DNA of 64,000 nucleotides, from the NCBI GenBank assembly GCA_024331095.1, contig JANDJE010000002.1, positions 62,001 through 126,000 on the forward strand, read 5' to 3'. Below the pieces are notes generated by a model. It saw nothing but the letters and a program-made list of their open reading frames with translations, was not told the DNA's origin and made no database searches. Each line of letters starts with the position of its first letter. Positions within the stretch are counted from its first letter, which is position 1. The position numbers were made by a program, and so were the translations under genes. Of this stretch, positions 1 through 64,000 are shown piece after piece. Source of the DNA: Nitrospira sp. GTDB taxonomy: Bacteria > Nitrospirota > Nitrospiria > Nitrospirales > Nitrospiraceae.

Positions 1-53
1 AAAAGTACGGCCAGAAAGGCGCCCGCAAGCGCTTCCAATACTCCAAGCGATAA
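1..53 (+). CDS. rpsI: 30S ribosomal protein S9, C-terminal end (partial)
   Basis: The first bases encode a basic tail, KYGQKGARKRFQYSKR, followed by TAA at 51-53. The ending K-(G)-ARKRFQYSKR is the conserved C-terminus of ribosomal protein S9, whose tail reaches the P-site tRNA anticodon in the small subunit. The body of the gene lies before the window. The intrinsic terminator just downstream fits rpsI as the last gene of the usual rplM-rpsI operon. The identification rests on the tail alone, but that tail is highly characteristic. Confidence 0.85.
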   Translation, partial: KYGQKGARKRFQYSKR

Positions 54-77
54 CGCGAGAAGGTACCGGCTCTCGGG

Positions 78-108
78 AACGGGAAGGTTTGAAGCCTTCC
101 CGTTTTTT
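78..108 (+). terminator. Rho-independent terminator after rpsI
   Basis: A perfect 10-bp stem, AACGGGAAGG at 78-87 and CCTTCCCGTT at 95-104, encloses a 7-nt loop and runs into TTTTTT (103-108). It lies 24 bp after the rpsI stop codon and separates the ribosomal operon from argC. Confidence 0.9.
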
Positions 109-159
109 ATCTCTGCGCACATACCGCTTCGCTCCTCGATTCGAAGAGAGGTAAGACGC

Positions 160-1212
160 ATGCCCAAGAAATTCCGGGTCGCCATTGCAGGCGCCAGCGG
201 TTATGCCGGCGCCGAGCTTGTTCGGCTTGCCGCAGCCCATCCCCATTACGAAATCACCGCCGTGACGTCCGAGAAATCGGTCGGCCAACCGGTCGCCTCG
301 GTCTTTCCCAGCTTGACGGGCATTGTCGAGCATCGTTTTGAATCGCTGGCGCCCGAGGCACTGGCCGAACGAGCCGACGCCGTGTTCTTGGCCCTCCCCC
401 ATACCAAATCGCAAGAGCCGGTGGCTTCCTGTGTGAGCGCAGGTCTCTTTGTCGTTGACCTGAGCGCCGATTACCGCCTCAAGAACGCCGCCGCTTACGA
501 ATCTTGGTACCAAACACCCCACAAACATACAGATTTATTAAAGAAAGCCGTCTACGGTTTACCGGAACTCCATCGTCATGCCATTGCCAAGACGAAACTG
601 GTTGCCTCTCCCGGCTGCTATCCCACGGCCGCGATCCTTCAGTTGGCGCCTCTGGTCGCCAAAGGCATCATCCAACCGAACGCCATCGTCATCGACGCCA
701 AATCCGGCATTTCCGGCGCGGGACGAAGCCCGGCGTTACCCTATCATTTCCCCGAAGCCCATGAATCGCTCGAACCCTACAAAATTGGAACCCATCGGCA
801 TGTCCCTGAAATCGAACAGGAGCTTGCGGGAATCCTGGGGTCGCCGGGGCAGGTGACCATCACCTTCACCCCCCATTTGGTACCCATGAACCGAGGAATC
901 CTGAGCACGGCTTACTGTAAGCTGACGCGCCCGACCACGATCAACGAACTCCGGGACCTCTACGCGGACTTTTATAAAGAAGAGCGGTTCGTTCGGTTGT
1001 TCGGCGACATTGTTCCCAACCCCCGCTATCTCAAAGGTTCAAACTTTTGCGACGTCGGCGTGTATCTGGACGCTCGGACCGGATGGGTCGTGACGGTCGC
1101 GGCCGTTGACAATCTTGTCAAGGGTGCGGCCGGCCAGGCCATCCAGGCGATGAATGTGATGATGGGTCTTCCCGAAGACAGCGGGTTGACGGCGCCAAGC
1201 AGTTATCCGTGA
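160..1212 (+). CDS. argC: N-acetyl-gamma-glutamyl-phosphate reductase
   Basis: ArgC makes N-acetylglutamate semialdehyde by NADPH-dependent reduction of N-acetylglutamyl phosphate, the third step of arginine synthesis, in the cytoplasm. The 350-aa protein starts with the Rossmann motif GASGYAG (residues 11-17). It carries the catalytic cysteine in SPGCYPTA (Cys153) and has the usual family length. The ATG at 160 follows a GAGAGG ribosome-binding site. argJ follows 37 bp downstream on the same strand, so the two probably form an arginine pair. The rest of the arg pathway is not in the window. Confidence 0.96.
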   Translation: MPKKFRVAIAGASGYAGAELVRLAAAHPHYEITAVTSEKSVGQPVASVFPSLTGIVEHRFESLAPEALAERADAVFLALPHTKSQEPVASCVSAGLFVVDLSADYRLKNAAAYESWYQTPHKHTDLLKKAVYGLPELHRHAIAKTKLVASPGCYPTAAILQLAPLVAKGIIQPNAIVIDAKSGISGAGRSPALPYHFPEAHESLEPYKIGTHRHVPEIEQELAGILGSPGQVTITFTPHLVPMNRGILSTAYCKLTRPTTINELRDLYADFYKEERFVRLFGDIVPNPRYLKGSNFCDVGVYLDARTGWVVTVAAVDNLVKGAAGQAIQAMNVMMGLPEDSGLTAPSSYP

Positions 1213-1249
1213 TATTCATCGGCCTCCGCCGACTTCCCTCAGGGACAAT

Positions 1250-2461
1250 ATGGTGAGAAACGATCGCACACAGGGCGTGACGGCGCCCACGGGTTTTCGA
1301 GCAACCGGTCTCCACTGCGGAATCAAGAAGGCCGGAATTCTCGACCTCGCTCTCATCGTTTCAGAAGTCGCCGGCCCGATCGCCGGCGTCTTCACCAAGA
1401 ATCGCGTTCAGGCCGCGCCCGTACGACTCAACCGTCTGCACCTCGGTCGCCGCCAAGGTCGCGCGATCATCGTGAACAGCGGAAACGCCAACGCCTGCAC
1501 GGGGCCGGATGGACTCGTCGCGGCAAAAGCCATGGCCTCGACGGTCGCACGAGCCCTTTCTATCCCCACTCACCAGGTGTTTGTCGGTTCGACCGGCGTG
1601 ATCGGCCGTCCCCTGCCCATCGACCGGATCATCGGCCACGTCCCGACTCTGATCGCTCGACTCAGTCCCCGCGGAGGAAAGCAGGCCGCCCGTGCAATTC
1701 TGACGACCGATTTGAGACCGAAGACCGTCGTTCTCCGTGGCAGGGTGAACGGAACGGTCATCACTATCGGGGGGATCGCCAAAGGCTCCGGCATGATCCA
1801 TCCCGACATGGCCACCATGTTGGCCTTTCTCACCACCGACGCGGCCATCGAACCGGCGACGCTTCAACGGGCTCTGACGTCGGCGGTCGATCAATCCTTC
1901 AACTGTATTACCGTGGACGGCGACACCAGCACCAACGACATGGTCCTGTGCCTGGCCAACGGCATGGCTCGAAACCGGCCGATCCGGGAGGGGACTCGAC
2001 ACTATCGTGCGTTCGAGCAAATGTTGCGCGAAGCCTCCGAACAACTCGCGCTCGCCATATGCCGAGACGGTGAAGGAGTGACCAAAGTCGTCAAGATCGC
2101 GGTGAGCGGCGCGAAAACCGAAGCCGCGGCCAAACGGGTGGCCTCCACCGTCGCGACGTCCAATCTTGTCAAAACCGCTCTGTTCGGAGAAGACGCCAAT
2201 TGGGGGCGCGTCATGGCGGCAATCGGCCGATCAGACGTCCCGATTGATCCAAACAGAGTCACGGTTCGTTTCGGCGACGTTGTCATGGTCAGAAAGGGAA
2301 CAGGGACGGGTCTTGACGCCGAGCGAAAAATCGCTAGAGTCTTCAAACAACGCGAGTTTACCATCTCAATCGACCTCGACCAGGGTAAGGCCCACGCGCA
2401 CATGTGGACGACCGATCTTTCTTACGAATACGTCCGCATTAACGCCAGCTACCGGTCATAA
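1250..2461 (+). CDS. argJ: Glutamate N-acetyltransferase / amino-acid acetyltransferase ArgJ
   Basis: ArgJ transfers the acetyl group from N-acetylornithine to glutamate, which closes the cyclic arginine pathway; some members also use acetyl-CoA. The 403-aa protein has the autoprocessing site GMIHPDMATMLAF, where Thr189 should become the N-terminal nucleophile after self-cleavage into alpha and beta chains. Other conserved segments are VNSGNANACTG (75-85) and the beta-chain motif DANWGR. Whether it is bifunctional cannot be read from sequence. It lies directly behind argC. The ATG at 1250 was chosen because the AGGGAC stretch upstream is a plausible ribosome-binding site. Confidence 0.95.
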   Translation: MVRNDRTQGVTAPTGFRATGLHCGIKKAGILDLALIVSEVAGPIAGVFTKNRVQAAPVRLNRLHLGRRQGRAIIVNSGNANACTGPDGLVAAKAMASTVARALSIPTHQVFVGSTGVIGRPLPIDRIIGHVPTLIARLSPRGGKQAARAILTTDLRPKTVVLRGRVNGTVITIGGIAKGSGMIHPDMATMLAFLTTDAAIEPATLQRALTSAVDQSFNCITVDGDTSTNDMVLCLANGMARNRPIREGTRHYRAFEQMLREASEQLALAICRDGEGVTKVVKIAVSGAKTEAAAKRVASTVATSNLVKTALFGEDANWGRVMAAIGRSDVPIDPNRVTVRFGDVVMVRKGTGTGLDAERKIARVFKQREFTISIDLDQGKAHAHMWTTDLSYEYVRINASYRS

Positions 2462-2784
2462 TGGCTCCGGTCCGGCGCTCCGAACATCCTTTTCGTCCCA
2501 TCCTGGCTTACGTTGACAAACCGAGGTTCATTCCAGTGACAGCCCCATTTTGAAGATCGAGGCATGAAATCACGTTCTCTCAACCGCTTGAAAATGCTTA
2601 GCGACTATGGTAGCGTGCCTCCGCTTTGCGGATGACAACTTGTCAACCCGTCTCATCCATCGGGATAGGGACCGGACTTTTTCAAATTCAACATCAGCGT
2701 ACGCGCTGCTCGGCTTGAGACTAAGGGGCTGTTCCCCTCGCTCGTTTCACGGGCGCTCTGCAAGCCTTGAAGGGAGGTGAACGC
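2462..2784 (+). promoter_or_regulatory. Upstream/leader region of rpsB with candidate promoter
   Basis: This 323-bp stretch has no supportable gene. A candidate promoter is TTGAAA (2588-2593), a 17-bp spacer and TAGCGT (2611-2616), with TG placed one base before the -10. The same extended -10 form recurs elsewhere in the window. Two short hairpins follow (CCGC/GCGG near 2620-2630 and TGACA/TGTCA near 2634-2645). They could be a leader structure for autoregulation by ribosomal protein S2, but that is speculative. The region ends in a strong Shine-Dalgarno, AGGGAGGTGA (2771-2780). Confidence 0.4.
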
Positions 2785-3558
2785 ATGGGAGTGGTGACGA
2801 TCAAGGAATTATTGGAAGCCGGAGTACACTTCGGTCATCAGACGAATCGCTGGAATCCGAAGATGAAAAAATTTCTCTTCGGCGAGCGGAATGGAATCTA
2901 CATCATTGATCTGCAACAGACCCTTGATCGCCTCAACCAAGCCTACGCGTTCGTTCGCGACACGGTGGCGGCCGGCGAATCGATCTTGTTCATCGGAACC
3001 AAACGGCAGGCGGCCGAAATTCTCGAAGAAGAAGCCAAACGCGCCAACGCGTTCTTCGTCAACCAACGTTGGCTCGGAGGAATGCTGACGAATTTTCAGA
3101 CCATCCGCCGCAGCATCGACAAAATGAAAAAACTCGAGACCATCTTGGAAAATCCCGCCGAGCACGGCCTCAAAAAGAAAGAAATTCTCCTGATGCAGAA
3201 GAACGTCGCCAAGTTGCAAAAATACCTCTCAGGCATCAGAAACATGCGGACGCTTCCGGGAGCCATCTTCGTGCTTGACACCAGAATCGAACGGATTGCC
3301 GTCCAAGAAGCCGTGCGGCTGGACATTCCCGTGATCGCGATTCTTGACAGCAACTGCGATCCGGACGATATCGCCTACCCGATCCCCGGCAACGACGACG
3401 CCATCCGCTCCATCAAGCTCATTACCTCAAAAATCGCCGATGCCTGCATCGAAGGCGCCCATCTCAAAACCCAACGAGAAGAGGCGGAATTTCAAGCCGT
3501 GCCGGAGGCTGGCGAGAAGAAACAGACCGTCCGCCTTGAGAGCGTTCCGGCATCGTAG
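2785..3558 (+). CDS. rpsB: 30S ribosomal protein S2
   Basis: S2 is a small-subunit protein needed for binding of S1 and for initiation. The N-terminal block [20 protein letters not shown] and the segments [18 protein letters not shown] and [14 protein letters not shown] are diagnostic. The length, 257 aa, is normal. An upstream in-frame TTG at 2767 would extend the protein by six residues. It was rejected because the Shine-Dalgarno AGGGAGGTGA lies inside that extension, 4 nt before the ATG at 2785. It is the first gene of the conserved rpsB-tsf-pyrH-frr operon. Confidence 0.97.
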
Positions 3559-3623
3559 GCGGACAACCATTCATCGTGCTCGACCTGGTTTCAGCAGAAC
3601 GACCACAAAAAGGATGACGGACT

Positions 3624-4220
3624 ATGGCGGGATCAAGTCAGTTGGTCAAAGAGCTTCGTGAAAAAACCGGCGCCGGTATTCTGGATTGCCAGAAGGCGTT
3701 GGCTGAAAGCGGCAACGATATCGAGAAGGCCGTCGACTATCTGCGACAAAAGGGTCTGGCGGCGGCGGCGAAAAAATCCGGGCGTGAGACAAACCAGGGC
3801 CTTGTCCACGCATATATCCACATGGGGGGGAAAATCGGGGTGCTGATCGAAGTCAATTGCGAAACGGACTTCGTCGCGCGCAACGACGAGTTCAAAACCT
3901 TCGTCAACGATCTTGCCCTCCAAGTCGCGGCCGCCAAACCGCTGTACGTCAGACGAGAGGATATCCCTAAGGACCTCGTCGAAAAAGAACGGGCGATTTA
4001 CGAGGGACAAGCGAAGGAAATGGGAAAACCGCCCGCCGCTTGGCCGAAAATCGTCGAGGGGAAGCTTGAGAAATTCTATCAAGAATCTTGCTTGCTGGAG
4101 CAGGCTTTCATTAAAGACCCGGCTATCACCATCAAGGATCTCCTGGCCCAAAAAATCGCAAAAATCGGAGAGAACATTAACATCCGACGATTCGTCCGCT
4201 ATCAATTGGGCGAGGCATGA
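3624..4220 (+). CDS. tsf: Elongation factor Ts (short form)
   Basis: EF-Ts exchanges GDP for GTP on EF-Tu. The 198-aa protein has the N-terminal UBA-like module [20 protein letters not shown] and the EF-Tu-contacting motif [11 protein letters not shown]. At about 200 residues it is the short form with one main core subdomain, against roughly 280 residues in Escherichia coli; short forms are known in several phyla. It follows rpsB by 65 bp, and its stop overlaps the pyrH start (ATGA, 4217-4220), so translation is probably coupled. Confidence 0.97.
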
Positions 4221-4942
4221 GCGGAGCCAAATACCATCGTCTCCTTCTCAAGGTCAGCGGCGAAATGCTGGCCGGCGAGCAGGGCTATGGAATTCAGCCC
4301 TCCGTTCTCGAAAGCCTGGCCGACGAAATCAAGTCCGTTGTCGAGCTCGGCGTCCAACTGGCCCTTGTGATCGGGGGCGGGAACATTTTCAGAGGAATCG
4401 CCGCCAGTGCGTCGGGAATGGAGCGCGCCTCCGCCGATTACATGGGCATGCTCGCCACGGTGCTCAACGCCTTGGCTTTACAGAACGCTTTGGAGCGCGT
4501 CGGCATCATGACCCGCGTGCAATCCGCAATTGAAATGCGACAACTGGCGGAGGGTTATATCCGCCGGCGGGCCATCCGGCACTTGGAAAAACATCGAGTG
4601 GTCATTTTCGCAGGAGGCACGGGCAACCCCTACTTTTCGACCGACACCGCCGCCGCCCTCCGCGCCATGGAAATCGGCGCCCAAGTCATCATGAAAGGCA
4701 CCAAAGTGGACGGCATTTACGATGACGACCCCGTCAAGAATCCGACGGCCAAAAAGTATTCGGAGATTCCATTCCTTTCGATCTTGAATCAAAATCTGAA
4801 GGTCATGGACGCAACGGCAATCAGTCTCTGCATGGACAACCATCTGCCGCTGATCGTTTTCAATCTCAAAGTGAAGGGCAATTTCCGGCGTGTGGCCATG
4901 GGCGAACCGATCGGCACGCTGGTCACACCGAACAACCGTTGA
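4217..4942 (+). CDS. pyrH: UMP kinase
   Basis: PyrH phosphorylates UMP to UDP. This bacterial form belongs to the amino-acid-kinase fold and is usually GTP-activated and UTP-inhibited. The 241-aa protein shows the phosphate-binding LLKVSGEML, the [10 protein letters not shown] loop, the [20 protein letters not shown] motif and [13 protein letters not shown], all typical of the family. It overlaps tsf by 4 bp (ATGA) and sits in the standard order before frr. Confidence 0.97.
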
Positions 4943-4962
4943 TTTCATCGCGGAGTCTCACG

Positions 4963-5526
4963 ATGTCAGGCGCAACACCCGTTCATCAAAAACTCACCCA
5001 CCAGATGGAGCAAGCCGTTGAGCACTTGAAGCGGGATCTTTCCGGCCTCAGAACCGGCCGAGCCTCCGTGGCCCTCCTTGACGGCGTCAGGGTGGACTAT
5101 TACGGCACCATGACCCCGTTGAAACAGGTCGCCAACGTTTCGACGCCGGAGGCGCGATTGATCACCATTCAGCCATGGGAGCCGAATCTGATTAAAGAAA
5201 TCGAAAAGGCTTTGGCCGCTTCAGGACTGGGCGTCACACCGTCCAACGACGGCAAGATCATCCGCGTCCCTCTTCCTCCCCTCACGGAAGAACGCCGAAA
5301 AGAACTGACCAAGATCTGCAAAAAACACGGCGAGGACACGAAGGTGCACATCCGCGGCTTTCGGCGAGACGCCAATGAAGAGTTGAAGAAACTTCAGAAA
5401 GATGCCAAGCTGACCGAGGACGAGCTGCGCAAGGCCGAACAAGAAACGCAAAAGATCACCGATCAGTTCGTTCACAAGATCGACGAGATCATCAAAAAAA
5501 AGGAACAGGAGATCATGGAAGTCTGA
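4963..5526 (+). CDS. frr: Ribosome recycling factor
   Basis: RRF splits post-termination ribosomes together with EF-G. The 187-aa protein has LKRDLSGLRTGRAS near its N-terminus and the conserved IRVPLPPLTEERRKEL block, ending in a long charged helix (KKLQKDAKLTEDE). The start at ATG 4963 gives the family's normal length and has a GCGGAG ribosome-binding site. An in-frame TTG at 4939 that overlaps the pyrH stop would add eight residues and has no ribosome-binding site. It is the last gene of the rpsB operon. Confidence 0.96.
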   Translation: MSGATPVHQKLTHQMEQAVEHLKRDLSGLRTGRASVALLDGVRVDYYGTMTPLKQVANVSTPEARLITIQPWEPNLIKEIEKALAASGLGVTPSNDGKIIRVPLPPLTEERRKELTKICKKHGEDTKVHIRGFRRDANEELKKLQKDAKLTEDELRKAEQETQKITDQFVHKIDEIIKKKEQEIMEV

Positions 5527-5553
5527 CCTTCGGATTTCCGGCTTCTTTCACGC

Positions 5554-6687
5554 GTGCCCACTCCTTCGATATTCCTCCCAACCTCCGCAACCGTCGATCT
5601 GACCGCCCTGATCCACAATCTGACTCAATTCCGAAATCGTCTCCCTTCCAGTTGCAGCGTAATGGCGGTAATCAAAGCCGACGCCTACGGTCACGGCGCG
5701 GTGGAAACGGCCAGGACGCTGATACGTCACGGCGTGTCCCATGTCGCCGTCGTCTCGATCGAAGAAGGCGTCATCCTGCGTCATGCCGGCATCACCCGGC
5801 CGATCGTCGTGCTCGGCCCTCTATTCCACGAACAGGTCGGAGACCTTTTGGCCCATCGGCTCACCCCCGTCGTGAGCGACATCGCGGTGTTGCCGGTTCT
5901 GGCGAAGGCAGCCTCATCGTTTCCGGCACCGTATCCGATTCATCTCAAAGTGGAAACCGGCATGGGACGGCTGGGACTGTCGCAGCAAGAACTTGGGGAT
6001 CTCTTCGGCGGCCGCCGGTTTCCTCCCACCCTCCGATTGGAAGGTCTCATGACGCATCTGGCCGACACCGACGGTCCCTCCACGGACATGACACGGGAAC
6101 AACTGGCCCGATTTCGAGATGCCATCGACATCGTCGCCACAAGCGGATTCAGAGTACCGCTTATTCATGCAGCCAACAGCGGCGGGGCAATCCGTTTTCC
6201 CGAAGCCTGCTTTTCGCTCGTTCGGCCCGGCATCATGTTGTACGGTTATCACACGCTGCCGAGCTCCGTCGCCGTGCCGGACTTAAAGCCGGTGTTGTCT
6301 CTGCAAACGACCGTCGCGCAGCTCCGCATCATCTTGCCCGGACAGAAGGTCGGCTACAACGGCACCTTTACGGCGCGACGGAAAACGACCATCGCCGTGT
6401 TGCCGATCGGCTATGCGGACGGCATCCATCGCCGTCTGTCGAATCGCGGATTTGTCCTGATTCGGGGACATCGAGCGCCGATTGTGGGACTGGTCTGCAT
6501 GGATATGATCATGGTCGATGTTACAACCATCCCAGAAGTTATGGTCGGCGACGAAGCGGTGCTCATCGGCCGCCAGGGAGACGAACGGATCACCGCTCAT
6601 GACCTCGCCCAATGGGCCGAGACCATTCCCTACGAAGTTCTTTGTGCCATCGGACCACGGATCCCAAGACACTACCTCCCTGCGTAA
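5554..6687 (+). CDS. alr: Alanine racemase (PLP-dependent)
   Basis: Alr interconverts L- and D-alanine and so supplies D-Ala for peptidoglycan. The PLP lysine is Lys41 in VIKADAYGHGA, and the second catalytic residue is Tyr268 in VGYNGTF. The TGMGRLG and AANSGGAIRFPE segments also match the fold-type III barrel family, and 377 aa is normal. The start is GTG at 5554, 27 bp after frr, so it may be co-transcribed with the rpsB operon. No strong Shine-Dalgarno is visible. Confidence 0.95.
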   Translation: MPTPSIFLPTSATVDLTALIHNLTQFRNRLPSSCSVMAVIKADAYGHGAVETARTLIRHGVSHVAVVSIEEGVILRHAGITRPIVVLGPLFHEQVGDLLAHRLTPVVSDIAVLPVLAKAASSFPAPYPIHLKVETGMGRLGLSQQELGDLFGGRRFPPTLRLEGLMTHLADTDGPSTDMTREQLARFRDAIDIVATSGFRVPLIHAANSGGAIRFPEACFSLVRPGIMLYGYHTLPSSVAVPDLKPVLSLQTTVAQLRIILPGQKVGYNGTFTARRKTTIAVLPIGYADGIHRRLSNRGFVLIRGHRAPIVGLVCMDMIMVDVTTIPEVMVGDEAVLIGRQGDERITAHDLAQWAETIPYEVLCAIGPRIPRHYLPA

Positions 6688-6747
6688 CTCAAATTTTCAT
6701 AACCCGCTTTTCTCGACACGATCGGCACAATGCCATCTCAACACGAT

Positions 6748-8520
6748 CTAGCAGTGAACTTGAAAGAGCGTCAGCCCTGGATGCAACGTCGCTTTAGGGA
6801 GGATGGTCTTGTGCATGGCAAAGGTGGGTAACCGCTCCACGGCCTCTTCCCACAAGATCCGAAGACCGGCTCGGGCCAGCTCGCGTCCGTAGTATGACGG
6901 CCCCGTGATAAACGCATCGCCGCCCCGTCTTACACGATGGATCAGCAACGCCGTGCTGCGCTCCAGAGCGGCCGGTTCTTCGAAGTCCTCGTAAGGCAAC
7001 CACACATAGGCGAGATCGGCCTGCCATCCAACAGGAACCGGCTCACCTTCCGTGCAAAATGTTGCCCGGCGCAACCAATCCCACCGTCCGAGTTCCGCGC
7101 AAAGGGCCCACATCCGCTGGGCTTGTTTCATGGCAAACGCCGGCCGGCTTACCAGAGCGACCAGATCGCGCGGCCGGTCAAATGGAAGACAGGTGGCGAT
7201 GACGGCATCGCCGTTGTCAACCAAGATACGATCGGCCAGAGCGACAATCTTTGCAATCTCGCGGTCCTGCTCCGTCAAGTCTTGCAGATAGTCGGCTACA
7301 AACGGTTGGGCGGCGACTTCCTCGATCGGAGTTTCATCTTGTGGGTATAACGGAACCGATCCGAACGCCGCGTTCGGATCAATCGCGGGCATCACCGGGT
7401 GAAAGACCGTCCGCCAATCGACCGGACTGAGAGGCGGTGCGGCCCCCGACGGCAACAACGCGATTCCTGGGATGCCGACCGCGATCTGCCTGTGGTCTTG
7501 TCGATCACGTATTTCAATGATCCCATTCTGCGCCGTGACGGTTCGATCCCAGGGAACAACACGATGCCCGGCCGGATTCACGTAGGATAAGCCCGATTCA
7601 TCGTCCGCCAGCGTGGCTTTCTCGATACGTGTCCCCTGCACCGTCAGGCACAACGGCGGCCGGTCATAAAAATATCGGACCGGGGGGGTCGGCGCCGGAG
7701 TCCACGTAATCTCATGGGCGCGAGCTTGGTCCATAAAGATAGCGGCCGCATCCGCTCCCATCGGTGCATGGGGCACAAAAAACCTGGAAAACAAGAGCCA
7801 GGCCGCTTTGGACGGATAGGTCGGAATGCCCCGGTAACGGAGCGGACGAGGGTTTTGCCTTCCTTCGTTCTGATCATCATAGAGCCCGCGAATCAATTCA
7901 AAGACCGCCGAGCCGGTTCCCGGCAACAGCGACTGAAAGAGCTCAACGACGGGAAGAAAATCAATCCGGTCCCAGTGCATGGCTCCCATACAGGCCATGA
8001 AGCGAGCCGATGCAAACGCCCCATCGTCCAACACGTAAAGAGCATCCTTTCTGTGGCGGATGGTCGCAATTCCTCGCGCGTCGATGTTGAGATCTTCATC
8101 GTCATAAAATGCCCGAATTTCCTCGATCGACACCCCCAGCGTGCGGGCCGCCATGGCGCGCAAATCATCCGGCATGAGACGTTCCCAACCGGGTTTCCGA
8201 GCCAGATCAAGGCTCGTTTCATTCACCAAGCCGCCGGGAAGAAGCCCGATCCATCGCCCCCAATCAAGCCGAATGCGCGCCCTGGCAAGCCCGACGGTTC
8301 CGTCATCGTTCGAGCGCCATTCACACTCATGCAGCGGATGACCGGCGGGATCCGTCGCCAAAAACCGCCGGCCGTCGGGGCGGTAAAAAACCAAGTGCCC
8401 CGTCGGACGAACGGCCACCCGTCCTCCGCCGGCTTGAAAGTGCTCGGCAAGCGAACGCGTAGATGGAAAGCAGAGATGATCAGGATTCTCTAGAGCGAAG
8501 GAAACCGGGTCGGACGACAT
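6748..8520 (-). CDS. Conserved-looking hypothetical protein coupled to proA
   Basis: I do not recognise this 590-aa protein. It is soluble, with no signal peptide or membrane helix. Its ATG (8518-8520) abuts the proA stop codon with no spacing, so translation is probably coupled and the gene is likely expressed with proA. The last ~120 residues contain WQADLAYVWLPYEDF followed by a helix and RRGGDAFITGP. That layout resembles the closing strands of class I methyltransferase folds, but the SAM-binding glycine loop is not evident, so this is weak inference. The middle has several Trp/Pro-rich segments of unknown meaning. It ends convergently with alr. Confidence 0.75.
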   Translation of the reverse strand: MSSDPVSFALENPDHLCFPSTRSLAEHFQAGGGRVAVRPTGHLVFYRPDGRRFLATDPAGHPLHECEWRSNDDGTVGLARARIRLDWGRWIGLLPGGLVNETSLDLARKPGWERLMPDDLRAMAARTLGVSIEEIRAFYDDEDLNIDARGIATIRHRKDALYVLDDGAFASARFMACMGAMHWDRIDFLPVVELFQSLLPGTGSAVFELIRGLYDDQNEGRQNPRPLRYRGIPTYPSKAAWLLFSRFFVPHAPMGADAAAIFMDQARAHEITWTPAPTPPVRYFYDRPPLCLTVQGTRIEKATLADDESGLSYVNPAGHRVVPWDRTVTAQNGIIEIRDRQDHRQIAVGIPGIALLPSGAAPPLSPVDWRTVFHPVMPAIDPNAAFGSVPLYPQDETPIEEVAAQPFVADYLQDLTEQDREIAKIVALADRILVDNGDAVIATCLPFDRPRDLVALVSRPAFAMKQAQRMWALCAELGRWDWLRRATFCTEGEPVPVGWQADLAYVWLPYEDFEEPAALERSTALLIHRVRRGGDAFITGPSYYGRELARAGLRILWEEAVERLPTFAMHKTILPKATLHPGLTLFQVHC

Positions 8521-9819
8521 TCACGCGCGGAGCTGGCCGCTCCCCAGCACGATAAATTTGAAGCAGGTCAATTCTTCCAGGCCCATCGGGCCCCTGGCAT
8601 GGATGCGGGACGTGCTGATCCCGATCTCTGCCCCAAGACCGAATTGGTAGCCGTCGTTCAAGCGGGTGGAAGCGTTGACCAGCACCGCACTCGCGTCGAC
8701 TTCCTTGAGAAACCGCATGGCTCTCCCATAGTCCGACGTGATGATCGCTTCCGTATGCCGCGATCCGTACCGCGCCATATGGTCCATGGCTTCGTCGAGA
8801 TTTTTGACTACCTTGACCGCCAAGACCAGGTCGAGAAATTCTTTGCCATAATCCTCTTCGCTTGCCGGCTTCGCTTCCGGAATCAATTGGCAGGTTTTGG
8901 GACATCCGCGAATTTCAACCTTGGCCGACAGCAGGCTGTCGGCAAGCTTCGGTAAGAACGTCCGAGCCACGGTCTGATGAACCAGCAACGTCTCCATGGC
9001 GTTGCACGTCGAAGGACGCTGCACCTTGGCATTGAGACAGATCGCATGGGCCATCTCGAGGTCCGCCGACACATCCACGTAGATATGACATACCCCCGCG
9101 TCATGTTTGACTACCGGGATCGTCGAGTGCTCCGCAATCAATCGCATGAGGGATTCACCCCCCCTGGGAATGATCAAATCGATAAAGCGATCCTGCTTGA
9201 GCAACACTGGAACCAAATCGCGATCTGGTCGATCTATAAAGGTAATGGCGCCTGACGGCACCCCGACTTTTTCAGCCGCTTCGGAGAGGATGGCGGCAAT
9301 CATCGTATTGGAATGGATCGCTTCGCTTCCTCCCCGCAAGACACAAACGTTTCCCGATTTCAAGCAGAGAGCCGCGGAATCCGCCGTGACGTTGGGGCGC
9401 GACTCATAGATAATGCCGATCACGCCGATCGGAACGCGCACGCGACCCACCTTCATCCCATTGGGCCTCGTCCACATCGACGGCATCAGGCCGACCGGAT
9501 CGGGCAGTTTCGCTACTTCGCGGATCCCGCCGGCCATCTCCGCGACCCGCTGCGGCGTCAGGCGCAGACGGTCCGCCATGGCTTTTTTGTCCGGGGCATT
9601 CCCAAAGGCGCCAAGATCGCGATTATTGGCCTCCAGCACTTCCTCCATCTTGGATTCAAGCGCCTCCGCCATAGCAAGCAACGCCTGATTCTTGACCGTT
9701 GTTGATAACGATGCCAGCTTTCCGGACGCCTGCTTGGCCTTGGCAACCAGCTTCACGATGTATTCAGAAGCCGATTGTCTGATCGATTCGGAAGATTGGC
9801 TCGAAACGTTCGATTCCAT
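8521..9819 (-). CDS. proA: Glutamate-5-semialdehyde dehydrogenase (gamma-glutamyl phosphate reductase)
   Basis: ProA reduces gamma-glutamyl phosphate to glutamate-5-semialdehyde with NADPH in proline synthesis. The 432-aa protein has the aldehyde-dehydrogenase-like catalytic Cys272 in QRPSTCNAMETLLVH. It also has the nucleotide-binding segments YESRPNVTADSAALCLKSGN and LIIPRGGESL. proB, its usual partner, is not adjacent. Instead an unknown gene abuts its 3' end. A promoter with a 17-bp spacer lies 50 bp upstream. Confidence 0.96.
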   Translation of the reverse strand: MESNVSSQSSESIRQSASEYIVKLVAKAKQASGKLASLSTTVKNQALLAMAEALESKMEEVLEANNRDLGAFGNAPDKKAMADRLRLTPQRVAEMAGGIREVAKLPDPVGLMPSMWTRPNGMKVGRVRVPIGVIGIIYESRPNVTADSAALCLKSGNVCVLRGGSEAIHSNTMIAAILSEAAEKVGVPSGAITFIDRPDRDLVPVLLKQDRFIDLIIPRGGESLMRLIAEHSTIPVVKHDAGVCHIYVDVSADLEMAHAICLNAKVQRPSTCNAMETLLVHQTVARTFLPKLADSLLSAKVEIRGCPKTCQLIPEAKPASEEDYGKEFLDLVLAVKVVKNLDEAMDHMARYGSRHTEAIITSDYGRAMRFLKEVDASAVLVNASTRLNDGYQFGLGAEIGISTSRIHARGPMGLEELTCFKFIVLGSGQLRA

Positions 9820-9871
9820 GTGAAAGAGAGGGCGAGTCCATTACGGCGATTGCAGCGGGAACGTACCGCGA

Positions 9872-9900
9872 AGAATACTCCTCCCCCCTGAAGTCGTCAA
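9872..9900 (-). promoter_or_regulatory. Sigma-70-type promoter for proA
   Basis: On the minus strand TTGACG (9900-9895), a 17-bp spacer and TATTCT (9877-9872) match the -35/-10 consensus at 5/6 and 4/6 positions. The expected start of transcription leaves a leader of roughly 45 nt before the proA ATG. Confidence 0.5.
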
Positions 9901-10041
9901 GGCGCCATTATCTCCCTTAATTGTGTTTCCTGGACAGAGCAGACGCTTGCCGATTCCTTAAACATATGGCACAGTGGGACAGGTTTTTCCCAAGTTTCCT
10001 GTGTTTATTCATCATTCCACGCATTCGGAGGTGTTCGAACG

Positions 10042-11337
10042 ATGACACAGAATTTGAACCGGTCGATTGCAGTCGTGGGACTTGGTTATGTCGGATTACC
10101 CATCGCCATCGCCTTTGGAAAACTGGCCCCTGTCATTGGATTTGACGTCAACAGATCCAAGGTCGAAGAACTCAAGAACGGAGTTGATCGAACGGGAGAA
10201 GTGACGAAAGAAGACCTACAAGCCGCACGCGTGCACTACACCTCCGAACCGGCTGACCTGAAGAAAGCCGATTTCATCATCGTCGCCGTTCCCACCCCCA
10301 TCAACGAAGCGCTCCAACCGGACCTTAAAGCCCTCAGGATGTCATCGGAAACGATCGGTGCCAACATGGCGCGGGGCACGATCGTCGTGTACGAATCGAC
10401 CGTCTATCCTGGCGTCACGGAAGAAATCTGCCTTCCGATTTTAGAAAAGACGTCCGGCATGAAGGGGGGAGTGGACTTCAAGGTCGGCTATTCCCCGGAG
10501 CGCATCAACCCCGGCGACAAAGAACACACCCTCGAAAAGATCATCAAGGTGGTGGCGGCCCAAGACGCGGAGTCCTTGGAAATCGTGGCTCAAACTTATG
10601 GGCTGGTGGTCAAGGCGGGAATCCACCGAGCTCCCAGCATCAAGGTCGCGGAGGCTGCCAAAGTGATTGAGAACACGCAACGTGACCTGAACATCGCCCT
10701 GATGAACGAACTGGCGCTAATCTTCCACCGGCTCGGCATCGACACCAAATCGGTGTTGGACGCGGCCGGCACCAAGTGGAATTTTCTTAAATTTTCTCCA
10801 GGGCTGGTCGGCGGCCACTGCATCGGGGTCGATCCTTATTATCTGACCGCCAAGGCTGAATCGGTCGGCTACCATCCGCAGGTCATCCTGGCAGGACGGC
10901 GCATCAATAACGGAATGGGGAAATTCGTCGCCGAACATACCGTCAAGTTGCTCTCCCAACTGTCACGCCCCGTCAATGAATTGAAAGTAGGAGTACTGGG
11001 GCTGACGTTCAAGGAAAATGTGCCGGACCTCCGCAACAGCAAGGTACCAGACATTGTAAAAGAGCTGGGTGAATATGGAATCAACGTGCTGGTCCACGAT
11101 CCCATGGCCGAACCGGAGGAAGCCGTTGCTGAATATGGAATTCATCTGGCCGATTGGAGCCGAATGAACGAGCTCGACGGCATCATCATCGCCGTCGCGC
11201 ATCAGCCGTACAAAGACATGAAACCGGCGGAGTTGCTCCGGCTGCTTCGTAACAACCGATACGGCGTTGTCGTCGATGTCAAAAGCATCCTCAATCCGAC
11301 GGAACTGCCCTCCTTTATCAAATACTGGCGGCTCTAG
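10042..11337 (+). CDS. tviB: Nucleotide-sugar dehydrogenase (TviB/WbpO-type UDP-HexNAc 6-dehydrogenase)
   Basis: This enzyme oxidises a UDP-N-acetylhexosamine to the uronic acid used in capsule, O-antigen or exopolysaccharide. The 431-aa protein has the NAD-binding VVGLGYVGLP (11-20), the middle-domain motif YSPERINPGDKEH, the catalytic cysteine in GGHCIGVDPYYL (Cys260), and the C-terminal GLTFKENVPDLRNS. These fit the UDP-GlcNAc/GalNAc subgroup better than UDP-glucose dehydrogenases, but the substrate is inferred. The ATG follows GGAGGTG (10027-10033). No glycosyltransferases lie beside it. Its link to the PEP-CTERM genes 2-5 kb away is only suggestive. Confidence 0.88.
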   Translation: MTQNLNRSIAVVGLGYVGLPIAIAFGKLAPVIGFDVNRSKVEELKNGVDRTGEVTKEDLQAARVHYTSEPADLKKADFIIVAVPTPINEALQPDLKALRMSSETIGANMARGTIVVYESTVYPGVTEEICLPILEKTSGMKGGVDFKVGYSPERINPGDKEHTLEKIIKVVAAQDAESLEIVAQTYGLVVKAGIHRAPSIKVAEAAKVIENTQRDLNIALMNELALIFHRLGIDTKSVLDAAGTKWNFLKFSPGLVGGHCIGVDPYYLTAKAESVGYHPQVILAGRRINNGMGKFVAEHTVKLLSQLSRPVNELKVGVLGLTFKENVPDLRNSKVPDIVKELGEYGINVLVHDPMAEPEEAVAEYGIHLADWSRMNELDGIIIAVAHQPYKDMKPAELLRLLRNNRYGVVVDVKSILNPTELPSFIKYWRL

Positions 11338-11338
11338 C

Positions 11339-12577
11339 TCATTCATATCGCAATGCCTCGATTGGATTCAGCTTGGCCGCTTTCTGAGCCGGATACAACC
11401 CAAAGAAGAGTCCGATTCCCGTCGAGATCAGGACGGCCATTGCGATGGCGTCAAAAGGAACCGCCGTCGGCCACCCGGCCGTCTGCGTCACAAACCGAGA
11501 GCCGGCAAAGCCGACTAAGACCCCCAAAAGACTCCCCAGCAGACTCAAGATCAAGGCTTCGCCCAGAAATTGCATAAGAATGTGGTACCGCTTCGCTCCG
11601 ACGGCTATGCGAATTCCGATCTCTCTGGTCCGCTGGGTAATGGAAACCAAAAGAATATTCATAATTCCTATTCCGCCTACCAAGAGCGAGACGGAGGCGA
11701 CCACCAGCAGCATGGCCATCATGGTCCGGCTGGTTTCCTCCTGGACTTGGGCGATATCCCGTTGGGTTCGGATGGTGAAATCATCGGGTTGTTCTTCGCT
11801 TAAGCGATGTCGTTGACGCAAAATCAGTCTGATTTCACTCACTGCCGCGTCCAAGTCTTCTTCACGTTCCGTGGCGGTCAGAACAGCTCCGACTAAACCG
11901 GCGAAGAATTGTACGCCGAACACCTGCCGCTCCGCCGTGGAAAACGGAATGAACACCGCGTCATCTTGATCCCCTCCTTCGGCCGATTGTCCTTTGGCGG
12001 CCAGGACACCAATGGCACGGAAGGGAACGTTCTCTATTCTGACGATGGCCCCCACTGGATCCTCCCCCGGATCAAACAGATTCTCCACCACGGTTCGACC
12101 GAGCACGGCAACTCGGCTCATGGATTCCACGTCGGCATCCGAAAACACCGTCCCGCTTTCGGCGGGCCATTGTCGGACCGAGAAAAATCCGGAAGAAGCT
12201 CCGTAGACATTGACTCTCCAGTTTCGTCCGCCACGGACGACCTGGAGGCCCTTCCGCTTGATCCATGCCACCTCCCGTAACCGGGGCACCTGACTTTTGA
12301 TCTCTCTCGCGTCCGCCACCGTCAGCGTCGCCGCGCCGCCCAGTCCGGTCCGCACGCCTCCCACCGTCGTCGCGCCCGGCAAAATAAGGATCACATTGGC
12401 TCCCATGCTTGCTATTTGCGCCTGAACCGTGGAGCGCGCTCCTTGTCCGATTCCGACGATCATGATGACGGCGCCGACACCGACCGTAATGCCCAACATC
12501 GTGAGACCGGCCTGCAATCGGTTTCGCTGGAGAACGCGGAGGGAGTTGACGGCGGTCAGAAAAACGAACCGAGACAT
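11339..12577 (-). CDS. ABC transporter permease, MacB/FtsX type, without adjacent ATPase
   Basis: The protein (412 aa from the chosen start) has one N-terminal membrane helix (GLTMLGITVGVGAVIMIVGI) inside the MacB-type core. A large periplasmic domain follows, then three C-terminal helices with the FtsX motif TREIGIRIAVGAKR. Such permeases form mechanotransmission transporters for lipoproteins, antibiotics or peptides with an ATPase and a periplasmic adaptor. Neither partner is nearby: the convergent tviB gene ends 1 bp away and the neighbour upstream is divergent. The longest frame starts at TTG 12658; I chose the internal ATG at 12577 (MSRFVFLTAVNSL), which matches family N-termini. Confidence 0.88.
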   Translation of the reverse strand: MSRFVFLTAVNSLRVLQRNRLQAGLTMLGITVGVGAVIMIVGIGQGARSTVQAQIASMGANVILILPGATTVGGVRTGLGGAATLTVADAREIKSQVPRLREVAWIKRKGLQVVRGGRNWRVNVYGASSGFFSVRQWPAESGTVFSDADVESMSRVAVLGRTVVENLFDPGEDPVGAIVRIENVPFRAIGVLAAKGQSAEGGDQDDAVFIPFSTAERQVFGVQFFAGLVGAVLTATEREEDLDAAVSEIRLILRQRHRLSEEQPDDFTIRTQRDIAQVQEETSRTMMAMLLVVASVSLLVGGIGIMNILLVSITQRTREIGIRIAVGAKRYHILMQFLGEALILSLLGSLLGVLVGFAGSRFVTQTAGWPTAVPFDAIAMAVLISTGIGLFFGLYPAQKAAKLNPIEALRYE

Positions 12578-12708
12578 GATCCCTGCGATCCGGAGCAAGC
12601 GGTGGAATCCGTTAAGACGGCCGTCTGGTACAATGCACCAATGCGGGGAAAATCGCAATCACATCGAGCACACAACGAACCGTTATCTATCCAAGAAGCA
12701 AATCATCA

Positions 12709-12737
12709 TTGACTAAAAGTCCCCCTGGCTCAATAAT
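12709..12737 (+). promoter_or_regulatory. Sigma-70 promoter for the TPR lipoprotein gene
   Basis: TTGACT (12709-12714), a 17-bp spacer and AATAAT (12732-12737) each match the consensus hexamers at 5/6 positions. They lie about 55 bp before the ATG at 12791, with nothing else transcribed in this direction nearby. Confidence 0.65.
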
Positions 12738-12790
12738 GCCCGCGGACCTTGATAAACACTTCCTCTTCCGAACAAAAAAAGAGAGCGTCG

Positions 12791-15076
12791 ATGATAAGAA
12801 GCGCGAGCGCCATGCGGAAACTCTCCTTTGTTCTTGTACTTGCCGTGCTGGGGTGCAACTCCGGCTCGCCGGAAGCCCAAAAGGCCAAGCACCTCGAACG
12901 GGCCGCGAGTTTCCTGGAAAAAGGTCAGCTTCACGAGGCGTTGATCGAGTACATGAACGTGACTAAGGCCGACCCGGGCAATGCCGACGCCTACTATCAA
13001 ATGGCGCTCATTCATCTGAGACTCGGCGGCATCGCCAACCTTCAAAAGGCCTTCGCGGAATTGAGCCGGACGCTCGAACTCAACAAAGACAACCGCGACG
13101 CCCGGCTCAAAATCGGCGAGCTGTATTTGGTGGGGAACGAGCCAGCCAAGGCTAGGGAGCAAGCCGACCTCATCTTGGCGTCCGCTCCGCAAGATCGGGA
13201 CGCACTGGCGATCCGCGGGCGCAGCTTGATCAATGAAAGACGCTATCAAGAGGGAATCGTGGAGCTCAAAAAGCTGCTGGCTCTCGATCCCACCGACCCC
13301 GGTGCTTACATCGAACTGTCTCGTGCCCATTTCTTTGCCAATGACCGGGCCTCCGCGGAAGACATCCTCCGCCAGGGCCTCACGGCCAATCCCAGCTCCC
13401 TCGATCTCATGTTGGCGATGGGAGACCTCCTCCTTTCAATCGGCAAACCCGATCAGGCGGAATCCATGTTCAAGCGAGTCATCGGCATCGCGCCGGACAA
13501 TGAACCGGCTCGCTTGAGATTAGCTAATCTCTATCAACTGACCAACAAGCCAGCCGATGCAGAGGCCGTCTTACAGCAGTGGGCCGCGGCCTACCCTCAG
13601 GACGAACGGCCGCACCTGCATTTGGGCGATTTCTTTACTTCACTGGGCATGCAGGACAAAGCCTTGGCCGGCTATCGGCAGGCCTTGCAAGTGAATGCCG
13701 CGTCGACCATCGCCCGCGACAAATTGATCGCCCTGCTGCTCGATCTCGGCAAAACGGATGAGGCGGAACCGCAAATCAAATCCATTCTTGCGAAAAATGC
13801 TCGCGATCTGTCCGGCCGCTTCTTTAATGCCCGGCTCTCACTGGCCAAAGGCAAGGTTGAGGAAGCGGTTACGCTCTTCCAGACTCTCGCCAATGAGGAA
13901 ACGCAATTTGCCCCGGCCCATTATTTTCTCGGGATCGCCTACCTGAGAAGCCGCCAGATCGCCCAGGCGCGAGGGGCCTTGACTCAAGCCGTCAAGCTGA
14001 ATCCAGCCATGCCTGAAGCCCGTACGGCCTTGGCCGAACTCTTTCTCAACGAAGGGTCGTTTGACTTAGCGTTGGAGCATGCCCAAGCGGCTGTGCAATT
14101 GAACCCACGGAATATTCCGGCGGCGTTCATCGCAGGCAACGCGTATCTCCGCAAGGGTGATTTCGCCAAAAGCAAACAGGTGTACGAAGCGATCGGCAAA
14201 GCCCTGCCAAAGGAAGCCTTGGTCCCCTATAGCCTCGGTCTTGTCGCCCGAGCTGAGAAGAACGATTCAAAGGCCATCGCCTATTTCGAGGAAGCCTTGT
14301 CGCTCAAACCGAGCGCCATTGAGCCGATCGTCCAAATTGCGGCAATCAAAGTCGCGCAGGGGAAACCGGTGGAGGGGCGTGAACGGCTGCTCCGTCAGAT
14401 GGCCGCGGCGCCCCAGAGCGCCCAACACGAAAACTTGCTCGGCGAGCTGTGGCTGACGACACGAGACATAAACCAGGCGGAACGGTCTTTTAAGAAGGCG
14501 ATCGACCTCGATAACTCCCTTCTTGCGGCTTACATGAACCTTGGGCAACTGTATTACCAAACAAAGAAAATGGATCAGGCTGCCGCTGAATATCAGGCGG
14601 TCGTGGACAAGGAACCGCAAGCCATACAAGCCCACATGATGTTGGGCGTCATCCACGAACAAAAACGCGAATATGAAAAGGCCAAGGCACGTTATGAAAA
14701 GATCCTCTCCCTGAATCAAAAATTCGCGCCGGCGGCCAACAACCTTGCCTGGCTGTTGGTCGAACAGGGAGGCAATCTCGACGTGGCGCTGAACTATGCC
14801 CAAACGGCGAGGGAACAACAGCCGAACGATCCGGCCATCGCCGATACGATCGGCTGGCTCTACTACAAGAAAAACGCCTACGTGCTCGCCATGAGCCTGT
14901 TGAAGGAGGCTGCCGAAAAGCTCCCGACAAACCCTATCGTCCAGTTCCACCTGGGCATGGCTCAATACAAGAACGGAGATAGGGACGGCGCAAAGAAGTC
15001 GCTGCAAACCGCGTTGAAACTTGATCAAAATTTCCCCGGCGCTCCAGAAGCTCAGCAAATCTTATCCGAACTCTAG
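12791..15076 (+). CDS. TPR-repeat lipoprotein, PrsT-like
   Basis: The 761-aa protein has a short basic N-terminus, a hydrophobic stretch (LSFVLVLAVLG) and a lipobox ending at Cys22, so it should be a lipid-anchored envelope protein. The rest is one long array of about 20 tetratricopeptide repeats, a protein-protein scaffold. Length, lipoprotein signal and repeat style resemble the PrsT lipoprotein of PEP-CTERM/exosortase systems. Two PEP-CTERM proteins are the next genes, which supports that reading by context only. I chose ATG 12791 (GAGAG upstream) over TTG 12749. A strong terminator follows. Confidence 0.85.
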   Translation: MIRSASAMRKLSFVLVLAVLGCNSGSPEAQKAKHLERAASFLEKGQLHEALIEYMNVTKADPGNADAYYQMALIHLRLGGIANLQKAFAELSRTLELNKDNRDARLKIGELYLVGNEPAKAREQADLILASAPQDRDALAIRGRSLINERRYQEGIVELKKLLALDPTDPGAYIELSRAHFFANDRASAEDILRQGLTANPSSLDLMLAMGDLLLSIGKPDQAESMFKRVIGIAPDNEPARLRLANLYQLTNKPADAEAVLQQWAAAYPQDERPHLHLGDFFTSLGMQDKALAGYRQALQVNAASTIARDKLIALLLDLGKTDEAEPQIKSILAKNARDLSGRFFNARLSLAKGKVEEAVTLFQTLANEETQFAPAHYFLGIAYLRSRQIAQARGALTQAVKLNPAMPEARTALAELFLNEGSFDLALEHAQAAVQLNPRNIPAAFIAGNAYLRKGDFAKSKQVYEAIGKALPKEALVPYSLGLVARAEKNDSKAIAYFEEALSLKPSAIEPIVQIAAIKVAQGKPVEGRERLLRQMAAAPQSAQHENLLGELWLTTRDINQAERSFKKAIDLDNSLLAAYMNLGQLYYQTKKMDQAAAEYQAVVDKEPQAIQAHMMLGVIHEQKREYEKAKARYEKILSLNQKFAPAANNLAWLLVEQGGNLDVALNYAQTAREQQPNDPAIADTIGWLYYKKNAYVLAMSLLKEAAEKLPTNPIVQFHLGMAQYKNGDRDGAKKSLQTALKLDQNFPGAPEAQQILSEL

Positions 15077-15111
15077 CTTTCCATCCGTTCTTCGATATTC
15101 ATTCAAAAAGA

Positions 15112-15145
15112 ACGGGGCTGACCTTCTCATGAAGGTCAGCCCCGT
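15112..15145. terminator. Bidirectional intrinsic terminator
   Basis: A perfect 15-bp stem, ACGGGGCTGACCTTC (112-126 of kb 15) and its complement at 131-145, closes on a TCAT loop. The plus side runs into CAATTTTC and the minus side into TTTTT (from 15105-15109). It therefore terminates both the TPR gene (+) and the converging PEP-CTERM gene pair (-). Confidence 0.9.
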
Positions 15146-15185
15146 CAATTTTCAATCAGCGATTGGTGCAGTTTTCTAAAAGCTA

Positions 15186-15896
15186 TTACGCCTTTTTCTC
15201 CACCTTCGCTCGGTACACCGCACCACCAAGCAACCCTAGACTGAGCAAAAGCAGAGCCCCCGGCTCCGGAACCCCCGCCGCGCTATCACTCACGGTCAAA
15301 GACCCTCCTCCTTGGATTCCGGAAAATGCAGTCCCCGCGACAGTCGGTGCAGACCCGTTAAAGAAAATTTGCACCTGGGCGATAGATCCTCCCGTCGCCG
15401 GAAGATTGAACCCTAGAGCCGAAGCCAGAGATGAATCAACATGATAAATGTTCAGCAACCCGCTGAATGACGACACGGCACTGGTACAACAATCAAATAC
15501 CGATGGTCCGGAAAAGCTACCAGATAAGAGAACCACATCACTTCCGCCAATGTCACCGCTGATTGTGAGTGCGCCGCCTCCGGCATATTGATTTTGAAAG
15601 CCGGTGGCAGTGGTTCCACCGCTCACGTAATTTCCGGTCGAAAAGTCGAGCAATCCCCCGTTGATTGACAGACTGGTTGTTCCATTGTTGACGGCCGTCA
15701 CGACTCCGCCTGTCGTAACCAACGGATTAGCACCGCCGCTGTACGAAACCGTACCTCCAAAACCAAATTCAAACACAATCGGCAAGGCGTTGGCCTCTGT
15801 GACCGTCGAAAATCCTATCGCGCCAACAAACGCGAGCCCCAGTCCAATCCGACACCATCTAGAACAACCTTTTACCAGCATGGCATTACAACGCAT
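15186..15896 (-). CDS. PEP-CTERM sorting-domain protein 1
   Basis: The 236-aa protein has an N-terminal signal sequence ending near EANA|LPIV, a Gly/Ser/Thr-rich beta-type domain, and the C-terminal sorting signal: VPEP, a hydrophobic helix (LLLLSLGLLGGAVY) and a basic tail. Proteins of this kind are exported, then recognised by an exosortase and probably cleaved or linked to the exopolysaccharide matrix. A CC pair (FDCCTSAV) and the block ASALGFNLPATGGS are shared with the upstream paralogue. ATG 15896 was chosen because AGGGGGTGG lies 5-6 nt before it. The longer frame from 15914 contains that ribosome-binding site. Confidence 0.88.
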   Translation of the reverse strand: MRCNAMLVKGCSRWCRIGLGLAFVGAIGFSTVTEANALPIVFEFGFGGTVSYSGGANPLVTTGGVVTAVNNGTTSLSINGGLLDFSTGNYVSGGTTATGFQNQYAGGGALTISGDIGGSDVVLLSGSFSGPSVFDCCTSAVSSFSGLLNIYHVDSSLASALGFNLPATGGSIAQVQIFFNGSAPTVAGTAFSGIQGGGSLTVSDSAAGVPEPGALLLLSLGLLGGAVYRAKVEKKA

Positions 15897-16602
15897 GCGA
15901 TCCACCCCCTGCATAAAATCTTTTCCACGCCACCAATCCCAGCATCCCCATAGCCAGCAGCAACACCACGCTCGGCTCCGGCACCCCCTGCGCCGGACTG
16001 TCCGTCACCGCCAAAGCTCCGCCCCCCTGAATCCCACTGAACGCCTGCCCATACGTTGTCGGCGCCGAACCAAACCGAATCTGCACCTGCGCCAACGACG
16101 CCCCCGTCGCCGGTAAATTAAACCCCAACGCCGACGCTAATCCCGCATCGAGCGACGTCACCTGCAACAACCCACTGAACGCCGACGTATACACCGGAAA
16201 CGCCCCCGAACAACAGGTAAAGGTCGACGCCTCCGCAAAGTTCCCCGCAATCAATAATTGCGGCCCACTGCCCATGCCCAGGTCCCCATAAATGCTGAAC
16301 GAGCCCCCCGCAGCATACAGATTCTGAAACCCCGTCCCTGTCGAGGTCCCGCCCGTATAAAGCCCCGTGGCAAAGTCCAGATCCCCTCCCGTGATATTAA
16401 TCGTCGTGGTGCCGTTGCCGACCGACCGCACCACCCCGTTGGTTGTGGTAAAGGCACTGGTCCCGCCGCCGTAGGACACCGTCCCCCCATACCCCAGGTT
16501 AAACACGATCGGCAAGGCCCAGGCCGGCGCCTGCACGAGCAAAATACTCACCGCTCCTACGATGGCCCCGAAAACTGTTTCCTTTTTTCCTGTTGTTTTC
16601 AT
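15886..16602 (-). CDS. PEP-CTERM sorting-domain protein 2 (tandem paralogue)
   Basis: This 238-aa secreted protein has a signal peptide ending at APAWA|LPIV and a C-terminal VPEP-helix-basic sorting signal (VPEPSVVLLLAMGMLGLVAWKR). It aligns end to end with the next gene: both share GGTVSY, TGFQN.YA.GG, CC, SALGFNLPATG and FSGIQGGG, so they arose by tandem duplication. Its last 11 bp overlap the start of the second gene, which suggests coupled translation. The ATG has AGGGAGTG upstream. The function is unknown; attachment to an extracellular matrix is inferred from the sorting signal. Confidence 0.88.
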   Translation of the reverse strand: MKTTGKKETVFGAIVGAVSILLVQAPAWALPIVFNLGYGGTVSYGGGTSAFTTTNGVVRSVGNGTTTINITGGDLDFATGLYTGGTSTGTGFQNLYAAGGSFSIYGDLGMGSGPQLLIAGNFAEASTFTCCSGAFPVYTSAFSGLLQVTSLDAGLASALGFNLPATGASLAQVQIRFGSAPTTYGQAFSGIQGGGALAVTDSPAQGVPEPSVVLLLAMGMLGLVAWKRFYAGGGSHAL

Positions 16603-16977
16603 AATGCACTCCCTTTTTTGCCCTAATCAACTCTCCATCCATGAAGAAAGGCAAATTTCATGCTCTTTTTGCATAATCATGTAAATTATTGATAAGTTTT
16701 GTTATTTTATGAAATTACTCATGTAACAGATTTCTCTGATTGTAAATCTTGCTTACAGTTTCATCTTGACCATTTATCGTCCATCTCTATTTTCGTATTT
16801 TTTTCAAAGAGATATGACAAATGATTCGGAGTAATTTTTTTTACACGATTTCCTTCGGTTTTAACACCTACTTCATGGTCCTTGCATCTTTTTAGCTCCC
16901 TGTTTTTTGAGCAAAGCCAAGCCAATATACTTCCTACCCTTGCCCCTGATGACCTCTTGCTGAATCATTAAAAAGGA
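16603..16977 (-). promoter_or_regulatory. AT-rich upstream region of the PEP-CTERM pair
   Basis: This 375-bp stretch is visibly much richer in A and T than the flanking genes, with several T-runs and no supportable ORF. It must hold the promoter of the PEP-CTERM pair. The best minus-strand candidate is TTGTCA (near 16820), a 17-bp spacer and TACGAA, which is weak at -10. A GG/GC pair resembling a sigma-54 site near 16905-16925 has the wrong spacing. The composition could mark a site for a nucleoid protein or recent acquisition. Confidence 0.4.
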
Positions 16978-17709
16978 CTACCGGAGCAACGTCCCAAAGG
17001 CGGCAAAGAGTTGCCCCGCTAAGTACCGAGTGGTCGGATGATCATCAGCCTTCCTTCGGCGAAGATAGTCATTGAGAATCCGACCGTTTCCGGCTTTATG
17101 TGTATCGGGCCGTTGAAGATTCATCCGATACCGTTCAACTCCTGACGACACCCAACTCACAAACGTCACGGTGCCGTCGCGTTCCACCTGCTCCACTACT
17201 CCCACGTGGGTGAGCGGATCGTTCGGCAAACTGTCACCGTTAAAATCCCACGTATTATGAAAAAAGACTACGTCCCCCGGACGGACGGCCGGCCCATAAT
17301 GAATGCTTCCGTGTTGCATCACGTGGGTATAGATACGTCCCACGCCGTTTCCGCCATCCAGGTCCCCCAACCCCCCGTACAAGTCGATCTGTTGCATCGC
17401 ATAGACGGCCCGAACGAGGCCCGAACAGTCCGATGAATAGGACCGGCCGTTGAGACGGATGGATGATCGTCCCAAAAGCCCTGTCGCCGCCTGCACCAAA
17501 GCCGTTTGCTTTGGTGTTCCTTTGGCCATCACGCAACAGGTTTCTCCCCTCGTCCCGGTGGTGAGCCCCGCGCGATCCTGCTCGCTGTGAGCAAATTGAC
17601 GGTCTATCGTTGCGCATCCTATGAAGAGAACGGACACCGGCACCGCAAGCACGCGACGCAACAGAGAGCTCAGCATCTCACCGACAATGGTGAATCTGTG
17701 TTTCCTCAT
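16978..17709 (-). CDS. NlpC/P60-type lipoprotein, probable cell-wall peptidase
   Basis: The 243-aa protein has a hydrophobic leader with lipobox LFIGC (Cys32). An NlpC/P60-like catalytic domain follows, with Cys95 in SSDCSGLVRAVY and a likely partner His in DPLTHVGVV. Enzymes of this family cut peptide stems of peptidoglycan, often D-Glu-diaminopimelate bonds, from the outer-membrane or periplasmic side. The core GDVVFFHNT resembles the GD(LI)VFF motif of the family. The ATG at 17709 follows GGAGGAAGG. It lies 57 bp after fumC on the same strand and might be co-transcribed with it. Confidence 0.85.
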   Translation of the reverse strand: MRKHRFTIVGEMLSSLLRRVLAVPVSVLFIGCATIDRQFAHSEQDRAGLTTGTRGETCCVMAKGTPKQTALVQAATGLLGRSSIRLNGRSYSSDCSGLVRAVYAMQQIDLYGGLGDLDGGNGVGRIYTHVMQHGSIHYGPAVRPGDVVFFHNTWDFNGDSLPNDPLTHVGVVEQVERDGTVTFVSWVSSGVERYRMNLQRPDTHKAGNGRILNDYLRRRKADDHPTTRYLAGQLFAAFGTLLR

Positions 17710-17766
17710 CCTTCCTCCGTCAGGTCCGAGGAGAGATGGGTTCCGACAGCCGGTGATCTTCGTCAG

Positions 17767-19206
17767 CTAGCCCCCGGCGCTGCCGACCGGCCCGCCTGGC
17801 TCGGTCATGCGCCAGGGATCGAGCAGCTCGGCCAGGCGAGCCTCCGGCAGCACCTGTTGCTCCATGGCTACTTCTCTGACCGTTCGTCCGGACTTGTAGG
17901 CCTCTTTCGCCAACTTGGCCGCCGCTTCGTAGCCGATTTCCGGCGCCAAGGCCGTGCACATGGCCAGACTCTGTTCGATCAAACTTCGGCACCGTTCTTC
18001 ATTCGCCTTAATCCCTTCAACGCACTTCGCGGCAAAATTATTGGAGACGGCGGCCAACAACTCGATCGATTGCAGCAGATTATAGGCCATAACCGGAAGC
18101 ATCACGATCAATTCAAAATTGGCGGCCTGCCCAGCGACCGTAATCGTCACGTCATTGCCGATTACCTGGGCACAGACCATGGTGACGGATTCGGCGATCA
18201 CTGGATTGACCTTCCCCGGCATGATGGAAGAACCGGGCTGAGTTTCAGGCAAAAAGATCTCCCCGATCCCGCAGCGCGGGCCGGACCCCAGCCATCGAAT
18301 ATCATTGGCGATCTTCATGAGACTCACGGCCACCGTCCGCAAGGCCCCGCTAGCCTCGACCAGCGAATCCTGCGCCGACTGTGCTTCAAAATGATTCGCC
18401 GCCTCTCGGAACGCGCAGCCGGTCTCATTTGAAATGATCGCCAACATCTTCGCCGGGAACTCCGGATGGCAGTTGAGCCCCGTGCCGACGGCGGTCCCTC
18501 CGAGAGCAACCTCGGCCAACGCCGCTTGCGCCCGCTTCACCCGTTCGATCCCCAGTTCGATTTGGCGGGCATAGCCGCCGAATTCCTGTCCCAACCGCAC
18601 CGGAGTGGCGTCCTGAAGATGCGTGCGGCCGATCTTGACGATCCCGTCGAACTCCTTGGCCTTGCCATCGAGCGCCTTGTGCAAGCGACTCAAAGCCGGC
18701 AAGAGGTGTCGGTGGATCGTCTCAGACGCGGCAATGTGGATGGCGGTGGGAATCACGTCGTTGCTCGACTGGCCGAGATTTACATGGTCGTTGGGGTGCA
18801 CCAGTTTGCTGCCGCGAGCACCGCCCAACAACTCGGTGGCCCGGTTGGAAATCACTTCGTTTGTGTTCATGTTGGTGGAGGTACCGGAGCCGGTCTGAAA
18901 AATATCCACCGGAAACTCGCCGTCCAGTTTGCCCTCCACCACTTCGCCGGCCGCTTGATAAATGGCGTCCGCGATCGTTTTGTCGAGGAGACCCAGCGAA
19001 TGGTTCACCGTCGCCGCCGCCCGCTTGATCAACCCCATCGCCCGAATCATCGAACGGGGCATTCGCAAAGAGCTGATGGGAAAGTTCTCGATTGCGCGCG
19101 CCGTCTGCACGCCGTAGTAGGCGTCGGCCGGTACGGCCAATTCGCCCATCGTATCCCGCTCGATCCTTACGGCACCCGCTCGCTCGGCAGATCCCCTGTT
19201 CTTCAT
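17767..19206 (-). CDS. fumC: Class II fumarate hydratase
   Basis: FumC hydrates fumarate to malate in the TCA cycle, oxidative or reductive. It is the iron-free, oxygen-stable class. The 479-aa protein contains GSGTSTNMNTNEVI (residues ~106-119), HPNDHVN (B-site loop, ~137-143), and the superfamily signature GSSIMPGKVNP (325-335) with the catalytic serine loop. I chose ATG 19206 because AAGGAG lies 9 nt upstream. An in-frame ATG at 19269 would add 21 residues with no ribosome-binding site. Confidence 0.96.
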   Translation of the reverse strand: MKNRGSAERAGAVRIERDTMGELAVPADAYYGVQTARAIENFPISSLRMPRSMIRAMGLIKRAAATVNHSLGLLDKTIADAIYQAAGEVVEGKLDGEFPVDIFQTGSGTSTNMNTNEVISNRATELLGGARGSKLVHPNDHVNLGQSSNDVIPTAIHIAASETIHRHLLPALSRLHKALDGKAKEFDGIVKIGRTHLQDATPVRLGQEFGGYARQIELGIERVKRAQAALAEVALGGTAVGTGLNCHPEFPAKMLAIISNETGCAFREAANHFEAQSAQDSLVEASGALRTVAVSLMKIANDIRWLGSGPRCGIGEIFLPETQPGSSIMPGKVNPVIAESVTMVCAQVIGNDVTITVAGQAANFELIVMLPVMAYNLLQSIELLAAVSNNFAAKCVEGIKANEERCRSLIEQSLAMCTALAPEIGYEAAAKLAKEAYKSGRTVREVAMEQQVLPEARLAELLDPWRMTEPGGPVGSAGG

Positions 19207-19327
19207 GCTTGACGCTCCTTTATCACAAATCTTTATCTCAATGTTCTTGCCCGCTGCGGGCGCCATCATAAACTTGGACTTCGCCCGCGCACAAGAGCGA
19301 AGCCCTGCACGATCAGCGGATGCCGAG

Positions 19328-20521
19328 CTAAAAGACCTGCGCGATGAAGCACTTGAGATACCGTGTCTCCGGCATGCTCGCGAGGACCGGATGATCAGCC
19401 CCCTGCCCGCGGCTCTCGAGAAGTCGTATCTGCCGTCCGACGTCTCTTGCCGCCGATCGAACCGCCCCCCAGAGCGCTTCCTCCGAGATCGGTTGCGAAC
19501 AGGAGCTGGTGATCAAGAATCCCTCCGGCTTGAGCAGCTTGATTCCCAAGAGATTGACGTCTTTGTATCCGGCCAGCGCGCGGGGAACCGCTTCTTTGCT
19601 CCGAGCGAAGGCCGGAGGATCGAGCATCACCAGATTATAACGACGGTCAGCCTTGACGAGGTTGCGCATTTCCTCGAAGGCGTCTACCTTTCGATAGAGG
19701 CATCGTGATTCCATCTGATTCATGACCGCGTGCCGGCGTGCCGAGGCCAATGCCTCCTCGCCGACGTCGAGCCCTTCCACCGAGCGCGCTCCGGCCAACG
19801 CCGCATGGATGCCGAACGCGCCGGTATGGCAAAACACGTCCAAAACCTCTCCGCCCTCGGCCAGCTTCGCCGCCGCCAGCCGATTCTCGCGCTGATCGCA
19901 AAACCACCCGGTCTTCTGCCCCCGTTCGATATCGACGAGAAATCGCGCCAGCCCTTCTTTGATTTCGATTTCCGTCGGCCCTCCGCCGCGGAGAAACTTC
20001 CGTTCAAGAGGCAACCCCTCCAACCTCCGACTTTTCGCATCGTTCCTGAGATAGACGGCCGACACGCCCGTCTCCTGCATCAGGATGTCCGCCAGCAGGT
20101 CTTTGCGACGGTCCATGCCATACGACAACGTTTGCATCACCAGAACGTGATCGTAGCGATCCACGATCAAACCCGGCAATCGATCCCCCTCCCCGTAAAT
20201 CAGCCGATAGGCGTTCGTTCCGTCGATGACCCGTTGCCGCAGACGAATCGCCTGGGCGATCCTGTTTCTCCAGAAAGCTTCGTCGACGAGTTCCTCTTCG
20301 AACGTCACAAGACGGACCACGATCTTCGAGGCGGGATTGAAAAAGCCGATTCCGTGTCGACGACCGTCCGGCCGGAGTACTTCGACCAGATCGCCGGGCG
20401 CCGCTTGTCCCTTGACATCACCGACATGGCCCGCATAGACCCAGAGATGGCCGGGCTCGTGTCTAGTCCATTGCCGATTGAGCGTCATCCGAGCCGTCAC
20501 CGTGTCGGAACCGATGGCCAT
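19328..20521 (-). CDS. rlmI: Class I SAM-dependent RNA methyltransferase, RlmI family
   Basis: The 397-aa protein has an N-terminal PUA-like RNA-binding domain (GHLWVYAGHVG, residues ~24-34) and a central EEHEE-like linker with RLPGLIVDRY. The C-terminal Rossmann methyltransferase has SAM motif VLDVFCHTGAFGIHA and catalytic-loop motif LDPPAFARS. RlmI methylates a 23S rRNA cytosine at C5; exact target identity is inferred from the family. The gene is divergent from the decarboxylase gene. Confidence 0.88.
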   Translation of the reverse strand: MAIGSDTVTARMTLNRQWTRHEPGHLWVYAGHVGDVKGQAAPGDLVEVLRPDGRRHGIGFFNPASKIVVRLVTFEEELVDEAFWRNRIAQAIRLRQRVIDGTNAYRLIYGEGDRLPGLIVDRYDHVLVMQTLSYGMDRRKDLLADILMQETGVSAVYLRNDAKSRRLEGLPLERKFLRGGGPTEIEIKEGLARFLVDIERGQKTGWFCDQRENRLAAAKLAEGGEVLDVFCHTGAFGIHAALAGARSVEGLDVGEEALASARRHAVMNQMESRCLYRKVDAFEEMRNLVKADRRYNLVMLDPPAFARSKEAVPRALAGYKDVNLLGIKLLKPEGFLITSSCSQPISEEALWGAVRSAARDVGRQIRLLESRGQGADHPVLASMPETRYLKCFIAQVF

Positions 20522-20602
20522 GGGTCACTTATCCTTGTCCGGGCGAAAAAGATCAAGAGGCGTTGCGGTTTCATAAAATGCGAGCATGGATATAGGCATG
20601 GC

Positions 20603-20631
20603 TTGACGGACAACCGAGGGTATGGTTTTCT
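20603..20631 (+). promoter_or_regulatory. Candidate promoter for the decarboxylase gene
   Basis: TTGACG (20603-20608) and a 17-bp spacer lead to TTTTCT (20626-20631), preceded by TGG, an extended -10 form. The -35 is good and the -10 is weak. It would place the transcription start about 25 nt before the ATG at 20663. Confidence 0.35.
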
Positions 20632-20662
20632 GAGACCGAGCGGAGAACAAGGAGTACACCGG

Positions 20663-22318
20663 ATGAACGACAAGGCGACGATCGGTTCCGCGGTATTGGA
20701 TCGGCTGCATCGGCTCGGCGTCCGCCATATTTTCGGCATCCCCGGGGACTACGTCCTCTCGCTGTTTCAGCTCATCGAAGCGTCCCCCATCAAACACATC
20801 GCCACAACCCGAGAGGACTGCGCCGGTTTTGCGGCCGACGCCTACGCCCGCATCAACGGCATCGGCGCCGTCTGCGTCACTTATTGCGTCGGCGGACTCA
20901 ACACCGTCAACGCCATCGCCTGCGCCTATGCCGAACGGTCGCCGGTCGTGTTGTTAACCGGCTCGCCGGGGCTTTCGGAGCGGACGCGCACTCCCTATCT
21001 TCATCATATGGTCCGTGATTTTTCCACTCAGCGCGAAGTGTTCGAACGGATGACGGTGGCCGCCGTGACGCTCGATGATCCGCTCACCGCGGAACGGGAG
21101 ATGGACCGAGCCTTCGCCGCGCTCCTCCGCTATCGCCGCCCCATCTACCTGGAGATTCCCCGCGACATGGTCCACACCCCCCTGCCCGATACGACGAAAC
21201 CGATCTGTATCGAGGATGAGCCCAGCGATCCGGCCGCTTTGGAAGAAGCCGTCGCGGAAGTGCGGTCCATGTTGGCCCTGGCCAAGAAACCGGCCATGTT
21301 GGTGGGGGCGGAGGTCGGCCGATTCGGCTTGCAAGACGATCTTGCCAAGCTGGTCGAGCGGATGAACGTTCCGATCGCGTCGACCCTCTTGGGGAAATCC
21401 ATCATTCGGGAAGACCATCCCCTCTACGTCGGCGTCTATGGAGGGCTCATCGGACGGGAGGAAGTCCAGCAATTTATCAACGAGTCCGACTGCCTTCTGA
21501 TTCTCGGTTCGATTCTTTCCGACGTCGAAGACCTCGACGCACGCTCGCCGTTGCTTTCGGAAGGGCGGACCATCCACGCCACGGCCGACCGGGTCGCCAT
21601 CAAACATCACCGGTTCGACTCCATCAAGTTCCAGGATTTCGTGCGAGCCCTTGTGCAGACTCCTCTTCCGGTCTTCCCCCTTCGGAAACCGCCGTCCCAC
21701 GTCATCACCCCGCAGCCTCCCCCCTCTCCCGATTCGCCGATCACCTTGGACGGTCTGTTTCGACACCTCGATAGCGTCTTGACGGACAAGATCGTCGTCA
21801 TCGCCGACGTGGGAGAATCGCTCTTCGCCGCGGCGGACCTGCACGTGCGTCATCGTTTCGAGTTTCTCTCTCCCGCCTATTACACCTCGATGGGATTCGC
21901 CGTGCCGGCGGCTCTCGGCGCCTCGTTCGCCGATCCGGGGCTCCGTCCCCTTGTGCTGGTGGGAGACGGGGCGTTCCAAATGACGGGAACGGAGCTGGCC
22001 AGTTGCGTCCGATACGGGCTGGCCCCCATCGTCGTCGTCCTGAACAACCGCGGCTATTCGACGGAGCGGGAAATTCTGGAAGGGCCGTTCAACGACCTGC
22101 ATGAATGGCGCTACGACAAGATATTCGAACTGGTGGGGGGCGGCGTGGGATCCCGCGTCGAGACACAACGAGAGTTCGAAGAACGTCTGGCCTCGGCCTT
22201 TGCCGACCGGAGCCGCCCGCACCTGCTGAACGTGCTGCTCAGCCCGGATGACCGCTCACCCGGCATGGTGCGGCTCGCCCGCCGTCTCGGCAAAAAACTT
22301 TCGACGGACAAACCCTGA
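20663..22318 (+). CDS. Thiamine-pyrophosphate 2-oxoacid decarboxylase (pyruvate/indolepyruvate decarboxylase type)
   Basis: The 551-aa protein has three TPP-enzyme domains. The N-terminal domain contains TREDCAGFAADAYAR with the cofactor-activating Glu, and a LHHMVRD double histidine typical of decarboxylases such as pyruvate decarboxylase. The C-terminal domain has GDGAFQMTGTELAS...VVVLNN, the TPP/Mg motif. It should convert a 2-oxoacid to an aldehyde and CO2; the substrate (pyruvate, indolepyruvate or phenylpyruvate) cannot be told. ATG 20663 was chosen because AAGGAG lies 8 nt upstream. The frame stays open 933 bp further upstream, but only antisense to rlmI. Confidence 0.87.
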   Translation: MNDKATIGSAVLDRLHRLGVRHIFGIPGDYVLSLFQLIEASPIKHIATTREDCAGFAADAYARINGIGAVCVTYCVGGLNTVNAIACAYAERSPVVLLTGSPGLSERTRTPYLHHMVRDFSTQREVFERMTVAAVTLDDPLTAEREMDRAFAALLRYRRPIYLEIPRDMVHTPLPDTTKPICIEDEPSDPAALEEAVAEVRSMLALAKKPAMLVGAEVGRFGLQDDLAKLVERMNVPIASTLLGKSIIREDHPLYVGVYGGLIGREEVQQFINESDCLLILGSILSDVEDLDARSPLLSEGRTIHATADRVAIKHHRFDSIKFQDFVRALVQTPLPVFPLRKPPSHVITPQPPPSPDSPITLDGLFRHLDSVLTDKIVVIADVGESLFAAADLHVRHRFEFLSPAYYTSMGFAVPAALGASFADPGLRPLVLVGDGAFQMTGTELASCVRYGLAPIVVVLNNRGYSTEREILEGPFNDLHEWRYDKIFELVGGGVGSRVETQREFEERLASAFADRSRPHLLNVLLSPDDRSPGMVRLARRLGKKLSTDKP

Positions 22319-22344
22319 CCGCCATGATTCTCGGACGGCCGCCG

Positions 22345-22788
22345 TCAATCCTCTTCCGGATTAATGATATGCAACCCCGCCGTCTTTGAGGCGACCAGCA
22401 ACTGGGCATCGGCGCTCACCACGGTCAATCGGAGCGGCTTCAGTTCCAACGCCAGCGCCAGGTGCATCACCTGCGGCGAGCGCAAAAACGGATACTCCAA
22501 AGCCAACTCCTTGGTCGAGAGATACGTCGTGACGGTCGGGACGATGAAGTGAAACAACCCCTGTTTCGACTCGATCTCAAACTTGTAGAGCACCGAGTAG
22601 CAGTCGTCCCTGGTGATTTTTCCTTCCTGAGCGCGCGTGGTCATGGCGGTATAGAAATCCGTCACGGACCAAGGCGGAAGAACGGCCACTTTTCCCCGCT
22701 TGACCAGCAGTTTATTGACGATCCTGGTCCCCCGTTCCATGCTGTATCGTTTCACAAGCGCTGTCGAGTCGAAGTAATAGTACGGCAT
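22345..22788 (-). CDS. PIN-domain protein, VapC-like toxin
   Basis: The 147-aa protein begins MPYYYFDSTALVKRY, with Asp7 as the first metal ligand of a PIN-domain ribonuclease. Asp44 stands where a Glu is usual, and Asp127 lies in VSADAQLL, matching the TxD motif. The third acidic position, normally in R..DAxHLA, reads RSPQVMHLALAL, so that residue is absent. VapC toxins cleave tRNA or rRNA. Whether this one is active is open. An antitoxin-like gene ends 4 bp upstream, and the ATG follows GGAGG inside that gene's end. Confidence 0.78.
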   Translation of the reverse strand: MPYYYFDSTALVKRYSMERGTRIVNKLLVKRGKVAVLPPWSVTDFYTAMTTRAQEGKITRDDCYSVLYKFEIESKQGLFHFIVPTVTTYLSTKELALEYPFLRSPQVMHLALALELKPLRLTVVSADAQLLVASKTAGLHIINPEED

Positions 22789-22792
22789 CCGT

Positions 22793-23065
22793 TTACATCC
22801 TCCCCTTCAGAATGATTTCCGCCAACGGCCCCGGCAGTTTGGAGAGACGATCTTGCAACTCGTCCAGCGGCAACTCTTCGTATCCCTCCTTCCGCAAGGT
22901 CACGGCAAGATTGCCTTGATTGAACGACTCGGTGTCTTTTTTCAACCGCTCGTTCAACCGTTGTTTGGCCAAACGACTTGAAATTTTCGGGCCCGTTTTG
23001 GTCAACCCTCTGCCCCGACTCCGCGGAGCCTTGCTTATTACCGGCGTTTTTCCGATCGTGCTCAC
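22793..23065 (-). CDS. Small basic protein, putative antitoxin partner of the PIN protein
   Basis: The 90-aa protein has a basic, probably disordered N-terminus (SKAPRSRGRGLTKTGPKISS) and an amphipathic C-terminal half. I do not recognise its family. Its position directly upstream of a PIN gene, with a 4-bp gap, is the usual antitoxin-toxin order. The longest frame begins ATGATG at 23086, but the Shine-Dalgarno AGGAGGTG (about 23073-23080) lies inside that extension. The GTG at 23065, 7 nt after it, is therefore the likely start. Confidence 0.65.
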   Translation of the reverse strand: MSTIGKTPVISKAPRSRGRGLTKTGPKISSRLAKQRLNERLKKDTESFNQGNLAVTLRKEGYEELPLDELQDRLSKLPGPLAEIILKGRM

Positions 23066-23090
23066 CGTGTCACACCTCCTCATCATGATC

Positions 23091-23112
23091 GATGAATCGT
23101 TGATGAATCGTT
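23091..23112. repeat. Tandem 11-bp direct repeat upstream of the antitoxin-like gene
   Basis: GATGAATCGTT occurs twice without a gap (23091-23101 and 23102-23112), between the stop of the LPP20 gene and the start of the antitoxin-like gene. Tandem repeats at this place are commonly operators bound by antitoxins, but they could also be a chance duplication. Confidence 0.6.
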
Positions 23113-24262
23113 ACAGTTTCATCTCGTCTGACCGCTCATCTCTCGGGCAACCGGCCGACCTTTTCTCCGCCGTCGGCAATTCGGCTTCCCCGAAAATATG
23201 CGCCGCAATCAGGACCGCCACTTCCGACGACAGGCGTTGCTGCATGTCCCGCAAAGCCCTGGTCGTCGCCTCCCGCTCCGTGAGATGTCCTTCTTTTCCG
23301 CCTCGTGAAACAACGCCCAGAACACGGCCGCTTCCTGCGTCCGTCACCTCGACATCGCCGCACCAGCGAACATACTTGAAATAGGGGTCATGGACCTCAA
23401 CGGGCAAGAGTCGGGTGACGCCTTGCACCGTCAACGCCGCGTCCATACCTTCACCGCTCTCCGCCGTCACGGCGATCCCCTCGCGGATCAATCCTTCCAT
23501 CAAGGCTTGTTGAGCGACTTCGGCATGGTCGCCGACGACGCGCACCGCCACCACCAGGTCGGTGGAAAGAAATCGCGCCAGCTCCTTGGATATGTCGTGC
23601 ATGTCGTACGGAGGGGCCTCCCCTCGCCCGCTCGGACGAACGACGCGCAGGTCGGCATTATACACCTCCCGTAACATCAAATTGCCGACGGCCTTCCGCA
23701 AGTTGCGAACCGTGATCAACTTGTCCGACGCACGCCGCGATTCCACGACGTCCGACTCAATCGCCCTGTCCAGCGCCGACAACCGATCCAACAAGGAAGC
23801 CTCCGCTTGAGCGCGGTTCAGCACGGCCAACGCATAGTACAATCCCTTGGTCCTATCGTGCCAGGTTTCCAGCACCCTGACGTTCTCCAGCACTTTGTCG
23901 GTCGAGACTTTCGTGACGGTCTCCAGCGTCAACCTCCGCTCCACGTTCGTCGCCCCCCGCCGTTCGATCACAAAATAGGACTCCCAATCTTTCGCACGGG
24001 CGTCTACCTCCGCCTTGAAAATCCGAGCCACGGCCGCGTACGCCTGATCGGCCGCGCCTTGCCGATTGTCGGCCTGCCCCATACCGGTCAGATACTCGGC
24101 CGGAGGATATTTTCGATTGACGTCGTCGATCCAGGCTGGCTCGACCTGTCCACCGATCCATGCGCAACCGAGCCAGAACGGCCCGATCAGCCCGACGCAA
24201 CTTACCGTGAAAACAGAACGCAGAGCGCATCGACACAGCCTGATTCGGCAGGCGAGCATCAT
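23111..24262 (-). CDS. LPP20-family lipoprotein, long form
   Basis: The 383-aa protein has an N-terminal hydrophobic leader with lipobox FWLGC. An LPP20-like domain follows: PAWIDDVNRKYPPAEYLTGMGQA, then helices with regular Ala. The C-terminal half has alternating strands that I do not recognise. It is predicted to sit in the outer membrane facing the periplasm. It is the last gene of a four-lipoprotein operon. Its ATG overlaps the stop of the COG3014-type gene (ATGA, 24259-24262). The function of LPP20 proteins is poorly known; some assist flagella or the envelope. Confidence 0.82.
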   Translation of the reverse strand: MMLACRIRLCRCALRSVFTVSCVGLIGPFWLGCAWIGGQVEPAWIDDVNRKYPPAEYLTGMGQADNRQGAADQAYAAVARIFKAEVDARAKDWESYFVIERRGATNVERRLTLETVTKVSTDKVLENVRVLETWHDRTKGLYYALAVLNRAQAEASLLDRLSALDRAIESDVVESRRASDKLITVRNLRKAVGNLMLREVYNADLRVVRPSGRGEAPPYDMHDISKELARFLSTDLVVAVRVVGDHAEVAQQALMEGLIREGIAVTAESGEGMDAALTVQGVTRLLPVEVHDPYFKYVRWCGDVEVTDAGSGRVLGVVSRGGKEGHLTEREATTRALRDMQQRLSSEVAVLIAAHIFGEAELPTAEKRSAGCPRDERSDEMKL

Positions 24263-25764
24263 TGCACCACGCGCCGAAAGAGAAATATCGTTTGACCCGG
24301 GGAAAGATTAAGAGACGGCTCCTTTGCCTCGGACGCCCAGACAGCCACGCCCCCGCCCGAAGGATGAACGGTTGCCCGATACCGACCCGAAGGCACCCAC
24401 ACCCGCGCCACGTGGATTTCATCCGGCAGGGTCCGCCAACTCCGTTTATCGGCTTCTTCCGAAGCCACGGCCAGCCCTTTGGCCAACAGGCTCACCAACA
24501 ACCCCACCCACGGCGCGGCATCCCTCCCCACGGCCTGTTGAGACCCGATGACCGCCCCTTCCGCCATAGAAAATTTCGTGGCGGCCCGGGCCACGGCCTT
24601 CACGGTCATGGCGGGCAGCCGCTCCGTGAGAGTTTTCTCCGCCAACGCCGTCAGATCCTGGACTCGTTCCGACCGGGTGGCGTAGGAGGCGCCTTGCTCG
24701 TCGGTCAACGTCATGGTCTCGACAGGAATTTTCGTCTTTTGGTGAATCAAGCGGGGAAGCGCGACTCTCACCACCCGCCCGCTGAGTCCGTAGAGAACGC
24801 TGTCCATCACCCGATCCCGGCTTCCGAACGAAGGGGAAAATCCGCGATTCAACAACACCAACTGCAAGGCGTCCAGACTGATCGGGAGATCAAGATACAG
24901 ATCCTCTTTTCGAGGGGCGCGCCCATTATAGCTGATCATGACGACTTGGGCGAGCCGTTGACGGGCCGACGCGGACAACCATTCGACGTCGGGATATGTG
25001 CTCCGATACCGATCCACCTCGTCCGCAAGTCCGAGGGCTTCGGCGGACGACAACAAATCGGCGCGCAACGACGGAGGACAGGCCACCTGGGACCAGCCGC
25101 GCATCGCCTCATAGGCCTCGCAGGCGTTGCGATAGGCAATGAACGCGTTGTTCAGATCTCCCGCCGCTTCGTACAACATGCCGCTCAGGTAGCGGGCGAA
25201 GCCGTCGTTTCCATAGCCGTTCTTTCCCTTGCCCTTGAGCCTATCGCTCAGCACGTTGAGACGATGATCGATGCGCCTGGCCTCCACCAACGCTCCCGCG
25301 ATGTCGTTCTGCGCCGCATAATTGAGGGCCTTCACCACGTTGACCATGACGTGCTCATAGGGATCCCCCTCGTACGGCAGGGCATTGTCGTTCGTCAGAA
25401 ACGCCAGCGTTTCGGATCGAATAGTCCTGGTATAGAGCCGTTCCACGATCTCTTCGGCCTGCTCAAGCGCTTCATTGCTTTGCGCGTAGTCTCCCGCCAA
25501 ATGCAGAGCCATTCCCCGATCCATCAAGTACAACAGACGGCTCTTCGATCCGTACTCCGATTCAGCCCGTTCGACGATTGAAGCGGCCTGGACGGGGTCG
25601 CCCGCGAGCAGACTTTGTTCGATGAGGGCATAGCGGTTGGTAGATGCACAGCCGGTGAGAAGACCTATGACGGCTATGACAAGGAAGAGGGAACCGTTTG
25701 CGATGAGACCGCTTGATCGCCGCGTGGAACTACGGCGGCTGAAGCGCAGGAGGAGGGATTTCAA
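24259..25764 (-). CDS. COG3014-type lipoprotein with TPR-like N-terminal half
   Basis: The 501-aa protein has a leader ending in lipobox LLTGC. Helical repeats follow (LLAGDPVQAASIVERAE, LAGDYAQSNEALEQAEEI) with the conserved block YEGDPYEHVMVNVVKALNYA. The C-terminal region is rich in strands (VARVWVPSGRYRATV). This architecture matches the uncharacterised COG3014 lipoproteins that accompany LpoB-like genes. The start is TTG 25764, 12 bp after the lpoB stop, with only a weak ribosome-binding site, so coupling is likely. The last bases overlap the next gene. Confidence 0.82.
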   Translation of the reverse strand: MKSLLLRFSRRSSTRRSSGLIANGSLFLVIAVIGLLTGCASTNRYALIEQSLLAGDPVQAASIVERAESEYGSKSRLLYLMDRGMALHLAGDYAQSNEALEQAEEIVERLYTRTIRSETLAFLTNDNALPYEGDPYEHVMVNVVKALNYAAQNDIAGALVEARRIDHRLNVLSDRLKGKGKNGYGNDGFARYLSGMLYEAAGDLNNAFIAYRNACEAYEAMRGWSQVACPPSLRADLLSSAEALGLADEVDRYRSTYPDVEWLSASARQRLAQVVMISYNGRAPRKEDLYLDLPISLDALQLVLLNRGFSPSFGSRDRVMDSVLYGLSGRVVRVALPRLIHQKTKIPVETMTLTDEQGASYATRSERVQDLTALAEKTLTERLPAMTVKAVARAATKFSMAEGAVIGSQQAVGRDAAPWVGLLVSLLAKGLAVASEEADKRSWRTLPDEIHVARVWVPSGRYRATVHPSGGGVAVWASEAKEPSLNLSPGQTIFLFRRVVQ

Positions 25765-25776
25765 CTCTCGGACCTG

Positions 25777-26388
25777 TTAAAACACCGTCCGTTTCCTTTC
25801 GACCACTTTCTTGATCTTCTTCTGCCCGTACCAGACCTTCGCGTTGCTTTCCAAATCGATCATCTGAAGGTCCACCTGATAGAACACCGCCTTGGTGCCG
25901 TCGGCCTCGTCCACAATCGTGGCGATGGTTCCCTTCAACATGAAGTCGGCTCCGCTCTCTTTCCCCGGAGCTTTTTGGGTGTCTTCGCGGGCATAGACCG
26001 CCTGTTCTTTCCGCTCGGCCCGGACTTCCTCCCGTTCTTGCTTGCCCGCTACGAACGTGACTTTTTGAGAGTTGGTGAGCTCCCGCTCCAGATCCGTGAT
26101 GAAGGTCTTGACGTTGATGTGCTCATGACTGCTGTTGACCACCGTGCCGACCACCACGACCGGCTGACGCTGTTTCGCCTTCGAGAAGTTCCCGAGCCAG
26201 GGGTATTCCAAGGCCTCCTTCACCATCGCTTCGGCCACCATCCGCGAATCCGTGTCGTTCCAGCGGCCGCTGAGATCGGTCACGACGCCGGCGTCCACGC
26301 GCGTCACTTTGACCTCGTGCCCGCAGCCTCCCACCGCAAGAAGCGCGCACGCGAACAACGGAATGGGACGGAACGCCGTTCGGATCAC
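25777..26388 (-). CDS. lpoB: LpoB-like lipoprotein, penicillin-binding-protein activator family
   Basis: In enterobacteria LpoB spans the periplasm from the outer membrane and activates the peptidoglycan synthase PBP1b. This 203-aa protein has lipobox VGGC and the family block LSGRWNDTDSRMVAEAMVKE. The conserved VVVGTVVNSSHEHINVKTFITDLERELTNS segment follows, and the C-terminus ends in VDLQMIDLESNAKVWYGQKKIKK. GTG 26388 was chosen because AAAGGAG lies 8 nt before it. The longer frame from ATG 26409 contains this ribosome-binding site. A role in activating a PBP is inferred from family; no PBP is nearby. Confidence 0.83.
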   Translation of the reverse strand: MIRTAFRPIPLFACALLAVGGCGHEVKVTRVDAGVVTDLSGRWNDTDSRMVAEAMVKEALEYPWLGNFSKAKQRQPVVVVGTVVNSSHEHINVKTFITDLERELTNSQKVTFVAGKQEREEVRAERKEQAVYAREDTQKAPGKESGADFMLKGTIATIVDEADGTKAVFYQVDLQMIDLESNAKVWYGQKKIKKVVERKRTVF

Positions 26389-26438
26389 GCCATTGACTCC
26401 TTTAACCATCGCGTCTTACAAAAGCCGTGGAGTGGACC

Positions 26439-26996
26439 TTATCGGATCCCCCGTTTCTCTTCCTCTTTTTCGAGACGGTCAAACAGGCGATCCGCGTTTT
26501 TGCGGACAAAGTCGCGGACCTCCGCGTTCAGCTCCTTGGCCCTTTCGAGATTGTTCTTCATGTCTTCCAAACTGAGTTTGGCGAGCACATAGTAGGTGTT
26601 GGTTTTTTCATCTTTGTAGCGATCGACGGAGCGCACGCCGCTCAATGTCACCGTGGTGACCGTTTTGATGGCTCGTTCGACGTTTTGTTCCTCGGTGTTC
26701 CGCGTGAAATCTCCCGCCGTCGTCGAGGCGGCATAGTCTCTCATCAGATAGCCCGTATAGGTTTCAAACGTCTTGGCGATTTCCGCGCGCGCTCGATTTT
26801 CAGCGGCATCCCAGGCGAGGGGTTCGTTCTTCACGCCCACCACCGAACCTACCCCATAAAACGCTTTCCGGTCTTTTTCGTTGAATGCCCCGGACCCTCT
26901 TTCCACCCACTTGGGAGGACCGCCACAAGCCGTGAGCCCCACCAGCAGAAGGGCTACAAGACCGGTATTGACCAGCCTCGTCTGCCGCCGCATCAT
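26439..26996 (-). CDS. LPP20-family lipoprotein, short form
   Basis: The 185-aa protein has a leader with lipobox LTAC, then PKWVERGSGAF and FYGVGSV, the LPP20 signature region. An alpha/beta domain and a charged C-terminal helix (FDRLEKEEEKRGIR) follow. It is predicted to be an outer-membrane lipoprotein. It is the first gene of the four-lipoprotein operon, with GGAAGGAGG 6 nt before its ATG. Its counterpart, the long LPP20 protein, closes the operon. Confidence 0.85.
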   Translation of the reverse strand: MMRRQTRLVNTGLVALLLVGLTACGGPPKWVERGSGAFNEKDRKAFYGVGSVVGVKNEPLAWDAAENRARAEIAKTFETYTGYLMRDYAASTTAGDFTRNTEEQNVERAIKTVTTVTLSGVRSVDRYKDEKTNTYYVLAKLSLEDMKNNLERAKELNAEVRDFVRKNADRLFDRLEKEEEKRGIR

Positions 26997-27071
26997 AAGA
27001 ATCCTCCTTCCGAATCACAGGACGATCCCCGTAAGGGCTACCGTCCGTCAGCACGAGAAAAAAGCGATTTC

Positions 27072-27100
27072 ATGCTAACATGCCCCCCTGGTTCCGTCAA
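27072..27100 (-). promoter_or_regulatory. Promoter of the four-lipoprotein operon
   Basis: Reading the minus strand, TTGACG (27100-27095), a 17-bp spacer and TAGCAT (27077-27072) with TGT before the -10 form an extended -10 promoter. The expected leader to the LPP20 ATG is about 70 nt. Confidence 0.55.
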
Positions 27101-27201
27101 CGAAACAGCCTTTCAATCGGTACGAAAATGTCCTCGGTCTTTCTTTCCACCATGGATCGGAAGACCAATCGACCAACCACGTGAAGAGGGAGAAATTGTT
27201 T

Positions 27202-27372
27202 ATGGCGGAGATTCACATCGACAACGGCATCATCACCATCATGAATTTGGACGTGCAGGACACAAAGGCCGCGGCCATCTTGGCCGCCTATCCGATAGAG
27301 CGTCGGGCGGAAATCACCCGCCGCGCTATCAAGATCGGATTGGGCTATCTGAAAGGCGGAGAACAGGAGTAG
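27202..27372 (+). CDS. Small hypothetical protein (56 aa)
   Basis: The 56-aa product, MAEIHIDNGIITIMNLDVQD onward, is unknown to me. It is predicted to have short strands followed by a helix with AILAAYPIERRAEITRRAI. The ATG at 27202 has AGGGAG 9 nt upstream, which favours it over GTG 27181. It stands alone between divergent promoters and a convergent gene. Base composition and codon use look like those of neighbouring genes, and the good ribosome-binding site supports expression. Confidence 0.6.
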   Translation: MAEIHIDNGIITIMNLDVQDTKAAAILAAYPIERRAEITRRAIKIGLGYLKGGEQE

Positions 27373-27471
27373 GAAGTCGCTCGTGCTCGGCTTAGCTTGG
27401 CTTGGATCGAATCGATTGACGTCAACGCCAAGTTTTTCCCCTCAAAAACTCTGAACGCCGGAGAGACGGTG

Positions 27472-28377
27472 CTAAGGAGATGTCGCCTCTCCATCCGACA
27501 GAGGCGCCGGCGGAGGCGAAATCGAGGTCCCTTCGATCAACACGGTATCGCCGTCGCCGTCGATTCTGAGGCTGATGGGATGCTGAGCGCCGTCGGATGC
27601 ACGTTCAACCCGTTCAACAAGGTAAGCTCCCAATTCAGAAGCCATCAGCCATCCGTTTCTGTCCAAGTCCGCTTCGCCGGAGAGGCCGGCCAACAACAGC
27701 CGCACAAAGAGACTCTTGCCGTCGGGACGCAACGATATCTCTCCTTTGCCCGCCGCGCTGACCACCTGGACGGCCCGTCGCTCCCGCTCATCTTCCGGCG
27801 CCACCCGCCCCTCCAGCGACAACCGCGGCGGCGCCGTCACTTCCCACCCGAAGACCGGCGCGTCGAACAAGAGCACCGTATGTTTCGACGCAGTGCGCCG
27901 CGTAAATTCCTTGAGATGCTCGACCGTTATGGATTTACCGATGTGGGCGACCTGCGCGTCCAGAGGGACGAGGTAGCTCCGTTCCTCTCCCTCCGCATCC
28001 CGCGCGGCGCCGACGTGACCGATGTAAAAGATGACCAGTCTGTCCATCCGACCGACTTTTCTCGGCAGAATATCATTGAAAACCTGTTGCAGTCGGCGAG
28101 AGGTGGCGTCCTTTTCGTAAATCTCCACGACCTCGTCAAATCCCAACCGCCGAAACGCCTGCGCAACTTGTTTCGCGTCAGCGATCGCGCCGGGAAGGGG
28201 TTGAGCCACCTGGTAATTTTCAATGCCGATGATGACAGCCCAGGACTTGTAGTAGAGCCCTTCGGGCTTCCCCGCCTGGGCGTACGCATCCGAAGGCGCG
28301 GCGCACCACCAGGCCCCGATCGCCTGCCCCAACAGCACACCGATTATTCCCAGCCCATGCAGAAATCGTCTCGTCAT
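27472..28377 (-). CDS. Caspase-fold (peptidase C14-like) secreted protein lacking the catalytic cysteine
   Basis: The 301-aa protein has a signal peptide (cleavage near AYAQA, residue ~35) and a p20-like domain starting WAVIIGIENYQ. The usual histidine motif FYxGHG reads FYIGHVGAARD (His121). The usual cysteine motif DACxSG reads FDAPVFG, with Pro174 where the nucleophile belongs. VVSAAGKGE and the C-terminal DLDRNGWLMASELGAYL (an EF-hand-like DxDxxG..ExL segment typical of bacterial caspase-like proteins) are intact. It is therefore probably a secreted pseudopeptidase with a binding or regulatory role. It has its own promoter. Confidence 0.82.
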   Translation of the reverse strand: MTRRFLHGLGIIGVLLGQAIGAWWCAAPSDAYAQAGKPEGLYYKSWAVIIGIENYQVAQPLPGAIADAKQVAQAFRRLGFDEVVEIYEKDATSRRLQQVFNDILPRKVGRMDRLVIFYIGHVGAARDAEGEERSYLVPLDAQVAHIGKSITVEHLKEFTRRTASKHTVLLFDAPVFGWEVTAPPRLSLEGRVAPEDERERRAVQVVSAAGKGEISLRPDGKSLFVRLLLAGLSGEADLDRNGWLMASELGAYLVERVERASDGAQHPISLRIDGDGDTVLIEGTSISPPPAPLSDGEATSP

Positions 28378-28380
28378 AAT

Positions 28381-28399
28381 CGGCTTATCGGCTTATCGG
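28381..28399. repeat. Short tandem repeat in the leader of the caspase-like gene
   Basis: CGGCTTAT is repeated twice plus CGG (period 8) just upstream of the ATG of the caspase-like gene, where a ribosome-binding site should be. No Shine-Dalgarno is visible there, so a change in repeat number might alter translation. This is speculative. Confidence 0.5.
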
Positions 28400-28427
28400 T
28401 TCAGATGACAGAAAATGCTCGCGGGCC

Positions 28428-28456
28428 AGACTACCGTTGAGCTCCGACACTGTCAA
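28428..28456 (-). promoter_or_regulatory. Promoter for the caspase-like gene
   Basis: Minus-strand TTGACA (28456-28451), a perfect -35, and a 17-bp spacer lead to TAGTCT (28433-28428). The expected transcript start is about 45 nt before the ATG at 28377. Confidence 0.5.
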
Positions 28457-28527
28457 GAATCCCCGAAGAGCGGACCAGATGCGATCCCACCGACCGCCCC
28501 CAGATCCTGTCTCCACTTTCGTTCAGG

Positions 28528-28556
28528 TTGCAGGCGAATTGTGTTTTCTCCATAAT
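28528..28556 (+). promoter_or_regulatory. Candidate promoter for acs
   Basis: TTGCAG (28528-28533), a 17-bp spacer and CATAAT (28551-28556). The -10 matches 5/6 and the -35 only 3/6, which may mean dependence on an activator. The acs ATG lies about 38 bp after the predicted start of transcription. Confidence 0.42.
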
Positions 28557-28599
28557 GCGCGCAGGCGCTATCGATCGACACAAAAGGAGGTCGTGACTC

Positions 28600-30489
28600 A
28601 TGACGGAAGAGATTGAAACTCTCTTAAAAGAAAGCCGACTGCATCGTCCCTCCACCCAAACCGTCGCCAACGCCTACGTCAAGGACTATGATACCGAGTA
28701 CAAAAAATCCATCGCCGACCCGGAAGGGTTTTGGAGCAACGCAGCACGAGAATTGGAATGGTTTTCTCCCTGGCACACCGTCCTGGAATGGAACTATCCC
28801 TGGGCCAAATGGTTCGTCGGCGCCACCTGCAACATCGCCTACAATTGTCTCGATCGCCACGTCAAAACCTGGCGTAAGAACAAAGTGGCGCTGATCTGGG
28901 TGGGAGAACACGATCAAGAACGCATTTTCACTTATGCGGAGCTGTATCGCCAAGTCAATCGCTGTGCCAACGCGCTCAAGAAACTCGGCATCGCGAAAGG
29001 CGATCGAGTGACCATTTATCTTCCCAAAATCCCCGAACAGATGATCGCCATGCTGGCCTGCGCCAGAATCGGAGCGATTCACAGCGTGGTCTATTCCGGC
29101 TTCAGCGCCCCGGCCCTCGCCAGCCGCATCCATGACGCGGAATCCAAGGCGGTCATCACCGCCGACGTGGGATTCGACAGGGGCAAGACGATTCCGTTGA
29201 AATCGGTAGTGGATGAAGCCCTCAGAACCTGCCCGACGGTGAACCACGTCGTGGTGGTCCGCCGCCAACCGATCGAGCATCCCCTCTCCCCCCCCAAAGA
29301 ACTCGACTGGCATGAATGGTTACGGAGCGAGCCGACGACTTGTCCGGCGGAACCGCTCGATGCCGAAGCTCCTCTGTACATTCTGTACACATCGGGCACC
29401 ACCGGCAGACCCAAGGGTGTAGTCCACGTCCACGGGGGCTACATGGTGGGCACGTACATTACGACCAAGTACGTCTTCGATCTCAAAGACGACGACGTGT
29501 ACTTCTGTGTGGCCGATCCCGGTTGGGTCACAGGACACAGTTACATTGTTTATGGCCCTCTCCTCAACGGCGCCACGATCCTGACCGCCGAAGGCAAACC
29601 CGACTATCCGAATCCCGGCCGCTGGTGGGACCTGATCGAGCGATATGGAGTCTCCATTTTTTACACCACCCCGACCGCGATTCGCCTGTTGATGCGCTAC
29701 GGAGAGGAGTGGCCGGCAAAATATAACCTGTCGTCGCTCCGCATCCTCGGCAGCGTCGGCGAACCCATCAACCCGGAAGCTTGGGAGTGGTTCCACCGCG
29801 TCACCGGAGGAGAGAAACCCATCATGGACACCTGGTGGCAGACGGAAACCGGCGCCATCCTCGTCACGCCGCTCCCGTCCATGCCGCTCAAACCGGGCTC
29901 CGCGGCCAAACCGTTCTTGGGCGTGGAGGCGGATGTGGTCGATCGCGACGGCAACTGCCTGCCTCCCAACGCCGGCGGTTTGGCCGTTATTAAGAAACCT
30001 TGGCCCTCCATGATGCGCACCATCTACAAAGATCCCGAACGGTATCAGACCTATTGGAATACAATCCCCAACTGCTATACCGCCGGAGACATCTGCCACA
30101 AGGACGAGGACGGCTACTTTTGGTTCATGGGAAGGGCGGACGACGTCATCAAGGTGGCCGGCAACCGATTGGGGACGGCGGAAGTGGAGAGCGCCTTGGT
30201 CAGCCACCCTGCCATCGCGGAAGCGGCGGTGATCGGCAAACCGCACAAAACGGTGGGCGAATCCATCAAGGCCTTCATCATTCTCAAACAAGGCGAGCAG
30301 GAAAGTCCGGCGCTGATCAAATCCATTAAAGACCATGTGCTCAAGGAGCTGGGCAAGATCGCCGTCCCATCGGAAATCGACATCGTCTCCTCGCTGCCCA
30401 AAACCAGGTCCGGAAAAATCATGCGGCGGGTTCTGAAAGCCAAAGAACTGGGTCAGGACCCCGGCGATCTTTCAACGATCGAGGAGTAA
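28600..30489 (+). CDS. acs: Acetyl-CoA synthetase
   Basis: Acs activates acetate to acetyl-CoA through acetyl-AMP. The 629-aa protein has the adenylate-forming P-loop [14 protein letters not shown] (263-276), the [10 protein letters not shown] core motif, [20 protein letters not shown], and the C-terminal RSGKIMRR. There Lys606 is the residue regulated by acetylation in homologues. The ATG follows a perfect AGGAGGT. Length and motifs fit acetyl-CoA synthetase; a preference for propionate cannot be excluded. A small membrane protein gene follows, initiated within the same ribosome-binding stretch at its 3' end. Confidence 0.95.
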
Positions 30490-30494
30490 CGGTC

Positions 30495-30719
30495 GTGGGA
30501 AGGGGCGGAAGAAGGCCGGGTGAGCCGATTTATCAGCGGCGGCACATGATCGCGCTCGCCGGCGCGGTGACGCTCCCGGTCATCGTCGTGCAGGGTTACA
30601 AGGTCTTCGTCGGCCCGCTTAGCTTCGACATGCAACTGTTGGTGGTCATCGTCGTCTCGGTCTTCTCCGGAATCGGTCTGTATTTCTTCTATCGCTCTTC
30701 GGCGCGGAATGAGCCGTGA
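30495..30719 (+). CDS. Small inner-membrane protein (74 aa)
   Basis: The product has two predicted membrane helices (MIALAGAVTLPVIVV and LLVVIVVSVFSGIGLYFFY) separated by a short loop, and basic N- and C-termini. The GTG at 30495 has GAGGAG 8 nt upstream, formed by the last acs codons, so it is translated with acs. I do not recognise the family. The placement recalls small helper proteins beside transport or acetate genes, but this is inference. Confidence 0.65.
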   Translation: MGRGGRRPGEPIYQRRHMIALAGAVTLPVIVVQGYKVFVGPLSFDMQLLVVIVVSVFSGIGLYFFYRSSARNEP

Positions 30720-30754
30720 GGCGGGGCCGACTTCCGGCCCATCTCAAGAATCCG

Positions 30755-31414
30755 TCAGATCAAGCCCCGCTTCTGAAGATAGTCCGTGTCGATGACCGGA
30801 GGGGCTTTGGTTTTGGGGAGCTGACTCCGCTCCTGAAGCAACCGCTCGACGTACTTGCCGATCAAGTCAGACTCAAGATTGAGGGGCTCGTTCACCTGCT
30901 TCAGCCCCAAGGTCGTCACCTTCGCCGTATGGGGAATGACTGCGACGCTGAAGCTGCGATCGGTCATCTCGTTGATCGTCAGGCTGACGCCGTCCACCGC
31001 GATCGAGCCCTTGGCCACACAGTACCGCAAGATCGACGCCGGCGCCTCGATAGTCATCACGATGGACTCGCCTTCCTGCCTCCGACTCCTGACGACGCCG
31101 ACCCCGTCCACATGGCCGGCCACCAGATGCCCGCCGATGCGTTCGTTGAAACGCATCGCCCGCTCCAAATTGACCGGCGCGCCGACGGCGACTCCGCCCA
31201 ACGTGGTCACGGCAAGCGTCTCCGGCGACACGTCCACGGAAAAGTCGTTCTTGCCGATCGAGACCGCCGTCAAACACACGCCGTTGACGCTCACGCTGTC
31301 GCCGATCTTGAGGTCGCCCATCACGATCGAGGCCAAAATGGTCAGTCTGGCGCCCTTCAACGTCTTCTCCACGGACACCACCGCGCCCATTTCCTCGACG
31401 ATGCCTGTGAACAT
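30755..31414 (-). CDS. ribE: Riboflavin synthase, alpha chain
   Basis: Riboflavin synthase dismutates two lumazine molecules to riboflavin. The 219-aa protein shows its two tandem barrels. Each has the G(x)SV.VNGVCLT / GSIAVDGVSLTIN motif, and the N-terminus MFTGIVEEMG is diagnostic. GGHLVAGHVDG marks the first lumazine site. ribD lies 3 kb upstream on the same strand, not adjacent. No FMN-riboswitch-like leader is visible in the ~70-nt upstream region. Confidence 0.95.
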   Translation of the reverse strand: MFTGIVEEMGAVVSVEKTLKGARLTILASIVMGDLKIGDSVSVNGVCLTAVSIGKNDFSVDVSPETLAVTTLGGVAVGAPVNLERAMRFNERIGGHLVAGHVDGVGVVRSRRQEGESIVMTIEAPASILRYCVAKGSIAVDGVSLTINEMTDRSFSVAVIPHTAKVTTLGLKQVNEPLNLESDLIGKYVERLLQERSQLPKTKAPPVIDTDYLQKRGLI

Positions 31415-31488
31415 GCTTCAGCGCTCCATCATAATACGCATCATGCACATGCGACGGCCCAAATCATTTTCCTGCCCGCCTCGCGACC

Positions 31489-31497
31489 ATTATAACA
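31489..31497 (-). promoter_or_regulatory. Extended -10 promoter for ribE
   Basis: On the minus strand TGTTATAAT is a perfect extended -10 (TGn + TATAAT, hexamer at 31494-31489). No -35 match lies 16-18 bp upstream, which is common for extended -10 promoters. It sits about 75 bp before the ribE ATG. Confidence 0.5.
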
Positions 31498-31521
31498 TCG
31501 CCGGCAATCCTAGCCGGCACC

Positions 31522-32691
31522 CTATCGGCGTCTCATCGCCGACCAGAACAGACCTCCGGCCGCGAGTTGAATGGCCGCGATGACGGCGAAGGCCTCTTCG
31601 TAGCTCAGACGCGCGATCAACAGCCCGGCCAACAAAGGCCCGCTCGCATGGCCGATGTCCATGATCGTTCCCTGCATCCCCATGCCGGCTCCCAGTCGTT
31701 TAAACTCGGAACTGTCCGCCACCAGAGCCGACGAGGAGGAAGACACGACCGCTTCGCCGAAGCCGAACCCCGCCGAAAGCGCAAGCAGGACGGGAAACCA
31801 CGATACCCGGGGAATACAGACGAACGTCGCCGCGCATATGAAAAGTCCGAACAGAATCAGAGGCCGGCGCCCAATCCGATCGGACACCCGTCCCATAATC
31901 GGTTTGGAAAAAAATGAGGTGAAGGCTTGCACACTGAATAGGAGCCCCACCTCGCCGGGGTTCAGCCCGGCCTTGACTCCGTACAACGGCAAAAAGGCCA
32001 TCAAGGCGCCGTTGGCGATCATCTTTGCCGCGTCGGTCACGCTGGTGACCAACACCTTTGTATTCTTCGCGACTGCGGCAAATCCTTTCCACATTTCGGA
32101 CCATACCGCCGCCAATCGCTTGTCTTGGACCGACGAAGCCGCGACGTTCAACGGCAGACTGTAAAACAACGCCATGCCGACGCAGCCGAAGAGGCCGGCC
32201 GTCACGAACGTCGTGGAGAAGCCCGCGTCGTGCACCAGGACCCCTCCGAGAAACGGCCCCAGCAAGGCTCCCGACTGCGTACAGGCCGTATAGGTGCCCA
32301 ACGCCGCGCCGCGCTTCTCGCGATACAGCTCGGCGACCGTCGCCAGCGCGCTGGGAGCGAAGACGGCCGTGGCGAGTCCATGAACAAACCGTAACAGGGT
32401 GAGGGCGTCGACGTCGCTCACGAAGGGGTACAGAAACGGCGGCAGCCCGAACGCGACAACTCCAACCCGTAACAGCATGCGCCTGCCGTACAGATCGGAC
32501 AGGGCTCCGGCCGGCAGCTTCAGCAAAACACCGGTCAGGGTTGAAACGGAAACGACCAAGCCGATCCGTTCCGGACTCGCGCCGAGCGATTCGGCGAACA
32601 GCGACAAAGCCGGCATCCGCACCATGTTGTAACTGATGAAACAAAAGACGCCGACCGTGCAGATCAACGCGAAACTGCGGGAAGTCGTCAT
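31522..32691 (-). CDS. Major facilitator superfamily transporter
   Basis: The 389-aa protein (from ATG 32691) has twelve hydrophobic segments and the loop 2-3 signature LPAGALSDLYGRRMLL. A second-half equivalent, GRVSDRIGRRPLILFG, is also present. The segment TACTQSGALLGPFLGG recalls the motif-C region of drug:H+ antiporters, so an efflux role is possible, but the substrate is unknown. ATG at residue 26 of the longest frame was preferred because the preceding residues are charged and unlike a transporter N-terminus. No clear ribosome-binding site helps to decide. Confidence 0.85.
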   Translation of the reverse strand: MTTSRSFALICTVGVFCFISYNMVRMPALSLFAESLGASPERIGLVVSVSTLTGVLLKLPAGALSDLYGRRMLLRVGVVAFGLPPFLYPFVSDVDALTLLRFVHGLATAVFAPSALATVAELYREKRGAALGTYTACTQSGALLGPFLGGVLVHDAGFSTTFVTAGLFGCVGMALFYSLPLNVAASSVQDKRLAAVWSEMWKGFAAVAKNTKVLVTSVTDAAKMIANGALMAFLPLYGVKAGLNPGEVGLLFSVQAFTSFFSKPIMGRVSDRIGRRPLILFGLFICAATFVCIPRVSWFPVLLALSAGFGFGEAVVSSSSSALVADSSEFKRLGAGMGMQGTIMDIGHASGPLLAGLLIARLSYEEAFAVIAAIQLAAGGLFWSAMRRR

Positions 32692-32821
32692 GGCCGCAAC
32701 GCTCTGGCGCGACCGGAAGGTTGAATCTTCGACACCTCTTTTTGAACCGGAGCCTTCTCGGCGCAAACAGGCCGAGCAAGATGGTCATTTGCCTTCGCAC
32801 GGCGACACCGCCCTCCGCCGC

Positions 32822-34108
32822 TCACGGTTGATCCTCAACCGCAATCGTCAAGTGAACGGGGAAGAGCTCATCGGCCGTTTGTCGGAGCCTTGCTTGCTGA
32901 AGCAAGGTTTTGAGGGACGGCGTGACCGTCCCTTCGAACGAAACCCGTCCGTCGGTGACCACGGTGACCGGTTTGGACGGGTCGATCAGGCGGTCATTCA
33001 AAAACAGGCTGTACCGCCGAATCCGCTCCGTCTTCACTTCGATGCGATTCGCCTCCACGATGGAGGCGTCGAGCTTGGCATATTCCCGCCGTCTGATCCG
33101 TTCGTCCGTCCTGTCGACCAAGTCGTCGGAAAAGGCCGCGATCCGATCGGTCGCGTCCACACGCACCCACCCGAACGGTTGAAGGTGGCTCGCGTCCCGC
33201 ACGACCGTGAGCCGGGTCGGCAATGGATCGCGACGGCGACCGCCGAGCCACGCGACGAGATCCGGCAGCTCCTCCCTTGGGAAATAGTGGCCTCCCGCCA
33301 TGGGATGTTCCCGTTGATGCTCACGATAGACATAGCGATAGCCGAGCGTCTCCAGTTCTCGCGCGATGGACCGGCTCAGTTCCACCGGCATGACCTCATC
33401 TTTCGCTCCATGAATGATGTAGACCGGCGTATTGCGGAGATTCTCCAGAAACGGCATCAGCACCCGGTCCAACCCGCCGGCCATCGGCGCGATGCCCGCG
33501 AACAACGGAGCGTGGTGCGTGCCGATCAACAACGTTCCGATGCCGCCGTTCGACATGCCGGTCAAAAAAATCCGGTTCGGGTCAATGCGATACCTCCTCC
33601 GAAGGTCGTGAATGGTCGCCAACACCAACTCCTCGGCCCGTCGCGTAAACCAAGCCCCTGACGGATAGGTCGGACAGGCCAAGATGTATGCATCGCCCAA
33701 TCGCTCCCGCCACCGTTCTAAATAGGCTTCGCCGTCAAAGCCGGCCCCGTGCAAACAGACGACCAAGCCCATGCTGCTCGATGGGTGATACGACGCGGGA
33801 ACGGCGATGGATACGGAATAGAACTTCCCCCGAACGGCCACCTGCAAATCAGGAACGGTGCCGGTCGGCTGTTCGCCATAGAGTCGTCCGGTTCTGATGA
33901 TCTTGCTCACTCGTTCAATGGACGATTCCGGATGGGTCAGGATCTCTTGCAACAAACGATCGGCATCCTCGTTCGCCGCTGCGTCGAGGTACCGGAACAC
34001 CTTGGCCGCCAGGTCGCCCGATGGTTCGGTTCCGCTCTCGGCGCGACCGTCAACCGGCTGCCAACCGAGCCACACAAGAAGGACCGCGCCAAGGATCGAG
34101 CCGATCAT
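32822..34108 (-). CDS. Secreted alpha/beta hydrolase (esterase/depolymerase-like)
   Basis: The 428-aa protein has an N-terminal signal peptide (cleavage near DGRA, ~residue 23), then an alpha/beta-hydrolase domain. The visible triad is Ser in LTGMSNGGIG, Asp in IHGAKDEVMP and His in HPMAGGHYFP, with oxyanion loop VVCLHGAGFDG. This resembles feruloyl-esterase/PHB-depolymerase-like enzymes. The C-terminal ~130 residues (from RLTVVRDASHL) form an extra strand-rich domain that I cannot name. Its ATG overlaps the ribD stop (ATGA, 34105-34108), so it is co-translated with a riboflavin gene for no obvious reason. Confidence 0.83.
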   Translation of the reverse strand: MIGSILGAVLLVWLGWQPVDGRAESGTEPSGDLAAKVFRYLDAAANEDADRLLQEILTHPESSIERVSKIIRTGRLYGEQPTGTVPDLQVAVRGKFYSVSIAVPASYHPSSSMGLVVCLHGAGFDGEAYLERWRERLGDAYILACPTYPSGAWFTRRAEELVLATIHDLRRRYRIDPNRIFLTGMSNGGIGTLLIGTHHAPLFAGIAPMAGGLDRVLMPFLENLRNTPVYIIHGAKDEVMPVELSRSIARELETLGYRYVYREHQREHPMAGGHYFPREELPDLVAWLGGRRRDPLPTRLTVVRDASHLQPFGWVRVDATDRIAAFSDDLVDRTDERIRRREYAKLDASIVEANRIEVKTERIRRYSLFLNDRLIDPSKPVTVVTDGRVSFEGTVTPSLKTLLQQARLRQTADELFPVHLTIAVEDQP

Positions 34109-35214
34109 ACATCACCCTCAACGACCAGATCGCCGCCGACCGCGCGGGTCGTCAGATGACGCAGCCTCACCGCTGAAGCCAGGCGAGCCGGGCCTTTTCC
34201 TCCGATGACGCTTTTCGCGTCATCGCCGCCGAGCAACAACGGCGCGACATAGAGACGGACGCGCTGGACGAGTCGCGCCTTCAGCATGGCCGCATTCAGC
34301 TTGCCGCCGCCTTCCAACAAGACCGAGATGATTCCCCTCTTGCCGAGATCGCTCATCAGGGCGGCCAGCGAGACGTTCCCTCCCGCGACGGGAAGCGTGA
34401 GGACTTCGATCCCTTGTTCGAGCAACGCCCGCTTCTTGAGCGGATCGGCCAACGCGGTCGTGGCCACCACCGTCTTTGCCGCTTCCTGTTGCATTAAGAT
34501 CTTGGCCTTCGGCGGAATACGCAATCGGCCGTCCACGACGACGCGGAGCGGCTGTCTTTCGGCCAACCGGGTAAGCCGCGGACCGATCCGCGCGGTCAAC
34601 GATGGATCATCTCGCACCACCGTCCCCACGCCGACCAGGACGGCGTCCGTTTCCCGACGGAGCCGATGAGTTTCTCGACGCGACGGTCGGCCGGTGATCC
34701 ACTTCGATTCCCCGGTCGCGGTGGCGATTTTTCCGTCCAGCGTCATGCCGGCCTTCAAGGTGACGTAGGGACGTTTCGTTTTGATCCAATGGGAGTAGGC
34801 CTTGTTCAATTCCTCGGCCTCCCGTCGAGCCACGCCGACTGTCACCGCAAGTCCGGCCCGGCGGAGCGCGGCCACGCCCTTTCCCCTGACCGACGGATTG
34901 GGATCGGTCATCGCGACGACCACGCGACGGATACCGGAACCGATCACGGCCGGGACGCAGGGAGGCGTTCGTTTTTTCCGGTGACAACAGGGCTCGAGCG
35001 TGACGTAGAGCGTCGCGCCCGCGGCAAGATCTCCCGCTTGACGGAGGGCCAAGATTTCAGCATGAGGAAGGCCGGGGCGGAGATGAAACCCTCGGCCCAC
35101 GATTCGCCCCTCGCTCACGACGACGGCGCCGACCATCGGGTTGGGACTTGCCGTTCCCCGACCTTTCTCGGCGAGGCGGAGAGCAAGGGCCATGAAATCG
35201 AGGTCGCGCGTCAC
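34105..35214 (-). CDS. ribD: Riboflavin biosynthesis deaminase/reductase RibD
   Basis: RibD catalyses the second and third steps of riboflavin synthesis. The N-terminal deaminase domain shows ASPNPMVGAVVV, the zinc ligands of HAEILAL, and EPCCH with a later PPCVPAV cysteine. The C-terminal reductase domain has TLKAGMTLDGKIAT, SKWITG, DAVLVGVGTV and LLEGGGKLNAAML. I placed the start at GTG 35214, which overlaps the ppdK stop as GTGA. The longer frame lies inside ppdK. The length is then 369 aa, the family norm. Confidence 0.92.
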   Translation of the reverse strand: MTRDLDFMALALRLAEKGRGTASPNPMVGAVVVSEGRIVGRGFHLRPGLPHAEILALRQAGDLAAGATLYVTLEPCCHRKKRTPPCVPAVIGSGIRRVVVAMTDPNPSVRGKGVAALRRAGLAVTVGVARREAEELNKAYSHWIKTKRPYVTLKAGMTLDGKIATATGESKWITGRPSRRETHRLRRETDAVLVGVGTVVRDDPSLTARIGPRLTRLAERQPLRVVVDGRLRIPPKAKILMQQEAAKTVVATTALADPLKKRALLEQGIEVLTLPVAGGNVSLAALMSDLGKRGIISVLLEGGGKLNAAMLKARLVQRVRLYVAPLLLGGDDAKSVIGGKGPARLASAVRLRHLTTRAVGGDLVVEGDV

Positions 35215-37979
35215 CGTTTCTTGCGGGAGGGCGCTTTCGCCTTCACCACGGTCTTCGACGGTTTTCCACCGGACGGTTTCTCGCCAGCTTCGGCCAACGC
35301 GGCGTGGGCGGCGGCCAGCCTGGCGATCGCCACGCGATAGGGCGAGCAACTGACGTAATCCAATCCGAGTTGGTGACAAAACTCGACCGAGCTCGGATCG
35401 CCGCCGTGTTCCCCGCAAATGCCGAGTTTAATGCCCGGCCTCGTCTTGCGCCCGCCGCTGATGGCCCGCTGCATCAAGGCGCCGACCCCCTCTCGATCCA
35501 GGACGGCGAAGGGGTCGGAGTCCATGATGTTTATCGTCCGGTAATAATCGATGAACTTGGCCGCGTCGTCGCGCGAGAATCCGAACGTGGTCTGGGTCAA
35601 ATCATTGGTCCCGAAAGAGAAAAACTCGGCCTCCTCGGCGATCCGCTCCGCCGTCATCGCCGCCCGCGGCAGCTCGATCATCGTGCCGACCAGGTAGGAC
35701 AGTTTGACGTTGTACCGTTTCATCGTCTCTTGAGCGACCTCGCGGACCAAATCTTTCTGCGATTTCATCTCAGAAGCCATGCCGACCAGCGGAATCATGA
35801 TCTCCGGCACAATTTTTTTGCCTTCCTTCGCCAGTTCGCAGGCGGCCTCCATGATCGCCCGGGCCTGCATCCTGGTGATCTCGGGCATCGTGATGCCCAA
35901 TCGGCAACCGCGCAGCCCGAGCATCGGATTGAACTCGTGCAACTCTTCGACGCGCGCCAGCAGCCGCCGTTTTTCCTCGAGCGCGGCCCCGTCTTTTCCT
36001 GTCAATTCGAGTTGCGCGATCTCGACCATCAGGTCTTCCCGTTTGGGAAGAAACTCGTGCAACGGCGGATCGAGCAGGCGGATCGTGACCGGATACCCCT
36101 GCATCTCACGATACAATCCGATGAAATCCTGCCGTTGAAGAGGCAACAACTGATCCAGATACTTTTCCCGCTCTTCTTTGGTGCGGGCCAAAATCATCTT
36201 CTGCATGATCGGAATGCGGTCTTCGGCGAAAAACATGTGCTCCGTCCGGCAAAGCCCGATCCCCTCCGCCCCGAAGCCGCGAGCGATCCTCGCCTGCTCC
36301 GGAATGTCGGCGTTGGCCCGTACCCGAAGGCGGCGGTACTTATCGGCCCAGGACAAAATCGTCGCAAACCGCTGGTACTTCTCCGACTTGGCCTGGTCCA
36401 ACGTGCCTTGAATGACTTGGATGACCTCCGATTCGACCACGGGAATATCGCCCTCGTACACATTACCCGTGGAGCCGTTGATCGAAATATAGTCCCCTTC
36501 ACGAAAGACCTTTCCTCCGATCTTCACGCTCTGTCCGTCGACCTCAACGGCCTCGCAGCCCGCCACACAGACCCTTCCCATTTGCCTGGCGACGACGGCC
36601 GCATGGGACGTCATGCCTCCGCGAGCCGTCAGAAATCCGGCCGCCGCGTTCATTCCGTGAATATCGTCTGGACTGGTCTCCTGTCGGACCAACACCACAC
36701 GGTCGCCCCCCGTCTTCATCTCCACGGCTCGATCCGGAGTCAGCGCGATTCTGCCCGCCGCCGCTCCCGGTCCGGCCGGCAATCCTTTCCCCAAGGGATT
36801 GGCCTTGGCCTCTTCCTTTGAGTCGAAAATGGGATAGAGATACTGCGCCAGTTGATCCGGTCCGATTCGCTGCACCGCCTCCTGCTTGGAGATCAGTCCT
36901 TCTTTGACCATGTCCACGGCGATCTTGACGGCGGCGATGCCGGTCCGTTTGCCGACCCTGGTTTGCAACATGTAAAGCTTGCCCTCCTGGATCGTAAACT
37001 CCAGATCGAGCATGTCGCGGTAATGCTTCTCGAGCTTCTTGTAAGTCTGTTCGAGCTCTTTATAGGCCTCCGGCACCTTCTTGGCGAGTTCGGCGACCGG
37101 CAGGGGAGTTCTGATGCCGGCCACCACATCCTCTCCCTGCGCATTCATCAGACATTCGCCGAAAAAGACGCGATCGCCGGTGACCGGGCTGCGGGTGAAC
37201 GCCACTCCCGTTCCGCTTGTCTCTCCCATGTTGCCGAACACCATGGCCACCACGTTGACCGCCGTCCCCCAGGAATCCGGAATTCCGTATAAGCGGCGAT
37301 AGGTAATCGCCCTGGCTCCGAACCAGGATGAAAACACCGCGTTGATCGCCATGCGCAACTGATCCAGCGGATCATCGGGAAAGTCTTTCTTCGTCTCTTC
37401 CTTGACCAGCGCCTTGAAGCTCACCACCAGATCCCGAAGATGCCTGGCGTCGAGATGCGTTTCGTGTTCGACCCCCACCTCTTCCTTCTTGTGCTTCAAG
37501 ATGGCTTCAAAATGTTCGCGAGGCACGCCCATCACGATACTGCCGAACATCGACACGAATCGCCGGTAACTGTCCTGGGCGAATCGGTCGTTGCGGGTTC
37601 TGGCCGCCAATCCTTCGACCGTTTTGGTCGTCAACCCGACGTTCAACACGGTGTCCATCATGCCCGGCATGGAGGCGCGCGCGCCGGATCGCACCGAAAC
37701 GAGCAGCGGCCGCGCGGGATCGCCGAATCTCAATCCCATCGACCGTTCCACGCGCTTGAGGGCCTGCAACGTGGCGTCCCACATGCCCGGCGGATATTTC
37801 TTGCCGAGCTTGTAGTATTCAACACAAGCCTCCGTCGAAATCGTAAATCCCGGCGGCACCGAGATGCCCAAATTGGTCATCTCCGCCAGGCCCGCGCCCT
37901 TGCCGCCCAGCAACTCCTTCATGTTCGAAGTGCCTTCGGCCTTCCCATCGCCAAAATAGTAGACGTATTTCTTTGCCAC
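35211..37979 (-). CDS. ppdK: Pyruvate, phosphate dikinase
   Basis: PPDK interconverts pyruvate, ATP and Pi with PEP, AMP and PPi, and serves gluconeogenesis from acetyl-CoA-derived pyruvate in autotrophs. The 922-aa protein has the ATP-grasp N-terminus (GGKGAGLAEMTNLGISVPPGFTIS), the phospho-histidine GGMTSHAAVVAR in the swivelling domain, and the PEP-binding barrel ending LGICGEHGGDPSSVEFCH. GTG 37979 (MAKKYVYYFGDGKAEG) has AAAGGAG 8 nt upstream. The ATG at 38000 would put that ribosome-binding site inside the gene. It lies in an apparent run glyQ-glyS-ppdK-ribD-hydrolase. Confidence 0.96.
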   Translation of the reverse strand: MAKKYVYYFGDGKAEGTSNMKELLGGKGAGLAEMTNLGISVPPGFTISTEACVEYYKLGKKYPPGMWDATLQALKRVERSMGLRFGDPARPLLVSVRSGARASMPGMMDTVLNVGLTTKTVEGLAARTRNDRFAQDSYRRFVSMFGSIVMGVPREHFEAILKHKKEEVGVEHETHLDARHLRDLVVSFKALVKEETKKDFPDDPLDQLRMAINAVFSSWFGARAITYRRLYGIPDSWGTAVNVVAMVFGNMGETSGTGVAFTRSPVTGDRVFFGECLMNAQGEDVVAGIRTPLPVAELAKKVPEAYKELEQTYKKLEKHYRDMLDLEFTIQEGKLYMLQTRVGKRTGIAAVKIAVDMVKEGLISKQEAVQRIGPDQLAQYLYPIFDSKEEAKANPLGKGLPAGPGAAAGRIALTPDRAVEMKTGGDRVVLVRQETSPDDIHGMNAAAGFLTARGGMTSHAAVVARQMGRVCVAGCEAVEVDGQSVKIGGKVFREGDYISINGSTGNVYEGDIPVVESEVIQVIQGTLDQAKSEKYQRFATILSWADKYRRLRVRANADIPEQARIARGFGAEGIGLCRTEHMFFAEDRIPIMQKMILARTKEEREKYLDQLLPLQRQDFIGLYREMQGYPVTIRLLDPPLHEFLPKREDLMVEIAQLELTGKDGAALEEKRRLLARVEELHEFNPMLGLRGCRLGITMPEITRMQARAIMEAACELAKEGKKIVPEIMIPLVGMASEMKSQKDLVREVAQETMKRYNVKLSYLVGTMIELPRAAMTAERIAEEAEFFSFGTNDLTQTTFGFSRDDAAKFIDYYRTINIMDSDPFAVLDREGVGALMQRAISGGRKTRPGIKLGICGEHGGDPSSVEFCHQLGLDYVSCSPYRVAIARLAAAHAALAEAGEKPSGGKPSKTVVKAKAPSRKKR

Positions 37980-38091
37980 GTGCGTGTCTCCTTTAGACAT
38001 TCATCCAAGGCCTGAACGATGCGGCTCGCAATTCCTGCTCGCAACGAGGACGCCCGGTTGTTTCAAACGGCACCGGTGTCTCCATCCCCGA

Positions 38092-40281
38092 TTAGCCCCC
38101 TTGCACCACGATCTGCGAAAAATCGGCGAACGATGCGAACAACTCGTCAACGTCCTTCAGCAAGGACAGCCGGTTTCGACGAACCGCCCGGTCCTCGGCG
38201 TTGACCATAACGGCCGAAAAAAACCCGTCGATGGAAGGTTTAAGATCAATGAGCGCGTCCAATGTCCGATCATAGCGGCCGGCGGTGATCGACTCCTCGA
38301 TGAGCGTTCGCGCTTCCCTCACCGCCCGGTGAAGATCGGATTCGGCTGCATGCTGAAACAGGACCGGATCTACCGCTTCTCTGGTCCATTCTTCTTTTTC
38401 GACGAGCCGATGCGCCCGCTTGAACCCGATAAGCAGCGCGTCGAATTCCGGCTTTCTGGTCACCGCTTCCAACGCCATCATCTTACGGACGAGATCGACA
38501 AGATCCAGCGGCCGATCACCAAGGGATTTCAACACCGCTTCAATGACGTCGTCCCTCAACAGCTGCACGACCCGGCAATAATGTCGCACGCGCTCCAGGA
38601 TGAACTCGATGATTTGGCCCATCCCCTGAGATGCTGAATCCGGCAATCCCTTGAAGCCGTCATCGGAAACGAGCTGCCGTGCCTTCTCGACGAATGTCCT
38701 CAAATCCGCCCGGAAATCGGTTTCGAGCATGATCCGAACCACCGCCGTGGCCTGTCGCCGAAGCGCAAAGGGATCTTCCGATCCCGTCGGCACGATACCG
38801 ACGTGGAAAAACGCGGCGATGGAATCCAGGCGATCGGCCAGCGCAAGGACCCGCCCGGCGAGCGTGCGCGGCGCCTCGCCCTCGATTCCTTTGGGCAGGT
38901 ACTGTTCACGAACGGCCGTTGCCACCTCGGGCGGCTCCCCATCATACAGGGCGTACACGCCCCCCATAATGCCTTGCAGTTCCGGGAACTCGCCGACGAT
39001 GCCGGTCACCAAGTCGGCCTTGGCCAGAGCCGCCGCCCGCTCGCAGATCGACGGCAGATCACCCTGACCGGAAGACAGATGCACGGCGATGAAGCCGGCC
39101 AGGTGTTTCACCCGCCCTTGCTTCTGCGCCATTGTGCCGAGTTTTTGATGAAACGTGACGCCGGACAGTTTCGGGACCCGTTCGCTCAGACGCGTCTTCC
39201 GATCCTCGTCGAAAAAGAACTTGGCGTCGGCCAATCGCGCTTCCAAGACCCGCTCATTGCCCGTTCGAATCAACGACATGTCCGCCACGCGGGTGTTCGC
39301 CACGGCGATAAAATGAGACGCCAGTTTCCCGGTTTCTTTGTGCCGCAAGGAAAAGAACCCTTGGTGCTCCTTCATGGAGGTCATCAGGATTTCTTCCGGC
39401 ACGTCCAAATAGGTTTCCTTGAACGATCCGATCAACGCAGTCGGCAACTCCGTCGAATACACCGCCTGATCGAGCAAGGCTTCGTCTTCGTGCAACTGAA
39501 ATCCGGTCTTGTGACAGATGTCGGCAATTTGTTCTTCGATCAATTTTCGCCGCCGTTGCGGATCGACGATGACGCCCTGACGTTCCAACAGAGCCGAGTA
39601 GGAGTCGGCGTCTTTGACGCGAATCCATTTTCCTCCGCCCACCACCCGATGTCCCGTGGTCTGATTCGATGCCGTCACGCCCGCCACGTCGAAGGGAAGC
39701 ACGGTCCCTCCATAGATCGCCAGAAGCCAGCGGATCGGACGGGCAAAGCGCACGCCGGTCTCATTCCATTTCATCGCTTTGGGAAACGCGAGCCCCGCCA
39801 CGAGATGGGGAAGAACCTCCATCAACACCGATGAAGCGGGGCGGCCCGCTTCATGTTTCACCGCAAACAGGTATTCGCCCTTGGGAGTCCGCCGCACCTC
39901 AAGATTCTGAACCGGCACACCATGCGTCGAAGCAAACCCGATCGCCGCCTTGGTCGGCCGGCCGGCTTGGTCGAACGCCGCGGCTTTGGGAGGTCCCATC
40001 GTCTCCTTCGTCACGGACGACTGCTTGGCGGCCAGCCCCTCGACCACCATCGTCAGCCGCCGCGGCGTCCCCATCGTTCGAATGGCCCGAAAGCCCAGGC
40101 GCTGATCTTTCAGCAACCGCTCCGACGATTCCTTCATCGTCGCCAAGGCCGGCGCAACGAACTGGTACGGCAACTCCTCCACGCCGACCTCGAGCAGCAG
40201 GTCTTGGGCCACTGGCGCGGGGGGTGCCTTTGAGCTTTTGGGCTCGATGCTCCGACGTGCGGCTTTCTTTGGCTTGTCCAT
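38092..40281 (-). CDS. glyS: Glycyl-tRNA synthetase beta subunit
   Basis: The beta subunit of the tetrameric bacterial glycyl-tRNA synthetase binds tRNA-Gly. The 729-aa protein has the conserved LLLEVGVEELP near the N-terminus, GHRVVGG, the HD-like central region with LFFDEDRK-type segment, and the C-terminal anticodon-binding helices. The start at ATG 40281, 5 bp after glyQ, gives a normal length. The open frame reaching 40572 is inside glyQ. A basic ~25-residue tail precedes the family start. Confidence 0.94.
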   Translation of the reverse strand: MDKPKKAARRSIEPKSSKAPPAPVAQDLLLEVGVEELPYQFVAPALATMKESSERLLKDQRLGFRAIRTMGTPRRLTMVVEGLAAKQSSVTKETMGPPKAAAFDQAGRPTKAAIGFASTHGVPVQNLEVRRTPKGEYLFAVKHEAGRPASSVLMEVLPHLVAGLAFPKAMKWNETGVRFARPIRWLLAIYGGTVLPFDVAGVTASNQTTGHRVVGGGKWIRVKDADSYSALLERQGVIVDPQRRRKLIEEQIADICHKTGFQLHEDEALLDQAVYSTELPTALIGSFKETYLDVPEEILMTSMKEHQGFFSLRHKETGKLASHFIAVANTRVADMSLIRTGNERVLEARLADAKFFFDEDRKTRLSERVPKLSGVTFHQKLGTMAQKQGRVKHLAGFIAVHLSSGQGDLPSICERAAALAKADLVTGIVGEFPELQGIMGGVYALYDGEPPEVATAVREQYLPKGIEGEAPRTLAGRVLALADRLDSIAAFFHVGIVPTGSEDPFALRRQATAVVRIMLETDFRADLRTFVEKARQLVSDDGFKGLPDSASQGMGQIIEFILERVRHYCRVVQLLRDDVIEAVLKSLGDRPLDLVDLVRKMMALEAVTRKPEFDALLIGFKRAHRLVEKEEWTREAVDPVLFQHAAESDLHRAVREARTLIEESITAGRYDRTLDALIDLKPSIDGFFSAVMVNAEDRAVRRNRLSLLKDVDELFASFADFSQIVVQGG

Positions 40282-40286
40282 GAGCG

Positions 40287-41228
40287 TTAGGTTCGACCGG
40301 CCGTCACCCTCGGCCGAGGCGCGGTCGCTTTCGGACCGCCGTGCCGTTCCTCGTGACGCAGTAGCGGATGTCCCATAGCGGCCCGCTCTTCGATATAGCG
40401 TTCGGCGCACTGTTTGGCCAGCGCCCGCACGCGGGCGATATACGCGGTCCGCTCGGCGACGCTGATGGCGCCGCGCGCATCCAACAGATTGAACACGTGC
40501 GACGATTTGATGCAGTAGTCGTACGCCGGCAGCGTCAACCGTTTGTCGGTCTTGGCGAGCAACCGCCTGCATTCGGCTTCATATGAGTGAAACAAGTGGG
40601 TCAGCATCGACACGTCGCCTTCTTCGAAGTTGTAGCGAGACCCCTGCACTTCGGTTTCATGGTGGAGGTCGCGATACGTAATCGAGTCCGTCCATGCGAG
40701 ATCGAAGACGTTGTCGATCTGCTGCAGATACATCGCGATACGCTCGGTCCCATACGTAATTTCGCCGGTAATGGGACCGAGTTCGATGCCGCCGATTTCC
40801 TGAAAGTAGGTAAACTGCGTAATTTCCATTCCGTCCAGACGCACTTCCCATCCCAATCCCCAAGCGCCCAAGGTCGGCGATTCCCAATCATCCTGCATGA
40901 AGCGGATGTCGTGCCGCTTGGGGTCGATCCCCAATCGGGCCAGGCTTTCCAGATACAGATCTTGAATGTTATCCGGCGCAGGCTTCAACACGACTTGATA
41001 CTGATAGTAGTGCTGCAGGCGGTTCGGATTGTCGCCGTACCGCCCATCCGTCGGACGGCGACAGGGTTGAACATAAGCGGATCGCCACGGCTCTGGCCCC
41101 AATGCCCGGAGGAACGTCGCGGGATGAAAGGTGCCGGCTCCCATCTCCATGTCGTACGGCTGGTGAATCACACAGCCTTGATCGGCCCAAAATTCATGCA
41201 AGACCAGGATCAAATCTTGAAAATTCAC
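40287..41228 (-). CDS. glyQ: Glycyl-tRNA synthetase alpha subunit
   Basis: The alpha subunit carries the class II catalytic site that charges tRNA-Gly. The 313-aa protein begins [19 protein letters not shown] and contains [39 protein letters not shown] and FTYFQEIGG, all diagnostic. It is the first gene of the run glyQ-glyS. A promoter with perfect -35 lies about 60 bp upstream. Confidence 0.97.
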
Positions 41229-41289
41229 GGCAGGCTCGGCATAGAGGGGATCTTCGATTCGGATTTTCAGACGCTAAAAACAAGGGCGC

Positions 41290-41318
41290 AAGCTAGCAAG
41301 AATGTCGTTTGCTGTCAA
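41290..41318 (-). promoter_or_regulatory. Promoter for glyQS
   Basis: Minus-strand TTGACA (41318-41313), a 17-bp spacer and TAGCTT (41295-41290), with TGC preceding the -10. This is an extended -10 promoter with a perfect -35. The predicted leader to glyQ is about 55 nt, too short for a T-box. Confidence 0.65.
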
Positions 41319-41741
41319 GCAACATTCCCTCTACGATCAACGGCTTGCCGCAGAATTGTCATCACTGTTTCTCCCGCCTAACAAGGTCCAGACTTTCATC
41401 GTCTGGGGAAAATCTTCTCCACAACCACAACCCCCATCATTGTTTGGCTCTGCTCATTTGGTGGCCTGTCTCTAGCAGCGCGTTCCAACCGGGATTGGCC
41501 GGGATTAGCCACGATGCTATCAGATCCTCTCTCTCAACTCATACAGCTAGCTCCCCGCTTTTTTACAGCCAGCGTCTTCAAGATTAGGTAGTTCGCAGAA
41601 GTCTTACCCATAAAGAGCTTGGTACTCTGAAGCATGAAAAGGGAGTTGATTATCAGGAGAAATTTGGCTTATTGTTACATTTGTTGACAAACTCACTTAA
41701 CTATCAACGCAATCCTCTTATACACCCTCTCCACACTCTTC
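41319..41741. other. Intergenic region between glyQ and the Rrf2 gene
   Basis: About 420 bp with no supportable gene; short open frames here lack ribosome-binding sites. A TTGACA lies at 41684-41689 but has no -10 at the right distance. GTTGAT (41645-41650) and ATCAAC (41703-41708) form spaced inverted arms that might be part of an Rrf2 operator. Nothing firmer is visible. Confidence 0.4.
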
Positions 41742-42179
41742 ATGAAAATCAGCAAAAAAAGTGAGTACGGCCTTCGTGCCCTACTCGAACTCACCCTCGC
41801 CTACGAAGCATCCTCATTTGTCCAACGCCACGACATTGCCGCTCGTCAACACATTCCAATCGAATTTCTGGAACAGATCCTCCTGGCCCTGAAACGAGCC
41901 GGCCTCCTTGCAAGCCGCAGAGGAATGAACGGAGGCTACCGCCTCATCAAACAACCGAGCGCCATCTCTCTGGGACAGGTCATCCGTATTCTGGACGGTC
42001 CGTTGGCGCCGATCGGCTGTGTCAGCAAAACGGCGTATCAGAAATGCGACGATTGCCCTTACGCCGGGTGCCCTTCCTGTCCCGTCCAACAGGCGATGGG
42101 CGCGGTGCGCGACGCCATTGCGGGAATTCTGGATAACTATTCTCTCGCCGACTTCGCCGCCGGCGCCCGAACACCCTGA
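41742..42179 (+). CDS. Rrf2-family transcriptional regulator with C-terminal cysteine cluster
   Basis: The 145-aa protein starts MKISKKSEYGLRALLEL and has the winged helix-turn-helix of Rrf2 proteins (IAARQHIPIEFLEQILLALKRAGLL, then SRRGMNGGYRL). C-terminally it has five cysteines at 93, 102, 105, 110 and 113, more than the three of IscR or NsrR, so an iron-sulfur cluster is likely. The gene downstream, 2 bp away, is a TauE-type exporter, so it may control sulfur-compound or thiol export. The signal sensed is unknown. Confidence 0.88.
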   Translation: MKISKKSEYGLRALLELTLAYEASSFVQRHDIAARQHIPIEFLEQILLALKRAGLLASRRGMNGGYRLIKQPSAISLGQVIRILDGPLAPIGCVSKTAYQKCDDCPYAGCPSCPVQQAMGAVRDAIAGILDNYSLADFAAGARTP

Positions 42180-42181
42180 TC

Positions 42182-43021
42182 ATGGACCATCTTGTTCTGG
42201 CAACGATCACCTTCATCGCGGCGACCGTCAACGGCGCCATCGGCTACGGGTTTTCTTCCATTACCGTCCCGGTCGCCCTACTGTATTACTCCAACCGTGT
42301 CTTGAATCCTGCTCTCGTCGTGATCGAGCTGGTGATCAACGGATACGTCTTATTCATCAATCGTTCCAGTGTTCCACACGTCTGGAAACGGGTGGCCCCG
42401 ATTCTCGTCGGACTGGCGATCGGCGTCTCAATCGGCAGCTATCTTCTGTCGCTCGTTCATCCGGCATGGGTCAAGTTCGTCACTTATTTCTTTCTCTTGC
42501 CGCTGATTCTTCTCCAGGCCGCGGGCATTCGAAAACCCATCAAGGCGGAACGTGCCATCGCCGTTCCTTTCGGCACCGGCATCGGTCTCTTGTATTCCGT
42601 TACGACGATTTCAGGACCGCCGTTGGCGCTCTTGTTTAATAATCAAGGCTACGCGAAACAGGACTTCCGAGCGGCGCTTGGAGTGATTCGCGCCGCCGAG
42701 TCTTCTCTCACCGCTGTCGCCTACAGCGTGATCGGTTTCTACAGCACGGACAGTTTGGAGCTGTTTCCTTACATCATCCCCAGCGTGCTTGTCGGCATTC
42801 CTTTGGGCACCTATCTTATTCGATGGATGGATCCTGAAACGTTCCGTCGAATCTCCATGGCGTTTGATGCGTTGGTGGTGGGATTCGGTCTCACGCGAGT
42901 GTTGGGAGAACTCCACCTTGCCTCTCCCTCGACGACCTACAGCATCCTCGGCATTGTCATTTCCCTAAATGGCTACTTGCTTTTTCGATACTTTACTCGA
43001 AGGGAACACCGCCCCCCCTGA
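42182..43021 (+). CDS. TauE/SafE-family membrane exporter
   Basis: The 279-aa protein has about eight hydrophobic helices in two halves. It has the family's N-terminal glycine-rich segment AATVNGAIGYGFSSITVPVA and the repeated second-half motif VTTISGPPLALLFNNQG. Members export sulfite, sulfoacetate or other small organic anions. It is translationally linked to the preceding Rrf2 gene (2-bp gap), which suggests induction by the Rrf2 signal. Confidence 0.87.
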   Translation: MDHLVLATITFIAATVNGAIGYGFSSITVPVALLYYSNRVLNPALVVIELVINGYVLFINRSSVPHVWKRVAPILVGLAIGVSIGSYLLSLVHPAWVKFVTYFFLLPLILLQAAGIRKPIKAERAIAVPFGTGIGLLYSVTTISGPPLALLFNNQGYAKQDFRAALGVIRAAESSLTAVAYSVIGFYSTDSLELFPYIIPSVLVGIPLGTYLIRWMDPETFRRISMAFDALVVGFGLTRVLGELHLASPSTTYSILGIVISLNGYLLFRYFTRREHRPP

Positions 43022-43367
43022 CCGCATCCAACCCTCATATTCCTGCATGTTCCACTCTGAACACCAGGCAGAGCACCAACCACTCCCATTGCGAAGTCAC
43101 AGAATCCAATCGAAATCAATCGATCTCTCCGATTTCGGCAGAGAGCCGCTTGGTAAATGCTGAAGGCTGCCGCCTTCACGCTCTTTCTTTATAAAAATCA
43201 AAAACGTCCATGTTTTTCAATGCCTTACACGTCGTTCTTGCGGCACCTCGATTGCACTTTCCCGCTCAGACCGGGGGCGCCTCTCGCAGCGCATCCCAGA
43301 TTTCGCAGCCCCGGTCTTAAGTGTGTAGAGCACTTAGCTACACAATTTTGTGAGGGAGGAATGCACC
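43022..43367 (+). promoter_or_regulatory. Intergenic region with candidate terminator and structured leader
   Basis: About 345 bp without a gene. A 7-bp hairpin TGAAGGC (43161-43167) / GCCTTCA (43172-43178) followed by CGCTCTTTCTTT could end the Rrf2-TauE transcript, weakly. Further on, 9-bp arms AGACCGGGG (43268-43276) and CCCCGGTCT (43309-43317) span 32 nt. Next, 7-bp arms TGTGTAG (43322-43328) and CTACACA (43338-43344) lie immediately before the Shine-Dalgarno GAGGGAGGA of the next gene. They may form leader structures or operators. No clear promoter was found. Confidence 0.45.
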
Positions 43368-43775
43368 ATGGCCAGCAAAAGATCCATGAGCAGTAACGGG
43401 ATAGGAAAGAAGTTAATGAAACCATTTCGCTCGACGGTCATAGGGGTTGTGGGGATGGTCGGTCTTTTCTTTGCAGGCTGTGGAACAGGTAATGAGCAAG
43501 GGCTCATGACCTCCACTATTTCTTCTGCAACGGGGGCGACAGTCACATTGGCCTGGGATCCAGTGGCTGATCCAACCGTTGTCGGTTATTACATTCACTA
43601 TGGGAGACAATCTCCAAACCAACCAGGTTCCTGCGCATACGAAGAATCTCTCTTTGTTTCCTCACCTCAAGGAACCGTGACCGATCTGGATTCCAATTCG
43701 ACATATTATTTCGCCGTCAGCGCCTATAACGGCCTTCAAAGCGCCTGTTCGAACGAAGTGCAGACCGCTACATAA
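43368..43775 (+). CDS. Lipoprotein with fibronectin type III domain
   Basis: The 135-aa protein has a basic N-terminus, a hydrophobic stretch (VIGVVGMVGLFFAG) and lipobox FAGC at Cys38 or near it. A single FN3-like beta sandwich follows: VTLAWDPVADPTVVGYYIHYG, then the C-terminal strand pair TYYFAVSAYNGLQSACSNEVQ. A cysteine pair may link strands. FN3 modules of this style are common in secreted proteins of PEP-CTERM-bearing bacteria. ATG 43368 is 7 nt after GAGGGAGGA. The longer frame from GTG 43350 overlaps that site. Surface adhesion is a guess. Confidence 0.8.
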   Translation: MASKRSMSSNGIGKKLMKPFRSTVIGVVGMVGLFFAGCGTGNEQGLMTSTISSATGATVTLAWDPVADPTVVGYYIHYGRQSPNQPGSCAYEESLFVSSPQGTVTDLDSNSTYYFAVSAYNGLQSACSNEVQTAT

Positions 43776-43903
43776 ATGAACGGCTCAAAACGAGCGTGCC
43801 CGGAATTTATGACTTTGTGTGATTAACCATGGACCGCAATCAGTTTTTGAAGAAGAACCTAATTGCTTGGCCGCTCGACGCTCGTGATGTTCTTCATCAA
43901 TAA

Positions 43904-43932
43904 TTGACTCATCTCCCATGATTTGCTAGCCT
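43904..43932 (+). promoter_or_regulatory. Promoter for the transketolase gene
   Basis: TTGACT (43904-43909), a 17-bp spacer and TAGCCT (43927-43932), with TGC before the -10. The transketolase ATG lies about 90 bp downstream of the expected start site. The -10 is weak by the E. coli consensus but belongs to the recurring TGnTAGCnT form. Confidence 0.5.
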
Positions 43933-44027
43933 CAACGCCATCGTGCTGCTGCCGACGCGTCACGCTGACGGGTTGGAGCAGCACGGCGCGTCTTTCCTCG
44001 TTTCGACTCGTTCTGAAAGGAGTTCCC

Positions 44028-45893
44028 ATGGCAGGATCAGCCGTATCGCCGCATCTGCTTACTTTTCTTCAGAATAAAGCGACTCAGCTCCGTATCGACA
44101 GCGTGCGCGCGACCAGTGAGGCCGGAAGCGGCCATCCGTCGAGCTGCTGTTCCGCGGCCGACATCGTCGCCGTTTTGTTCTTTTCCGTGATGCGGTACGA
44201 TCCTCACAATCCCAAGGCCCCCAACAGCGATCGCTTCGTTCTATCTAAAGGCCATGCGGCACCGCTCCTCTACGCAGCGTGGGCGGAGGCAGGGCTGTTT
44301 CCGACCGACGATCTTTTGAAATTACGAACCTTGACCTCGGACCTCGAAGGCCATCCGACCCCTCGTTTGCCGTTCGTCGATATGGCGACCGGCTCCCTGG
44401 GTCAGGGACTGGCCGTCGGCGTGGGACTGGCATTGAACGCCAAACGGCTTGAGAAAAACGGCGCTCGGACGTATGTCTTGATGGGAGATGGAGAATCCGT
44501 CGAAGGTTCCGTCTGGGAATCCGTCGAACTGGCGCGACACTTTAAACTTGATAATCTCTGCGCCATCGTGGACGTCAATCGCTTGGGACAAAGCGATCCT
44601 ACGATGCTGCAACACGACATGCAGGCGTATAAAGCCCGCTGGCGCGGATTCGGATGGAACGCGCTGGTCGTGGACGGCCACAACCATAAGGCTTTGCTGG
44701 CGGCGTTCGCCGAAGCGGCGAAGGTCAAAGGCAAGCCCACCGTCTTGCTGGCCAAAACGCTCAAAGGCAAAGGTATCTCCTTTATGGAGAATCACCCGAG
44801 TTGGCACGGGAAACCGATTCCCAAGGGCACCGAATCTCAAAAGGCCATTGACGAATTGACGCGGCTTATCAAGCCGAGCAAAGCCGCTCCGAAAATCAAA
44901 CCGCTTTCCCCGCCGACCCACCGCCCAAAACCGACAAAGTCCATGGCATCCCCCTCATATAAACCGGGCGATCTCGTTGCGACACGTGAAGCCTTCGGGA
45001 CGGCCCTTGTCGCGCTCGGCGAAGCCGATTCTTCCGTCGTCGCCCTTGACGCCGATGTCAAGAACTCCACTTATACGGACAAATTCGCAAAACAGTTTCC
45101 CGATCGCTTTTTTGAAAATTTTATCGCCGAGCAGAACATGGTGGGCGCGGCCGCCGGCCTTGCCGCCTGCGGGAAGGTTCCCTTCGTCGCCACCTTTGCC
45201 GCATTCTTCACACGCGCCTATGACTTCATCCGCATGGCCGCCATCAGCGAATCAAACATCAAACTGGTCGGCACTCACGTCGGCGTCAGCATCGGTGAAG
45301 ATGGCCCGTCCCAAATGGGGCTCGAAGACATCGCCATGATGGCCGCGCAACCGGAAGTGACGGTTCTTTACCCCTCGGATGCGACGGCAACTCATCGGCT
45401 TGTCGAAGCGGCTGCCAGGCGCAAGGGAATGACGTATATCCGCACCGGCAGACCGAAAACGCCCGTCCTGTATGGACCGGAGGAATCGTTTCACATCGGA
45501 GGCAGTAAAGTTCTGCGGCAAAGCTCGGCCGATTCTCTCACCATCGTGGCGGCCGGCGTCACGCTCTTTGAAGCGTTGAAGGCGCACGATGAGTTACAAG
45601 CCGCAGGAATATCCGTCCGTGTAATCGATCTGTATAGCATTGTTCCCATCGATCGCACCACCTTGCTCGACAGCGCCAGAGCGACGCAGAACCGCATCCT
45701 GACCGTGGAAGATCATTACGCCCACGGCGGTCTGGGGGACGCCGTGCTGAACGCGGTCTCGACGGAAGGGATCAAGGTCCACAAGCTCGCCGTACGCCAG
45801 ATTCCCCACAGCGGCAAGCCGGAAGAATTGATCGACCATTATGGCATCGGGGCTCGGGCGATCGTCGAAGCCGTGAATCACATCGTCAAGTAA
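44028..45893 (+). CDS. tkt: Transketolase
   Basis: Transketolase moves two-carbon units between sugar phosphates in the pentose phosphate or Calvin pathways. The 621-aa protein has the TPP motif GDGESVEGSVWESVELARHFKLDN and the N-terminal TSEAGSGHPSSCCSAADI. It also has HGHAAP-like SKGHAAPLLYA and the pyrimidine-domain segment FIAEQNMVGAAAGLA. A proline/lysine-rich linker near residue 300 joins the two halves, which some bacteria encode as separate genes. ATG 44028 follows AAAGGAG, and the longer frame from TTG 43923 overlaps the promoter. Its shorter linker sets it apart from the ~660-residue Tkt of proteobacteria. Confidence 0.94.
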   Translation: MAGSAVSPHLLTFLQNKATQLRIDSVRATSEAGSGHPSSCCSAADIVAVLFFSVMRYDPHNPKAPNSDRFVLSKGHAAPLLYAAWAEAGLFPTDDLLKLRTLTSDLEGHPTPRLPFVDMATGSLGQGLAVGVGLALNAKRLEKNGARTYVLMGDGESVEGSVWESVELARHFKLDNLCAIVDVNRLGQSDPTMLQHDMQAYKARWRGFGWNALVVDGHNHKALLAAFAEAAKVKGKPTVLLAKTLKGKGISFMENHPSWHGKPIPKGTESQKAIDELTRLIKPSKAAPKIKPLSPPTHRPKPTKSMASPSYKPGDLVATREAFGTALVALGEADSSVVALDADVKNSTYTDKFAKQFPDRFFENFIAEQNMVGAAAGLAACGKVPFVATFAAFFTRAYDFIRMAAISESNIKLVGTHVGVSIGEDGPSQMGLEDIAMMAAQPEVTVLYPSDATATHRLVEAAARRKGMTYIRTGRPKTPVLYGPEESFHIGGSKVLRQSSADSLTIVAAGVTLFEALKAHDELQAAGISVRVIDLYSIVPIDRTTLLDSARATQNRILTVEDHYAHGGLGDAVLNAVSTEGIKVHKLAVRQIPHSGKPEELIDHYGIGARAIVEAVNHIVK

Positions 45894-46044
45894 TACGCTT
45901 TCCCGGTTCCCTCGCTCCGCCGGACCGCTTTTCCCCGGCGACACAGACCGTTCGGGTTGTACAGCAAGGTGTTGCTCCCTCTGACATCATCAGCCATAGC
46001 AGTTCCTCAAGAAGCCCCCATACCGCCCACGACCGTCATCGCCA

Positions 46045-46073
46045 TTGAAAGAGTGCGTCACGTGATGTATGGT
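46045..46073 (+). promoter_or_regulatory. Candidate promoter for the HMA-like gene
   Basis: TTGAAA (46045-46050), a 17-bp spacer and TATGGT (46068-46073) match the consensus at 4/6 for both hexamers. The gene starts about 100 bp downstream. The 284-bp intergenic region after tkt shows only a weak bulged hairpin near 45910-45935 that could terminate tkt. Confidence 0.42.
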
Positions 46074-46177
46074 GCACACATCGCATGGAGACGTTTATAG
46101 GCCGACGTCAAACGAAGGACGAAGACAAGTCATTTAGGTGAGGCCTCAGTCTCTCCGAAACGTAAGGAAGTATGATC

Positions 46178-46534
46178 ATGAAGTTTCTCCGGACATTGCT
46201 TCTCGTCACGATCACGAGCATTCTTTCGATCAGTGGGGACCTTTACGCCGAGCAGCGAGTGAATGATCGCATTGCCCTGACCCTTTCGGGATCCGATTGC
46301 GCGGCGCACCGCGAGCAGATCGGCAAAAGGCTGTATCAGATCCCTGGAGTCAAACGTGTCGACATGGACCTTGTCGAGGGGCACGTGCTGATTGACCGGA
46401 TCCGAGATCAGCTCACGGTCGATGATTTTAAGGCGATCGTGAACGAAGTCATTCCGCCCGGCAGCCGGTGTCGTGCGGAATTCATAGAAGGTTGCATCTC
46501 CGTGGGTCCGATGGCATCCGATCCTTCTCCCTGA
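46178..46534 (+). CDS. Small secreted HMA-like protein without CxxC
   Basis: The 118-aa protein has a signal peptide (MKFLRTLLLVTITSILSISG, cleavage near LYAEQ). A ferredoxin-like fold of the heavy-metal-associated type follows: ALTLSGSDCAAHREQIGKRL, QIPGVKRVDMDLVEGHVLID, and a helix with DDFKAIVNEV. The usual metal site MxCxxC is replaced by DCAAH, and two more cysteines lie near the C-terminus. It is probably periplasmic. Metal binding is uncertain. ATG 46178 was preferred over 46172 because AAGGAAG is then at a better distance. It is convergent with the cupin gene. Confidence 0.7.
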   Translation: MKFLRTLLLVTITSILSISGDLYAEQRVNDRIALTLSGSDCAAHREQIGKRLYQIPGVKRVDMDLVEGHVLIDRIRDQLTVDDFKAIVNEVIPPGSRCRAEFIEGCISVGPMASDPSP

Positions 46535-46583
46535 CACCGGCAGGTCCAAAGCAGTGGGAAGAGTTTCCGCGCAAGCTTTCCAA

Positions 46584-46901
46584 TTACGGATTCGGCGCAA
46601 CGAACACCAGCACTCTGAGGCGTTTCCCTGTGTGGTTGACCACGCCATGTTCCTTGCCCGCCGGAGCGATCGTTCCCTGCCCTTCACCGAGCACTCGCCT
46701 GTCCGCCCCGACTTGAAACGTCCCCTCTCCCTCCAAGACAAAATAGATCTTATCCTGCTCGCCGTGCGTGTGTCCCTTTTGCTCCTGCCCCGGCTCAAAA
46801 CAATAGATGTCGCAGAACAATCGCTTCGTCTCAAAGATGTTGTTCTTTTTCATTTTCTCGCCGCTGAATTGCTGATAATCGGCCCAACTCACCACCTTCA
46901 T
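46584..46901 (-). CDS. Small cupin-domain protein
   Basis: The 105-aa single-domain cupin has motif 1 GHTHGEQDKIYFVLEGEGTF and motif 2 with APAGKEHGVVN. The metal ligands His-His and the second-motif His are in place, and Gln/Glu positions fit. It is cytoplasmic. Small cupins bind metal ions and may be isomerases, dioxygenases or ligand sensors; none can be chosen here. The ATG follows AAAGGAG. It lies after the coiled-coil protein gene on the same strand with a 45-bp gap, so the two may be co-transcribed. Confidence 0.85.
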   Translation of the reverse strand: MKVVSWADYQQFSGEKMKKNNIFETKRLFCDIYCFEPGQEQKGHTHGEQDKIYFVLEGEGTFQVGADRRVLGEGQGTIAPAGKEHGVVNHTGKRLRVLVFVAPNP

Positions 46902-46946
46902 GGGCGGACTCCTTTCAAATCCCGTTTTTCTTGATCTTTGGTTGCA

Positions 46947-47375
46947 TTACGGCACACGAGACATCACTTTCCGGCAAGCATCTTTCAACTCCTCGATGGT
47001 GGTCTCTACACTTGACCTGATGACATGCCACTTCTCATCGGTCGTGGTCTGCATTTTATTCAACTGCTCTTTAAGCATATCCCTTTTCTTTTCAAGTTCG
47101 TTGATCGATTCTTGAAGATCCGCCCTTGCTGAGGCAGACATGTCGCGGACCTTGCCCTGCAAGACAGCGATCTGCTTCTGAACGGCGGTTAACTCTTCAT
47201 GGGCCGCCCGCTGAAAGGCCTCTTTCTGCTGAATCGTATATTTTTTCACCGTTTCGACCGTCTCTCTCGCCTCTTTCGTGATTTTCCCCGTGTCAGCCTG
47301 CGATGAGATTGCCGCCCCCAAACACAACGCTCCTGTCAGGAACAACAGAACGACAAAACGACCATCTCTCATCAT
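46947..47375 (-). CDS. Periplasmic coiled-coil protein
   Basis: The 142-aa protein has a signal peptide (FVVLLFLTGALCLGAAISSQA, cleavage near QADTG). It is then almost entirely helical with heptad-like patterns (AVQKQIAVLQGKVRDM, LQESINELEKKRDMLKEQL). I know no function for it; such proteins can be periplasmic chaperones or structural spacers. The start ATGATG follows GGGGAGAG. It is divergent from the cytochrome c gene. A weak minus-strand promoter, GTGATT-N17-TATACT, lies at 47457-47429. Confidence 0.75.
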   Translation of the reverse strand: MMRDGRFVVLLFLTGALCLGAAISSQADTGKITKEARETVETVKKYTIQQKEAFQRAAHEELTAVQKQIAVLQGKVRDMSASARADLQESINELEKKRDMLKEQLNKMQTTTDEKWHVIRSSVETTIEELKDACRKVMSRVP

Positions 47376-47530
47376 CTGTCTCTCCCCGCTATTTCCCCGC
47401 CGATTAGCCCTCTTAATACATGAGCCGGAGTATAAATGACTCGCTCAGCGGAATCACGTCCACAAACCTTCTGGGGAAACAGGCTCGTCGTTCTTTGTTT
47501 GCAGGACACTGGAAATTTTTTCCGAATATA

Positions 47531-47559
47531 TTTAGAGAACCGACCGTTTGTGCTATAGT
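47531..47559 (+). promoter_or_regulatory. Promoter for the cytochrome c gene
   Basis: TTTAGA (47531-47536), a 17-bp spacer and TATAGT (47554-47559) match consensus at 4/6 and 5/6, with TGC just before the -10 (extended form). The leader to the ATG at 47661 would be about 95 nt. Confidence 0.6.
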
Positions 47560-47660
47560 TACCGGCTGTTTGCAGGTAGCGCATGCGTGCGAGGCCCGAC
47601 GATTCAGAATCAAACTGCATCAACCCACACCTTATCCCAGATAAATTTAAGGAGGTGCAA

Positions 47661-48122
47661 ATGACCCGGAGAATGGTTCGGTTGTCAGTCATGGTCATGG
47701 GAGGCGTTCTCCTTTTTTCGGGAGGCATGGCCTCGGCCGAAGATTTGCCTCCCTTGCCCCCTGTTCCCCCTGAATACGCGGACAAAAAAATGCCGGCCGG
47801 CGGATGGACCGATCCCAAATTTATTGAAGAAGGACGCAAGATCTATTTGGGCGAGTTGAAAACCGACGTCAACTGCGCCAGTTGCCACGGAAAGGACGGC
47901 AAGCCGGTGAAAAAGGGCGCCCGTGACCTTCGCGACCCCAAGATCGTGTGTCGTTATTCTGACGCCTACTGGTTCTGGCGCATAGCGGAAGGGATTCCCA
48001 AGACAAAGATGAAAGCGAACAAGGGGCTGTTGACGGACGAACAGATTTGGCAGGTGATGGCTTACGAAAATCAGTTTTCTCACGATGGAAAGCCTGCCGA
48101 TCGTTCCTGTTATAAACCTTGA
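47661..48122 (+). CDS. Periplasmic monohaem c-type cytochrome
   Basis: The 153-aa protein has a signal peptide ending SA|EDLP (about residue 26). It has one haem-binding motif CASCH (Cys72, Cys75, His76) and a likely distal Met in KTKMKANKG. The proline-rich start of the mature protein (LPPLPPVPPEYADKKMP) is unusual. It is a class I-like electron carrier of the periplasm, and its redox partner is unknown. The ATG follows AAGGAGGTG. It is transcribed alone from a good promoter and ends at a strong terminator. Confidence 0.88.
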   Translation: MTRRMVRLSVMVMGGVLLFSGGMASAEDLPPLPPVPPEYADKKMPAGGWTDPKFIEEGRKIYLGELKTDVNCASCHGKDGKPVKKGARDLRDPKIVCRYSDAYWFWRIAEGIPKTKMKANKGLLTDEQIWQVMAYENQFSHDGKPADRSCYKP

Positions 48123-48152
48123 GTTGAGTATCTGTTCCCTGCCGAGTTCTCC

Positions 48153-48190
48153 GAGGGGGGAGAGGCTGAAGCCCTCCCCCCTCTTCTTGT
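48153..48190 (+). terminator. Intrinsic terminator after the cytochrome c gene
   Basis: A 10-bp perfect stem, GAGGGGGGAG (48153-48162) and CTCCCCCCTC (48174-48183), encloses an 11-nt loop that can itself pair (GGC/GCC) and is followed by TTCTTGT. The T-run is short, but the stem is very stable. Confidence 0.75.
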
Positions 48191-48374
48191 CCTCCTGAGA
48201 CGGTCTGCTTAAGCCAAGAGCCATTCCGCCGAAGCCGGACGAAGACACCGGCCGACCCGAAATCGGTCCAAAGTTCCTCCGGTTTCCAACCCGCTAAACT
48301 TCGAGCCGTCACAAGCCGACAAAGGAGTATGTCGCTCCAAAACGCCACGATGCCTGAGAGGGGGAGTCGTCTTC

Positions 48375-49238
48375 GTGTCTCTTGATTCCCAAATCACGAC
48401 CGCTCCGCTGGAGAGGCTCCAGCAGATTCTGTCCCACAAGGTTGAGAGCGGCGCGCTTGAGCTGCCGTTACTGCCTCGAGTGGCAAGCGAAGTGATGGCG
48501 TTGACGTCGGATCCGTCGGCCGACGCGGCCAAATTATCTGCGCTGATTCATAAAGATCAGGCGCTTGCGGCCCACGTGCTGCGCATCGCCAATTCTCCGG
48601 CCTATATGCCCAGAAGTCCCGTCGTTTCCCTTCAGCATGCGGTCGCCATGTTGGGCATCAATCTGTTGTCGGAAATCGCCTTTACCGCCTCGTTGAAGGC
48701 CGGAGCGTTTCAAGTTCCGGGCTACGAAGAGGATGTCAGGACGCTCTGGCAACATTCCTTGGCCAGCGGCGCGTTCGCAAAAGAAGTCGCTCGAACGCGA
48801 CGGGTCAACGTGGAAAGCGCCTACCTGTGCGGCCTTCTCCACGAAATCGGCAAACCGGTCGTGCTGCGGGCGGTCACAACGATCGCGCGGGAACAAAACA
48901 TTTCGCTCGACCGACCGACGCTGAACATCATGATCGAAGGCCACCATTCAAGAATCGGAAGCCTCATCGGAGAAAAATGGGGCCTGCCTCGACAAGTCAT
49001 CGAGGCCACGCAATACTATGCCGACTATGATCATGCTCCTTCCTTCCGCCAGGAATGCGTCCTCACGTGCATTGCCGATCGGTTGGCCACCCATCTGCTT
49101 CGCCCCGACGACATGCCCGAAGAAGTCCTGCGAGACCACCCGGCCTTCGCGGAATTGAACCTTTATCCCGGCGACGTCGCACAATTGGTGAACGGTAAAG
49201 ACAAGGTGCTTGCCGTCGTACAATCGATGAACCTATGA
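48375..49238 (+). CDS. HDOD-domain signalling protein
   Basis: The 287-aa protein is a full HDOD domain: LPLLPRVASEVMALTSDPSAD, the helix with LSALIHKDQALAAHVLRIANS, AVAMLGINLLSEI, and GLLHEIGKPVVL. The HD-like dyad is not a full phosphodiesterase motif. HDOD proteins act as regulators in motility, biofilm and second-messenger networks. It starts at GTG 48375 with GGGGAG upstream and overlaps sthA by 4 bp (ATGA). A PilZ protein follows sthA, so a c-di-GMP link is plausible but inferred. Confidence 0.87.
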   Translation: MSLDSQITTAPLERLQQILSHKVESGALELPLLPRVASEVMALTSDPSADAAKLSALIHKDQALAAHVLRIANSPAYMPRSPVVSLQHAVAMLGINLLSEIAFTASLKAGAFQVPGYEEDVRTLWQHSLASGAFAKEVARTRRVNVESAYLCGLLHEIGKPVVLRAVTTIAREQNISLDRPTLNIMIEGHHSRIGSLIGEKWGLPRQVIEATQYYADYDHAPSFRQECVLTCIADRLATHLLRPDDMPEEVLRDHPAFAELNLYPGDVAQLVNGKDKVLAVVQSMNL

Positions 49239-50653
49239 GCGGACCTCTTGCCTTCGACATCATCGTGATCGGGGCCGGACCGGCCGGCCAAAAAGCGGCG
49301 ATTCAAGGCGCCAAAGCCGGAAAACGCGTCGCGCTCATCGAACGGGAGCGCGGCATCGGCGGCAGTTGCGTGTACCGCGGAACGATTCCCAGCAAGACCT
49401 TGAGGGAAAGCGCGTTGCATTTGGACCGACTCCAGCGCGCCAGCAAGGCATTCGACTTCAGCTTGAGACCGGATATGCAAATCTCGGCGCTGCTTAGTCG
49501 GCTTGAAGAGGTCGTCCGGGCGCATGATAGGTTCATGAGCCTTCAATTGCGACGAAACGGCATCCATCTCTTCCATGGGCTGGCTCGGTTCCGCACCACG
49601 ACTGTCGTTGAAATGGAAACGGTCGATGGAGCCAGTCAACTCTTGACCGCTCAAACCATTATTCTCGCCACCGGCTCACGACCGCGGAACCCCGAAGACA
49701 TCCCCGTCGATCATGAACACATTCTTGACAGCGACTCGTTGCTTTCGATGATCTATTTGCCCCGATCCTTGACGATCATCGGCGGAGGCGTCATCGGTTG
49801 TGAATATGCGTCGATTTTTTCACTTTTGGGCACGGAGGTCACGCTCATCGATCGCGCGCCGATGCCTCTTCAATTCATGGACCAGGATCTTGTGCGCCAA
49901 TTCATCGTCAGCTTCGAATTGAAAGGCGGACGCTATCTCGGGGGGCAAACGGTTCGGGAAGTCCGATGGGACGGCGCCGCTCATGTTGTGACGACGTTGG
50001 GGGATGGACTTACCATTAAGAGCGAAAAACTCCTGGTCGCGTTGGGCCGGCAAGCCAATCTGGAAGATCTCAATCTCAAAGCGGCGGGGATCACGGTCAC
50101 CCCGAAAGGAACCGTGCCGGTCAACGAGTATTGCCAAACGGACGTGCCGAACATCTACGCCGTCGGCGACATGGTCGGCCCGCCCGCCCTGGCGTCGAAA
50201 GCCATGGAACAGGGGCGCAGGGCCGTTCGGCACGCGCTCGGCCTGCCGGTCGGAGACGCCGCCTCGACCATCCCGGTCGGAATCTACACGATCCCCGAAA
50301 TGGCCAGTATCGGCCTGGACGAACGAAGCGCCCGCGAGCGGTATCGCGCGCCTCTCGTCGGCCGAGCCAAATTCGAGGAAGTCGCGCGCGCCCAAATTTC
50401 CGGCGCCGGCCAGGGCCTCCTCAAAATGGTGGCAGATCCGTCGGGAGAGCGATTGCTGGGCGTGCAAGTCGTGGGAGACTCGGCGACGGAATTGGTTCAC
50501 ATCGGGCAGTTGGCCCTTCAACAAGGAGCCACCATCGAATCGTTTATCGACAACGTCTTCAACTTTCCCACGTACGCCGAGGCGTACCGGGTGGCGGCCT
50601 TGGACATTCTCGGCCAGGCCTACAAAATCAAGGCGACTCCTGAAGCAGCCTGA
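49235..50653 (+). CDS. sthA: Soluble pyridine-nucleotide transhydrogenase-like flavoprotein
   Basis: The 472-aa protein has the FAD motif IIVIGAGPAGQKAA, the NAD motif IIGGGVIGCEYAS and the C-terminal dimerisation domain ending NFPTYAEAYRVAALD. The active-site region reads GGSCVYRGTIPSKTL: it has Cys45, but Thr50 replaces the second cysteine of dihydrolipoamide dehydrogenases. This one-Cys pattern is the hallmark of SthA, which balances NADH and NADPH. Its exact reaction should be treated as probable. It overlaps the HDOD gene by 4 bp. Confidence 0.86.
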   Translation: MSGPLAFDIIVIGAGPAGQKAAIQGAKAGKRVALIERERGIGGSCVYRGTIPSKTLRESALHLDRLQRASKAFDFSLRPDMQISALLSRLEEVVRAHDRFMSLQLRRNGIHLFHGLARFRTTTVVEMETVDGASQLLTAQTIILATGSRPRNPEDIPVDHEHILDSDSLLSMIYLPRSLTIIGGGVIGCEYASIFSLLGTEVTLIDRAPMPLQFMDQDLVRQFIVSFELKGGRYLGGQTVREVRWDGAAHVVTTLGDGLTIKSEKLLVALGRQANLEDLNLKAAGITVTPKGTVPVNEYCQTDVPNIYAVGDMVGPPALASKAMEQGRRAVRHALGLPVGDAASTIPVGIYTIPEMASIGLDERSARERYRAPLVGRAKFEEVARAQISGAGQGLLKMVADPSGERLLGVQVVGDSATELVHIGQLALQQGATIESFIDNVFNFPTYAEAYRVAALDILGQAYKIKATPEAA

Positions 50654-50726
50654 CCATTCGTCTCTCGACCGGCGACGGCAGGAAGGTCCGGCAGCGTCAA
50701 CCGACGGATCGATTCTCCGGGCTTCT

Positions 50727-51074
50727 ATGGACAAACGTCGACACCCACGGTTTCCCGTTGGTTTTCGCAGCTCCTTCAGCTCCATCAACGTCGTATCCGG
50801 AGACGGGATCCTGCAAGACCTTTCTCTTTACGGCTGCAAAATATCCAGCGCCGTGCACGTGCGGCCCGGAACCGGAATAGAGTTGTCCATCGAAGCGCCG
50901 AACGACGGACTTCCCATTCGGATCAACCAGGCCGTCGTGCGTTGGTCCGGCAATGGATGGTTCGGTTTGGAGTTTCTTGATATCCGTGAAACGGAATGGA
51001 CCAGGCTCCAGCGGCTGGTCAAAGCGGTGGGAAAAGAACCGTATCAGTGTCGGGCCGAGGATGAGAAAGCATGA
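50727..51074 (+). CDS. PilZ-domain protein (c-di-GMP receptor)
   Basis: The 115-aa single-domain protein begins MDKRRHPRFPV, with the RxxxR motif that grips cyclic di-GMP, and has the second motif LQDLSLYGCKI, matching (D/N)xSxxG. PilZ proteins transmit c-di-GMP levels to motility or polysaccharide machinery. The ATG at 50727 has only a poor ribosome-binding site, and a longer frame is antisense-free but lies inside sthA. It probably belongs to the HDOD-sthA transcript (73-bp gap). Confidence 0.82.
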   Translation: MDKRRHPRFPVGFRSSFSSINVVSGDGILQDLSLYGCKISSAVHVRPGTGIELSIEAPNDGLPIRINQAVVRWSGNGWFGLEFLDIRETEWTRLQRLVKAVGKEPYQCRAEDEKA

Positions 51075-51158
51075 CGGCAGAATGACGAGGCCGATCGACT
51101 CGTTCGCGCAAGCTTGCGTCGGAGCCAACGACCGGCAAAGGCGGCACGAGGAGTTCGT

Positions 51159-52313
51159 TCATCCCTTGTCCAGCTCAAAGACCTTTGGAAACCTGGTGAG
51201 ATTCCGGCATCCGTCTCTCGTCACCACCACCATATCTTCGATGCGGACGGCTCCCAATCCCGGATAGTAGAGACCGGGTTCGACCGTGACGACGTGTCCT
51301 TCTTGAAGCAACGACCCCGTCCTGCTGATGCGGGGGGCCTCGTGAATGTCGAGCCCGACGCCGTGACCGGTTCCGTGAAAATATCCCTGCATCCGTCCGT
51401 TGACTTTCCCCGTCTTGTAACCGGCTTTCTCAAACCGCTCGCAGATGCCCTGGTGGATCTTCCTCCCGTCCGCTCCGTCCTTGATTTTGGAAACGGCTTC
51501 TTCTTGGGCGTCTTTGACGGTCCGATACAATCGTTTGAGGTCCGCGCTCGCCGGTCCGCGAACGACGGTGCGGGACATGTCCGCAAAATATCGACTGACG
51601 GCGGATCGGGGAAACACGTCGAAAATGATACTGCGCCCGGCCGGCAACGGCCCGGCGCCCTCGTGATGGGGATCACAGGCTTGCTCGCCGCCGGCCACGA
51701 TCGTGTGCTGAGCCACGCAATCCCGTTCCATGAGCCTGACGTTGATCAGTTTCTTGATCCGCTCGGACGTCAGATACTCTCCGTCCAGCCACAGTCCGCC
51801 CTTCTTGACGGTGGACCGACGCAACGCCGCCATCGCCTCCGCGACGGCTTCCTCCGTCGCCCGCTGAGTTTCTTCAATATGACGAATTTCCTCGGCCGTC
51901 TTCACCGCGCGCCGCTCGTAAAACGGATCGCGTTTCGCCGTCAGCCGGTATCCTAATTCCTGCAACCTGGCGGCGTGAGCGAATGGAAAATTGGCCGGAA
52001 CCAAAATTCTTTTGATTTTTTCCTTTTTCAACAATGTATCGACGATATCGACCGCCGTCGGGTCCTGCACTCCATGCCTCTTGGCCAGACGTTCCAACTC
52101 GGAATAGGAAAGAACCCGATCCACCGAGGCTTGAGACTTGGCGCGATCCAACTCCAAATCGCTCATGACGAGCAAGCGCTCGCCTTTGATTTCAAGAAAA
52201 ATGAAGGGATCCGGCGCCATGAATCGGGTCGCATAATACAGATTGGAATCGTACTCGCTGGCGGCGATGAAGAGAACGGCGCTGTCCGCGTGCAACTCCG
52301 CGAGGGGTTTCAT
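51159..52313 (-). CDS. M24-family metallopeptidase (Xaa-Pro aminopeptidase/prolidase-like)
   Basis: The 384-aa protein has a creatinase-like N-terminal domain and a pita-bread catalytic domain. Its metal ligands are visible: Asp in IIFDVFP, Asp in YFADMSRT, His in FHGTGHGVGLDIHE, Glu in VTVEPGLYY, and Glu in VRIEDMVVV. Such enzymes remove N-terminal residues before proline or cleave dipeptides ending in proline. Cytoplasmic location is likely. It has its own promoter and faces the PilZ gene convergently. Confidence 0.9.
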   Translation of the reverse strand: MKPLAELHADSAVLFIAASEYDSNLYYATRFMAPDPFIFLEIKGERLLVMSDLELDRAKSQASVDRVLSYSELERLAKRHGVQDPTAVDIVDTLLKKEKIKRILVPANFPFAHAARLQELGYRLTAKRDPFYERRAVKTAEEIRHIEETQRATEEAVAEAMAALRRSTVKKGGLWLDGEYLTSERIKKLINVRLMERDCVAQHTIVAGGEQACDPHHEGAGPLPAGRSIIFDVFPRSAVSRYFADMSRTVVRGPASADLKRLYRTVKDAQEEAVSKIKDGADGRKIHQGICERFEKAGYKTGKVNGRMQGYFHGTGHGVGLDIHEAPRISRTGSLLQEGHVVTVEPGLYYPGLGAVRIEDMVVVTRDGCRNLTRFPKVFELDKG

Positions 52314-52367
52314 GAACTAAGAAGAGGAAAGAAAGGGTGCATCATGGTCGGGATCGGACTTCGAGGG

Positions 52368-52396
52368 ATGCTAGCATGAGGAACCTCACCGGTCAA
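52368..52396 (-). promoter_or_regulatory. Promoter for the M24 peptidase gene
   Basis: Minus-strand TTGACC (52396-52391), a 17-bp spacer and TAGCAT (52373-52368), with TGC before the -10. It sits between the AsmA-type gene's stop and the peptidase start, about 55 bp upstream of the ATG. Confidence 0.6.
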
Positions 52397-52410
52397 GAAA
52401 AGCGAGGCGC

Positions 52411-55400
52411 TCAAGAACGCGCCGGAGCGGGCTCGCGTTCAAAGTTCGGTTGCGGTTCCTCTTGATCCGGTTGATCCGGCGCGATGAGGTCGAGCGGAAC
52501 GGTCAGCGAATTCACAAGGACATCGACCGCGAGTTGAGCCAAGCCCGACAGACCCGATGCGAAGGATTTGATCGGAAGATAGGTCACTTCCGGATTGTGG
52601 AGGGATCCCTTGACGGCAAAGATCGCGGTGGCCAACCCCTTTCGCTCTCCGGCGAAGATCCGTCCGAACAGAGGAATCGCCTTCAAGAACTGCGAATACG
52701 AGCCGAACGGACTCACGGCGGTCACCAGATTCAGACGATCGGTCGGCAAATCGTATTGTCCCACAGCCGTAATTTTCAGAATCGGGCTGTCAATGATCAG
52801 ATCGCCCGTCTCGAAGACACCATTCTTGACGGCCACGCTCCCGGTAATCGTGTTGTAGGGCAGTCCCTCCTTCTCCAGATCGACCTTGCCTTGGAGTACC
52901 GCCGGAAGATTCAAGAGACCGATGATCTTCCAGATCACCCGTTCGTTCGATTTAAAAATGCGCCCGTTTTGAAGCAGCACCTCGACTTTTCCCTCGAGCG
53001 ACGGGTACACACCGTGCGGATTGCGCCCATGCCCCCTGAGAGAGCCGCTCACGCGCATCTCGCCGGTCATTCCATGAGCATCCTTGGCGTCGGTCAAACT
53101 CAGAACGTCATCAACCGGCAGGCCCGTGGCGCGAAACGACGCCTCCACGTCGGCGGGAGCTCCGCGAGGAAGCTGCGCCACAAGACGCCCGGCGATTTGG
53201 CCGGCGTTCGACGCGCCGGAAATCCGATCGACATCGACGACGCCGTCCTGAATGTTCACGCGCGCAGAAAGCGAGGTGAACCGCACCCGCTCATAATGGC
53301 CCCGAGCGACCGACGCCGACATCGTCACCTGCGAGGTCGCCGCCAAATTTTCCAAAAATTCCCGAACGACCGACCGATCCCCTTTAGGAAGCAGCAGGCC
53401 GAGGTCCATCCGGCTCGATTCGATTTTCCCGACGATCACGGGTTTTGAGGCCCAGTTCTTGACGGCGGCCTCAATGGCGACGTCGCTGTCAAGGACGGTG
53501 AACGACAACCGTTTGATCTCGGCCCCGTTGCGCACCAACTTGATCCGCGCATAGAGATCTTGAAGCCGACCGTCTCCTCCGACGCCCCCCACCGTCGCCA
53601 GGCCGTTGGTCAGCGCGACCCATCCGGTCACCCGCCATGCGCTCCAGTCCGTCCCCTTGCCTTTGACATCGAGCGAAATCTCCGCGCTGCCGGCCTCCAG
53701 TCCTCCTTTCGAGATCCACTCGGGCAAGCGGGACAACGACAACGTTCCGGTCGTGAGCGACATATCGATGCTGAAGGGATCTCCGAAGACCATGCGTCCT
53801 TTGGCCGGCACTTGAATGGGCGGCACGATCAATTCCAGACGGCTTACGGAAAGATCACCGGACTTCGTCACGTCGCCTTCGAATTCGATGGTCGCCGGCG
53901 CGCCGATCGGCTTTTCTCCCAAACCCGGAACGGCGACTTTCGATTGGTCAAACACCACGACGCCGCGAAGATGCGGCGTCGAAGCGGCTCCCGTGAGCGT
54001 CGCCGTCGCAACCAGACGCCCTTCCATCGAACCCGGCGAAACCTTCCCCCCCAACATGCGGGTCATGTCCGAGGCCGGTCCGCTGGCCCGGATCGAAAAA
54101 TCCTGTAGCAGACTCGATTCTCCGCCCGTCACCGTCCCCTGAACCTCGATGAGCGTCTCGCCGAGATGCCCGCTGATCTGCTCCAAACGCACGGCTCCGC
54201 CGGCCAACGCGAACCGGCCTTGCAATCCCGTTAGCCGTTCAGGCAACGCCGGATGAGCGAAGCTGACGGCTCTGACGAGAATCTCCCCACCGGTGAACCT
54301 GACGCCGTCCGGCCGAGCCGGCGAGCCTGCCAGGCGAAACGTGGGCTCCACCACACCCTCCGCATCCCGAATATCGGCCAGAAGGCGCGTCAACGATTCG
54401 GCCTTCACCGTTGTCTCGAGAACGTCCATCAAATGAGACGCACTCGTTCTTCCTGCAATCTCCAGCTCAAGCCACGGCCCGGCTTCCAAAAACGAGAGCA
54501 TCGCCTTTCCATCCGTCAGTTCCATCTCCCCGTACAGTCCGGTGATGCCCGATGCCCGGACTCGCCCGGGCTCCACAAACACGCGACAGGCGACGTTTTT
54601 CGCCAACACTCGGTCTTGGCCGATCATCCCCTGCGCATCCTGCACGTAAAACTCTCCGGAAATCGACGGACGCATGCCCTCCGTCGCAGCCCCGGTCAAC
54701 GTGGCGTTCATCACTTGCACTCTGCCGTCGATGCGCCGTTCGTTCAACACGGCGGGAAGCCGCGGATCGATCCACGCAACCGGAACGGTCTGCATCAACT
54801 GGGACAGCAAAACCGGCGAGCTGCCGAACGTCACCGAGAACGCCGGCTGCGCCGTCATGAGTCCCGACACGTTCGCTTTGCCGGTCAGCGTCATATCGTT
54901 GAGTCGAACCGACATCTCGGACAGCAAAACGTCGTATCCGACGACGCCGGGCATCACTTGGACGGCGCCGTGCAACGTTACCGTTCCCTGCAATTGCTCC
55001 GGAACGGGCCGGGGCCCCAGAAAATCGGCGATGTCCCGAATCCCAAGGGCGGCGGCTTCCAAACGGCCGTCGAATTGAAACGGCGCGGCTTGCATAGTCT
55101 CGTCCGCATCGGCGAGCGGGGCACGCATTTCCGACAGTCGTATCGATCCGTTCAGCGATACGGCCGCCCCTCCCTGCTCTTTCGGCTGAACAATGGAGAG
55201 CCGCACCTCGGCCGCTCTTTGCTCCGGGTGCACAAAAAGCGTCGCCCCCACACGTTCCAACTTGATGGAACGAACGCCGTCGCTCCCGGCCTCGTCGATG
55301 ACCGTGACGATTCCATCGGTAAGCGACGCTTCCTGAACACGGAACGTTCGGAACATGGCTTCCATTGTCCGCCGATCGACTTCCGCCTGTTCATTGAAAC

Positions 55401-55782
55401 CGTCGGCGACGTTCCAGCGGCCCGCTTCATCCCGCCTGAGCGTGAACACGGGCTCCTCGACCGACAATCGCTTCCCGACGATTTGCTTGCGGAGAAGAGG
55501 AAACATCCGCACGACGAGATCGACCCGTTTTGCCGTCAACAGGATCTGATCAGAGCCGGGATCGTAAACGGTGACCCCGGTCAATTCGACCCGCGCGCGA
55601 GGAAAGAGCGCGAACGTGACGTCATCGACGTGGATTTTTCTCCCGAGATTCGCCTCGAGCTGTTCCAGAACGAATCCTTTGAGGTAATCTTCGCCCGTCA
55701 GATGCTTGGAAAATGTCAGGAAGGCAAGAAGTGAAACGCACAGGACAAGACCGATCAGCACCGCAACGCGCAGAGAGAACAC
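52411..55782 (-). CDS. AsmA-family envelope protein (1123 aa)
   Basis: The protein has one N-terminal membrane helix (VAVLIGLVLCVSLLAFLTF) followed by an AsmA N-terminal domain (LEANLGRKIHVDDVTFALFPRARVEL). Very long beta-strand repeats follow, ending in an AsmA-like C-terminal domain with the family segment DLIIDSPILKITAVGQYDL. Large AsmA relatives (TamB, YhdP) bridge the inner and outer membranes and move lipids. GTG 55782 is the first start in the frame, but its GGGAGG lies too close, so the true start is uncertain. A promoter stands upstream. Confidence 0.85.
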   Translation of the reverse strand: MFSLRVAVLIGLVLCVSLLAFLTFSKHLTGEDYLKGFVLEQLEANLGRKIHVDDVTFALFPRARVELTGVTVYDPGSDQILLTAKRVDLVVRMFPLLRKQIVGKRLSVEEPVFTLRRDEAGRWNVADGFNEQAEVDRRTMEAMFRTFRVQEASLTDGIVTVIDEAGSDGVRSIKLERVGATLFVHPEQRAAEVRLSIVQPKEQGGAAVSLNGSIRLSEMRAPLADADETMQAAPFQFDGRLEAAALGIRDIADFLGPRPVPEQLQGTVTLHGAVQVMPGVVGYDVLLSEMSVRLNDMTLTGKANVSGLMTAQPAFSVTFGSSPVLLSQLMQTVPVAWIDPRLPAVLNERRIDGRVQVMNATLTGAATEGMRPSISGEFYVQDAQGMIGQDRVLAKNVACRVFVEPGRVRASGITGLYGEMELTDGKAMLSFLEAGPWLELEIAGRTSASHLMDVLETTVKAESLTRLLADIRDAEGVVEPTFRLAGSPARPDGVRFTGGEILVRAVSFAHPALPERLTGLQGRFALAGGAVRLEQISGHLGETLIEVQGTVTGGESSLLQDFSIRASGPASDMTRMLGGKVSPGSMEGRLVATATLTGAASTPHLRGVVVFDQSKVAVPGLGEKPIGAPATIEFEGDVTKSGDLSVSRLELIVPPIQVPAKGRMVFGDPFSIDMSLTTGTLSLSRLPEWISKGGLEAGSAEISLDVKGKGTDWSAWRVTGWVALTNGLATVGGVGGDGRLQDLYARIKLVRNGAEIKRLSFTVLDSDVAIEAAVKNWASKPVIVGKIESSRMDLGLLLPKGDRSVVREFLENLAATSQVTMSASVARGHYERVRFTSLSARVNIQDGVVDVDRISGASNAGQIAGRLVAQLPRGAPADVEASFRATGLPVDDVLSLTDAKDAHGMTGEMRVSGSLRGHGRNPHGVYPSLEGKVEVLLQNGRIFKSNERVIWKIIGLLNLPAVLQGKVDLEKEGLPYNTITGSVAVKNGVFETGDLIIDSPILKITAVGQYDLPTDRLNLVTAVSPFGSYSQFLKAIPLFGRIFAGERKGLATAIFAVKGSLHNPEVTYLPIKSFASGLSGLAQLAVDVLVNSLTVPLDLIAPDQPDQEEPQPNFEREPAPARS

Positions 55783-55848
55783 ACCTCCCCCATTTTCTTA
55801 TCCGTGCCTGATGGGAACGACTCCGACGGCATCTTACCGAAAGGGCAG

Positions 55849-55878
55849 ATAATAAATCCAGAAACCCTCGTTTATCAA
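55849..55878 (-). promoter_or_regulatory. Promoter for the AsmA-family gene
   Basis: Minus-strand TTGATA (55878-55873), an 18-bp spacer and TATTAT (55854-55849) each match the consensus at 5/6. It begins right after the fliW stop, so the AsmA-family gene is probably transcribed separately from the flagellar unit. Confidence 0.55.
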
Positions 55879-55914
55879 TGGCTTCAGCCAAAGGTCCGTT
55901 GGATCAGGGGCAGG

Positions 55915-56397
55915 TCATGGGCAGGATTGACAGGCGGCCTGTTTGATCGTCTCGGTGGCGCTCGATGCGGGCAGAGGGAAGAGCGGGTGGCGCGTGGGAT
56001 AGTCGTCGGACAAAACGAGTTGCTTGCAGAGCCTTGTGCGGGGATTCATCAGCAACGGGCCTCTCAAATTGGCCGTCACGCGTCCCGGGTCATCCGATGG
56101 GATCGTCAAAATGACCGCGATGGAGAACGCCTCTCCGCTCTTTCCTTGGATCTCCGCCAACGCGTCTTCAGTGACATCCACCCGATATTCCTCTCCCACA
56201 AACAGATCGGGATCCATGATGACAAAAGCCAGCGCCGGCTCATCGAGCGACTGAAGCCACTTAAACGGAGCCTCCGTATCGTGATCGAGCATGACGTATC
56301 GCCGGCTTTCCGGAAATCCAAGCACGCCGGATGGGAACGTCAGCACACGCCCTTCATCGATCTCCAGCACCCCGAAACGACTGGATGAATACTTCAT
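55915..56397 (-). CDS. fliW: Flagellar assembly factor FliW
   Basis: FliW binds flagellin and also binds CsrA, releasing CsrA's block on flagellin translation as flagellin is secreted. The 160-aa protein shows LTFPSGVLGFPESRRYVMLDHD, FKWLQSLDEPALAFVIMDPDLF and the later GPLLMNPRTRLCKQLVL, which are conserved. It overlaps csrA by 4 bp (ATGA). It is the last gene of the sigma-28-driven unit. A Cys-rich tail (CKQ, CQSCP) is unusual for the family. Confidence 0.93.
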   Translation of the reverse strand: MKYSSSRFGVLEIDEGRVLTFPSGVLGFPESRRYVMLDHDTEAPFKWLQSLDEPALAFVIMDPDLFVGEEYRVDVTEDALAEIQGKSGEAFSIAVILTIPSDDPGRVTANLRGPLLMNPRTRLCKQLVLSDDYPTRHPLFPLPASSATETIKQAACQSCP

Positions 56398-56657
56398 GGC
56401 TTGCCCGTCCCGCCTCCTCGTGAACCCGACTCCCTTTCACATAGGCGCCGAAAGGCATCGATCGGAATCACTCCGGTTTGCGACGCCGACCGATTCTCCC
56501 GAAGAATTCTGGCATAGACTTCGTCACGGTGCACCTCGATATGGTGAGGCGCCTCGATTCCCAAACGAACTTGCCCGTCCTTGATGCCCAGCACGATCAC
56601 CTTGATGTCGGGCCCGATGGTCACGCCCTCCCCGCGCCGACGACTCAAAACCAGCAT
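56394..56657 (-). CDS. csrA: Carbon storage regulator / flagellin translational repressor CsrA
   Basis: CsrA is an RNA-binding dimer that blocks ribosome access at GGA motifs. The 87-aa protein has the standard MLVLSRRRGEGVTIG start, IKVIVLGIKDGQVRLGIEAP and HHIEVHRDEVY; the arginine near the end of the core is present. A ~25-residue basic/Gly-rich tail extends beyond the usual 61-75 aa. It overlaps fliW. Its place in the same transcript as flgM-flgL suggests feedback on flagellar mRNAs. Confidence 0.95.
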   Translation of the reverse strand: MLVLSRRRGEGVTIGPDIKVIVLGIKDGQVRLGIEAPHHIEVHRDEVYARILRENRSASQTGVIPIDAFRRLCERESGSRGGGTGKP

Positions 56658-56727
56658 GACGTTCGCTCCGAAACAACCGCCTGACCCACGACATAATCGG
56701 CCGCTTGCATCGAGAACTCCGCAACCG

Positions 56728-58494
56728 CTACCTCAAGTATCGGAGCAGTGAACTGTCGAACACTTGGGTCAAGGTTCGACTGGCGGCCTCGATGGCATAC
56801 TGCTGCAACACCAAATCCGATACGGCCTTCGCCAAATCGACGTCTTCGATCCGAGAAAGAAGTTCGCTGTAGAAGGACTTGGCCTCTTCCAACTGATCGG
56901 CGCCGACCGCCATGCGGTTCGACAAGGCGCCGATCTCGCCCTCCAGGCTTGCCACATGCGAAATCCCGCCGGTCAGCCCGCCCAACGCCTCGGTGATGCC
57001 CGTCCGATCGTTGCTCCGCAATGCACGCACCAACTGTTTGACGGAGCCGAAGATATCGGCTCCGCTCGCGGTAAAGGCACGGCTTCCCGGCAGATTGGTC
57101 GGAACAGTTTGGCCCGGCCCGACCTCAATCGGTTGAAGCTCATCGTCACCCTGGTATTGCATTCCCGTCACAACGGCAAAGAGGTCGCCGGCCGCCGGGG
57201 CTCCTGAGTCATCGGTGATCCTCAACCGTATACCTTCCACGGTGAGAGGCTGGCCGGACAAATAGGGTTGATTGGCCGCTACGGTTTTAGGCGTCAGACT
57301 GATATCAAACTGATCCCCCGTCTGAGGACCACCCCCCTCTCCCGCCGCCAACACCACCCGCAAACCGTCGAATTCAATCGGCGCCCCAGCGACAAACACG
57401 TTGCCGGAGGAAACCGTCGTGCCGGCCGTCACATCGAGCACGGAATACTGGGTAGGCGACGTGAATTGAATCCGGTACTGATGCAACGTGAGCGATCGTG
57501 GATCGATCATCCCCGCATCCATGACTCGCGCGCTCCCTGTATTGGCCGCGCTTGCCGAGACGGTCACGGGCACGGTGACGTTCAACACCTCGTAGGTCGA
57601 AGCGCTCGTAAAGCGAATCACGTAATCATCCAGGGTCGCAGCGTTGGGATCGACCACGGCTCCCTGGCCAGCCAGCGCTCCTCCCGTATTGCCCGATCCC
57701 GGACTGACAGTCGCGGTCAACGCAAAGGGTACCTCGCCCGTGGTCGTGCTGCCTCCGTCAAAGCCTAAGCTGACTCGACTTGCCCCGCCCACAACCGAAA
57801 CCTGCGAGGTCAGGCCGTGCGAATCGGACACGATCATCAATCGCCCCCCCTCGAACGCGACCGTCACGCGCTTGCCCGCGCCGGCCAGCGTGGTATCGGC
57901 GTTGATTCTATTTTGCAACCGGCTCGCCAGTTCACTGCCCGTGAACGACTCGGTTCCCGACGTCAGATCGATGGTTCCGGATAGGACCCCGTCGACCTCC
58001 ACAAGCAACGTGTCGTTACTCCCGTTGACCAGAGAAACCGGCTCGGCAATGGGCAAGCCGGTCGCCCGCCCATGCGTGCTGGTACCGGTGAAAATGGGAT
58101 GGCCGTTCAGATCGGTATTGGCCAACTGCTGCAACTGCGCGAACAGTTGGCGGACTTCGGCGGCGCCGATGACCCGTTCGGCCGGCCCGTTCGTATCACT
58201 GCGAAACTGCACGGCGAGCTGCTGAAGACGCGGCAGCGTCCCCGACACTCCCTGTAAGACCTGATCGGAAAGATCCAGCCGCGTTTTCCCGAAGCTGATA
58301 TTCCGCAAATGTTGATCAAGACCGACAAGGGACACTCTATGATGTAACACCTGGTGAAAGGCACTCGGATCGTCGGAGGGCCGGCTGACCGCTTTTCCCG
58401 TGGAAACCTGCCGTTGCAGATCGAGCAACCGGGCTCGAGACCGTTGCAGATTGTTGGCGAGCACGCCGAAGACGTGCGATTCCGTGACGCGCAT
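56728..58494 (-). CDS. flgL: Flagellar hook-associated protein 3 (FlgL), expanded
   Basis: FlgL forms the second hook-filament junction. The 588-aa protein has the conserved flagellin-like N-terminus (NNLQRSRARLLDLQRQVSTGKAVSRPSDDP) and C-terminus (EDVDLAKAVSDLVLQQYAIEAASRT). It is much longer than the ~300-aa typical form because of a central insert. The insert holds an NDTLLVEVDGV-type flagellin-IN-like module (~158-245) and two copies of a YxIxFTSxxxYxVL(N/D)V module (~286-305 and ~335-355). Related modules occur in FlgK. It lies 14 bp after flgK. Confidence 0.93.
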   Translation of the reverse strand: MRVTESHVFGVLANNLQRSRARLLDLQRQVSTGKAVSRPSDDPSAFHQVLHHRVSLVGLDQHLRNISFGKTRLDLSDQVLQGVSGTLPRLQQLAVQFRSDTNGPAERVIGAAEVRQLFAQLQQLANTDLNGHPIFTGTSTHGRATGLPIAEPVSLVNGSNDTLLVEVDGVLSGTIDLTSGTESFTGSELASRLQNRINADTTLAGAGKRVTVAFEGGRLMIVSDSHGLTSQVSVVGGASRVSLGFDGGSTTTGEVPFALTATVSPGSGNTGGALAGQGAVVDPNAATLDDYVIRFTSASTYEVLNVTVPVTVSASAANTGSARVMDAGMIDPRSLTLHQYRIQFTSPTQYSVLDVTAGTTVSSGNVFVAGAPIEFDGLRVVLAAGEGGGPQTGDQFDISLTPKTVAANQPYLSGQPLTVEGIRLRITDDSGAPAAGDLFAVVTGMQYQGDDELQPIEVGPGQTVPTNLPGSRAFTASGADIFGSVKQLVRALRSNDRTGITEALGGLTGGISHVASLEGEIGALSNRMAVGADQLEEAKSFYSELLSRIEDVDLAKAVSDLVLQQYAIEAASRTLTQVFDSSLLRYLR

Positions 58495-58508
58495 ACGCGA
58501 CCTCTCGG

Positions 58509-60536
58509 CTATTTAAGGGACAAGATGGTTTGAAACATCTCGTCGGACACACGGATCAAACGCGACGCGGCCTCGAACCCCCGCTGAAACTTGATCAACG
58601 CGACGAGTTCTTCGTCCAACGACACCCCGGACACCTGGGCGCGCATGGCGTCGATTTGATCCCGCAGGATTTCTTGCGCCTGATGATCCCGATCGGTCGA
58701 ATTGACCACGACTCCGAAATCAGCCGCGAGCCGCCGATAGGCGTCTTGCAACGTTCCGGGCCCGAGATGCTCGAACGGCAGATATTGCAATCCGGCCAGC
58801 GCCAGCATGTTGGCGTTGTTGCCGGGCACCCCGTTGCGAAGCGACGAGGCGGCCACCGACGCCGGGTCGGTCAATACCGCCGAGATGGCGCGCGCCGCGT
58901 CTTCGTATGAATTGACGGACAAGGTGTCGCCGACCGCCGGCGTTCCCGTCACCGTCACGCTGATGCCGTCGAAATTGAGGGTTTGGGGACCGGTATAGGT
59001 TCCCGAGGCCGCCGTACTCAGACCGGACAGAAGACCGAGCGACGAGCGGGCGGTACCGCCGGTGACATCGACCGAAGAAGAGGAGTCGGTCGAATTCGAA
59101 GTCAGGATCAGACGATTGGTAGTCGTGTCGAACGTCACGGTCACGGTCTTCCCAGCGGCCTGCAATGTCGCGTCGGCGTTGATTTGCGTTTGGATCTCCG
59201 TCGCCAACTCGGCGCCGGACGTATAGGAACGACCCGGCGAGGCGGCGCCGGTCAGCGTGACGGTTCCCGATGCGACGCCGTCGACCGTCACCGTCAAGGT
59301 GTCGTTGCCGCCCGTCACGATCGACAGCGGCTCATCCGTCGAGGGTGCCGAGATGGACGTTCCCAAGTAATTTCCGCGAACCGACAATCCCGTCGTCCGA
59401 TCGACGATCGAATAGGCCGTGGGAGACGAAAACCGAATCTCGTAGTCGTGAAACGTCAAGAGACTGTGCGCCGTCACCGTCCCGGCCTGAGCCGAGGCGG
59501 TTCCCTGGTTGGTGACGGCCGCCGCGGTCGAAACGGTCGGATTGCTGAACACATCCAGCCCCGTGGTTCCGTTCAGCCCGAACCCGCGGCGGTGGATTTG
59601 GTTGACGGCGTTCGCCAGTGTCGCGGCGAGTTGATCGAACGTCCGCTGCAAGTCGACGATCGTGACGTCGCGAAGATCCAGCAGGCCCCGCAACCGGCCG
59701 TTGGAGATCAGATCGTTGATGCTCAGCGCCCTGGTGCCGCCCATCAGGTACCCCACGGACACATCGCCACTCCCTCCCGGCTCTTCAACGGCTGCCAATT
59801 CGCGCACGGCCTCGCCGTCCACCAGCACCTGACCGCGGGCGACGTATACCGACAGCGCCCCCGTGTCATGTTCCAGCGTCGTGAGATCGATTTTCTCAGC
59901 TAATTCGTTGACGGCCCGTTGCCGTTGGTCCCGCAAATCGTTGGCGTTTTGCCCCGTGAGCTCGGCGTTCACGATCTTGCCGTTCAACTCGGCGATCCGG
60001 TCGGACAGTCCGTTGATCTCCACGATGGTTTGCCTGACTTGAAAATTGATCGATTGCCGGGTCTCGGCAAGGTCCGACGCGGCCTGATTGAGGTTCGATG
60101 CAAGCTGCGCGGCTTTGGCGAGCAAGGCCGATCTCGCCGCCAGCTCCCCCGGATTGGTCGACACGTCCTGAATCGCTCGAAAGAATTCCGTCAAGCCGCC
60201 GGCGACGCCGTGACTGACGCCGTCTCCGAATATGTTTTCAAGACGGGACAAGGTGTCTTTGGCGATCGACAGCCTGCCCATATTCTGCCGCGACAGCGTC
60301 ACCTGCACCTCGACGAAGTGATCGACGGAACGGCGGATGGAGGCGGCATACACACCGGCGCCCACCATGCCGGGCCGACCGTTGACCGGATCGCGTTCGG
60401 ACAAGACGACCGTTTGCCTCGAATACCCGGACGTATTGACGTTCGCCACGTTGTGTCCCGTCACCGTCAACGCCAATTGCGACGTCGCCAGCGCGCTTTT
60501 GGCTATCTCAAATAAAGAACTGATTCCGCCGGTCAT
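58509..60536 (-). CDS. flgK: Flagellar hook-associated protein 1 (FlgK)
   Basis: FlgK caps the hook and joins it to FlgL. The 675-aa protein has the rod/hook N-terminal signature ALTVTGHNVANVNTSGYSRQ, a long coiled coil, and the C-terminal SGVSLDEELVALIKFQRGFEAASRLIRV that packs into the rod-like core. The central part carries a YEIRFSSPTAYSIVDRTTG module (~358-385) and an NDTLTVTVDGV flagellin-IN-like module (~407-500). The same two kinds of module appear in FlgL. It sits between flgN, its export chaperone, and flgL. Confidence 0.95.
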   Translation of the reverse strand: MTGGISSLFEIAKSALATSQLALTVTGHNVANVNTSGYSRQTVVLSERDPVNGRPGMVGAGVYAASIRRSVDHFVEVQVTLSRQNMGRLSIAKDTLSRLENIFGDGVSHGVAGGLTEFFRAIQDVSTNPGELAARSALLAKAAQLASNLNQAASDLAETRQSINFQVRQTIVEINGLSDRIAELNGKIVNAELTGQNANDLRDQRQRAVNELAEKIDLTTLEHDTGALSVYVARGQVLVDGEAVRELAAVEEPGGSGDVSVGYLMGGTRALSINDLISNGRLRGLLDLRDVTIVDLQRTFDQLAATLANAVNQIHRRGFGLNGTTGLDVFSNPTVSTAAAVTNQGTASAQAGTVTAHSLLTFHDYEIRFSSPTAYSIVDRTTGLSVRGNYLGTSISAPSTDEPLSIVTGGNDTLTVTVDGVASGTVTLTGAASPGRSYTSGAELATEIQTQINADATLQAAGKTVTVTFDTTTNRLILTSNSTDSSSSVDVTGGTARSSLGLLSGLSTAASGTYTGPQTLNFDGISVTVTGTPAVGDTLSVNSYEDAARAISAVLTDPASVAASSLRNGVPGNNANMLALAGLQYLPFEHLGPGTLQDAYRRLAADFGVVVNSTDRDHQAQEILRDQIDAMRAQVSGVSLDEELVALIKFQRGFEAASRLIRVSDEMFQTILSLK

Positions 60537-60548
60537 GGTCGCCCTCGG

Positions 60549-61052
60549 TCACCCTCGCTGATACAGAAACCCATTGGCCGACATCGATGTCCGTCTCCCA
60601 TCGCTCCCATATCCCTGCCGTTCCCGGGCGGCGGCGCTTCCGGCCGACAGCGCCTGATCGATCACCGTTCGAATCGCATCGACGAGCGCGCCGTTCCGTC
60701 TCAATCCCTCGCGGACCGATTCCGCGGCCTTGATCAGGGAGTGACGCCGCGCGCGAAGCTCTCCGGCTTCTTCCGGCATCAGCCGATCCAACACGGCTTG
60801 CCACGACGTCGGTTGAGAGAATCCCCGCCCTGCCGCGAGGTCTCGCAACGACTCATCGGCCTCTCGGGCGAGCCGTTGAAGAGACTCCAGCAGAGCCAGC
60901 CGTTCGCCGTTAATCGCGTGCAATTTCTCGATCGCAAGACTCCGGACGGCCTGACGTTCGTCTTCAAGAGTGTTCAGCAGAGATCGGCAGGCGGCTTCCT
61001 CTTGATCGAGAAGCCGAGAAAGGTCGGCCGGCGTCGGCGCATGAGACGACAT
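60549..61052 (-). CDS. flgN: FlgN-type export chaperone for FlgK/FlgL
   Basis: FlgN binds FlgK and FlgL in the cytoplasm and delivers them to the export apparatus. The 167-aa helical protein has the family layout of two long helices (LSRLLDQEEAACRSLLNTLEDE; LAIEKLHAINGERLALLESL) and a flexible C-terminal part. Sequence identity within this family is low, so the call leans on its position between flgM and flgK. The C-terminal tail (SMSANGFLYQRG) may bind substrate. Confidence 0.82.
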   Translation of the reverse strand: MSSHAPTPADLSRLLDQEEAACRSLLNTLEDERQAVRSLAIEKLHAINGERLALLESLQRLAREADESLRDLAAGRGFSQPTSWQAVLDRLMPEEAGELRARRHSLIKAAESVREGLRRNGALVDAIRTVIDQALSAGSAAARERQGYGSDGRRTSMSANGFLYQRG

Positions 61053-61131
61053 GTTCTTTCATGCTCCTTCCGATGGGACGAAAAACGTCACGCCGCCTCC
61101 TGCATGCCGCCCTTCCGGCGCGCGGACGGAA

Positions 61132-61437
61132 TCAGACGACGGCATCGGTGAGGACATGCCGGATCAATGCGTCACCCACCGTCCGGCCGCTCACGTCATA
61201 GGTCCCGTTGTCGATTTCCTGCTTGATTCGATTGATGCGTTCCATCCGAGTGGGATCGGGCTGATCGATCAAGGCCAGCATGCGCTGCAATTCTTTGGCC
61301 CGTTCGGAGATATGGACCTGATCCCCGGCGACCTCCCTGGAGACGGGTTGAGACTTGGCGCCGGAACCGTCGAGGTCCTGAACGCCCAGCAGCAGTCTGG
61401 CCAGATGATCCGCTTTTCCGTTTCCTGATATATGCAT
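61132..61437 (-). CDS. flgM: Anti-sigma-28 factor FlgM
   Basis: FlgM holds sigma-28 until the hook is finished and FlgM is exported. The 101-aa protein has the disordered N-terminal half and the conserved C-terminal sigma-binding region (VHISERAKELQRM, RINRIKQEIDNGTYDVSG). The ATG has GGAAGGAGC upstream. It is the first gene of the unit flgM-flgN-flgK-flgL-csrA-fliW, behind a sigma-28 promoter and a stable leader hairpin. Confidence 0.92.
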   Translation of the reverse strand: MHISGNGKADHLARLLLGVQDLDGSGAKSQPVSREVAGDQVHISERAKELQRMLALIDQPDPTRMERINRIKQEIDNGTYDVSGRTVGDALIRHVLTDAVV

Positions 61438-61463
61438 GCGCCAGCTCCTTCCTCTCGCGCCTC

Positions 61464-61492
61464 TCGCGACACCTTTCGCGAAGGCGTCGCGA
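61464..61492 (-). promoter_or_regulatory. Stable hairpin in the flgM leader
   Basis: Plus-strand arms TCGCGACACCTT (61464-61475) and AAGGCGTCGCGA (61481-61492) enclose a 5-nt loop. In the transcribed strand all 12 positions pair, one as G-U. It lies inside the predicted flgM leader, with two overlapping GGA motifs (AGGAAGGAGC) in the ribosome-binding site just after it. It may protect the mRNA or present a CsrA site. Confidence 0.7.
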
Positions 61493-61515
61493 TGCTTTCA
61501 CTCCTCGTCGATCTC

Positions 61516-61542
61516 TTATCGGTACGTATCGAAAAAACTTGA
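61516..61542 (-). promoter_or_regulatory. Sigma-28 (FliA) class promoter for flgM unit
   Basis: Minus-strand TCAAGTTT (61542-61535), an 11-bp spacer and ACCGATAA (61523-61516) match the flagellar sigma-28 consensus TAAAGTTT-N11-GCCGATAA at 7/8 in each box with exact spacing. It lies 16 bp after the flgJ stop and about 80 bp before flgM. Confidence 0.88.
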
Positions 61543-61557
61543 GAATTTTTTATAGCC

Positions 61558-61968
61558 TTACGACCGCTGCTGCTCGGCATACGCCAGAAACATGCGATGG
61601 ATCCCGATGCCGCCCGATTCCGCGGCCCGCCTCCCGATTTCCTGATCGGATAGGAAGTGAAAGTAGGCGCCTTGTTTGTCCACGAGGGCCCCTTGAGGAA
61701 TGGTTTCCCTCATCACCTTCAACAAATACGAGATGAAGTACGCTTCAAATTCCCGACCGGCTTCGACCAGTTGTCGGCGGGCCTCTTCTCCGTGATGCGG
61801 GGCGTCAATCCGATCATCCGGCACCCGATGACCCGGCACAGTTCGATCCATTAGACTCCGCAGACTCCGATCCCATGAGATCGAGATTCCGCCGTCGGGC
61901 ACCGCTTCAGAACACGACGGCCGCGATGAGAAAAACGCTCCGGCTGGGAGACTTGACGCATTCACCAT
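61558..61968 (-). CDS. flgJ: Rod-binding protein, FlgJ N-terminal-domain type
   Basis: This 136-aa protein corresponds to the rod-capping domain of FlgJ: EAGREFEAYFISYLLKVMRETIP and the C-terminal segment SDQEIGRRAAESGGIGIHRMFLAY. It lacks the glucosaminidase domain found in enterobacterial FlgJ, as in many other phyla, where a separate enzyme opens the wall. ATG 61968 is chosen because AAAGGAAA lies about 10 nt upstream. The longer frame lies inside flgI. It is the last gene of the ring unit flgH-flgI-flgJ in this window. Confidence 0.86.
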   Translation of the reverse strand: MVNASSLPAGAFFSSRPSCSEAVPDGGISISWDRSLRSLMDRTVPGHRVPDDRIDAPHHGEEARRQLVEAGREFEAYFISYLLKVMRETIPQGALVDKQGAYFHFLSDQEIGRRAAESGGIGIHRMFLAYAEQQRS

Positions 61969-61993
61969 GACGCACGTTTCCTTTCTCTGGCTC

Positions 61994-63415
61994 TTACATG
62001 ATCTCCAGTCTCGCCTGCAGCGATCCGGCCGATTGCAAGGCCGACAAAATAGCCACCAGGTCACGCGGAGTGACCCCCACCGCGTTGAGCGCGCGGACCA
62101 CGTCTCCGAGCGTCACCGTCTCATCCACGACCATTAGCCGAGACTCCTGCTCCTTCACTTCGGTTTGGACGTCCGGTGTCACGACCGTTTGTCCGCCGGT
62201 GGAGCCGATCATCGGCGCGGGCGGCTGGGACACGTTCAACGTGTTCTTGACGGAAATCGTCAGGTTTCCATGCGAAATGGCGCAGGTTGAAATCCGAACG
62301 TGCTCGCCGAGCACCACCGTCCCGGTCCGTTCATTGACGACCACTTTCGCCACGGCATCGACGGAAACATCCAACCCCTCGATGGAGGCGATGTATTCCA
62401 CGACGCGCCCGTGGAACTCCGTCGGGATCGCGGCTTTGACTTGGCCGGCGTTGACGGCCACGGCGCTTCCCTTGCCGAACGCGCCGCCGATGGCGTCGGC
62501 CACGCGAGTCGCCGTGGTGAAATCCGGCTGTCGAAGCAACACGGATACGGTCTCCCACGAGTCGATATCGACGAGCACCTCCTTTTCGATGATGGCGCCG
62601 CCGGGGACGATGCCGGTGACTTGATGGTTCTTGACCACCGTCGCCCCGCCGGCGCCGCCGGTCCCGCCGAGAAATCCTCCGATCGACACCGGTCCTTGCG
62701 CCACGGCGTAGACCTGCTGATTGGCCGCTTTCAGCGGAGTGAGCAACAGGGTGCCGCCCTGCAGACTTTTCGCGTTCGCCATAGAGGATACGACGGCGTC
62801 GAGCGTCATGCCGGGTTTCGAAAACGGCGGCAGTTTCGCGGTCACCATCACCGAGGCGATGTTCCTCGTCAGCAGTTGAATCGGATCGATGACCAAGTTG
62901 ACGCCCATTTTGTTCAACATGGACATCATCGCTTGGATGGTGAACTGTCCGCCGATCACTTGATCTCCGGTACGGTCCAACCCCACCACCAGACCGTAGC
63001 CGATCAATTGGTTGTCCCGGACGCCCTCGATGGCGCCGATGTCTTTGATCCGCACCGCGTCGGCCGAGCCGGGCCACGCGAGCAAGCCGATCAGCGCCGG
63101 CCAGAGGACGGCGCGCAACCTCGCCGCGGCCGCCCCTCCGCGTCCCTCGCGTGCCCGCGAACGAGCGGCCGACTGCGTCTGTTTGCGGCGGATCCAGATA
63201 CGCGAGAGCCACCCTTTTTCCGCCACCGGCTCCGGCGTCAAAGGAGCGGGCGCGCGATCCGTCGGCGCCTCGATGCCTCGCCTTGGCAACAGCGGAGGAT
63301 TGCGGTCCGCGCGACGCACGACCCCGCTCAAGACCATCATGCGCAGAGACGAGACGTTGAGCGGTTTCGGCCTCGGCCATTTGGACGATGAAACGGCGTA
63401 TCGGGGTTTATGCAT
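61994..63415 (-). CDS. flgI: Flagellar P-ring protein FlgI with long N-terminal extension
   Basis: FlgI builds the P-ring around the rod in the peptidoglycan layer. The mature part starts VRIKDIGAIEGVRDNQLIGYGLVVGL and has conserved MLNKMGV, IASVMVTA, GGTLLLTPLK and the C-terminal GDVVRALNAVGVTPRDLVAIL. The frame from ATG 63415 (AAAGGA upstream) places 120 residues before it. A signal-peptide-like stretch (VLWPALIGLLAWPGSADA) comes only at the end of that extension, after a basic/Pro-rich segment. A TTG at 63118 just before the stretch is an alternative start, but it would leave a 330-bp gap after flgH. Confidence 0.9.
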   Translation of the reverse strand: MHKPRYAVSSSKWPRPKPLNVSSLRMMVLSGVVRRADRNPPLLPRRGIEAPTDRAPAPLTPEPVAEKGWLSRIWIRRKQTQSAARSRAREGRGGAAAARLRAVLWPALIGLLAWPGSADAVRIKDIGAIEGVRDNQLIGYGLVVGLDRTGDQVIGGQFTIQAMMSMLNKMGVNLVIDPIQLLTRNIASVMVTAKLPPFSKPGMTLDAVVSSMANAKSLQGGTLLLTPLKAANQQVYAVAQGPVSIGGFLGGTGGAGGATVVKNHQVTGIVPGGAIIEKEVLVDIDSWETVSVLLRQPDFTTATRVADAIGGAFGKGSAVAVNAGQVKAAIPTEFHGRVVEYIASIEGLDVSVDAVAKVVVNERTGTVVLGEHVRISTCAISHGNLTISVKNTLNVSQPPAPMIGSTGGQTVVTPDVQTEVKEQESRLMVVDETVTLGDVVRALNAVGVTPRDLVAILSALQSAGSLQARLEIM

Positions 63416-63449
63416 GACGATTCCTTTGCTCTCTTCTGAACGCACGGAA

Positions 63450-64000
63450 CTAAAACGGATAAATCCAGTCCAACACCCTGACGAACCAGCCTGGGCGCTG
63501 CACGTCGTCCAGCACGCCGAGCCCCGCGTACTCGATCTTGGCGTCGGCGATGGCGGACGACAGCACCGTGTTTTTGGTATCGACGTCCACGCGCCGCACC
63601 ACCCCCGAAAGCGTCATCAACTGCTTTTCGCTGTTCACGGTCACCTCCCGACGGCCCTCGATGCGAAGGTCGCCGTTCGGCAAGACCTCGGTGACGATGG
63701 CGGAAATGGTGCCGGTCAAGGTCCCCGTTCGGCTGGTCGCGCCCTTGCCGCCGAACTTGCTGTTCGCCGAGGCGTCGATGCCGAATCCACGGCGTGTTTC
63801 ATCGCTGACCCTGATGCCCGGCAGACCGAGGTAACCCATGCCGCTTCCGACCAAACTGTTTTGCACCGTGGATTCCCGCTGCGCGGCCGTGTCGGCCGAC
63901 TTCGACCCCTTGTGTTTCTCGTCGATCCTGACCGTCAGGATGTCGCCGACCCGCATGGCTCGAAGATCTTCATAGAGATAGGCCCGCCCATTTTCTTCCT
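63450..64000 (-). CDS. flgH: Flagellar L-ring protein FlgH (5' end beyond window)
   Basis: FlgH is the outer-membrane lipoprotein of the L-ring. The visible part continues through the window edge (reading NGRAYLYEDLRAMRVGDILTVRI) and contains VNSEKQLMTLSGVVRR and the terminal LGVLDDVQRPGWFVRVLDWIYPF, all typical. The internal ATG at 63956 is not the start. The lipobox should lie beyond base 64000. It ends 34 bp before flgI. Confidence 0.93.
   Translation of the reverse strand, partial: EENGRAYLYEDLRAMRVGDILTVRIDEKHKGSKSADTAAQRESTVQNSLVGSGMGYLGLPGIRVSDETRRGFGIDASANSKFGGKGATSRTGTLTGTISAIVTEVLPNGDLRIEGRREVTVNSEKQLMTLSGVVRRVDVDTKNTVLSSAIADAKIEYAGLGVLDDVQRPGWFVRVLDWIYPF

Follow-up and report, generated by a model that had tools for sequence, protein, structure and literature searches.

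The stretch of Nitrospira DNA analysed here, a window of 64,000 nucleotides, contains a run of flagellar genes on the minus strand in which basal-body genes ending in flgJ are followed by flgM, flgN, flgK, flgL, csrA and fliW (Table 1). Pfam searches bear out the names that an earlier sequence-only reading had given to FlgM, FlgN, FlgK, FlgL, CsrA and FliW, and the identity of flgJ, whose own Pfam match is weak, is supported by its place after flgI in relatives. In nearly all Nitrospira loci that are long enough, flgM-flgN-flgK-flgL, with csrA and fliW, lie contiguously on one strand behind a sigma-28-type site; in the N. defluvii-type group, flgN went undetected by the search. By reading of open reading frames, and under putative names, the run also includes fliI, fliJ, fliK, flgD, flgE, fliL-fliM-fliN-fliP-fliR, flhB, flhA, flhF, flhG, fliA, flgF, flgG and flgA, which lead into the window's flgH-flgI-flgJ. 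The FliA gene belongs to the same run and the same contig; it lies about 3 kb past the right edge of the window and about 6 kb upstream of the site before flgM. Its product scores 253.7 bits against TIGR02479, for which the NCBIfam curated cut-off is 189.6, and contains sigma regions 2, 3 and 4.

The site before flgM, here called P_flgM, had been described in the sequence-only reading as TCAAGTTT-N11-ACCGATAA on the minus strand (61542 to 61516), situated between flgJ and flgM and matching the sigma-28 consensus at 14 of 16 positions. Sequence, coordinates, spacing and score all prove exact when the site is compared with TAAAGTTT-N11-GCCGATAA, the E. coli form of the consensus, and the location is likewise correct, with a gap of 120 nt between the flgJ stop codon (61560-61558) and the flgM ATG at 61437. 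From the end of the -10 box to this ATG, on the same strand, there are 79 nt, and likewise in the relatives scored. P_flgM is the best N11 match of the 64 kb by two matches and the only one to score above 12; a score of at least 14 at N11 is expected 0.012 times in a window of this size, and none of 20,000 shuffled versions of the flgJ-flgM gap reached 14 at either N11 or N12.

The start M-[HQE]-[IV]-S-G of FlgM is conserved in relatives, so that the ATG and the predicted leader of about 72 nt appear sound. This leader contains a strong hairpin, GCGACGCC..GGTGTCGC (61438-61495), with a computed RNA fold of -29.7 kcal/mol for 61419-61509. Several GGA motifs furthermore lie near the ribosome-binding site of flgM, and hairpin and motifs together point to a possible translational control of flgM.

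Table 1. Features of the flgM region and the flagellin gene; positions are those of the window unless another contig is named.
Feature	Position	Strand	Basis or remark
flgJ (rod-binding domain), final gene of the upstream basal-body run	61558..61968	-	PF10135 weak, E 4e-4, under the curated cut-off
P_flgM -35 box TCAAGTTT	61535..61542	-	7/8 against TAAAGTTT; 1.8-2.0 bits per column on average in the genus
P_flgM spacer, 11 nt (genus: 11 or 12)	61524..61534	-	unconserved, 0.4-0.8 bits per column on average
P_flgM -10 box ACCGATAA	61516..61523	-	7/8 against GCCGATAA; 1.7-1.9 bits per column on average in the genus
Predicted flgM leader, about 72 nt	61438..61510	-	start placed about 7 nt past the -10 box, from the promoter position
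flgM, anti-sigma-28 factor	61132..61437	-	PF04316, E 7e-15
flgN, export chaperone	60549..61052	-	PF05130, E 3e-18
flgK, hook-filament junction	58509..60536	-	PF22638/PF06429
flgL, hook-filament junction	56728..58494	-	Flagellin_N/C; position and length
Decayed P_csrA CGGAGTTC-N12-GCCGATTA	56694..56721	-	11/16; -10 box survives, -35 box lost; position -64, as in other Nitrospira
csrA, RNA-binding translational regulator	56394..56657	-	PF02599, E 1e-22
fliW, CsrA antagonist	55915..56397	-	PF02623, E 9e-35; 4-nt overlap with the end of csrA
Flagellin gene	14972-15799 of contig C50, same genome (locus L198)	-	leader with CsrA-type hairpin

Promoters in front of csrA

The sequence-only reading had placed CsrA and FliW in one late operon with FlgM. 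The gene order behind the sigma-28-type site agrees with this, but most Nitrospira carry a separate csrA promoter, which was invisible to that reading, as the window's lineage has only a decayed version of it. Specifically, a sigma-28-type promoter of the form TMAAGTTT-N11/12-RCCGATAR, here P_csrA, stands about 65 nt (range 45-72 nt) before csrA in most species of the genus. Outside the window's subclade it scores at least 12 in 56 of 60 loci (12-15/16), and in the remaining four TCAAG and ACCGATA can still be recognised. The score falls to 8-11 in the six subclade members whose csrA region was scored. These six form one clade with a support of 1.0 in a tree of FlgI, FlgM and FlgK, and a single loss therefore explains the decay. 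In the sister families, csrA and fliW are present and P_csrA is absent, so the promoter appears to have been gained by Nitrospira or its near ancestors.

From flgM to csrA and fliW the genes are closely spaced, with no convincing terminator seen between them, and in the window's lineage csrA-fliW would probably depend on P_flgM or on read-through. It is conceivable, though rather unlikely, that csrA and fliW here still have a promoter of their own and are not the simple tail of the flgM unit, be it from what is left of the sigma-28 site at 56721, through a different sigma factor or from a promoter within flgL. At the orthologous position, the residual site (11/16) does retain GCCGATTA as its -10 box, and B. 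subtilis csrA is said, in work by Yakhnin from 2007, to have more than one promoter; yet its -35 box has been destroyed, the scores in close relatives are 8-10/16, and a consensus scan shows no sigma-70-like site before csrA in the window.

The flgJ-flgM gap and read-through

That P_flgM splits the flagellar cluster, as had been proposed, is an overstatement. The flgJ-flgM gap has no terminator and all genes lie on one strand, so that read-through from the basal-body genes is to be expected, and P_flgM is probably an internal promoter added on top of this read-through, not a separator of units. A truly separate flgM-fliW unit, in which the basal-body transcript stops short of flgM and P_flgM is the sole source of transcription, would fit a 120-nt gap that holds a promoter and is followed by a strong leader hairpin, but we judge it improbable: no terminator-like site was found in the gap, the hairpin has no T run behind it and lies downstream of the promoter, the gap measures just 21-22 nt in some relatives, and in the parallel E. 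coli cases, flgAMN/flgMN and flgKL, both promoters contribute transcripts (PMC4183435).

At the other end, no terminator was found after fliW, which leaves the 3' end of the flgM unit unmarked. The next gene encodes a 1123-aa AsmA/YhdP-family protein (52411-55782, minus strand), again with no terminator seen between, and among the relatives scanned it adjoins fliW only in the window's subclade.

Conservation of P_flgM in Nitrospira and its sister families

In the draft metagenome-assembled genome of 2.6 Mb to which the window belongs, the E. coli consensus gives 5 matches with two mismatches, and with up to three mismatches it gives 16 matches against 19 for a reversed-pattern control, that is, without enrichment. 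A lone match to this consensus is therefore weak evidence, and conservation decides. The search for the same spaced boxes upstream of flgM in related genomes, which the sequence-only reading had suggested, found 12-15 of 16 positions matching in all 77 Nitrospira loci scored (the 76 of the named set and L277, which had been dropped for a misplaced start and scores 13/16). Across 418 control regions from the same loci, upstream of flgI, flgJ, flgN, flgK, flgL and fliW, the maximum was 11.

Given that the E. coli consensus is unusable alone for a whole-genome scan, the genus pattern TMAAGTTYN{11,12}RCCGATAA was used instead, and its one match in this genome is the P_flgM site. In 59 genomes of the genus the pattern has 94 matches, against 1 for the reversed control. 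An exact match stands before flgM in 46 of the 49 flgM-bearing genomes and a version with one mismatch in the other 3, and genomes that have no flgM also have no flgM site. The sister families of the order, furthermore, keep flgI-flgJ-flgM-flgN-flgK-flgL and, ahead of flgM, carry TAAAGTTT-N12-TCCGATAC or a site much like it. At the protein level, the window's FlgM is 94-98% identical to FlgM of several Nitrospira MAGs, in a set that includes N. moscoviensis and N. defluvii.

The conservation footprint is confined mainly to the two boxes, which hardly vary, while spacer and flanks are variable. That the motif is a chance match within a region conserved for other reasons has in its favour that this genome holds about as many near-matches to the E. 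coli consensus as chance would give, but this footprint refutes it in practice, together with a spacing fixed at 11-12 nt throughout the 77 loci and the sister families and with the absence of a matching site before any of the six control genes, and we give it almost no credence. Boxes, FliA gene and conservation in the genus and its sister families instead support, at the sequence level, the sigma-28-type promoter that had been claimed before flgM, and P_flgM is very probably a class-3 (late) sigma-28 (FliA) promoter inside the flagellar gene run, behind the basal-body genes that end in flgJ.

Most species have a P_flgM spacer of 12 nt; on the tree, the 11-nt form is found in two clades, including that of the window, and relatives with N12 may differ from those with N11 in promoter strength. 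A tie between the 11-nt spacing and the loss of P_csrA was considered and rejected, since the second N11 clade keeps P_csrA. About 8-13 nt past the -10 box, the genus also has a conserved CTCGAC-like stretch that reaches 1.6-1.9 bits per column; its version in the window is ATCGAC, at about 61511-61505, which coincides with the predicted transcript start or follows it closely.

Late flagellar control and the flagellin gene

The flagellin gene is a standard sigma-28 target, and in this genome it has TTAAGTCC-N11-ACCGATAA 123 nt upstream, corresponding to a conserved TYAAGTCY-N11-RCCGATAA that lies 122-129 nt upstream of the gene in most loci. Its leader contains the hairpin GCTTCTG-CACGGACGT-CGGAGGC, whose loop carries CACGGACG (genus form CACGGAYG), and AAGGAGGA, with the second GGA at the ribosome-binding site. 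Relatives have the same leader design, and their stems differ in sequence but still pair, such as GCTTCTG/CGGAAGC and TTCCTCG/CGAGGAG. The attempt to fit one consensus structure to all flagellin leaders failed, given divergent leaders and variable loop length, and the hairpins were located one by one. The B. subtilis hag leader is a CsrA target of GGA-hairpin design. The flagellin leader has this same design, which makes flagellin the most likely target of csrA-fliW here, with predicted binding of CsrA. In B. subtilis, flagellin translation is controlled by CsrA-FliW (PMC6529632, PMC7430163).

A sigma-28-driven flgM operon that includes csrA and fliW is already known from B. subtilis, where flgM, flgK and flgL are sigma-D-dependent late genes (PMC4054197) and where a passage of the same paper, citing Mirel 1994, describes flgM to flgL as co-transcribed. 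The sigma-D-dependent operon flgM-flgN(yvyG)-flgK-flgL-yviE-fliW-csrA has the same genes in nearly the same order, with a promoter before flgM, and functionally its arrangement equals that in Nitrospira. Nitrospira differs in that csrA stands before fliW and in that, in most species, csrA is directly preceded by a further sigma-28 promoter. The B. subtilis flgM operon is not known to close the basal-body run; it has yviE as an additional gene, and its fliW comes ahead of csrA. In E. coli, the FliA sites are TAAAGATT-N11-GCCGATAA for flgM and TCAAGTCC-N11-GCCGATAA for flgK, and flgMN and flgKL are also read from upstream class-2 operons, which makes these late promoters internal (PMC4183435). 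The class-3 promoters of flgMN and flgKL in E. coli and Salmonella resemble P_flgM in site form and internal placement, but there flgMN and flgKL are two separate units. To our knowledge, E. coli and Salmonella have no fliW; their csrA lies outside the flagellar cluster. In Eubacterium and Roseburia, flgM through csrA are clustered in one motility locus as here, while the promoter analysis in that work was limited to flagellin genes, and its consensus is shorter and more widely spaced (PMC3720852).

In the model judged most likely, the transcript start, FliA dependence and FlgM feedback are drawn from established flagellar biology, and read-through is expected. Until the hook-basal body has been finished, this read-through would probably give weak transcription of flgM and the genes beyond it. 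Upon completion, FlgM would be exported and free FliA could fire P_flgM, which would supply more FlgM, as negative feedback on its own promoter, and more FlgN, FlgK and FlgL while junction and filament are built. In this species, P_flgM firing would also raise CsrA and FliW, the controllers of flagellin translation, while in most other Nitrospira csrA-fliW would additionally be fired from its own sigma-28 promoter.

Nitrospira are nitrite oxidisers and comammox bacteria, and the literature searched yielded no description of their flagellar promoters, the sole paper that combines Nitrospira, FlgM and FliA being a sigma-54 study; no description of the gain and loss of P_csrA was found there either. 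The sites before flgM, csrA, fliC and others offer a well-supported set of late flagellar promoters for the genus. On balance, we lean slightly towards a history in which the genus gained a sigma-28 promoter dedicated to csrA-fliW, which the sister families lack, so that the control of flagellin translation was set apart from FlgM, and in which this lineage lost that promoter again, thereby tying the supply of CsrA-FliW to the FlgM/FlgKL unit. If true, the gain and loss of P_csrA would represent a natural rewiring between two checkpoints of filament assembly, FlgM at the level of transcription and CsrA-FliW at that of translation, and a testable case of their coupling or uncoupling.

Two further sigma-28-type sites were observed. 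In the Nitrospira relatives L064, L067, L059 and L055, a convergent conserved site is found about 10 kb away from P_flgM. It precedes, by 67-69 nt, a DUF3391-HD (HD-GYP-like) gene whose product is probably a late-class cyclic-di-GMP phosphodiesterase; this site was not seen beside fliW in the window. Its interpretation as coding sequence (KF..FAD) was rejected, as no long homologous frame covers the site in the loci checked and the start of the HD-domain gene follows about 67-69 nt later. The second site, at L198 9722-9696 on the minus strand, stands directly before the gene for a DNA-binding protein of the HTH_17 family (73-76 aa), ahead of chemotaxis and motor genes. It is orthologous in L199, L201 and L202 and conserved in several Nitrospira, and the HTH_17 protein is possibly a late flagellar regulator.
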